Positions 1-20,914 of a stretch of DNA of 20,914 bases are shown piece by piece. Below the pieces are notes generated by a model. It was not told where the DNA came from. It saw only the letters and a list, made by a program, of their open reading frames with translations, and made no database searches. The position numbers were made by a program, and so were the translations under genes. How positions within the stretch are numbered: position 1 is the first letter of the stretch; the number at the start of each line of letters is the position of its first letter. Source of the DNA: a virus; the IMG/VR virus record IMGVR_UViG_3300034378_000218, positions 1 through 20,914 of that record; one strand, given 5' to 3'.

Positions 1-4
1 TCAT

Positions 5-93
5 GACTTGCGCCTGGACTTATGTCGAATGACTTGCGCCCGATCCCCCACTTTTTTGCGACTTGCGCCACCGCCACGAGGCGACTTGGCGCC
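5..93 (+). repeat. Iteron-like direct repeats GACTTGCGCC
   Basis: GACTTGCGCC occurs exactly at 5-14, 31-40 and 60-69, with a variant carrying one inserted base (GACTTGGCGCC) at 83-93. Start-to-start distances are 26, 29 and 23 bases, roughly two to three helical turns. The array may continue beyond the left edge of the window. Such spacing is typical of protein-binding iterons at origins or of operator arrays. Confidence 0.6.
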
Positions 94-148
94 GAACTGT
101 TCCCGCGGCTCGATACCCTATTCCCGACCCCAATCCTCCAAACCTGTC

Positions 149-178
149 ATCTCTTGTTATCTCTTGTCATCTCTTGTC
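149..178 (+). repeat. Three tandem 10-bp repeats ATCTCTTGTY
   Basis: Units at 149-158, 159-168 and 169-178 differ only in the last base (T, C, C). They sit about 28 bases upstream of the -35 box at 206 and are followed by a T-rich tract. A 10-bp period puts each unit on the same helix face, so binding by an activator or replication protein is possible. Confidence 0.6.
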
Positions 179-205
179 GCCCTTTGTCTTTTTTTGTTTT
201 TTTTC

Positions 206-234
206 TTGACAAGTTTGTCTAATCGTGATATATT
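206..234 (+). promoter_or_regulatory. Sigma70-type promoter with GACA-N4-TGTC inverted repeat
   Basis: TTGACA at 206-211 and TATATT at 229-234 are separated by 17 bases, close to the housekeeping sigma70 consensus. GACA (208-211), four bases, then TGTC (216-219) form an inverted repeat over the -35 box. The same arrangement occurs in the promoter at 4013-4041, and 20 of 29 positions match between the two. The transcript would start near 241 and run toward the small genes from 548. Confidence 0.8.
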
Positions 235-319
235 ATTCAGCATGGAGCATCCATTGGAAATCCAACGTATAATATCTTACTACTTGTCAATAAGTATATA
301 TATCTATATCGTATTGAAG

Positions 320-340
320 GCCGGCTGATCTCCAGCCGGC
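320..340 (+). other. GC-rich hairpin downstream of the first promoter
   Basis: GCCGGCTG (320-327) and CAGCCGGC (333-340) form a perfect 8-bp stem with a 5-base loop. No T-run follows, so it does not look like an intrinsic terminator. It lies about 80 bases into the transcript from the 206-234 promoter and could be an mRNA 5' structure or part of a small RNA. Confidence 0.5.
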
Positions 341-547
341 GCGCAAGAAGAGGCATGCCCGCTGCTTGTGGGGCGAATCAATGATTTCGAGGGGCGATTT
401 GTGATAGCGCAGTGGGATGGGGATGCAGTGCTGGATGACATAATATAGGAAAAAAAGGCTTGATTTTGGTCTATTTTAGGCATTTTTTGGCTGGAAATGG
501 AGAAAAAGCCATATTTTTACTGTTTTTTTGGGAAAAAAGGTTGAAAA

Positions 548-784
548 ATGATATGTAAAATGTGTAAACAAAGAGGAAAGACCTGGGAGGGAGCTGATCC
601 GCAGTGCGCGTTTGAAAATGGCATTTTTAGCTCTGAAAATTGGAACTGCGCCACAGCTGATGAGGCCTTGTCGAAGCTGATGCTGGTTAGGAGCGGAAAG
701 GTCATAGAGAGCGCCAATTCGTATTCGCCAAACAACAGGATGGAGGAAATCAAGGCAAAGGAGTTGATAGGATGCCAGGTATAA
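548..784 (+). CDS. Small hypothetical protein with CxxC
   Basis: This 78-residue soluble protein starts with a CxxC pair (residues 3 and 6) followed by a Gly-Lys-Thr-Trp-Glu-Gly stretch and two further cysteines near residues 20 and 34. The four cysteines could bind a metal. I do not recognise a named family. A weak AAGG-type site precedes the ATG. The gene overlaps the next small membrane gene by 13 bases, which suggests translational coupling. Confidence 0.65.
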   Translation: MICKMCKQRGKTWEGADPQCAFENGIFSSENWNCATADEALSKLMLVRSGKVIESANSYSPNNRMEEIKAKELIGCQV

Positions 785-846
785 TTTTTACGGCAATATT
801 ATTCATCATCGCGGTGGCCTTGATGGTGTATTGCTATAGGCATTAG
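772..846 (+). CDS. Tiny single-pass membrane protein (24 aa)
   Basis: The ATG at 772 follows a good AAAGGAG site and opens a 24-codon frame ending in TAG at 844-846. Nearly the whole peptide is one hydrophobic helix (ILFIIAVALMVY) with a short basic tail (RH). It overlaps the end of the upstream gene and precedes another membrane protein. Function unknown; a small accessory membrane protein is the plain reading. Confidence 0.5.
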   Translation: MPGIIFTAILFIIAVALMVYCYRH

Positions 847-858
847 AAAGGAGATGAG

Positions 859-1320
859 ATGTTTTGGCTATTTGCGGTAATTGTGGGGTTTGTTTTTATA
901 GTGCTTGCAGTAAAAGAGGAAGGTGATGATATAGCAGGATTTTGGGGATGTTGCGCAGCATTTTTTTTGATTGTAGGAGGAATTGTCTCTCTTCTTCTTA
1001 TAATGCACGGAGTTAGTATATACCCTGATTTAAAGGGTCAATATGAGGAAATAATGGCTTTGAGAAGAAGGATAGAAGGCATTAGGGAAAGTTATTACAG
1101 CGAGAAGCTTCCAGAGCACGCTATAGTAGCAGGCAGCTTGACGAATCTTCAGCAGTCAAGCAGATTGGCAGAGTATATCAGTGAATTAGCCCAAAAGGAG
1201 GCTCATTATAGCAATGCTTTGGCCCGGGCCAAAATATATAAAGAGGCACTTGTTTATAGATTTTTTGGGTGTGGCACCTTTATATTTAGAAGGATATATG
1301 AATTAGAGGAGATAAAATGA
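859..1320 (+). CDS. Membrane protein with coiled-coil domain
   Basis: The 153-residue product has two N-terminal hydrophobic segments (about residues 2-17 and 27-50) separated by an acidic loop (KEEGDD). A charged helical region from about 55 to 135, rich in Glu, Lys, Arg and Ala, probably forms a coiled coil. AAAGGAG precedes the ATG. The last codons overlap the next start (ATGA at 1317). The topology fits an envelope-anchored phage accessory protein; no family is recognised. Confidence 0.7.
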   Translation: MFWLFAVIVGFVFIVLAVKEEGDDIAGFWGCCAAFFLIVGGIVSLLLIMHGVSIYPDLKGQYEEIMALRRRIEGIRESYYSEKLPEHAIVAGSLTNLQQSSRLAEYISELAQKEAHYSNALARAKIYKEALVYRFFGCGTFIFRRIYELEEIK

Positions 1321-1625
1321 AGATACTGGATGTTATCAAGGTCGGGCCTTTCAATTACAAGATAATGCAGAACTACCATTTCGGCTCCGGCTCGGGCCTC
1401 GAGGGCCACTGCGACCACGATGTGCTCGAGGTGCACATCAGGGGCAAGGACGTAAACGGCAAGGCCCTGATGCCCGCAAGGGTGGAGGAGATATTCATCC
1501 ATGAGATGTTGCACTGCATCAGTTACGTGTACAACAACAACAGCCTGTCCGAGGAGGTGGTAGAGCGACTGACCTTCGGGCTTTACCAGGTGCTGAAGGA
1601 CAATGATTTACTGAAGGAGGATTAG
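1317..1625 (+). CDS. Small HExxH metallopeptidase-like protein
   Basis: This 102-residue protein carries HEMLH near residues 62-66, the zinc-binding HExxH signature of gluzincin-type metallopeptidases, followed by Glu-Glu about 15 residues later that could supply the third ligand. The protein is barely longer than the catalytic core, as in minimal phage HExxH proteins. It is translationally coupled to the membrane protein upstream (ATGA overlap). Substrate unknown. Codons are GC-rich compared with the AT-rich genes on either side, which hints at a different origin. Confidence 0.65.
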   Translation: MKILDVIKVGPFNYKIMQNYHFGSGSGLEGHCDHDVLEVHIRGKDVNGKALMPARVEEIFIHEMLHCISYVYNNNSLSEEVVERLTFGLYQVLKDNDLLKED

Positions 1626-1627
1626 AG

Positions 1628-1732
1628 ATGCTGAGACATTTTGAGGATGATTGTGGAGGTGGAGGAAGTTATATTGATTTAGATGGAGTGGTAGCGATAT
1701 GGAAAGATTGGGATAGTCATGATAATTTTTAA
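1628..1732 (+). CDS. Small protein, first half of a possible split paralogue
   Basis: An AAGGAGG site precedes the ATG at 1628; 34 codons end in TAA at 1730. Its second half (IDLDGVVAIWKDW, DNF) resembles residues about 14-33 of the protein at 1837 (IDSDNIICLDKY, DNF). The overlapping frame at 1719-1823 resembles the part that follows in that protein. Together the two look like one gene split by a +1 shift at the T-run 1726-1730, or two coupled peptides. Confidence 0.5.
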   Translation: MLRHFEDDCGGGGSYIDLDGVVAIWKDWDSHDNF

Positions 1733-1823
1733 ATTTTCAAACAATCCAGATAAAAATCATTTAGAGTTTAAGACTCAAGAGAAAAGAGACACGGTGTTTC
1801 TTAATATAAAGAATATGATATAG
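1719..1823 (+). CDS. Small protein, second half of a possible split paralogue
   Basis: The ATG at 1719 overlaps the end of the 1628-1732 gene. The 34-residue product (LEFKTQEKRDTVF core) resembles the LSFAYKSKEQRDKVF segment of the protein at 1837. It lacks its own strong ribosome binding site, so it is either translated by coupling or joined to the upstream frame by a +1 shift. A sequencing indel in the five-T run is also possible. Confidence 0.45.
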   Translation: MIIFKFSNNPDKNHLEFKTQEKRDTVFLNIKNMI

Positions 1824-1836
1824 AAAGAAGCCGGAT

Positions 1837-2217
1837 ATGATTGTAATAAAGGATGATTATGGGAAGTACTATGGTATAGATTCAGATAATATAATATGCC
1901 TTGATAAATACAAATCTAGTGGTGATAATTTTGGTTTAGCTATATATATAAAGGGTTCCTCTCTATCTTTTGCCTATAAAAGCAAGGAGCAAAGAGATAA
2001 AGTATTTGACAGACTCATAAAGCTAAAAGGAGGCTCGAGAATGGAAGTGTTTAAAAGCTATCTCGCCAAGCACCAGGATAGCCTTATCACCCTGGCTATC
2101 ATCATCTTGGTGGACCATTTTCTCTTTGACGGGGCATTGAGGGAGAGAATAAAGAGCTCTGTCGAGAAGATTCTGGGCCACACCGAGCAGAAGATGATAG
2201 GTGGTGATGCCGAATGA
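1837..2217 (+). CDS. Two-part small protein with C-terminal membrane segment
   Basis: The 126-residue frame has two unlike parts. Residues 1-66 are AT-rich in coding and resemble the pair of peptides at 1628-1823. Residues 69-126 are GC-richer and hold a hydrophobic segment (SLITLAIIILVDHFLF) followed by a charged tail. A strong AGGAGG sits 6-9 bases before an in-frame ATG at 2041, where the second part begins. The frame therefore looks like a fusion of a soluble module with a small membrane protein. Confidence 0.6.
   Translation: MIVIKDDYGKYYGIDSDNIICLDKYKSSGDNFGLAIYIKGSSLSFAYKSKEQRDKVFDRLIKLKGGSRMEVFKSYLAKHQDSLITLAIIILVDHFLFDGALRERIKSSVEKILGHTEQKMIGGDAE
2041..2217 (+). CDS. Internal-start small membrane protein (58 aa)
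   Basis: Inside the 1837-2217 frame an ATG at 2041 is preceded by AAAGGAGGCTCGAGA, the best ribosome binding site in the area. Starting there gives a 58-residue protein with one membrane helix near residues 13-28 and a polar C-terminus. I infer that this shorter product is made alone or besides the long form. It ends in an ATGA overlap with the next small membrane protein. Confidence 0.45.
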   Translation: MEVFKSYLAKHQDSLITLAIIILVDHFLFDGALRERIKSSVEKILGHTEQKMIGGDAE

Positions 2218-2360
2218 GCGAGAGAAAAAACAATTTCTTGGCGTTTCTGTTGGGGGTGGTTTTGTCCTACAAGCTGCTTCCATTGGCTATGCATTTGATC
2301 TATTGGGCAGTGATTATAGTCCTTGTAATTTTGAATCTTGTAAATATGACATCAGGTTGA
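2214..2360 (+). CDS. Small two-helix membrane protein (48 aa)
   Basis: The ATG at 2214 overlaps the upstream TGA (ATGA). The 48-residue product has a charged start (MSERKN) and two hydrophobic stretches, about residues 8-18 and 21-44. Size and topology would allow a holin-like role, but no endolysin is visible nearby, so function is left open. It ends 4 bases before the tRNA. Confidence 0.55.
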   Translation: MSERKNNFLAFLLGVVLSYKLLPLAMHLIYWAVIIVLVILNLVNMTSG

Positions 2361-2364
2361 GCTT

Positions 2365-2449
2365 GGGCGCGTGAGTCGAGTGGACGAAGACACCGGCCTG
2401 TAAAGTCGGCACACCAGACACGACGTAGGTTCAAATCCTACCGCGCCCA
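2365..2449 (+). tRNA. tRNA-Tyr (anticodon GUA)
   Basis: An 85-base cloverleaf is visible. The acceptor stem is GGGCGCG (2365-2371) with CGCGCCC (2442-2448) and discriminator A2449. The anticodon stem is CCGGC/GTCGG around loop CTGTAAA, giving anticodon GUA. A variable region of about 15 bases fits the long-armed class II structure of bacterial tRNA-Tyr. The T arm is GTAGG-TTCAAAT-CCTAC. CCA is not encoded. The D stem has only three clear pairs. Confidence 0.92.
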
Positions 2450-2463
2450 CAGTTGAAGGAGGC

Positions 2464-2979
2464 ATGATGAAAAGAAGGCAAAGCGAATTCGGCAAAGGCT
2501 TTATCTATAATCTAGTCCTTTTTGTCCACCACATAGACAACCTGCTGTCCCAGCGCATCTCGAATTGCGCCTTTGTGATGAAGCAGACAGAAGAGAGGAA
2601 AGAGAAGATACTTTCGGAGTTTCCAGAGAAGAAATATGAGTATGGCTTCAACAAGGAGGTCAAGTGGTGGTATGAGAAGATAGTGCCTATCTGGGACAGT
2701 CCAGAGAAGGCGTTGAGTCAAGAAATACAATTGTGGGCGAGCGGGGCGAGCGACCATCTGTACGAGATGGAGATTCCGCCGCAGTTTAAGAGGAAGAAAC
2801 TCGGCAAGCTTGCTGGGTGGCTTCAGGATTTTGGATTGGAGATGGGGCACGGCATTATTGGAAACGATAGGATTTATACAGCCGATGACTATCAGAAGAT
2901 ATGGGAGACAGTCAAGGAAATAGTGCTGTTGATAGACAAGGAGCTAGGCGTCAAACCGATAAAAGGCGAGTGGGAATAG
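2464..2979 (+). CDS. Hypothetical helical phage protein
   Basis: A GGAGG site precedes ATGATG; either codon could be used. The 171-residue product is soluble, predicted mostly helical, and rich in Trp, Lys and Glu. I recognise no motif or family. It lies between the tRNA and a methyltransferase gene whose GTG start is 11 bases after this stop, so the two are probably co-transcribed. Confidence 0.75.
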   Translation: MMKRRQSEFGKGFIYNLVLFVHHIDNLLSQRISNCAFVMKQTEERKEKILSEFPEKKYEYGFNKEVKWWYEKIVPIWDSPEKALSQEIQLWASGASDHLYEMEIPPQFKRKKLGKLAGWLQDFGLEMGHGIIGNDRIYTADDYQKIWETVKEIVLLIDKELGVKPIKGEWE

Positions 2980-2990
2980 AAACAGGTAAG

Positions 2991-3467
2991 GTGAAGCTTA
3001 CGTTTATCCCAACAAATCTAAGGAGATACACATTCGAATCACCTAAAGTCAAGCGGTGGGTAGAGGCCCGCTGCCTGGGCAAGACATTGAATCTTTTCGC
3101 CGGCAGGACAGCGCTTGATATTGACGAATACAGGGTGGACATCGACCCCGCCATGGTCGCGGATGTCTATATGGATGCGTATGACTTTGTGGCTAAATGC
3201 AAGGGCAGGTATGACACCGTATTGCTTGACCCTCCATACAGCTACAGGAAATCGATGGAGATGTATGATGGAGGCTACACAAGCAGATTTAGACTGATAG
3301 CGGACGAGCTCGTGCGGATCACAAACAGGGTCGTTAGCTTTGGATACCATTCTACATTTATGGGCAAAAAGCGCGGGTATGTTCTTGATGAGCTGTGCAT
3401 CTTTGGCCACGGCGGGGCGCAGCATTGTACGATAGCCATTGTTGAGATAAAGGAGCAAGATGAGTAA
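2991..3467 (+). CDS. DNA adenine methyltransferase-like protein (DPPY)
   Basis: The probable SAM-binding motif I (LNLFAG) and the catalytic motif IV of N6-adenine methyltransferases (LLDPPYSY) are both present, about 50 residues apart. From the GTG at 2991 the protein has 158 residues, so it is a minimal methyltransferase without an obvious target-recognition domain. The frame is open back to 2901, but that part overlaps the upstream gene; GTG 2991 with a nearby AGG fits better. It probably methylates phage DNA against host restriction. An RNA substrate cannot be excluded. Confidence 0.75.
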   Translation: MKLTFIPTNLRRYTFESPKVKRWVEARCLGKTLNLFAGRTALDIDEYRVDIDPAMVADVYMDAYDFVAKCKGRYDTVLLDPPYSYRKSMEMYDGGYTSRFRLIADELVRITNRVVSFGYHSTFMGKKRGYVLDELCIFGHGGAQHCTIAIVEIKEQDE

Positions 3468-3549
3468 GCTGATAAAGGTGACATTTGAGTATGAGGACCA
3501 GATAAGGGAGCTTGAGGGCGAGGAGGCTCGAAAGAATGGATATTTGTGA
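3460..3549 (+). CDS. Tiny acidic protein (29 aa)
   Basis: The ATG at 3460 lies inside the end of the methyltransferase gene and is preceded by AAGGAGCAAG, a fair ribosome binding site. The 29 codons end in TGA at 3547. The peptide is highly charged (YEDQIRELEGEEARK) and probably helical. Function unknown. Confidence 0.45.
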   Translation: MSKLIKVTFEYEDQIRELEGEEARKNGYL

Positions 3550-3566
3550 AAGAGCCCCGCCGGTTG

Positions 3567-3606
3567 AGTCTAATTTATTAAACAGAAGTCTAATTTATTA
3601 AACAGA
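3567..3606 (+). repeat. Perfect 20-bp tandem duplication
   Basis: AGTCTAATTTATTAAACAGA occurs twice in direct succession (3567-3586, 3587-3606) with no mismatch. It fills the gap before the gene at 3620 and ends at that gene's AAAGGAG ribosome binding site. It may be a recent slippage duplication or a pair of protein-binding sites. Confidence 0.85.
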
Positions 3607-3619
3607 AAGGAGCAATGTG

Positions 3620-3997
3620 ATGTATCGAATTTGCAAGAGAAGCCCAAATTTGTCTGTCAAAAAGAAAGGCAAAGGCTATCATGAAGTGCCGATGGTCAAG
3701 TTCGGAAAAGAAGGCAAGTGTTTCTTCAATGTGGCCGCGCGAAAGAAGTTTTTAAAGAGAAATAAATATGCTGAGATTCTGGTGGATGAGATACGTGGAC
3801 GCATCGCGTTTAACATATTGGAGCATCCGAGCCTCAATTCGTTCAAATTATCGCCAAACAACAAGAAGAGCAAAAGCTCTTCTGAGAGCCTGCAGTCCAC
3901 TAGTCTCTCCAAGACGAAGGTCTACAAGCAGGTTATGGATAGGAAATTGCCAGTGGAGTATAATCACAAGAGGAAGCTACTTGAGGTAAAATTGTAA
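3620..3997 (+). CDS. Hypothetical basic protein
   Basis: AAAGGAG precedes a GTG-ATG pair; ATG 3620 is preferred. The roughly 125-residue protein is very basic, with Lys/Arg clusters (KKKGKG, ARKKFLKRNK), a serine-rich polar linker near residues 82-98 (SKSSSESLQSTSLSK) and a basic tail. Such charge suggests nucleic-acid binding, but no fold is recognised. It is followed within 20 bases by the promoter of the ribbon-helix-helix gene. Confidence 0.65.
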   Translation: MYRICKRSPNLSVKKKGKGYHEVPMVKFGKEGKCFFNVAARKKFLKRNKYAEILVDEIRGRIAFNILEHPSLNSFKLSPNNKKSKSSSESLQSTSLSKTKVYKQVMDRKLPVEYNHKRKLLEVKL

Positions 3998-4012
3998 AAT
4001 TTGTATTTTTAT

Positions 4013-4041
4013 TTGACAAATATGTCATTTGCTGATACAAT
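4013..4041 (+). promoter_or_regulatory. Sigma70-type promoter of the RHH gene
   Basis: TTGACA (4013-4018), 17 bases, TACAAT (4036-4041). The transcript should start near 4048, only about six bases before the ATG at 4054, so the regulator may be translated from a nearly leaderless mRNA. The promoter matches 20 of 29 positions of the one at 206-234. Confidence 0.8.
4014..4027. promoter_or_regulatory. Candidate operator TGACA-N4-TGTCA
   Basis: A perfect inverted repeat, TGACA-AATA-TGTCA, overlaps the -35 box. Ribbon-helix-helix repressors commonly bind short inverted repeats over their own promoter, and the gene for one lies 27 bases downstream. The shorter form GACA-N4-TGTC recurs in the same register at 208-219. 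Binding is inferred. Confidence 0.5.
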
Positions 4042-4053
4042 CCTGGATAAGAG

Positions 4054-4206
4054 ATGAAAAACAAAAAAGATCTACATATTTTGGTGGATGAGGAGCTCTA
4101 CGATCGGGTTAAGAGAATTGCGTCGAGGGACGACCGGAGCTTGACGCAGACCGTCCGGCGTGCTATAATAGAATACCTAAGGAAAAAGGGCGCGATAGAG
4201 AGCTGA
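4054..4206 (+). CDS. Ribbon-helix-helix DNA-binding protein (50 aa)
   Basis: The product fits the Arc/CopG/MetJ fold: a short strand (LHILVDEELYDRV) followed by two helices ending in SLTQTVRRAIIEYLRKKG. Dimers of this fold insert a two-stranded sheet into the major groove. No ribosome binding site is evident and the start lies about six bases from the predicted transcript start. It is probably a transcription repressor controlling itself through 4014-4027. A second promoter is embedded in its coding sequence. Confidence 0.8.
   Translation: MKNKKDLHILVDEELYDRVKRIASRDDRSLTQTVRRAIIEYLRKKGAIES
4141..4169 (+). promoter_or_regulatory. Extended -10 promoter inside the RHH gene
   Basis: TTGACG (4141-4146), 17 bases, TATAAT (4164-4169), with TG one base before the -10 box (extended -10). 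It lies within the last third of the regulator gene and would start transcription near 4176, making the RNA-rich leader upstream of Ro60 independent of the regulator's own promoter. Confidence 0.7.
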
Positions 4207-4228
4207 TTGTTCTTTGTTAATAAATTTT

Positions 4229-4316
4229 GGGCAGTGAGCAATGGGTTACTTCGACAGTTAAAATCTATATAGTGATAAAGACTATATAGTTGTTTAATGT
4301 GTCCACGGGGCACGTT
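4229..4316 (+). ncRNA. Structured RNA module A (Y RNA candidate)
   Basis: The module begins GGGCAGTGAG and contains two strong hairpins: CTATATAGT/ACTATATAG (4265-4289) and AATGTGTCC/GGGCACGTT (4296-4316, nine pairs including G-U). Module B at 4531 has the same start and the second hairpin at the equivalent place with different bases but preserved pairing. Bacterial Ro60 genes typically sit beside genes for Y RNAs, some with tRNA-like modules. That link here is by position and structure only. Exact ends are unknown. Confidence 0.5.
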
Positions 4317-4456
4317 ATGTATCAATATGCGTACCAAGCACATACGATACAAGAGTGAAAACTCAAAGCGACGGAAACGCTTTAAAATTCCACCCAGCGC
4401 GGTTTTCTCTCAGAATATATATAGAATTTATAACGCATCGCATCCTTGAATATCCT

Positions 4457-4529
4457 GAGATTGGGGCTACAATCTCTCAGTAACCAATCTGTAGAAGCCC
4501 TATCCCTTTAGGGATAAGGGAGTAGTCAC
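4457..4529 (+). ncRNA. TnpB omega-RNA-like scaffold, copy 1 (73 bp)
   Basis: These 73 bases are identical to 18702-18774. They form GAGATTG/CAATCTC with loop GGGCTA; that loop can pair with AGCCC further on as a pseudoknot. A second hairpin is CCCTATCCC-TTTA-GGGATAAGGG, and the element ends GTAGTCAC. From memory, this layout (GTAGAAGCCC, TTTA-loop hairpin, TCAC end) matches the right end of IS200/IS605-type elements, which is also the 3' scaffold of TnpB omega RNA. The guide would begin at 4530. No tnpB is nearby. Confidence 0.65.
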
Positions 4530-4530
4530 T

Positions 4531-4615
4531 CGGGCAGTGAGGATATGGGATACTTCGGAGATGCTGGATTCCCTATTCCAGTTAATGCGCCATGGCGCAT
4601 TATGTTCCCTGTCCG
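4531..4615 (+). ncRNA. Structured RNA module B, cloverleaf-like (Y RNA candidate)
   Basis: CGGGCAG (4531-4537) pairs with CTGTCCG (4609-4615) as a closing 7-bp stem. Inside lie CTGGA/TCCAG (4564-4581) and AATGCGC-CATG-GCGCATT (4584-4601), plus a first part (GTGAGGATATGGGATAC) shared with module A and containing AG...GGG like a D loop. The outline resembles a tRNA-like fold, as in YrlA-type Y RNAs, but no T-loop signature is seen. It begins right after scaffold copy 1, so its first bases would also be the guide. Confidence 0.5.
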
Positions 4616-4662
4616 GCTTACTCCCAATTATATCGATTCCCCCTAGTTATAGGAGGCGAACC

Positions 4663-5400
4663 ATGCCGAGATTCAATGTAAAATCCAGCCAAGAAAGCAA
4701 GACCATCAATCTGGCTGACGGCGAGGCCTTCCAGGAGTCGCCCAAGCTAGAATTCATATCCATCCTTTTAACCTCTTTTATCAAAGATAAATACTATCGC
4801 TGTGCGGACGACACAATCAAGAGGCTCATCGAGCTGACGGAATCCATTCCGGACAAGAAGTTCATCGCCAAGACGGCAATCTATGCGCGGAATGAATTCG
4901 GGATGAGATCCGTGTCCCATCTGGTGGCAGGCGAGGTAGCCAGGCTGGTCAAGGGCCAGCAATGGACCAAGCGGTTCTTCGACAAGGTGATACACCGCGT
5001 GGACGACATCACTGAGACATTGGCGTATTATCTAGACAGATACAGGAAGCCCATACCCAACGCGATGAAGAAAGGCTTGGCGCGCGCGTTTGACAAATTC
5101 GACGCATATCAGCTGGCGAAGTACAGGGGAGAGGGTGCCGCTGTGTCTTTGGTCGACGCGATGAATCTGGTCCATCCGATTCCGACGGAAAAGAATGAGG
5201 CTGCGTTGAGGATGCTGGTTGCTGGAACATTGAAGTCAGAAGGCACCTGGGAGGCGAGGCTCACCAAGGCAGGCCAGGAGGCACAGGTTCAGGATAAAAA
5301 ATTAGACAAGAAAAAAACATGGGAGGAAATAATTGATATGTGGATAATTACTTTACCAGAGGAAGATAGAGAACTGGAGACAGAATTTAAAAGTGCCTAA
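4663..5400 (+). CDS. rsr: Ro60 N-terminal half (TROVE domain)
   Basis: The 245-residue product matches the TROVE HEAT-repeat ring of Ro60 (KKFIAKTAIYARNEFGMRSV, WTKRFFDKVIHRVDD). Ro60 binds Y RNAs and the ends of misfolded RNAs. AGGAGG precedes ATG 4663. Homology should continue past KTWEEIID, but after about codon 226 (base 5340) 19 unrelated residues lead to TAA. The remaining part of the protein restarts at 6324. From about 5290 the coding becomes AT-rich. The fragment could pair with the second half. Confidence 0.85.
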   Translation: MPRFNVKSSQESKTINLADGEAFQESPKLEFISILLTSFIKDKYYRCADDTIKRLIELTESIPDKKFIAKTAIYARNEFGMRSVSHLVAGEVARLVKGQQWTKRFFDKVIHRVDDITETLAYYLDRYRKPIPNAMKKGLARAFDKFDAYQLAKYRGEGAAVSLVDAMNLVHPIPTEKNEAALRMLVAGTLKSEGTWEARLTKAGQEAQVQDKKLDKKKTWEEIIDMWIITLPEEDRELETEFKSA

Positions 5401-6175
5401 ATGTATGATTTGCAAAGAAAATTTTAGACAGATTACTGGTACGCATTTACAGAGAAAACATGAAATTAGAACTGTAGCTGAATATAAAAAAATATATCCA
5501 TATGCCTTAATTATAGACGGAGATATTTCTAATAGATTAAGAAATAATTTTTTAAAAACAAAAAATAAATATCCTGATAAAATTGGATTTAAGAAAGGAG
5601 AAGGTCAGAGGAAAGAATTTATTTCTTGGAATAAAGGATTAACTAAGGAAGTTGATAGAAGAATTTATAAACAATCGATAAATCAGAGAGGGCCATTTAC
5701 AGAAGAACATCGGCGAAAAATATCTGAGACAAGAACTAAACGTCAAAAATATGAACATTGTATTAAGTGTGGTGTTAAGAAAGGAAAAACAACTAGAAAG
5801 TTATGTATTTTTTGTGCTCGAAAAAAATTAATAACGAAAAAAGATTATATCAATCCAATGAAAGGCAGAGAGATATCAGATGAACATAAAAGGAAATTAT
5901 GGGGTGGATGGAAAACAAGATATACTAAACCTGAGTTAAAGGTTTTAAATAGTTATTCTAACCTTATTTATACAGGAGATGGAAAATTATGGATATCTTT
6001 TAGAGATGGAAGTTGTAAAAATCCAGATATAGTTTACTTGCATCCTAAATATAAAATAGCAATAGAGATATTTGGTGATTATTGGCACAGAAATGATGAT
6101 CCAGAGGAAACTAAAGAGAAATATAGTAAAGTAGGATGGCGTTGTTTAATTTTATGGGAACATCAGGTAAATTAA
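5393..6175 (+). CDS. Vsr-like (EDxHD) homing endonuclease
   Basis: Domain order in the 260 residues: a C2H2 finger (C4, C7, H18, H23), two NUMOD3-like DNA-binding segments (about 98-113 and 152-170), a four-cysteine knuckle between them (about 122-140), and a C-terminal nuclease with E near 180 (KPE), NPDIVY, then IEIFGDYWH. The last part matches the Vsr-like PD-(D/E)xK homing nucleases such as I-Bth0305I. GTG 5393 overlaps the Ro60-N stop. The gene is strongly AT-rich. An in-frame TAA at 6173 cuts off about 45 residues (see next entry). Confidence 0.8.
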   Translation: MPKCMICKENFRQITGTHLQRKHEIRTVAEYKKIYPYALIIDGDISNRLRNNFLKTKNKYPDKIGFKKGEGQRKEFISWNKGLTKEVDRRIYKQSINQRGPFTEEHRRKISETRTKRQKYEHCIKCGVKKGKTTRKLCIFCARKKLITKKDYINPMKGREISDEHKRKLWGGWKTRYTKPELKVLNSYSNLIYTGDGKLWISFRDGSCKNPDIVYLHPKYKIAIEIFGDYWHRNDDPEETKEKYSKVGWRCLILWEHQVN

Positions 6176-6313
6176 TGGTATAGAGAGAAGATTTTATGTG
6201 AAATTATAAATCAATTTATAAATTATGATGAATATTTTCCACATAGAGCAAAGAATGAGAAAGAATACGGTTCAATGTTTATTTATAATTTAAATAAATT
6301 TTTAATGCTTTAA
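6176..6313 (+). pseudogene. Severed C-terminal tail of the homing endonuclease
   Basis: Directly after the TAA at 6173 the same frame stays open for 45 codons (beginning WYREKILCEIINQFI) to a TAA at 6311, eleven bases before the Ro60-C start. The composition is that of the endonuclease and the helix-rich start fits the expected end of a Vsr-like domain. A single C-to-T or G-to-T change (CAA or GAA to TAA) would explain it. Readthrough is possible but unsupported. Confidence 0.6.
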
Positions 6314-6323
6314 AGGAGATATT

Positions 6324-7085
6324 ATGATTGTTAAAAATTATTTTGCAATTTTAAGGAATCTCCGTAATATTTTAGAAGCTGAAGTAGATGATTATCATTT
6401 AAATAAAGTTATTAAGGCGCTATCTTTTGAACCAGCTATTAGAAAATCGCTAGTATTGCCTTTTAGATTCACAACCGCATTGGACGAGATAGAGAAGACA
6501 AATCTAGATGGAGCGAAGGATGTGCTGGTTGCGCTGAACAATGCAGTGGACATCTCGTTGAAGAACGTGCCGGTGTTCGAGGGCAAGACGCTGGTGGTTT
6601 TGGACCAGTCGGGCTCGATGCATGGCAGGCCCGCGCAGATAGGCAGCCTGTTCGCGGCAGTTTTGGTCAAGTCCAACAACGCCGATTTGATGACATTCAG
6701 CAACGACGCCAGATACAAGACAATAAATCCGATGGACAGTATTATCACTATCGCCAGCAGCCTTCGGAGAGCCACTAATGGCACGAACTTCCACGCGATA
6801 TTCAAGACAGCAAACAAGGTATATCAAAGGATAATCATTCTTTCTGATATGCAGGGTTGGATAGGGTTCATGACGCCCGCCGCGGAATTTGCTGAGTACA
6901 AAAGAAAATACAATGCGGAGCCTTTTGTCTATTCGTTTGATCTAGCTGGCTATGGAACGTTGCAGCTGCCACAGCGAAATGTGTATTGTCTGGCAGGGTT
7001 TAGCGACAAGGTCTTCGATGTCATAAAGTTTCTGGAGACGGACAAAGAGGCGTTAATGCATGAAATTGAGAAAATCGAATTATAA
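6324..7085 (+). CDS. rsr: Ro60 C-terminal half (end of TROVE plus vWA domain)
   Basis: The 253-residue product begins with the TROVE segment NYFAILRNLRNILEAE, which in intact Ro60 proteins follows the part ending the first half. A von Willebrand A domain follows with a complete MIDAS: DQSGS (D94, S96, S98), T154 and D175 in ILSDMQ. An AAAGGAG site six bases before ATG 6324 allows independent translation. Both halves together give about 470 native residues, near normal Ro60 size. Coding is AT-rich to about 6475 and GC-richer after. Confidence 0.85.
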   Translation: MIVKNYFAILRNLRNILEAEVDDYHLNKVIKALSFEPAIRKSLVLPFRFTTALDEIEKTNLDGAKDVLVALNNAVDISLKNVPVFEGKTLVVLDQSGSMHGRPAQIGSLFAAVLVKSNNADLMTFSNDARYKTINPMDSIITIASSLRRATNGTNFHAIFKTANKVYQRIIILSDMQGWIGFMTPAAEFAEYKRKYNAEPFVYSFDLAGYGTLQLPQRNVYCLAGFSDKVFDVIKFLETDKEALMHEIEKIEL

Positions 7086-7101
7086 GAATTGAGGTTAAGA
7101 A

Positions 7102-7221
7102 ATGCCTACTATTCAAGGATATTCTGATGGGGTTTTTTGGGAAAGAAATGCATTAAACGAAATCAAAAAGAATGAAAAGAAGAAGCCAGACACCGAAAAT
7201 CAGGTGGAACTGTCGGAGTAG
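7102..7221 (+). CDS. Tiny charged protein (39 aa)
   Basis: GAGG precedes the ATG at 7102; 39 codons end in TAG at 7219. The peptide begins MPTIQGYSDGVFWERNAL and continues with a Lys/Glu-rich helix. Its end overlaps, in another frame, a methyltransferase remnant, so the junction near 7190 may be where foreign DNA was joined. It may be a truncated gene. No family recognised. Confidence 0.35.
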   Translation: MPTIQGYSDGVFWERNALNEIKKNEKKKPDTENQVELSE

Positions 7222-7313
7222 TTTCCAAGCAATTAGGACATAACTTCATCGGCATAGAATTAGACGAGGAGTATTTCAAGATTGCAAAGAAGCGGATAAA
7301 TGAAAATCTATAA
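7203..7313 (+). pseudogene. C-terminal remnant of a DNA methyltransferase
   Basis: A frame ending TAA 7311 encodes GGTVGVVSKQLGHNFIGIE, then LDEEYFKIAKKRI. This matches the end of beta-class N4/N6 DNA methyltransferases, where GSGTT-G-VA..LGR..IGIE is the SAM-binding motif and EY...A..R the final helix. There is no start codon or upstream body; an in-frame TGA lies at 7173. It is a decayed fragment beside an intact MT-A70 gene. Confidence 0.7.
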
Positions 7314-7406
7314 AATCACAGATTTTACGGTTAGAAAAAGAAATCTCTGTTGAAGACATGCAGAGGATTGTTAATGCAAACGAGAAATTAGTTAAGGAGT
7401 TGAAAG

Positions 7407-7967
7407 ATGGAACAAATACCGTTTCCAAATAAGAAATATCAGATTGTATATGCTGACCCACCGTGGTCTTTTTCTAGCAAAGAACTACAAAAGTATGACG
7501 GGAAAAGATTTACCAGTATGGATAAACACTACCAGACACAGAGTAAAGATTGGATAAAGAATTTGCCAGTGAGCAATATAACCCAAACTGATTGTGCTTT
7601 ATTTTTATGGTCTACTGACGCTCATTTAGGGGAAGCTATCGAAACTATGGTAAATTGGGGGTTTAAGTATATAACGGTTGCTTTTGTTTGGGAAAAACTA
7701 ACTGCAACTGGAAAAACAGTAGCGAATCTTGGTGCTTGGACAATGAAAAATTATGAGTTGTGTCTGTTCGGCACTAAAGGAGCGATGTTAAAGTATAAAA
7801 AAGTTAATAACATATATCAGAAGGTTGCAGCGGAAAGAACAAAGCATAGTAGAAAACCAGAGCAAGTAAGGAAAAATATTGAGCTTCTTTTTGGTGATTT
7901 ACCACGAATAGAGCTATTTGCACGACAAAAGACAGAGGGGTGGGACGTTTGGGGCAATGAGGAATAG
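7407..7967 (+). CDS. MT-A70-family adenine N6-methyltransferase
   Basis: The 186-residue protein has DPPW at residues 17-20 (VYADPPWSF), the catalytic motif of the MT-A70 family, followed by TDCALFLWST, WGFKYITVAFVW and the conserved end ELFARQKTEGWDVWGNE. Phage members methylate adenine in DNA and probably protect the genome from host nucleases or act as orphan modification enzymes. AAGGAG precedes the ATG. AT-rich composition groups it with the endonuclease region. Confidence 0.88.
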   Translation: MEQIPFPNKKYQIVYADPPWSFSSKELQKYDGKRFTSMDKHYQTQSKDWIKNLPVSNITQTDCALFLWSTDAHLGEAIETMVNWGFKYITVAFVWEKLTATGKTVANLGAWTMKNYELCLFGTKGAMLKYKKVNNIYQKVAAERTKHSRKPEQVRKNIELLFGDLPRIELFARQKTEGWDVWGNEE

Positions 7968-8084
7968 ATGAATAAAAAATGGATTATTCTTAGTATTCTT
8001 TTATTTGTAATATCTTTAATCCTATTTAGATATTTCCTCTTCGAGAGTCTTGATAAGCTAATTAAATCACTTTGTTGGTGGTAA
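7968..8084 (+). CDS. Tiny single-pass membrane protein (38 aa)
   Basis: The ATG follows the MT-A70 stop immediately (TAG-ATG). After MNKK a hydrophobic helix spans residues 5-24 and a short tail ends LCWW. It resembles in type, not in sequence, the other tiny membrane proteins of this window (772, 2214, 15750). Function unknown. Confidence 0.5.
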   Translation: MNKKWIILSILLFVISLILFRYFLFESLDKLIKSLCWW

Positions 8085-8197
8085 AGGAGGCTGGGGGTAA
8101 GTAAGTGACGACTCGCCTCTGGCCTCGGTTCATTATTGCCTTCCGATAAAGATCTTCCGTAAGTATATATCAAACTTCATTTTACCACGTTAAAGCA

Positions 8198-8226
8198 TTG
8201 ACAAAGCGGGGCTTTTCTGCTATACT
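8198..8226 (+). promoter_or_regulatory. Extended -10 promoter of the accessory operon
   Basis: TTGACA (8198-8203), 17 bases, TATACT (8221-8226), with TG one base upstream of the -10 box. The start near 8233 leaves a leader of about 27 bases to the ATG at 8260. It is the only clear promoter before a run of about 24 tightly packed genes. The preceding 110 bases (8085-8197) hold no recognised feature. Confidence 0.8.
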
Positions 8227-8259
8227 ATAAATTAAGAGATACAATGAAAGGTGGATGGC

Positions 8260-8481
8260 ATGAGCCTCGAGCTGCAATTAAGGGAACTTTGCAATGTCGT
8301 CCTGGAGTGCTTTCCGGAGGAAATCGGCAAGGGCGAACCGCCTCAAGCCAAAGGCGAATCGGCCGTCAAGGTGGCCATCAGGCTGTTGAGAAGATATCAC
8401 AGCGAGATGCAAGGAGTCAAAAATGGAACTAAACTCGCCGGAGCTGTTAGAGATTCTGGCCTGTCCGAAATGCAAGGCTAA
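8260..8481 (+). CDS. Small hypothetical protein, first of the operon
   Basis: AAAGGTGG precedes ATG 8260. The 73-residue product is helical, with a possible core in residues 1-20 (LELQLRELCNVVLECF) and 35-50 (SAVKVAIRLLRRYH). Its last 59 bases overlap the Trm112-like gene in another frame. No family recognised. Confidence 0.6.
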   Translation: MSLELQLRELCNVVLECFPEEIGKGEPPQAKGESAVKVAIRLLRRYHSEMQGVKNGTKLAGAVRDSGLSEMQG

Positions 8482-8587
8482 AATCAGCGTCATTGAAAAC
8501 AGGCTGGTATGCGAGAATTGTAAGCTGGTCTATCTAGTCGAGAACGGCGTGCCGATAATGCTCAAGGAGGAGGCGAAGCCATTGTGA
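8423..8587 (+). CDS. Trm112/YcaR-like zinc-ribbon protein (54 aa)
   Basis: The protein fits the Trm112/UPF0434 pattern: LLEILACPKC near the start, CENC about 14 residues later, then VENGVPIMLKEEA, the equivalent of the DGIPVLLE end of E. coli YcaR. In eukaryotes and archaea Trm112 is an obligate activating partner of several RNA and protein methyltransferases; the bacterial role is unclear. Here it may activate a methyltransferase of phage or host; the window has two. It overlaps the preceding gene by 59 bases and the next by four. Confidence 0.75.
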   Translation: MELNSPELLEILACPKCKAKISVIENRLVCENCKLVYLVENGVPIMLKEEAKPL

Positions 8588-8997
8588 TAATTGGTGATAT
8601 CCTGTTGTATTTCAATAAGTTGACTAAGCTTGGCGCCATATACAAAAGGAATTGCATAGACCCTAGAAAGGTTATTGGATTGCCAGTGACTGAAGGTGGG
8701 GATTATCTAGGCAAGATAATAGGTCGAGTAGAGGATTGTATAATTGACAAGGATTGTTTGAAGGTTGTGGTTTATATTGAGGATAAGGACTTTTACGCCG
8801 ACTTAAAAAACAAAGTTCTTCGACCGGTATTTCAAATAAATGAGCAGGAAATTCAGAGGGATGGCACGGTCTTAATCAAGGATGTCACAGTGATTCAGGT
8901 GAATGCCATTTCTGAGAAATTTGATATTTACAATAAGAAAGAGGTGGAAGATGACCAAGAAGGCAAAGAGAAAAACAAGAAAAAAGATATTGATTAA
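8584..8997 (+). CDS. Hypothetical protein, GTG start
   Basis: GTG 8584 overlaps the TGA of the Trm112-like gene (GTGA). The 137-residue protein looks rich in beta strands (KIIGRVEDCIID, KVVVYIED, VTVIQVNAI) and ends in a highly charged tail (EDDQEGKEKNKKKD). It resembles head-decoration or capsid-stability proteins only in general appearance. The 3' end overlaps the vWA gene by 47 bases. Confidence 0.65.
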   Translation: MIIGDILLYFNKLTKLGAIYKRNCIDPRKVIGLPVTEGGDYLGKIIGRVEDCIIDKDCLKVVVYIEDKDFYADLKNKVLRPVFQINEQEIQRDGTVLIKDVTVIQVNAISEKFDIYNKKEVEDDQEGKEKNKKKDID

Positions 8998-9649
8998 TTT
9001 TATCCTGGATGAGACTGGCTCGATGCTTAACATTCAAGATAAGACAATAAGCGGCTTCAACGAGTATGTCGCCTCGCTGTGCAAGAAGAACGAGGATGAT
9101 ATCCGGATGACGCTGACGAAATTCAACAGTACAAAGGTAGATATTGCATATGCCAATAGGCCGATTAAAGAGGTCAAGAAGTTATCACACGCGACCTATC
9201 GACCTGATGCACTCACACCTTTGTACGATGCAATAGCCAAGACGATAAAGAGAATCGAGAAGGATGTGACTAAGAGAACAAATGTACTGACGGTAATCAT
9301 GACCGACGGATATGAGAATGACTCCAGGGAATACAAGCGAGAGGATATATTCAAGATGATAAAGGACAAAGAGCAGGTCGGCTGGTCGTTTGTCTATCTT
9401 GGCGCAAACCAGGATTCCTGGGCAGCAGGGCAAGCCATGGGATTAAAAAAAGGCAATGTTGCAGATTATAACCAGCGGAGAACAAAGCGTACATTTAGGG
9501 TATTGGCTGGTGCGACAATGGGATACGCAATGAGCGTATCTAGTGGCACATCGGCGTCGACATCGTCAGCTTCGATCAATAGTTTTTTTAGTAAAAAAGA
9601 TAAAGAGGAATTAAAAAAAGGAGGCGATCAAAATGTCAATGCCAAGTAA
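8951..9649 (+). CDS. Von Willebrand A domain protein
   Basis: From ATG 8951 (site GAGGTGG) the product has 232 residues. The MIDAS motif is complete: DETGS (D20-S24), T89 in the ALTPLYDA segment, and D119 in VIMTDG. After the domain a Ser/Thr/Ala-rich low-complexity stretch (about 200-215) leads to a Lys/Glu tail. It is a cytoplasmic metal-dependent binding protein, unrelated in detail to the Ro60 vWA. Metal-ion adhesion usually means assembly of a larger complex; the likely partner is the next gene, which overlaps by 17 bases. Confidence 0.85.
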   Translation: MTKKAKRKTRKKILINFILDETGSMLNIQDKTISGFNEYVASLCKKNEDDIRMTLTKFNSTKVDIAYANRPIKEVKKLSHATYRPDALTPLYDAIAKTIKRIEKDVTKRTNVLTVIMTDGYENDSREYKREDIFKMIKDKEQVGWSFVYLGANQDSWAAGQAMGLKKGNVADYNQRRTKRTFRVLAGATMGYAMSVSSGTSASTSSASINSFFSKKDKEELKKGGDQNVNAK

Positions 9650-10358
9650 TTCGGACTGGGGCAAGAACTACATTCCAGGTGACTGGAAGATAACCACGAG
9701 TAAAAATGCCAATAATTCCATCACTTGGACAGATTGGCAAGAGTCAATTTCATTAAATGAAGAGACGCTTAGGCGAGCAGTGGATACATTGAGAGATCCA
9801 GATTCAAGAAGGCCTACAGGCGGGGCGACCTTAGATTTAATCAAGCAAAGCATCCGTCAGATCAAAGCCGGCGCGGTGGGAAAGACAGCGCAGAGACGGG
9901 TCGAGACCAAGGCGGAAAGGCTAAGAAGATTGGGCCTGGAGTGTCAAGCGATCATTGTCGAAACCGAGCTGAGCTTGAGAATCAAGCTGGCCAGGATTCA
10001 GGAATGGGATTATAAGGTGTTGCCATATGAGGCGATCAAAAACTATGAGCGCAATGGCCGCAACTGGGATGGTCATGGTGGACGTATCGTGGTCCACATC
10101 GATGCGCTCGATAAATACACCGGCTTCATGCAAGGCGAGGTCGTATCGTCAGACAGGATAGTGCCAGATTTCGTGCTAGACAAGCTCGAGGAGGCAACCG
10201 AGCGGCAGGTGTTCGATGAATTCAGGGTGCTCTGGGTTGAGAAGGTGAAGGACCCATTGCTTTTAGGTACGATTCAGGGCTGCCAGGATTATTTCCTGAT
10301 ATGCGAATGGGGGCAGGACGTGAGCTTCGACGATATTATGAAAGGCAAGAAGAAATGA
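9633..10358 (+). CDS. Hypothetical protein coupled to the vWA gene
   Basis: AGGAGG precedes ATG 9633. The 241-residue protein has a Trp-rich N-terminus, a basic central helix (AQRRVETKAERLRRLG, about 85-101) and a mixed alpha/beta C-terminal half. No motif that I recognise. The overlap with the vWA gene suggests the two proteins work together, for example as MIDAS ligand and receptor, but that is inference. Confidence 0.7.
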   Translation: MSMPSNSDWGKNYIPGDWKITTSKNANNSITWTDWQESISLNEETLRRAVDTLRDPDSRRPTGGATLDLIKQSIRQIKAGAVGKTAQRRVETKAERLRRLGLECQAIIVETELSLRIKLARIQEWDYKVLPYEAIKNYERNGRNWDGHGGRIVVHIDALDKYTGFMQGEVVSSDRIVPDFVLDKLEEATERQVFDEFRVLWVEKVKDPLLLGTIQGCQDYFLICEWGQDVSFDDIMKGKKK

Positions 10359-10359
10359 G

Positions 10360-10755
10360 ATGGGCAAAGACAAAGTCATTTCCGTGGTATATACTAACAT
10401 GTCTTTAGAACAATTGGTCCCCGAGCACAGACCTCCGCAGTGGCATTACGACAAGCTCTTCAATTCAATCCTAAAGCATGGCATTCAAGACCCGCTCGTT
10501 GTGCATCGACACAACAATATTAATAAAATCGTCTTCGGCAATACGCGCTATGTGGTGGCAAGAGATTTAGGCTATGATATCCTGCCTGTGATTGTCGTGA
10601 ATTTCACCTCCAGTTCTATATTAATTGACGGCGAGAAGGTCACGGTTGACAATGTGAAAAGTTTTTTCGGCAATCGAGACCAAGGTGTAGAATTGAGCTT
10701 CAGAGACGGATTCATCATCAGGGCGGTTGTAAGAGGTGGTTGGGAGAAGGGTTGA
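10360..10755 (+). CDS. ParB/sulfiredoxin-like domain protein
   Basis: Residues 14-80 follow the ParB-N pattern: LVPEHRPP, DKLFNSILKHGIQDPLVV, IVFGNTRYVVARDLGYDILPVIVV. This fold binds CTP or ATP in ParB and relatives and is frequent in phages, beside methyltransferases or as a standalone regulator. No HTH domain follows; the remaining 50 residues are mostly beta strands. It overlaps the next gene at TGATG. Confidence 0.75.
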   Translation: MGKDKVISVVYTNMSLEQLVPEHRPPQWHYDKLFNSILKHGIQDPLVVHRHNNINKIVFGNTRYVVARDLGYDILPVIVVNFTSSSILIDGEKVTVDNVKSFFGNRDQGVELSFRDGFIIRAVVRGGWEKG

Positions 10756-11159
10756 TGCATAGAATAAAATCGAATATTTTAGATGGCGAAGAAATTTGGT
10801 TGCTTGAGGCACATGAGACATTAAGCGACCTGGAGGGCAAGGATGACCTGGTGGCATACACTATAGATGAGCAGCGGTTTATCCGTGGCTCGTCGCCTGA
10901 GTTCGTGAGATTATTCCATATAGCAAAGAAAGAATTGAAATGCACGACAGAGGAGGTAACGGATGGGAAAGGCACAAAAAGAGTTAAAGGTTATAAGCAA
11001 GGGCGTGATACAAATAGACAAAGAACATCAAGTCAAGTTCGGCGTCCAGCAACCACTCATTTTAACACAGCAGAATTTGTTTCTCGTGACAAAGACGCTT
11101 TTGAATTCTTTAGGGATTATAGAGATTTTAAGAAAAGAAGTGGCGGGGTTGAGGACTGA
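10755..11159 (+). CDS. Hypothetical protein with overlapping second frame
   Basis: ATG 10755 overlaps the upstream stop (TGATG) and GAGAAGGG lies just before it. Residues 1-72 look genuine (ILDGEEIWLLEAHETLSD). From 10963 on, the frame runs for 197 bases across another gene that has a better ribosome binding site. The C-terminal part is basic and less protein-like (QGRDTNRQRTSSQVRR), so the ancestral gene may have ended near 10965. Confidence 0.55.
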   Translation: MHRIKSNILDGEEIWLLEAHETLSDLEGKDDLVAYTIDEQRFIRGSSPEFVRLFHIAKKELKCTTEEVTDGKGTKRVKGYKQGRDTNRQRTSSQVRRPATTHFNTAEFVSRDKDAFEFFRDYRDFKKRSGGVED

Positions 11160-11220
11160 ATTGGCAGATTCGAAGCTAAAAAGGGAGACAGGACGTGAAG
11201 AACCAATGTCCGGCATGTGA
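10963..11220 (+). CDS. Hypothetical protein with C-terminal coiled coil
   Basis: GAGGAGGTAACGG before ATG 10963 is a strong ribosome binding site. The 85-residue product has a strand-rich first half (LKVISKGVIQIDKEHQVKF) and a helical, heptad-like second half (LRKEVAGLRTELADSKLKRE). Overlap of 197 bases with 10755-11159 in another frame makes this a rare dual-coding stretch if both are expressed. Confidence 0.65.
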   Translation: MGKAQKELKVISKGVIQIDKEHQVKFGVQQPLILTQQNLFLVTKTLLNSLGIIEILRKEVAGLRTELADSKLKRETGREEPMSGM

Positions 11221-11368
11221 CAGTCAGGAAACGATCAAATTTCCACCTCGAAATACCGATACAATACACAGCATACCATATGAATATGATGATAACGGCA
11301 ATATCAAGAAAAGAATATTTTTCGTCGCGTGTGCTAATTGCGGGAATAGCTATGTGAGGATTCAATAA
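11195..11368 (+). CDS. Small zinc-ribbon protein (57 aa)
   Basis: GTG 11195, with GGGAG upstream, opens a 57-codon frame ending in TAA 11366. Two CxxC pairs (CPAC near residue 5, CANC near residue 47) frame about 38 residues, a classic zinc ribbon. The start lies inside the upstream gene and the stop overlaps the next start (TAATG). The long spacer and a DDNGNIKKR turn suggest a rubredoxin-like knuckle fold. Confidence 0.65.
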   Translation: MKNQCPACDSQETIKFPPRNTDTIHSIPYEYDDNGNIKKRIFFVACANCGNSYVRIQ

Positions 11369-11598
11369 TGCCTTGGAATTATGAAATCAGACATCCGCAA
11401 CAGAACATCAACCATGGCGAGTTGATGACATTGCTAAAGGAGATGCAAAAGAGGATTGAAAATTTAGAATATACAGTAATATTATTGTTGCAACCGTCAG
11501 CCATTGAAACTATAAATAACTCAGTAATAGAAAAGATTAGAAGAAGCTTAAAAGATATACCTTTTTTAGATGAGAAAGAAATTTTCAAGGAGGACTGA
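11368..11598 (+). CDS. Small coiled-coil protein
   Basis: ATG 11368 overlaps the preceding stop (TAATG). The 76-residue product has a heptad-patterned helix (LMTLLKEMQKRIENLEYTV, residues 19-37) followed by a second helix. It probably forms an oligomer. No family recognised. It ends in TGATG with the next gene. Confidence 0.65.
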   Translation: MPWNYEIRHPQQNINHGELMTLLKEMQKRIENLEYTVILLLQPSAIETINNSVIEKIRRSLKDIPFLDEKEIFKED

Positions 11599-11843
11599 TG
11601 GAAGAGGAAAAAGATGATATATTCGAGTGGAAGCTGGAGATTAGACGTGCATTCAATGGCTATATCCTGAAAGGCAATTTTCATGGCGAGGACATATCAG
11701 AGATGGTCGTTGCAGAAACTGATGATGAACTAGCGGGTATGGAAGCGATGTTGACTGCAGTCAAGGAGTATTTCGGGATATTTTATGATGACCATGCCAA
11801 GAAGAATTTGATAGTTGAGATTAGAGATGGACAGGGCGTTTAA
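11598..11843 (+). CDS. Small conserved-looking hypothetical protein
   Basis: The 81-residue acidic protein starts inside the upstream stop (TGATG). Residues 12-40 (WKLEIRRAFNGYILKGNF) suggest a beta hairpin and 49-62 a helix ending EYFG. This arrangement is familiar from small phage proteins of unknown role. The end overlaps the HIT-like gene by 17 bases. Confidence 0.65.
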   Translation: MEEEKDDIFEWKLEIRRAFNGYILKGNFHGEDISEMVVAETDDELAGMEAMLTAVKEYFGIFYDDHAKKNLIVEIRDGQGV

Positions 11844-12114
11844 GGAAAATTGCGTTTTATGCAGGCTTGCGCAAGGCGATGTCAAGACAAAACTTTATTG
11901 GCAGGACGACGAGTGGATTCTGGTGTCATGCCTGACATGCAAGGTGCCTATGCTCGTCTTCAAGAAGCATGGCAAGAAGGTCGCATTGAGCGCGGCAGTC
12001 GAGCAGATATTCAAGGCGCATGTAGATGATGTGGATAACCACAGCAATTATTACGTGGATTATTACAACAAACAGATACGCAACCATCTCCACTGTCACT
12101 ATAGGAGGCGATAA
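11827..12114 (+). CDS. HIT-like small protein (95 aa)
   Basis: From ATG 11827 the protein starts ENCVLCRLAQGDVKTKLYW-QDD, like the CxxC-x-x-x-x-G beginning of HIT nucleotide hydrolases, and ends NHLHCHYRRR, which contains H-x-H-x-H as in the HIT catalytic motif. The middle is shorter than in normal HIT proteins, which have about 110-150 residues. It could be a reduced HIT fold or only a zinc-binding protein. CLTC forms a second CxxC. Confidence 0.45.
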   Translation: MDRAFKENCVLCRLAQGDVKTKLYWQDDEWILVSCLTCKVPMLVFKKHGKKVALSAAVEQIFKAHVDDVDNHSNYYVDYYNKQIRNHLHCHYRRR

Positions 12115-12311
12115 TGCCGACATTTAAAGGTATTCCACCTAGCGGAAGGTTAAAATTCGACTATTCGATTTTATGCCCTGAATGCAGGATGAAGTTCAAG
12201 AAGGTATTCAAGCGGGACGATGCAGGCAGATTGAATATGCGCGACCTGCCAACCGCATGCAAAGAGTGCCAGGCGAAGCTAGAGGCAAGGATGCGGATGG
12301 CGCCTAGGTAA
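12114..12311 (+). CDS. Small zinc-ribbon protein (65 aa)
   Basis: ATAGGAGGCGATA precedes ATG 12114, which overlaps the preceding TAA. Two CxxC pairs, CPEC (about 21-24) and CKEC (about 49-52), suggest a zinc ribbon; the rest is basic. A nucleic-acid-binding adaptor is the simplest reading. Confidence 0.65.
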   Translation: MPTFKGIPPSGRLKFDYSILCPECRMKFKKVFKRDDAGRLNMRDLPTACKECQAKLEARMRMAPR

Positions 12312-12312
12312 G

Positions 12313-12867
12313 ATGGAGATTGTAGATTATTTAGAACAAATAGAGAACGAAAAATACAAAGATTCTCTCTTGGAGCTATATTCGAACATAGAGAGTAGGC
12401 TCAAGTCATTCCCCGCGGCAATCAGATGGCATCACAGTGAAAGTGGCGGATTGTATAGACATATAAAGGAAGTCTTGGAGATTATTATTGAGCTTTATGA
12501 ATGCTTCAAGGGAGAACTGTTGAAGATAGATATTTCCAAGGATGATGTGATTCTTGTCGCGTTCGTACACGATTTAGAGAAGCTGGATAAATATGTTAAG
12601 AATAACAGCTATAATCCGCAGAAAAAATATGAGAAAGGATATAAGGAGACTGAGTTTTCATACAACTACAAGAAGATAGACATGAACGACACCGCCCAGA
12701 TAGTCCGGATATGCGCGCAATATGGAATAATTTTGTCCAATATGCATATCAATGCCATCTCGTTTCATCATGGGGGATGGAGTGCTGATAGAGGTAGATT
12801 GCAGCCTTTGGCGGCTTTGTTGCATGCCGCCGATTTGATCAGTGCGACATTTTTTAAAAATGAATAA
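12313..12867 (+). CDS. HD-domain phosphohydrolase
   Basis: The HD signature is clear in 184 residues: H50 (GGLYRHIKEV), the H86-D87 doublet (LVAFVHDLEK), H152/H153 (ISFHHGGWS) and D174 (LLHAADLIS). HD enzymes use one or two metal ions to cleave phosphate esters, often dNTPs, cyclic or linear nucleotides. Size fits a stand-alone hydrolase. In a phage, nucleotide-pool control or removal of a host signal nucleotide is plausible; the substrate cannot be read from the sequence. Confidence 0.85.
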   Translation: MEIVDYLEQIENEKYKDSLLELYSNIESRLKSFPAAIRWHHSESGGLYRHIKEVLEIIIELYECFKGELLKIDISKDDVILVAFVHDLEKLDKYVKNNSYNPQKKYEKGYKETEFSYNYKKIDMNDTAQIVRICAQYGIILSNMHINAISFHHGGWSADRGRLQPLAALLHAADLISATFFKNE

Positions 12868-13312
12868 GCTTAAATCCCTTTCGGAAACAGCAGAAATTTT
12901 AGAAATCCATCCTAGCACTCTGCGCGCCTGGGCACAGGCCAAGATTGTGCCTTACTATCGGATGGGCAAGAAGTATTTCTTTGACCTTGATGCGATGAAA
13001 AAATCTACTCTTTCCAAGGCGGAGGCCTCCTCTTTGGCGGCGCAGCAGCTCACATCTCAACACAATGGCGTCTCTATCCTTAACGGCTATCTTCAGGTCT
13101 ATGTCGGCAAGCATCCTATGGCAAACAAAAGAGGCTATGTTCCATTGCATCGGCTCATTATGCAAGGCCTATTAGGTAGGTTACTTGAAATGAATGAGAT
13201 TGTGCATCATAAAAATGGCAATACCTTGGACAACAGGATTTGCAATCTTGAGCTATTCAAATCGCTGGGCGAGCACAACGCGGAGTATTCCGTATTAGGG
13301 AGCTACAAGTGA
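12860..13312 (+). CDS. HTH plus HNH endonuclease fusion
   Basis: ATG 12860 overlaps the HD gene and lacks a strong binding site. Residues 1-50 form an excisionase/MerR-type winged helix (SLSETAEILEIHPSTLRAWA, VPYYRMGKKYFF). After a linker, residues 93-145 form an HNH nuclease (VPLHRLIM, IVHHKNGNTLDN, ICNLEL), the type in phage homing endonucleases. Homing HNH proteins more often carry NUMOD or AP2 DNA-binding domains at the C-terminal side. The protein may be a free-standing homing endonuclease. Confidence 0.8.
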   Translation: MNKLKSLSETAEILEIHPSTLRAWAQAKIVPYYRMGKKYFFDLDAMKKSTLSKAEASSLAAQQLTSQHNGVSILNGYLQVYVGKHPMANKRGYVPLHRLIMQGLLGRLLEMNEIVHHKNGNTLDNRICNLELFKSLGEHNAEYSVLGSYK

Positions 13313-13608
13313 TTGAATTTGAATGTTCGATCTGTGGTTCAAAACAGGCGCATAGAATCAGGAGATTCTTCGCGGAATTAAAGCAATACAAGGAGTCCGA
13401 GAATATATTCGAGCTGAAGAATTTTATGTACGATTCGATGCTGATAGTGAGGGCCTGTGCTGACTGCCACACGATGCGGGCTGATTGGGAGAAGATCTCT
13501 GAGTCGAACGCTACGACGGAGGCGGACAAGGCAAGGGTAAAAGAGTTATTAGGTAATGAGACTTTTACAGAAGAGGACATAGTTGAAGACAGAGGAGAAT
13601 ACAGTTGA
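13309..13608 (+). CDS. Small zinc-binding hypothetical protein
   Basis: GTG 13309 overlaps the HNH stop (GTGA). Two CxxC pairs, CSICG (6-10) and CADCH (50-54), enclose a helical insert; the C-terminal 40 residues are acidic and helical. It is one of a series of small metal-binding proteins in this operon. Function unknown. Confidence 0.65.
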   Translation: MIEFECSICGSKQAHRIRRFFAELKQYKESENIFELKNFMYDSMLIVRACADCHTMRADWEKISESNATTEADKARVKELLGNETFTEEDIVEDRGEYS

Positions 13609-13853
13609 AGATTAAATTTCCAGGCTTTATGACATTAAATCAATGGCGGGCCTTTAGATGCCCTTTTAGGAATATAGGTAGTTGTCTATGTACAGAATGT
13701 TCATTCTTTGGCGTAAAGACAAAAACAGTAGTTGATCCAAACACGAAGGAAACCATAGAGATAAATGATTTAGATAAAAATAGTCAACCTCAATATATCT
13801 GCGGTATTAATCTTTGGCTTCAGGGAGTTGCGGATAATATAAAGGAGAAATAA
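13605..13853 (+). CDS. Small cysteine-containing hypothetical protein, TTG start
   Basis: TTG 13605 overlaps the previous TGA (TTGA), with AGAGGAGA eight to twelve bases upstream. In 82 residues five cysteines occur (CPF, CLCTEC, YICG). The CxCxxC cluster may bind metal. No family recognised. The stop shares its last base with the GroES start (TAATG). Confidence 0.6.
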   Translation: MKIKFPGFMTLNQWRAFRCPFRNIGSCLCTECSFFGVKTKTVVDPNTKETIEINDLDKNSQPQYICGINLWLQGVADNIKEK

Positions 13854-14227
13854 TGAACCTTAAGCCTGTGAATGAGCGATTGCTTGTTGTTCCCAAGGAG
13901 ATGGATGCAAGAATCGGCAGCATCGCTGTGCCGGACACATACCGAACCAAGCAAGACGAAAAGCCTGAGGTGGGCTTTGTCGCCGCAGTGGATGACAGCG
14001 AGGACAGGGAAGAGCCGTCGAAATACAAAAGAGGCGATAAGATTGTGTTCAACAAGTTCGCTGCCACTGACATAGTCTATCGAGACAAAGATTCTAACAA
14101 AGAGGTGAAGTACCTGATTATGCTCGAATCGTCTGTCCTGGCCGTCTTCGAATACGTCGACGATGCGGAGCGGGATATGTATTTGGCGAAAGAGAAGGTA
14201 TGTGATGCAGATGCGTCAGCCGTTTGA
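13853..14227 (+). CDS. groES: GroES-like co-chaperonin
   Basis: The 124-residue protein begins LKPVNERLLVVPKEM, followed by the mobile loop region ending IAVPDTYRTKQ, then VGFVAAVDD, RGDKIVFNKFAATDIVY and a final YLIMLESSVLAVFEY, all at GroES positions. Cellular GroES has about 95 residues; this has a longer acidic middle and a 20-residue C-terminal extension. Phage co-chaperonins (T4 gp31 is the model) cap the host GroEL to fold capsid protein. Position before the head module fits. Confidence 0.85.
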   Translation: MNLKPVNERLLVVPKEMDARIGSIAVPDTYRTKQDEKPEVGFVAAVDDSEDREEPSKYKRGDKIVFNKFAATDIVYRDKDSNKEVKYLIMLESSVLAVFEYVDDAERDMYLAKEKVCDADASAV

Positions 14228-14546
14228 TGCTCGTAGATGCATAAGGTCGCAATTAAGAGAGTGCAGATGGCGCGAGAAGATTAATAATAATTTGTATTGT
14301 ATAGTTGTTGGAGAGGATAAACCATGCATAGACAGGGAGGCAGAGATGGAAGAATTAAAGATTGAAAGAAGCAGGGTGCAGGAACAGGGGCAGAAGGATA
14401 TCGAGATGGTTTCTGGAATGGTCAAGACGCTGACCGATTTTCTGGATAGGGTGCCGTCATCTGATGTTTTGGATAGGATAAACGACGCCTGCGGGCATAT
14501 GAGAAAGGCCGTGATATTGATGAAGAAGGCTTATAGATTGGAGTGA
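14205..14546 (+). CDS. Hypothetical protein with cysteine-rich start and helix
   Basis: ATG 14205 has GAGAAGG just upstream and overlaps the GroES 3' end by 23 bases. About 113 residues: the first 45 contain four spaced cysteines (CIRSQLRECRW, YCIV, PCID) suggesting metal binding, the rest is helical and heptad-like. No family recognised. Confidence 0.6.
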   Translation: MQMRQPFDARRCIRSQLRECRWREKINNNLYCIVVGEDKPCIDREAEMEELKIERSRVQEQGQKDIEMVSGMVKTLTDFLDRVPSSDVLDRINDACGHMRKAVILMKKAYRLE

Positions 14547-14695
14547 TGATGATCTGGATTAAATTGTGCGGGATGTGGCTGTTTTGCGATGGCTTGTTTT
14601 CTATCCACACATACTGGGGCATAGAGGGATTTAGAGAACATTATATTCGAGCGATAAGGCTGGTAGTGGGATTATGTCTAATGATTTGGGGATAA
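14546..14695 (+). CDS. Small hydrophobic protein (49 aa)
   Basis: The ATG overlaps the previous TGA. The product has one likely membrane helix at residues 36-49 (RAIRLVVGLCLMIWG) and a Trp/Cys-rich first half (WLFCDGLFSIHTYWG). It overlaps the radical SAM gene by 22 bases in another frame. Membrane association is likely, function unknown. Confidence 0.45.
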   Translation: MMIWIKLCGMWLFCDGLFSIHTYWGIEGFREHYIRAIRLVVGLCLMIWG

Positions 14696-15507
14696 AGAAG
14701 ATAGCGAGAGTATTTCCGACAAAGACTAATATGTGCCCTAGAGATAAAGACGCTTATTTCGGAGAGCCTGATTTATTTACTCCACAATATGATGAAGCGC
14801 ATATATCAGTTACTTTTACTTGGGATATTAAGAAGGCGTATGATTTAGCTTATGCTTGGAAAATTTATGCGAAAGAAGTGAAATTAGGGGGCTGTGCCTT
14901 TAATGATAGGGGCAATGGATTTATTCCAGATTTATATGTAAAGCCAGGATGTGTTTTTACATCAAGAGGCTGTATATTTGATTGTCCCTGGTGTTTTGTG
15001 CCGAGGCGTGAAGGAAAGATTCGTGAGCTTCCTATTTTGTCAGGCAATATAATAATGGATAATAATCTTTTAGCCTGCTCGAAATCTCATATTAAAAATG
15101 TAATTAAGATGTTAAAGACTCAGAGACAGATATCATTCAATCAAGGCCTAGATAGTCGTCTGATGACTGATTGGTTTGTAGAGGAAATTAGAGGTTTAAA
15201 AATAAAGGATATATGGCTAGCTATGGATTATGATGGAGCAGAGAAACCATTGCAAAAAGCTGTTAATAAATTAAAGAAATATTTTTCTAGAGATAAAATC
15301 CGTTGTTATGTACTTATTGGTTATGAAGATGAGACATTGAAACAGGCTGAGATGAGATTGCGAAAAGCATGGGAGATAGGTACATTGCCTTTTGCTATGT
15401 TGTATCGAGACGAAAATGGCAAAAAGAGATCATTAGAATGGCGTAGATTTCAACGTAGTTGGTGTAGACCTGCGGCCATTAAAGCGATGATGAAGGAGAA
15501 TATATGA
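14674..15507 (+). CDS. Radical SAM enzyme
   Basis: The 277-residue protein contains CX3CX2C (C100, C104, C107: GCIFDCPWC), which binds a [4Fe-4S] cluster and SAM. It is followed by strand-helix repeats of a partial TIM barrel (ISFNQGLDSRLM, DIWLAMDYDG, RCYVLIGYEDETL). About 95 residues precede the motif. Its coding is AT-rich, unlike the GC-richer neighbours, suggesting later arrival. The substrate is unknown; nucleic-acid modification is one option, given the methyltransferases nearby. Confidence 0.85.
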   Translation: MSNDLGIKKIARVFPTKTNMCPRDKDAYFGEPDLFTPQYDEAHISVTFTWDIKKAYDLAYAWKIYAKEVKLGGCAFNDRGNGFIPDLYVKPGCVFTSRGCIFDCPWCFVPRREGKIRELPILSGNIIMDNNLLACSKSHIKNVIKMLKTQRQISFNQGLDSRLMTDWFVEEIRGLKIKDIWLAMDYDGAEKPLQKAVNKLKKYFSRDKIRCYVLIGYEDETLKQAEMRLRKAWEIGTLPFAMLYRDENGKKRSLEWRRFQRSWCRPAAIKAMMKENI

Positions 15508-15740
15508 ACTGTCATTATTGCAATCTTTGGAATAAGGAGGAGGCCAAGCTAGGTCGCTTCGCATGCGACGCGAAGCTCGCAGATATGATTGACACGGCCT
15601 GCCTTATGAAGCATTATATCGTCGTCTCAACGGCATTGCTTGAGGCGATAAGGATAAGCGAGGTGGAGCGTCGGCACCTGCAGGAGTACCGCGCGCGGAT
15701 GGAGAATCTATTGGGGAAACTCGAAAATAGATTAGACTAG
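15504..15740 (+). CDS. Small helical protein with N-terminal CxxC
   Basis: The ATG overlaps the radical SAM stop (ATGA). The 78-residue product starts MNCHYCNLW and continues as helices, the last heptad-like (RRHLQEYRARMENLLGKLE). Composition returns to GC-rich. A metal-bound dimer is plausible. No family recognised. Confidence 0.6.
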   Translation: MNCHYCNLWNKEEAKLGRFACDAKLADMIDTACLMKHYIVVSTALLEAIRISEVERRHLQEYRARMENLLGKLENRLD

Positions 15741-15749
15741 GAGGTATAT

Positions 15750-15863
15750 TTGTTTGATAAAAAGATTGTCATTTTGGTGTTATCTATTGCGATGATAATC
15801 TTTATAGTCATCGTATTTGCCTTCTGTGGCATAGAAGGTATTATAGAGCTTTGGTGGCGATAA
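15750..15863 (+). CDS. Tiny single-pass membrane protein, TTG start (37 aa)
   Basis: A strong AGGAGG at 15739 precedes TTG 15750. After FDKK a hydrophobic helix (IVILVLSIAMIIFIVIVFAF) spans residues 6-25, and the tail ends ELWWR. The position right before the terminase genes would suit a holin or accessory membrane protein. Function unknown. Confidence 0.5.
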   Translation: MFDKKIVILVLSIAMIIFIVIVFAFCGIEGIIELWWR

Positions 15864-15866
15864 TAA

Positions 15867-16793
15867 ATGGCAGATGATGATAAAAAAGATAATTCCGTAG
15901 ACGACAAAAATATAAAGACCTGGTTTGACGAAAGAGGCAGGCTTAAGGACAAATATGGCGACAAGCCAGTAGAGAAAATACCTGAGTTCGAGCCGCCATC
16001 CGAAAAGAGAGTTGATGAGGCTAAAGAGGAAAAAAGAAAGGTTCTCTCTCAGGACGGTATGGATTTATCCAAAGTCTCGGACCTCGAATACTTATATGAT
16101 ATCTTCAATCCTAAATTCGATAGATATGGCTCCTTGGATTATCTCAAGAAGACCCGCGAGCGGATGCTCAAAGATGGTTATCTTGACACTCCTACCTTAA
16201 ACGAATTTCTTTTCTATTCTACACTATCCCGTAGACTTCAGGTTGTGTATCAAAGGATGCATGCCGCGCTGGATCAGCACTCAGGCCCTGAGGAGGCGCC
16301 TGAAGACCTAGGTTTTCTTAGTGACATGCAGAAGATTACAGATCGCATCACCAAGTTGCAGCAGGCTCTGGACGTACAGAAAGACAGGTCAGAGAAGGTG
16401 CGTGATATAATGGATTTGCACCAGGAGACCATGGAAAAGGCCGAGAAGTACCTGACGCAGCATCTGGGCGAGTTTGCCACAATACATCCAGATGGCAATA
16501 TTCTGTCGGACGATGCCAAATTGCACTGGGCGTTTGTAAGGGAGGTTATGAAAGATAGTGGAGAGGTGGAGACTGTGATTTGGTCTGAGGAATTGATGCA
16601 TCTATTCAAGAAGAAATTGATACCGATTGAATATGTGGCGTTTGCGCTCCGCACCTCGCCCGAGGGCTTGCAATGGATCGCTAAGAAGCGCGGGGAGAAA
16701 CTGCCGTACTTCGATATCATAAAGGCAGAGAACAATCTGAGGGAATTAATGCTTGAGATGGAGGACAAACGCAAGGTAGACATAAAGCAATGA
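15867..16793 (+). CDS. Putative terminase small subunit or packaging protein
   Basis: The 308-residue protein is highly charged with a disordered N-terminus (about 1-60), then helices, including a long heptad-rich one (about 150-210). It overlaps the terminase large subunit start by four bases (ATGA). Small terminase subunits usually lie directly before the large one, but they are mostly shorter and carry an HTH, which I do not see. The role rests on position alone. Confidence 0.5.
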   Translation: MADDDKKDNSVDDKNIKTWFDERGRLKDKYGDKPVEKIPEFEPPSEKRVDEAKEEKRKVLSQDGMDLSKVSDLEYLYDIFNPKFDRYGSLDYLKKTRERMLKDGYLDTPTLNEFLFYSTLSRRLQVVYQRMHAALDQHSGPEEAPEDLGFLSDMQKITDRITKLQQALDVQKDRSEKVRDIMDLHQETMEKAEKYLTQHLGEFATIHPDGNILSDDAKLHWAFVREVMKDSGEVETVIWSEELMHLFKKKLIPIEYVAFALRTSPEGLQWIAKKRGEKLPYFDIIKAENNLRELMLEMEDKRKVDIKQ

Positions 16794-18454
16794 GAGAGCC
16801 TACACTAAAGCAAGTTTTGGCGTATTATATTATCTTTAAAAGTACGATTATGTTTCGGGACTTCTGGTTGCCCAAGGCCTGGGGTAAGGTCTACAAGACC
16901 AGATATTATCAGTATCCGATGGCCCTAGCTAAGGATGCCGTAGTGATTGGAGGTAGATCCTGGGGCAAATCAGTGGATTTGGAATCAACCATCTTACAGA
17001 ATGCGCTTAACATACCTGCTGTTGAATCTTTATTGAGCGCTTTCCGCAAGATTCATATCAGGGATAGGCTGGAGAAGGTGATTAGTTATTTGACCGCTGT
17101 GAAGTATTTCCGTAAATTTTTGGCCGTTGGTTCAGATAAGACCACAAAGGGCGCCGTGAGGCGCCATCCTACATATGAGATAACATTGAAGAACAGGCAT
17201 GTTATTTATGGCGTTTCTACCGGCGATGATCCTATGGCGATTATGATACAGGGGCTCCATCCGAGATGCCGGTATATCGAAGAAGCGTCAGCATTTAGAC
17301 GAGATGCCTGGATAAAATTCCAGGCAGCTCGAGACCCTCAGATGGTTATTGACCGTATCTCAGGGACCACTGATGGTTTTATTGATTCGCCTTTTTTTGA
17401 CTGCGATACCAAGATTTCAAAGTTCGAAGGCAAACGATTTCATGTCTCGCGCCGTATGGAGCCATGGTTTGATCGAGGCATAATGAAGGAATGCGTTGAG
17501 ACATATGGTGGCGAGGATACAAACGACTTCATCCAGCAGGTCGATGCTATGCATGGTGAACCTGTCTGGGGGCTCTGGAATGAGAAGGACATCATGCAAA
17601 ATATCGACAAGACGCAGCATCCGCAGTATCATGGCATGCCTCTGAATAAATTACAGACTATAAACATCTCCGCGGAGGACTATAAAGGTAAGGTCCCGGA
17701 GCAAGTGCTATGGGAACTGCCGCCGTTGCCAGAGAGCGACCTCGAGGTCATACTCGGCATCGATGCCGGCTATGTCTCGCCTACAGTAGTGTTGCCTTTT
17801 TTCTGGTACAAAGGCAAATGGAATCTGAGATGCCGAATCAACTTGATAGACAAGATGATTCCGGACAATCAGGCTGAGATTATAGATTCTATCGCGGATA
17901 GATACAGTGCGATTATCATAGCATTTGATACTACATCTGCGGACGGCAGGTCAGTGGCACAGGCGTTGGCCAATCCCAAACGACGCGAGTTTGTCAACAA
18001 GAATTATCAGGAACGAATCGCATGGGTGAATTTCAATTCGGTCGAGATAGTAGGCTACAAGGACGTGACTAGTTTCTCTAGGGGTAAGGAGAGATCGGTA
18101 TACAAGGAGATTCACCAGAAGATAAAATACTTTGCCACTGACGAGCTGCACAAAAAGTTTGCCAATATGTTCTTCAATATTTATCACGACGAGGATTTAT
18201 TAGCCGAGTTTAATGCGGAGCACCAGAAGCAGAGCCCTACCGGCAATATGCTCATTGTTACGCCTTCCAATGTGCATTTGCCAGAGGCCTTCAGATGCTT
18301 TGCCTACGGTTGGTGGAAAAAATATGGACAAAAAATCGACATGCCCAAACGGCGACAAGCCGAAGATTACGGATTCGCATTGCCAGGATATGGAGACAGT
18401 GGAATCTCGGTCTTCGGGCGTGGATCGCGCGGCACTAGTACAGAGTTTGGTTGA
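16790..18454 (+). CDS. terL: Terminase large subunit
   Basis: 554 residues with an N-terminal ATPase and C-terminal nuclease. Walker A is GGRSWGKS (54-61). A Walker B-like RYIEEAS lies near 161-167, with Glu where Asp is usual. The RNase H-like nuclease shows LGIDAG (D325) and IIIAFD (D380). The enzyme cuts concatemeric phage DNA and drives it into the prohead. The start overlaps the upstream gene (ATGA). Confidence 0.88.
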   Translation: MREPTLKQVLAYYIIFKSTIMFRDFWLPKAWGKVYKTRYYQYPMALAKDAVVIGGRSWGKSVDLESTILQNALNIPAVESLLSAFRKIHIRDRLEKVISYLTAVKYFRKFLAVGSDKTTKGAVRRHPTYEITLKNRHVIYGVSTGDDPMAIMIQGLHPRCRYIEEASAFRRDAWIKFQAARDPQMVIDRISGTTDGFIDSPFFDCDTKISKFEGKRFHVSRRMEPWFDRGIMKECVETYGGEDTNDFIQQVDAMHGEPVWGLWNEKDIMQNIDKTQHPQYHGMPLNKLQTINISAEDYKGKVPEQVLWELPPLPESDLEVILGIDAGYVSPTVVLPFFWYKGKWNLRCRINLIDKMIPDNQAEIIDSIADRYSAIIIAFDTTSADGRSVAQALANPKRREFVNKNYQERIAWVNFNSVEIVGYKDVTSFSRGKERSVYKEIHQKIKYFATDELHKKFANMFFNIYHDEDLLAEFNAEHQKQSPTGNMLIVTPSNVHLPEAFRCFAYGWWKKYGQKIDMPKRRQAEDYGFALPGYGDSGISVFGRGSRGTSTEFG

Positions 18455-18596
18455 TGACATAGGCATTTCCAACGGCGATATAGAGATTAGGGTCCAGAAT
18501 GGAAACTGGGTATATGTCAGGTTTTTTGTGGGCTTTAAGAGGAATGAGGAGGCGGATTTTCAAAATTTTGGCTTTTATCTGCAAAAGGGTAGTTGA
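18324..18596 (+). CDS. Small protein overlapping the terminase end
   Basis: Past the terminase stop, a second frame stays open to TGA 18594, with residues such as IEIRVQNGNWVYVRFFVGFKR that look genuine (beta hairpin). Possible starts are ATG 18324 (GGTGG eight bases upstream, 90 residues) and ATG 18390 (68 residues). With the first, 131 bases overlap terL. The stop codon overlaps the -35 box of the downstream RNA promoter. Confidence 0.5.
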   Translation: MDKKSTCPNGDKPKITDSHCQDMETVESRSSGVDRAALVQSLVDDIGISNGDIEIRVQNGNWVYVRFFVGFKRNEEADFQNFGFYLQKGS

Positions 18597-18621
18597 CAAA
18601 CTTGCTATTTTATGTTAGGAT
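18593..18621 (+). promoter_or_regulatory. Extended -10 promoter of the 240-base RNA
   Basis: TTGACA (18593-18598), 17 bases, TAGGAT (18616-18621), with TG one base before the -10 box. Transcription should begin near 18628. The next gene starts at 18879 and an intrinsic terminator stands between, so the promoter primarily makes a short RNA. Confidence 0.75.
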
Positions 18622-18701
18622 TAAACTGGATAAGTATAAATAAAGGCTGTTTCTGGTCAGGTTGACCTGAAGGAATCAGCAGCGATATTTTTTTATGCAT
18701 C

Positions 18702-18774
18702 GAGATTGGGGCTACAATCTCTCAGTAACCAATCTGTAGAAGCCCTATCCCTTTAGGGATAAGGGAGTAGTCAC
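18702..18774 (+). ncRNA. TnpB omega-RNA-like scaffold, copy 2 (73 bp)
   Basis: Identical in all 73 positions to 4457-4529; identity stops sharply at both ends. Hairpin GAGATTG/CAATCTC, pseudoknot option GGGCT with AGCCC, hairpin CCCTATCCC-TTTA-GGGAT-A-AGGG, terminal GTAGTCAC. The 3' neighbour bases differ between copies, as guides would. No transposase gene or left end is present. Confidence 0.65.
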
Positions 18775-18799
18775 ATAGTCTCGGTGGTATAGTACCTAT

Positions 18800-18871
18800 A
18801 AGCCGAGCGCGGTATTACTAATGTCTTTAGGGGGATTGGGCATTAGCGATACCCGCTCGGCTTTTTTATTT
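18800..18871 (+). terminator. Intrinsic terminator with alternative hairpin
   Basis: AAGCCGAGCG(C)GGTAT pairs with ATACCCGCTCGGCTT, enclosing a further 8-bp stem CTAATGTC/GGCATTAG, and is followed by TTTTTTATTTT. The 5' arm's CCGAG (18803-18807) can instead pair with CTCGG (18780-18784), giving a smaller hairpin that would break the terminator. This arrangement is that of an attenuator. Confidence 0.8.
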
Positions 18872-18878
18872 TACAGAA

Positions 18879-20657
18879 ATGTCCAACAACAATAATCCAA
18901 AACAAAAGCAGAAAAGAACACCGTTTATCAAAGATGACAGTAATCTAATAAAGGCGATATCCAACGAGACGCATGTGCTCTGGGGCTCGATGCCCGCGGA
19001 GGAAGAGGCGCGCTACGCCTATGGAATCACAAAGAACAAAGACGGGAAGCAATTCATAAAGACCTCCCGTACCGACTACGGCCGGCCAATCGACATCCGC
19101 ATCCCCTATGGATACCACGCCCAGGTCAAGAAGTCCTGGGAGATGTATAGCATGGATAGGATGTTCCGGTATATGATTGACCGTTGCATAGACTTTGGCG
19201 CAAACGGCTTCGAATGGGAAATTCCATTTCAGGTGCCACCTAAGGAGTCGCTATGGGATTTTCTCCAGACCCGCCAGATCAGCAAGTATGTCGCCAAAAT
19301 AGAGCGTCAGAAAGAAGTCTGGAATTTCTGGGCCGCGAATGTCAACACACGCACATCGAATATCCTGCCTGGTATCGATGAGATAAACAAGTGGATTTTC
19401 AAGCAGTTGCTTCTAGGCGCGATGTGTCCTCTGGAGTGGCAGTGGAAGCAGGTGGAGATAAACGGCGAGACATACGAGCTACCTATGAAGATGACGAACT
19501 ACAATACGCTGTCCACTGTGCTACGCAAGAACGTCAATGTATTTGGCAACGAGCAGATTTACATCAAGTTGAATCCCTATCAGCTGAAGCAAACCATCCA
19601 GCCACATGCGGATATCACCAGGCAAGTATCCACATATTCCCAGCCTAAGGATAATAGCCCAGAGTGGCACAAGGTGAATATGTTCGGCCTAGGCAATGGG
19701 AATCCGAAGACCGAGGGCTTCGCAATCAAATACAATTGGTCGCCGGGCGATAACACCACATTGATATCCGGCACGGCCGTTACGGTCGGCTCTGGCCTAT
19801 ATCCTATCCCGCCGTTTCTAGGTTTGTATGAGACGTTGATGTTAAGGCGTGCATTGCATGCCGCGGATCTGGCCATACTTGATGGCGTGATCAATTATAT
19901 AGTCGATTGGGAGATTGGCGATGCTACGACTGATGCAGATGGCAATCTGGTCAACCAGCCGAGGCCCGAGCGCAAGAGCGCGGCCGGCGCGGTGATTGAG
20001 AAGTCGACGATTGACCTGGTCAAGGAGATGATAACCGAGAGCACTCGTGCCAATGTGATGCAATTGTTTCATCCTTATTATATCAAGCTGAACATCAAGA
20101 CACCTGATGTCACGTCTTTGATTTCGATTGAAAAGTATATTCATCCTACTGTTGAGATATTGAATGCCTTCGGGATATTCCTTTCGCCTACAGACAGGCG
20201 AGTGAACTTTACCGATATCAACATCGCGAATTTCGAGCAGATGCTCGACAATATAAGGCGCAATCATATCAAAAGATTCTGGGAGACATTGTGTACCGAG
20301 ATAGTCAGGAGGAATCCAAGGAAGTTCAATGCGGTGCCCAATATGATATTCAATCCCTTGAATACACAGGACGAGGGATTCAGGGAGGGTCTGCTTGAGC
20401 TCACTCGGTTCGGCAAACTGTCTGGCGAGTCGTTACTCCAAGCCTTCAAAAAGGATAATAAGACCGAAGTGAGCAGGATTGCAAAGGAGCTGCATTCGGG
20501 TGAAAAGGCTATGATGGATGAGAACGTGCCTGTAAGCTATGTGCAAAGGGCGCAGGCGGCAAGGGGCAATGTGTCGCAAACCGAGATAACCCCATTGCAG
20601 CAAGAAGGCAGGCCTAAGAAGCCTAAGAAAAAAAAGAGAAAAGAGGAGGAGGACTGA
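18879..20657 (+). CDS. Portal-like protein
   Basis: The 592-residue protein follows terL, has no membrane segment or enzyme motif, and shows the long helical centre and charged C-terminus (KKPKKKKRKEEED) of portal proteins. Segments such as WEIGDATTD and NVMQLFHPYY recall the DUF935/Mu gp29-type portals, but that is a memory-based comparison. Portals form the dodecameric DNA channel of the head. No ribosome binding site precedes ATG 18879, which lies eight bases after the terminator's T-run. Confidence 0.7.
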   Translation: MSNNNNPKQKQKRTPFIKDDSNLIKAISNETHVLWGSMPAEEEARYAYGITKNKDGKQFIKTSRTDYGRPIDIRIPYGYHAQVKKSWEMYSMDRMFRYMIDRCIDFGANGFEWEIPFQVPPKESLWDFLQTRQISKYVAKIERQKEVWNFWAANVNTRTSNILPGIDEINKWIFKQLLLGAMCPLEWQWKQVEINGETYELPMKMTNYNTLSTVLRKNVNVFGNEQIYIKLNPYQLKQTIQPHADITRQVSTYSQPKDNSPEWHKVNMFGLGNGNPKTEGFAIKYNWSPGDNTTLISGTAVTVGSGLYPIPPFLGLYETLMLRRALHAADLAILDGVINYIVDWEIGDATTDADGNLVNQPRPERKSAAGAVIEKSTIDLVKEMITESTRANVMQLFHPYYIKLNIKTPDVTSLISIEKYIHPTVEILNAFGIFLSPTDRRVNFTDINIANFEQMLDNIRRNHIKRFWETLCTEIVRRNPRKFNAVPNMIFNPLNTQDEGFREGLLELTRFGKLSGESLLQAFKKDNKTEVSRIAKELHSGEKAMMDENVPVSYVQRAQAARGNVSQTEITPLQQEGRPKKPKKKKRKEEED

Positions 20658-20660
20658 TAA

Positions 20661-20914
20661 ATGGCAAATGATTATACTGTAAATCCATTAGCAATTGATA
20701 CAGCCGCTGAAGGCACCACTATGGATATACGCATAAAAGCTATCATTGTGGTGGCTTCCGATGATACATGGCGAGTAACATTGCACGATGCGTCAGGCGG
20801 TAATCTGATTTACGATAGAGCATCTGATATTACAAACGATAGAGGTTGTGCTGATTATATAGGTGGTGTACCTGTTACTGGAGTTTATCCAACGACATTG
20901 ACTGATATTACAAA
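20661..20914 (+). CDS. Start of a probable structural protein (partial)
   Basis: AGAGGAGGAGGA precedes ATG 20661, three bases after the portal stop. The frame runs off the window after 84 codons. The visible part is rich in Thr, Asp and beta strands (DIRIKAIIVVASDDTWRV, LHDASGGNLIYD) with no lysine-rich tail, as in virion decoration or head proteins. No family recognised. Confidence 0.65.
   Translation, partial: MANDYTVNPLAIDTAAEGTTMDIRIKAIIVVASDDTWRVTLHDASGGNLIYDRASDITNDRGCADYIGGVPVTGVYPTTLTDIT

What the first reader, a model, noticed from the sequence alone, without database searches (positions are those of the whole stretch)
4229..4615. Two paralogous structured RNAs directly upstream of Ro60: Y RNA candidates
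Modules A (4229) and B (4531) both begin GGGCAGTGAG, share GGG-TACTTCG and carry an equivalent hairpin with different bases but preserved pairing (AATGTGTCC/GGGCACGTT against AATGCGC/GCGCATT). Module B closes with a 7-bp stem into a cloverleaf-like outline. Bacterial Ro60 genes are normally accompanied by Y RNAs. Phage-encoded Y RNA-Ro60 pairs are little known.
Basis: partly seen in the sequence, partly recalled or inferred. Interest (0 to 1): 0.7.

Follow-up and report, generated by a model that had tools for sequence, protein, structure and literature searches.

The report
Two tandem phage Y RNAs beside Ro60
Just in front of a phage gene for the RNA-binding ring protein Ro60 lie two small structured RNAs that look like the Y RNAs which bind Ro60 in bacteria and animals, but with a different domain in place of the usual tRNA mimic.

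Summary
Two paralogous structured RNAs, A (4224-4416) and B (4532-4625), lie upstream of a phage Ro60 gene. Both have an outer helix with one bulged pyrimidine, then AGUGAG, an inner helix, and an apical strand that begins UACUUCG. The same core precedes Ro60 in relatives. A blind pattern scan of viral contigs gave 47 stretches; 26 had Ro60 within 900 bp downstream on the same strand. In the flanks of 80 bacterial Ro60 genes, the 9-mer G[AU]UACUUC[AG] occurs 88 times on the gene's strand and never on the other. Both helices covary, although recovery depends on the alignment.

The best reading is a tandem pair of phage Y RNAs that bind the phage Ro60. They lack the tRNA-like domain that defines YrlA and match no Rfam Y RNA family. 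Phage Ro60/Y RNA pairs are already in print, so this is a variant, not a new class. Ro60 itself is split by a homing-endonuclease-like ORF. Binding and expression were not testable here.

The parts
4141..4169 (+). sigma-70-like promoter TTGACG-17-TATAAT with extended -10, ending 55 nt before module A, inside the end of the small RHH gene
   Evidence: 11 of 12 consensus matches; 5 promoter-like sites found in 3990-4700 against 1.4 expected. A consensus match only.
4224..4416 (+). Y RNA module A (193 nt): outer helix ATTTTGGG/CTCAGAAT, bulged C4232, AGTGAG, inner GGGT (4243-4246)/ACCC (4392-4395), core TACTTCG 4247-4253, insert of several hairpins about 130 nt long
   Evidence: found automatically from the 5' motif; MFE -56.3 kcal/mol, z -4.69; second-best hit of the model in the window, 15.8 bits, E 0.16, 3' arm misplaced
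4532..4625 (+). Y RNA module B (94 nt): outer helix GGG/CCC, bulged C4535, AGTGAG (4536-4541)/CTTACT (4617-4622), inner helix to TTCCC-TGTC, core TACTTCG 4551-4557, two hairpins at the apex
   Evidence: MFE is this fold, -35.8 kcal/mol, z -2.57; aligned by sequence with 25 relatives in A3; covariation
   Evidence: -42.0 kcal/mol; no comparable competitor in 25 relatives
4663..5400 (+). Ro60 N-terminal part (TROVE), 245 aa, behind AGGAGG
   Evidence: PF05731 2e-9; 59% identity to L003; PDB 9l5y residues 18-228
5393..6175 (+). homing-endonuclease-like ORF that splits Ro60
   Evidence: phrog_314 homing endonuclease 1.5e-6; Vsr 0.0056, below cut-off; no intron family in Rfam
6324..7085 (+). Ro60 C-terminal part (end of TROVE and vWA), 253 aa, own AGGAGA and ATG
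   Evidence: 48% identity to L003; PDB 9l5y residues 246-490

Best explanation
A and B are two Y RNAs of a phage, made from one transcription unit with Ro60. Each folds its ends into a bulged helix topped by a UACUUCG strand, which is the docking site for the phage's Ro60 ring. The part beyond the core is an exchangeable effector domain: several hairpins in A, two hairpins in B, instead of the tRNA mimic of YrlA. By analogy with known Ro60 particles, the RNA gates the Ro60 channel and may tether it to other RNAs or enzymes, so that the phage RNP handles structured or damaged RNA during infection. Shown here: fold, conservation, covariation, constant neighbourhood. Inferred: binding, transcription, gating or tethering.
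For: The pattern GTAGTGAN{3,9}GAGWTACTTCG, scanned blindly over viral contigs, gave 47 stretches; 26 of 47 have Ro60 on the same strand 28-872 nt further on. One more (L018) lies about 0.45 kb upstream of Ro60 by contig coordinates. G[AT]TACTTC[AG] in flanks of 80 bacterial Ro60 genes: 88 on the gene's strand in 48 loci, 0 on the opposite strand; in 15 annotated phage or virus loci: 23 against 1. Covariation on A3, 26 sequences: RNAalifold found an outer and an inner helix unprompted, 12 of 12 pairs with changes on both sides. My 18-pair structure: 81.6% of cells paired against 64.8% shuffled, covariation score 0.497 against 0.202, 0 of 500 shuffles, slid controls 0.08-0.20. Swap test on 40 copies: score with own 3' region 12.65 against 7.63 with others', 0 of 2000 permutations. 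Bacterial copies with the same core carry T-arm, capped acceptor and D-arm in the permuted YrlA order; 39 of 80 loci have core plus T-arm. Enterobacterial yrlB and yrlA were recovered by Rfam as a positive control.
Against: No Rfam Y RNA family matches A or B. [quoted passage not shown] The helices were recovered in full in 5 of 10 MAFFT runs, the outer helix alone in 1, none in 4, and the alignment without the window gave no pairs. Only 9 of 40 copies beat every swap and two scored 0; window A is matched by 3 of 39 swaps; B was not in that test. The model scores A only E 0.16, and B was in its training set. Enterobacterial YrlA has AUCUACACC rather than UACUUCG by eye, so the heptamer is not universal. 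With 13 nt more, B folds otherwise. 5 of 15 annotated viral Ro60 loci lack the 9-mer on the gene's strand and one more has it only 1.8 kb downstream, in L063; one of the five, L061, has a model hit.
Confidence: 0.85

Rival explanations
1. Cis-acting leader: A and B are 5' UTR elements through which Ro60 binds its own message and controls its translation, not free RNAs. B ends 25 nt before the Shine-Dalgarno sequence.
For: B ends at 4625, AGGAGG begins at 4651, start 4663; in L003 the module ends about 46 nt before Ro60. B has two exclusive folds, as a switch would.
Against: The same core lies downstream of Ro60 in crAss001 and Mvi-JY20 (L070, L068) and in L027, where it cannot be a leader. Bacterial copies have the domain layout of free YrlA RNAs.
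Confidence: 0.12
2. tRNA-like or cloverleaf RNA as outlined by the first reader, closed by GGGAGTA/TACTCCC.
For: Lower computed energy for 4519-4625.
Against: No T-arm or D-arm; ARAGORN finds only tRNA-Tyr at 2365; the closing strand is not conserved; it breaks the covarying helix.
Confidence: 0.04
3. Other structured RNA (repeat, packaging or replication element) that only happens to sit by Ro60.
For: Some core copies lie in contigs without a detectable Ro60: 12 of 21 records searched had none; many are fragments.
Against: 26 of 47 blind hits lead to Ro60 and the strand bias in bacteria is 88 to 0.
Confidence: 0.03

Closest known systems
YrlA, bacterial Y RNA (Rfam RF02553)
   Same: Position beside Ro60; stem of 5' and 3' ends; in many bacteria the same G[AU]UACUUCG core in front of the tRNA-like domain
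   Different: A and B lack the permuted tRNA-like domain; no Rfam match
YrlB (RF02565) and Deinococcus Y RNA
   Same: Y RNAs encoded beside Ro60 (YrlB seen; the Deinococcus RNA only through papers)
   Different: No match to RF02565; the Deinococcus RNA was not compared
Vertebrate Y RNAs (hY1 etc.)
   Same: Ro60 site is a helix with a single bulged C and conserved sequence (PMC4726728, passages); a bulged pyrimidine here too; GGUAGUGAG in hY1 is recalled, not fetched
   Different: No Rfam match; the 3-nt opposite bulge was not shown here; order of elements differs
Y RNAs reported or suspected in phages (mycobacteriophages, Listeria phage CKA15)
   Same: Phage-encoded RNA near a Ro60-like gene (PMC12282133 passages; Chen 2014 seen only through citations)
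   Different: There: tRNA mimics, or abundant transcripts of unknown kind; here: two tRNA-less modules and a split Ro60

Membership tests
Y RNA (broad: Ro60-bound RNA with paired ends) | Encoded beside a Ro60 gene | tested here: met
   Ro60 begins 37 nt after B; 26 of 47 blind hits
Y RNA (broad: Ro60-bound RNA with paired ends) | 5' and 3' ends form a helix with a bulge | tested here: met
   alignment-dependent
Y RNA (broad: Ro60-bound RNA with paired ends) | Sequence core shared with Ro60-linked RNAs of bacteria | tested here: met
   88 same-strand, 0 opposite-strand, 80 loci; 32 of the 80 loci have none
Y RNA (broad: Ro60-bound RNA with paired ends) | Bound by Ro60 | not testable with these tools
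   needs pull-down or gel shift
YrlA (RF02553) | Permuted tRNA-like domain (T-arm, capped acceptor, D-arm) | tested here: not met
   No T-arm or D-arm in A or B (by eye); ARAGORN none there
YrlA (RF02553) | Covariance model match | tested here: not met
   positive control L158/L159 matched
YrlB (RF02565) | Covariance model match | tested here: not met
   positive control matched
Vertebrate Y RNA (RF00019, accession recalled) | Covariance model match | tested here: not met
   no such match among all 4227 families

The most novel reading that the evidence does not exclude
The bulged helix plus UACUUCR strand is a portable Ro60-docking module. Phages and bacteria carry it in tandem arrays with different effector domains (tRNA mimic, bare hairpin, multi-hairpin of 130-250 nt), so that one Ro60 ring is loaded with a set of interchangeable RNAs. 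In this phage the ring itself would be assembled from two polypeptides after a homing endonuclease split its gene.
Probability: 0.35. Interest if true: 0.75.

Novelty: new variant of a known kind. Interest (0 to 1): 0.55.

Why it matters
It gives a simple sequence and structure signature by which Ro60-partner RNAs can be found where Rfam misses them, in phages, in many bacteria and possibly in an archaeal virus. It shows that phages often carry several Y RNAs with different effector domains. That makes the open question of what phage Ro60 particles do testable: swap effector domains on a constant docking module and watch RNA decay or repair during infection.

Tried and rejected
Rejected: tRNA or cloverleaf; coding sequence (start at 4663); group I or II intron in the Ro60 split (no Rfam intron match). 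The covariance model R1 from an alignment without the window had no base pairs because MAFFT shifted the 3' arms; R2 from A3 was used instead, so its score for B is not independent. A scan with the C-terminal half of Ro60 found nothing in viral contigs; the N-terminal half found 7 loci. DNA similarity in annotated phages found only one weak match. Listeria P100 was fetched as a possible link to transcript data; the core was not found there by regex, and its Ro60-like protein matches DUF2828/DUF7788, not TROVE.

Counts and rows dropped: near-duplicates were removed before (82 to 40) and. For A3 only copies up to 90 nt were taken, 10 automatically picked copies judged false or badly bounded were dropped by hand, and L003 and window B were added with hand-set bounds. 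A3 keeps two visibly misaligned rows (L012:2238, L032:197). L002, L022, L024 and L030 were left out of the upstream listing as duplicates. Of 153 bacterial relatives the tool kept the best 80. Of 100 phage records with a Ro60 match I fetched 15.

Full report
Setting. The window is a 20,914-base virus record. Its genes on the + strand include an Arc/RHH-like regulator (4054), a split Ro60 (4663-5400 and 6324-7085) with a homing-endonuclease-like ORF between, an MT-A70 methylase (7407) and a second vWA protein (8903). Between the RHH stop (4206) and Ro60 ATG 4663 lie 456 bases without a likely gene.

The two modules. Both carry GGGCAGTGAG and, a few bases on, TACTTCG. Such a gapped repeat arises in 2 of 3000 shuffles. 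The same search misplaced the 3' strand of B; I set B to 4532-4625 by comparison with relatives, and that stretch folds into the same plan (z -2.57). Among 26 compact modules only window B has so strong a competitor, so I treat it as a local rival fold, possibly a switch.

Relatives. The N-terminal Ro60 half found 7 viral loci, and a tblastn found the 634-kb phage LR745206. In all 8 the core appears upstream of Ro60, mostly twice; L003 shows one copy before the contig ends, and the first copies of L004 and L008 read TACATCG. A blind scan with the motif alone gave 47 stretches. With a Ro60 profile, 26 of 47 have Ro60 28-872 nt downstream on the same strand; several of these are the same or near-identical contigs (L022, L024, L030 repeat earlier loci; L028, L029, L038 are alike). 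Of the other 21 stretches, 9 lie in records with a TROVE match somewhere.

Bacteria and known phages. 80 bacterial Ro60 loci (the best 80 of 153) hold 88 copies of G[AT]TACTTC[AG] in 205 kb of flanks on the gene's strand, in 48 loci, and none on the opposite strand. 39 of 80 have the core followed by a T-arm, and the printed examples show a capped acceptor and D-arm after it. YrlA is described with D, T and acceptor arms beyond a basal stem that holds Ro60 (PMC8394870 passages); the permuted order is my recollection. In 15 annotated phage or virus loci the count is 23 against 1, in 10 loci. As a control, Rfam recognises yrlB and yrlA in two enterobacterial-looking records; there the UACUUCG strand is not visible, so the core is common but not universal.

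Covariation. On A3 (26 compact copies, MAFFT by sequence) RNAalifold proposes an outer 4-pair and an inner 8-pair helix, all 12 pairs with double changes. The fuller 18-pair structure exceeds all 500 shuffles on cells paired and covariation score, and all slid versions. This depends on the alignment: of 10 MAFFT runs, 5 gave both helices, 1 the outer alone, 4 none. A test free of alignment, swapping 3' regions between 40 copies, favours the true partner overall (0 of 2000 permutations) though not for every copy (9 of 40 beat all swaps).

Mechanism. Vertebrate Ro60 binds a helix with a single bulged C and conserved sequence (PMC4726728 passages). Bacterial Ro60 is tethered by Y RNA to PNPase (PMC7790460 and PMC8394870 passages). 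The common core here is therefore most likely the Ro60 site, and the variable part an effector domain. In A and B that domain is not tRNA-like, so tethering to PNPase as in YrlA cannot be assumed. Binding and transcription are inferred; a promoter-like sequence ends 55 nt before A.

What is known. Searches for Y RNA with Ro60 and phage show that Y RNAs have been reported in mycobacteriophages (cited in PMC12282133) and suspected near a Ro60-like gene of Listeria phage CKA15 (passages), and that jumbo phages carry TROVE proteins (PMC7824862 passages; PMC7765460 passages). In those search listings and passages I saw no description of tandem tRNA-less Y RNAs before a phage Ro60; most subscription papers, among them Chen 2014, are not in that library. 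I file this as a new variant of a known kind.

The split Ro60. The N-part aligns to residues 18-228 and the C-part to 246-490 of one solved TROVE protein. The ORF between matches a homing endonuclease family, the region falls to 19-36% G+C, and no intron family matches. Homing endonucleases that split a phage gene into two working polypeptides are known from nrdA of phage Aeh1 (PMC2988022 passages).

Noticed in passing
window 5341-6326: Ro60 is split by a homing-endonuclease-like ORF; the C-part has its own ribosome site and ATG, and ATG stands at both ends of the inserted stretch. The A+T-rich zone (about 5300-6450) extends into the Ro60 flanks, perhaps from co-conversion.
   Followed up: partly
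L001 3917-4201, and second copies of L007, L008, L019, L021, L041, L047-L051, L054-L056: In the huge-phage group the second Y RNA copy carries a long domain (copies of 214-285 nt) that does not look tRNA-like; no Rfam match at gathering score in L001 and L004-L008.
   Followed up: partly
L073 303, 1780, 2087, 2211, 2316: Bacillus phage G has about five core copies before its Ro60 gene (gp540), only the first with a T-arm.
   Followed up: no
L064 2383: Halogranum tailed virus 1, an archaeal virus, has a compact core copy just before its Ro60 gene; paired only by eye.
   Followed up: no
L077 23090-23440 (- strand): Listeria phage P100: three tandem hairpin-like units with ACAGCAA[TA]TACTA just before a DUF2828/DUF7788 gene, a possible parallel to Y RNAs.
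   Followed up: no
L077 24073-24624 (- strand): ROOL RNA match in P100 (86 bits, E 1e-16, below the gathering score 99.1). The abundant non-coding transcripts reported for the related phage CKA15 may include ROOL rather than Y RNA; not tested.
   Followed up: no
L017, L026, L013: Arrays of four or five model hits in one stretch: L017 and L026 lie in records that hold Ro60 elsewhere, L013 in a record without a detected Ro60.
   Followed up: partly
window 8903-9649: A second, separate vWA-domain protein (phrog_7371, unknown function) about 1.8 kb after Ro60.
   Followed up: no

Follow-up and report, generated by a model that had tools for sequence, protein, structure and literature searches.

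The stretch of DNA analysed here, referred to as the window, comprises positions 1–20,914 of the virus record IMGVR_UViG_3300034378_000218, a genome fragment of 20.9 kb. In this window, Ro60 is coded in two open reading frames with an endonuclease frame between them, all on the plus strand. Ro60 is a ring that holds RNA by its central hole and outer face. The first frame (N-half, 4663–5400) follows a ribosome-binding site (TAGGAGGC, 4650–4657), encodes the N-terminal portion of the TROVE domain, followed by a tail of at most 19 amino acids (WIITLPEEDRELETEFKSA). The second frame (C-half, 6324–7085) encodes the C-terminal part of TROVE and a von Willebrand A (vWA) domain, and has, as the first-pass annotation had stated, its own ribosome-binding site, AAAGGAG (6312–6318), just ahead of the ATG at 6324. 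The insert that separates the two halves, as delimited by comparison with intact relatives, spans 5341–6326 and measures 986 bp when the ATG found at both edges is counted once, its true edges being uncertain by several codons. It contains a Vsr-like homing-endonuclease gene (5393–6175), whose GTG start at 5393 overlaps the stop of the N-half. Ro60 gave one match only in the 20.9 kb record; this record is itself a phage genome fragment, and an intact second copy may lie elsewhere in the phage, outside the fragment.

Both halves belong to the Ro60 family. The Pfam TROVE profile matches the N-half with 37.6 bits and the C-half with 31.7 bits, above the curated cut-off of 23 in each case. The C-half also matches Pfam VWA_2 (27.6 bits), and its vWA domain carries the DQSGS metal-site motif. 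Moreover, the halves are adjacent on PHROG_850, the phage Ro-like RNA-binding protein, which the N-half covers to position 203 and the C-half from 211 (7.1e-29). The earlier reading of this locus as a Ro60 split in two, with the break inside the TROVE ring domain, is therefore upheld by the profile matches and by the continuity of the protein in relatives. The latter emerged from the alignment of intact Ro60s to the joined halves that the first-pass annotation had proposed: among the viral-contig loci from our scans, which served as the intact comparison set, more than 100 related loci have a continuous Ro60.

The closest relative by N-half is the intact Ro60 of locus L109, to which residues 1–205 of the N-half are about 67% identical. 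Joining the halves at the shared ATG gives the usual codon spacing of most intact relatives. It should be noted that this join is a choice and that the proteins of L284 and L287, unbroken at the window's site, have a longer linker there; the insertion point is therefore uncertain by several codons, and exact codon spacing is weakened as proof of it. To place the break in the structure, we used an AlphaFold2 model of L109, which was confident (pLDDT 91.6) and whose fold matches solved Ro60 structures. These include the Ro60 of Thermus phage phiLo (PDB 9l5y, 9kop), which likewise has TROVE and vWA domains but consists of one chain, unlike the two cistrons of the window. In alignment numbering, the break corresponds to L109 residues 224/225, at the end of helix 208–224 and before loop 225–229, which leads into the YFALLRNLRN helix. 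On this model, the break in the window is predicted to fall at a helix end, in a loop between TROVE helices.

The frame in the gap matches the homing-endonuclease family PHROG_314 (1.5e-6), and a profile built from its relatives hits the structure of Vsr, 1cw0 (9e-5). In this profile alignment, Glu181, Asp212 and His232 of the endonuclease align with the Vsr residues that we take to be E25, D51 and H69. The direct Pfam Vsr match is weak (0.0055; 17 bits, below the cut-off of 27), and the fold model of the endonuclease was too poor to be used (pLDDT 43). The protein has a Cys/His finger-like motif in its N-terminal part and the nuclease in its C-terminal part. Downstream of the in-frame TAA at 6173–6175, another 45 codons of this frame, up to 6313, are free of stops (about 0.0025 by base shuffling), and the relatives L008 and L009 carry a further C-terminal stretch where the window frame has stopped; the endonuclease gene is therefore likely to have extended across the gap in the past. 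The C-terminus is incomplete, with the TAA preceding the last helix. Since this in-frame stop takes off the last helix, the endonuclease of the window may be in decay, as judged from its reading frame. Thus, the description of an EDxHD frame filling the gap holds for its Vsr-like nature and its span over nearly the whole gap, and has to be amended for the premature TAA, which had gone unmentioned. No close endonuclease relatives were found in named phages, and those in viral contigs are distant only, mostly sitting between other genes. One distant relative, at L015 3983–6431 (also in L016 and L017), lies near an open reading frame that by eye resembles the C-terminal half of a split intein (HMFFANGVYS), a layout corresponding to the known fractured-gene arrangement.

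We also examined how often Ro60 is split, using a frame-by-frame scan of 262 viral Ro60 loci, some of which overlap on one contig. A single-frame Ro60 was found in 248 of these loci; the remainder comprises the window, truncations at contig ends, real splits, and the loci L068 and L133, which have one in-frame stop and a frameshift, respectively, and were left out of the split count as single-base-type events. A motif search contributed two more splits, L287 and L289; it was chosen after the window had been seen, and these two are therefore unfit for a frequency estimate. Two loci are split at the window's loop and have no endonuclease: L214 (2986–4687), with its halves 28 nt apart, and L289 (91–1706, minus strand), with its halves 56 nt apart. 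A second loop, between L109 helices 146–151 and 161–168, is split by HTH/HNH endonuclease genes in three lineages, represented by L088 (5001–7133; also L089 and L164), L216 (1783–3973; also L217) and L287 (1540–3866, minus strand). The three HNH proteins lying in these breaks are homologous, with 28–37% identity to the first. In L089, a stop has been acquired in the HNH gene while the Ro60 halves are unchanged. Beside the break in L088 and L216, Trp replaces a near-invariant Tyr, a substitution seldom seen in intact proteins. Of the 80 cellular Ro60 loci examined, one is truncated by a contig end, and none of the 79 complete genes is split; the 60 best of the listed matches in named phages are likewise all in one piece. 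On the sequences compared, the split is not unique to the window and occurs in six lineages at two loops.

If the insert were a group I or group II intron coding the endonuclease, it would be spliced out. We weighed this idea seriously because phage endonucleases distantly related to EDxHD/Vsr sit in group II introns (PMC12350094), and the restoration of the usual codon spacing by the shared-ATG join also speaks in its favour. However, a search of 3900–7500 against Rfam returned no intron or other family, either at the gathering cut-off or at E ≤ 5, and the non-coding part of the insert amounts to ~65 nt when the old endonuclease frame is counted, and to ~200 nt at most, which leaves little room for a ribozyme. 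Moreover, the C-half has its own Shine-Dalgarno sequence and start, the residues at the join read IVKN where nearly all relatives have [KR]K[IL]G, and the halves of L214 and L289 are cistrons with only the short spacers given above between them. With Rfam silent and no ribozyme core detected in the insert, an intron of either group was rejected and appears very improbable. The window thus shares with those intron-borne endonucleases a distantly Vsr-related nuclease domain and a phage host gene, but not the intron (PMC12350094). No informative direct or flanking repeats were found at the insert edges.

The halves could also be joined as proteins, by a split intein splicing in trans. Fractured genes with split inteins and a Vsr-like endonuclease family have been described (Dassa et al. 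2009, as cited in PMC12350094 and PMC10448857), and, as far as these citing papers relate it, the same broad kind of endonuclease lies in the gene break there as here. The window differs from that arrangement in having no intein halves: a Pfam search found no intein domain in either Ro60 half, and the tails at the break, up to 19 amino acids on the N-half and about 5 on the C-half, are too short. For these two reasons, split-intein halves are ruled out, so that the Ro60 protein cannot be ligated, and we give trans-splicing next to no likelihood. The earlier statement that the locus holds neither an intron core nor an intein agrees with both sets of searches.

We then considered whether the two pieces are likely to work. 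All 37 residues that are near-invariant among intact Ro60s are kept in the window halves, and 33–36 of them are kept in L088, L289, L216, L287 and L214. In relative-rate tests against intact sisters, one of six tests for the window was nominally significant, with the N-half faster (p = 0.016, uncorrected), and the C-half of L216 was faster in one of two tests (p = 0.0009); a consistent acceleration is absent in the split Ro60 halves. An alternative to be weighed here is that the split Ro60 is a dead gene, inactivated by the insertion, with both of its pieces drifting. This would agree with the stop already present in the endonuclease frame and with the single nominally significant test. On the other hand, both halves are fully open and have ribosome-binding sites, and the split recurs in other lineages, twice as clean cistrons without an endonuclease. 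Because the full set of near-invariant residues is kept and no consistent acceleration is seen, decay of the window Ro60 is quite unlikely. The same-site and second-site splits in relatives, two of them without an endonuclease, suggest that Ro60 can work as two pieces; taken together, the conserved residues, the rates, the recurrence and the endonuclease-free forms argue for two working polypeptides.

GC content changes sharply at both edges of the insert, and the AT-rich block is not confined to the insert but takes in adjoining Ro60 codons at either end. The 5′ flank (about 5293–5340, plus strand) covers the KTWEEIID segment, and the 3′ flank runs from 6324 to about 6458–6470 on the same strand. 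By the break, GC3 is 0.27 in the 5′ flank and 0.00–0.27 in the 3′ flank, compared to about 0.7 in the Ro60 body. Both flanks are also of another Ro60 clade type. The 5′ segment TWEEIID scores +8.6 towards the second clade, a value reached by none of 83 clade-1 proteins. For the 25 residues following NLRNI, the score towards the second clade is +22.2, against a mean of −47.9 (sd 20.2, maximum +9.8) for the 83 other clade-1 proteins in the same region. The next 18 residues beyond the 3′ segment score as ordinary members of the window's clade. Since a single adjoining motif (presence or absence of S-x-Q) sets the clades, and the scored segments are short, this clade evidence is good, not decisive. 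The body of the C-half groups with L109 and L140 (tree support 0.965).

A similar picture was obtained for L289, which is sister to the intact L240 (support 1.0). The DNA of these two loci is 68–71% identical except in one tract, which begins at the W-E codons and extends some 40 codons into the C-half, and the same region looks foreign in the window. The DNA similarity of the window flanks to L289 is not exceptional (ranks 7 and 4); a recent cassette shared by the two was therefore rejected, and only a resemblance in protein type is claimed.

Co-conversion of flanks accompanies homing and is a published signature of homing repair (PMC2988022). Judged by the GC3 of the flanks as well as by their clade scores, flanks of another Ro60 clade type fit co-conversion, in which donor flanks would have been copied during repair of a cut. 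A sharp GC change at both edges, in a metagenome contig, might also be expected if the split were an assembly chimera of two viral genomes. Such an artefact would, however, have had to produce two precise junctions in one gene, at one homologous place and with correctly ordered start signals, and L214 and L289, independent contigs of different sample origin, show this split too; we regard a chimera as hardly credible.

Overall, we consider it likely that a one-piece phage Ro60 became two cistrons, with a free-standing Vsr-like homing-endonuclease gene between them and neither RNA nor protein splicing. The donor would have been a phage Ro60 of an AT-rich lineage, already split and carrying the endonuclease gene; no donor Ro60 with the same endonuclease was found among the sequences compared. 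An intact Ro60 of the window's clade would have been cut and then repaired from the donor copy, and in this repair the endonuclease gene and the donor flanks would have been copied along with the split itself, which would thereby have been transferred to the window lineage. The two polypeptides would then fold, dock via the interface between their helical repeats and form a ring like that of Ro60, with RNA binding retained. The endonuclease, with its premature stop, would decay while the split persists.

A different history is that the endonuclease gene landed in an already split Ro60 pair and is a passenger, not the cause of the break. The splits of L214 and L289 at the same loop, which contain no endonuclease, are in line with this, and for gene 43 of Aeromonas phage 25 a landing after the split has likewise been considered (PMC2988022). 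In view of L214 and L289, the endonuclease is to be taken as the putative maker of the break. Conversely, the body of the window gene groups with the intact L109 and L140 and, among the loci compared, every other single-frame member of the clade is continuous at the site, so that the split and the endonuclease probably arrived together in the window lineage; at the second loop, moreover, all three known split lineages have an endonuclease. A passenger endonuclease is thus unlikely. In the donor lineage, either the split or the endonuclease may have come first; the same holds for gene 43 in Aeromonas phage 25 (PMC2988022).

Beyond the window, we put forward more tentatively, with somewhat less than an even chance of being right, that homing spreads the fracture: an endonuclease and its co-converted flanks would move between distant phage Ro60s and create an obligate two-subunit ring, and the later loss of the endonuclease would leave a stable two-gene Ro60, as in L214 and L289. 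If true, there would be two places at which Ro60 splits naturally, each used by an endonuclease family of its own.

The separation of genes by free-standing endonucleases is known already. In Aeromonas phage Aeh1, nrdA is split by mobE and the enzyme is fully functional as two chains, and in T4 gene 60 is split by mobA (PMC2988022). As in the window, the coding region there is interrupted by a free-standing endonuclease gene, no intron or intein is involved, and two cistrons result. In contrast to these cases, where the endonuclease is of the HNH type, that of the window is Vsr-like; its host gene encodes the ring-shaped RNA-binding protein Ro60, whose two chains may be functional, and endonuclease-free split relatives exist. 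For genes 43A/43B of Aeromonas phages 25 and 44RR, the endonuclease seg43 is found in one phage and an untranslated spacer in another (PMC2988022), much as in the window versus L214 and L289; however, the protein there is a DNA polymerase, the endonuclease is of another family, and Ro60 is split at at least two loops in different lineages. The first-pass annotation had also considered a split Ro60 to be new. Indeed, we found none in the literature searched, a search without most subscription journals, but the arrangement recurs in other phage lineages, as described above. What Ro60 adds as new to this known kind is a single protein broken repeatedly, at two loops and by endonucleases of unrelated families, with some forms lacking the endonuclease and with flanks that are mosaic.

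The natural split Ro60s, in six lineages and at two loops, offer ready split points to probe ring closure and the need for a covalent chain. They also open up the question of how phage proteins are remodelled by selfish endonucleases where neither an intron nor an intein is present, and the mosaic flanks make a testable case in which the break itself, beyond the endonuclease, may travel by homing.

Several features of the neighbourhood deserve mention. Just 5′ of Ro60, the window has a strongly folded leader at 4466–4640 (4340–4662: z −2.7) with no Rfam match, possibly a Y-like RNA gene or a leader. Shortly after the C-half, 7200–7312 (GTVGVVSKQLGHNFIGIELDEEYFKIAKKRI) resembles by eye the 3′ terminus of a gene for a DNA methyltransferase, its front part missing, and this piece is followed closely by an MT-A70 methyltransferase (7407–7967). 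A second von Willebrand A protein, in which TROVE is absent, is encoded ~1.9 kb downstream of the C-half (8927–9646; Pfam VWA 5.1e-7). Another free-standing endonuclease-like gene, with HTH_17 and HNH_3, lies at 12842–13312, and a phage-encoded GroES-like co-chaperonin at 13853–14227 (Pfam Cpn10 4.7e-11).

Follow-up and report, generated by a model that had tools for sequence, protein, structure and literature searches.

A candidate cis-acting attenuator, carrying a TnpB ωRNA core in one member, between the putative terL and portal genes of a group of uncultivated phages

The DNA considered here, referred to as the window, is the whole of IMG/VR virus record IMGVR_UViG_3300034378_000218, a 20.9-kb record of 20,914 nucleotides which may be a fragment. 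On its plus strand lie a gene for a 554-residue terminase large subunit (terL, 16790–18454), and one for a 592-residue portal protein (18879–20657). Between terL and the promoter described below is a small open reading frame (18390–18596) whose start is uncertain. The initial annotation had placed the locus at the terL–portal junction; the two gene names are tentative and come from the gene order, from a major head protein encoded downstream in the relative L003 (E 1e-41) and from weak matches of relatives' proteins to PHROG profiles, for the terminase large subunit (E 0.002) and, in a single relative, the portal (E 0.033). An AlphaFold model of the portal built from seven sequences had a mean pLDDT of 37 and was not used. 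The portal gene of the window has no evident Shine-Dalgarno sequence. The TerL of L003 (3213–5513) carries an intein-like insertion of some 200 residues between the motifs GGRSFGK and SVGLE.

A σ70-type promoter at 18593–18621 (+) follows terL. It consists of TTGACA, starting at 18593 and overlapping the TGA stop codon of the small open reading frame, a 17-nt spacer and TAGGAT, preceded by the TG of an extended −10 element (TG-T-TAGGAT, ending at 18621). Its score, the best in the terL–portal gap, was equalled in 10 of 500 dinucleotide shuffles. Transcript starts and stops are predicted from sequence: a start at 18628, 7 nt past the −10 element, gives a leader RNA of about 240 nt (18628–18867, +), of which about 167 nt are left when an insert discussed below is subtracted. 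A transcript of 244 nt is predicted to fold with −95.3 kcal/mol (z = −6.9 against shuffles), and the z-score of the leader is still −5.5 when the insert is removed. The leader ends in an intrinsic terminator (18800–18867, +), composed of a hairpin at 18800–18861 (−37.3 kcal/mol) and the U-tract TTTTTT at 18862–18867, beyond which the portal is the first gene. None of 40 shuffles matched this terminator, and no other U-tract hairpin in the whole window comes within 13 kcal/mol of its stability; it escaped a simple terminator scan on account of its 11-nt loop. Thus the extended −10 promoter, the 240 or so structured bases and the strong terminator reported in the initial annotation are all confirmed, at the coordinates given there. 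Rfam searches found no match inside the unit at the gathering threshold; across the window, with gathering and permissive thresholds, only a tRNA-Tyr at 2365 passed, the best hits of the unit being chance microRNA matches.

Six distinct IMG/VR phages (L003, L005, L029, L030, L031 and L034) were recovered as relatives through portal and TerL alignments. Their portals are 48–54% identical to that of the window. Searches of the phage records with a single TerL query, with blastn and with tblastn yielded no close relatives, and protein alignments were needed. Promoter and terminator occupy the same place in all seven members, so that the self-contained promoter–RNA–terminator unit proposed at the outset recurs throughout the group; it is absent from the more distant relatives L008 and L040. 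In the six relatives, terL is followed by TTGACA-N17-TATAAT or TATACT, with the 17-nt spacing of the window and scores of 11–12 out of 12; the full score, found in L003, L005 and L030, was reached by none of 500 shuffles. The strict pattern TTGACA-17-TATAMT occurs once in each relative's record of 4–44 kb, always at the unit promoter, while the records of 135 and 175 kb contain four and three matches, respectively, the unit promoter being among them in each case. The sole match to this strict late-promoter pattern in the window is a TTGACA-17-TATACT promoter at 8198–8226, ahead of a gene block starting near 8244.

The body of the RNA is a different matter. It varies from 97 to 277 nt across the members and could not be aligned by MAFFT on the leaders. 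The small open reading frame lies ahead of the promoter in the window, L003 and L029, whereas in L031 and L034 a small open reading frame is found 3' of the promoter, inside the transcript. These two leader frames (L031, 4461–4634; L034, 6272–6421) have weak similarity to DUF2292, below the cut-off (E 0.13 and 0.024). In every member the U-tract starts 8–20 nt upstream of the portal ATG, and therefore an ordinary leadered portal transcript must cross the terminator. As promoter, terminator and position are kept while the body cannot be aligned, selection appears to act on position and pairing, which points to a function in cis.

A bulged hairpin of about 28 nt is found in four of the seven units, those of the window, L003, L029 and L034. 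Its topology comprises six outer pairs, 2 nt, four to five inner pairs, a loop of 3–5 nt, a single A and the outer 3' strand. In the window, the candidate antiterminator at 18780–18807 (+; copy 2) reads CUCGGU-GG-UAUAGUACCUAUA-A-GCCGAG, and its 3' strand doubles as the terminator 5' arm; hairpin and terminator are therefore mutually exclusive. The equivalent copies in L003 (5744–5771), L029 (6905–6933) and L034 (6433–6460) likewise overlap the terminator, each of the four ending 6–7 nt into its arm. A further copy is present nearer the promoter in two units. In the window this copy 1 (18646–18680, +) begins at about +19 and reads UUCU-GG-UCAGG-UUGA-CCUGA-A-GGAA, extended by GCUG/CAGC across a U-U mismatch; its core (18649–18677) has one outer-stem mismatch. 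The first copy in L029 (6868–6897) also lies at about +19. The two hairpins are separated by about 102 nt in the window, insert included, compared with 7 nt in L029. No hairpin of this 2×1 topology is found in L005, L030 or L031, in either the strict form or a relaxed form with the signature.

When leaders were folded up to the terminator loop, pairing of the terminator arm with upstream sequence was stronger than in shuffles, with p values of 0.03 for the window, 0.007 for L003, 0.027 for L034 and 0.075 for L029. Shuffling the sequence upstream of an unchanged arm produced the strict hairpin form at most five times per 10,000 (≤5e-4 per leader). Across the six copies, which differ in their bases, 59 of 60 pair cells are kept, and none of 20,000 column shuffles exceeds 49. 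MAFFT did not align the copies by structure, so the pairs were counted by script on a hand-set topology, with the selection bias that this entails. The bulged A and the G that follows it are invariant in all six. A scan of 193 kb with a descriptor of this signature, allowing up to two non-Watson-Crick pairs, gave eight sites, and six of them are these leader copies. These statistics are partly post hoc, the topology having been drawn from the sequences under test. Folding of truncated RNAs gives the hairpin a probability of about 0.74–1.0 before the terminator 3' arm is complete, and the terminator one of 0.7–0.98 afterwards. A single departure is seen when the window RNA stops at 18807, the earliest truncation point: the hairpin then has a probability of 0.03 because part of the insert competes, and by 18836 it has returned to 0.99.

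The insert accounts for 73 of the roughly 240 nt and was overlooked in the initial annotation. It occupies 18702–18774 (+) and is an exact repeat of 4457–4529 (+), upstream of a TROVE gene. A covariance model, R1, built from tnpB-linked relatives without window sequences, identifies both copies as the right end of an IS200/IS605-type element, which is also the 3' core of a TnpB ωRNA (72.2 bits, E 6e-18 for the leader copy; 73.7 bits, E 2.3e-18 for the other), and matches nothing else in the window. The block ends in a subterminal hairpin and GGGAGTAGTCAC, contains in addition an upstream hairpin and a CUAC-GUAG pseudoknot, and can be translated in frame into a TnpB C-terminus (LRLGLQSLSNQSVEA), all of which it shares with IS200/IS605 right ends and TnpB ωRNAs. 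Two hairpins and the pseudoknot are common to 15 such cores, in which 91.6% of pair cells are paired as against 73.5% in shuffles and the covariation score is 0.474 as against about 0.07 when slid; the end sequence is conserved, and the subterminal hairpin lies within about 10 nt of the end, with 93% of its cells paired. Many related cores, L014, L017, L022, L024 and L058 among them, map directly to the tnpB 3' end. By contrast, neither copy in the window adjoins a tnpB gene or a left end: no left end was recognised by eye, and no tnpB (PF07282) is present in the 20.9-kb record, itself possibly a fragment. On these features the block is classed as a right-end fragment and not a complete element. 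It is missing from the units of the six relatives and so most likely represents sequence inserted between hairpins 1 and 2. It would lengthen the leader while leaving the promoter, both hairpins and the terminator intact.

In other phage records, too, R1 finds cores that lie apart from any tnpB. They include L081, L082 and L083, near-identical elements of about 120 nt in one viral record of 68.6 kb (G012), each with a left-end hairpin and an ωRNA core. This record also has two tnpB genes, and the three are apparently mobile elements that carry the guide scaffold but no gene. A TTTAT motif stands 5' of some of the ωRNA mini-elements, and the same motif is present in the window at 18690–18694.

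Ahead of the TROVE gene are two similar stretches (4229–4253 and 4532–4557; GGGCAGTGAG..ATGGG.TACTTCG), and the second core ends directly 5' of the latter. With promoters scoring 11 of 12 nearby, at 4013 and 4141, these stretches look like candidate Y-RNA-type genes; the Rfam Y-RNA family gave no match upstream of TROVE. The TROVE/Ro60-like gene itself is split (4663–7085), its N-terminal TROVE part running to 5400 and its C-terminal TROVE part with a vWA domain beginning at 6324. Between the halves is an open reading frame resembling a homing endonuclease (5393–6175; phrog_314, E 1.5e-6), and the split is likely to be due to an intron or similar element. TROVE is absent from the records of nine relatives.

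Taken together, the unit is probably a cis-acting transcription attenuator, or antitermination switch, at the entry to the head-gene operon. A strong host-type promoter would start the leader RNA, which would first fold the bulged hairpin of about 28 nt that uses the terminator 5' arm as its own 3' strand. By default, the completed 3' arm of the terminator would displace this hairpin, producing a short terminated RNA. If the hairpin were held, whether by RNA polymerase or by a putative factor from phage or host, transcription would read through into the portal gene, the head protein gene and the rest. The terminator would also block transcription arriving from upstream genes. Against a switch, the hairpin is dispensable for the arrangement, as three of the seven units (L005, L030 and L031) lack it; the spacing of the two hairpins in the window is far wider than in L029, and the known antitermination factors considered below were not found in ten records, most of them fragments. 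It is suggested, tentatively, that the bulged hairpin may belong to a new class of phage antiterminator RNA, read by a phage factor or by RNA polymerase directly and gating late head-gene transcription in this group of uncultivated phages.

Parallels exist among known systems. Leaders recognised by ANTAR proteins (EutV, NasR, AmiR) contain two successive hairpins, the second of which overlaps the terminator stem, the two structures being mutually exclusive (PMC8934654). The window and L029 likewise carry two hairpin copies, the second overlapping and excluding the terminator. However, the ANTAR hexaloop with A1 and G4 is absent, the six copies having instead loops of 3–5 nt and a 2×1 asymmetric bulge with a 3' A; L003 and L034 carry a single hairpin, and the units here precede phage head genes. 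A search for ANTAR domains gave zero matches in these records and likewise zero in control genomes. The RAT antiterminator hairpin of LicT, SacY and BglG also overlaps and excludes a terminator (PMC3369936), and this exclusivity is shared, although the RAT stem has two asymmetric internal loops where each copy here has one 2×1 loop. The cognate CAT_RBD domain (PF03123) was not found in ten records, mostly fragments, while control genomes did give matches. In HK022, two put stem-loops form in the leader soon after the promoter (putL) and act on termination (PMC9378689). The pair of leader stem-loops near a promoter is similar, but put is defined by factor-independent processive antitermination through the β' zinc-binding domain, exerted on distant terminators in early transcription, whereas hairpin 2 shares the arm of the terminator itself. 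NusG (PF02357) was not found in the same ten records.

In lambda, the late promoter pR' is followed by the terminator tR', and a short terminated RNA (6S RNA) arises as a by-product. The units resemble this layout in having a strong promoter, a predicted short terminated RNA and late genes past the terminator. An arrangement of this type, in which a constitutive promoter makes a short RNA, a Q-like protein loaded at the promoter confers resistance to termination and the hairpins are incidental, would also account for promoter and terminator being kept in seven of seven units but the hairpin in just four. It is nevertheless unlikely, as it leaves the fixed register of the hairpin unexplained; by eye, the seven promoters have no conserved sequence between the −35 and −10 elements or soon after the start, and no match to Q families (PF06530, PF03589), Q being the lambda protein associated with late genes (PMC7171158), was found in any of the ten possibly incomplete records. 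The location between terL and portal and the terminator-arm hairpin are further differences from lambda. The three units without the hairpin would suit plain insulation, in which the terminator, separating the upstream block from the head genes in all seven members, halts transcription from upstream, and the strong promoter leaks enough read-through to give a modest, unregulated level of head-gene expression. This we regard as improbable, since the overlap of hairpin and terminator arm in four units is left without explanation.

The remaining readings assign a function to the RNA itself. The initial annotation expected a discrete, abundant RNA, and a short terminated RNA is still expected as a by-product of attenuation. 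A cis-acting leader is favoured over such a regulatory RNA because the body is variable and cannot be aligned, holds an open reading frame in two relatives and ends so close to the portal ATG. A trans-acting small RNA has little to commend it, despite the discrete promoter and terminator and the strongly structured transcript: 97–277 nt of unconserved sequence, the frames in L031 and L034 and the want of an Rfam match above threshold all speak against it. Finally, the 73-nt block could act as a promoter-driven guide RNA serving a TnpB encoded elsewhere. Processed ωRNAs stop at the right end, with the guide outside (PMC10278001), and therefore a guide in the window would start at 18775. The core is complete, with three helices and strong covariation, it lies downstream of a strong promoter and cores apart from tnpB occur in other phages. 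Yet this is a very remote prospect, given that the possibly fragmentary record has no tnpB, that no second site for either copy's guide exists in the window at up to two mismatches, that the same block recurs with a different flank, as expected of a transposon relic, and that it is missing from the relatives' units.

To our knowledge, the timing of late gene expression in phages beyond the model systems is mostly unknown. The attenuator proposed here provides a candidate switch defined to the base pair, with mutations by which to test it and relatives with which to compare it. It also offers a case in which a TnpB ωRNA core has been inserted into a putative regulatory leader without destroying it, and in which a strong promoter would drive transcription of the transposon end.
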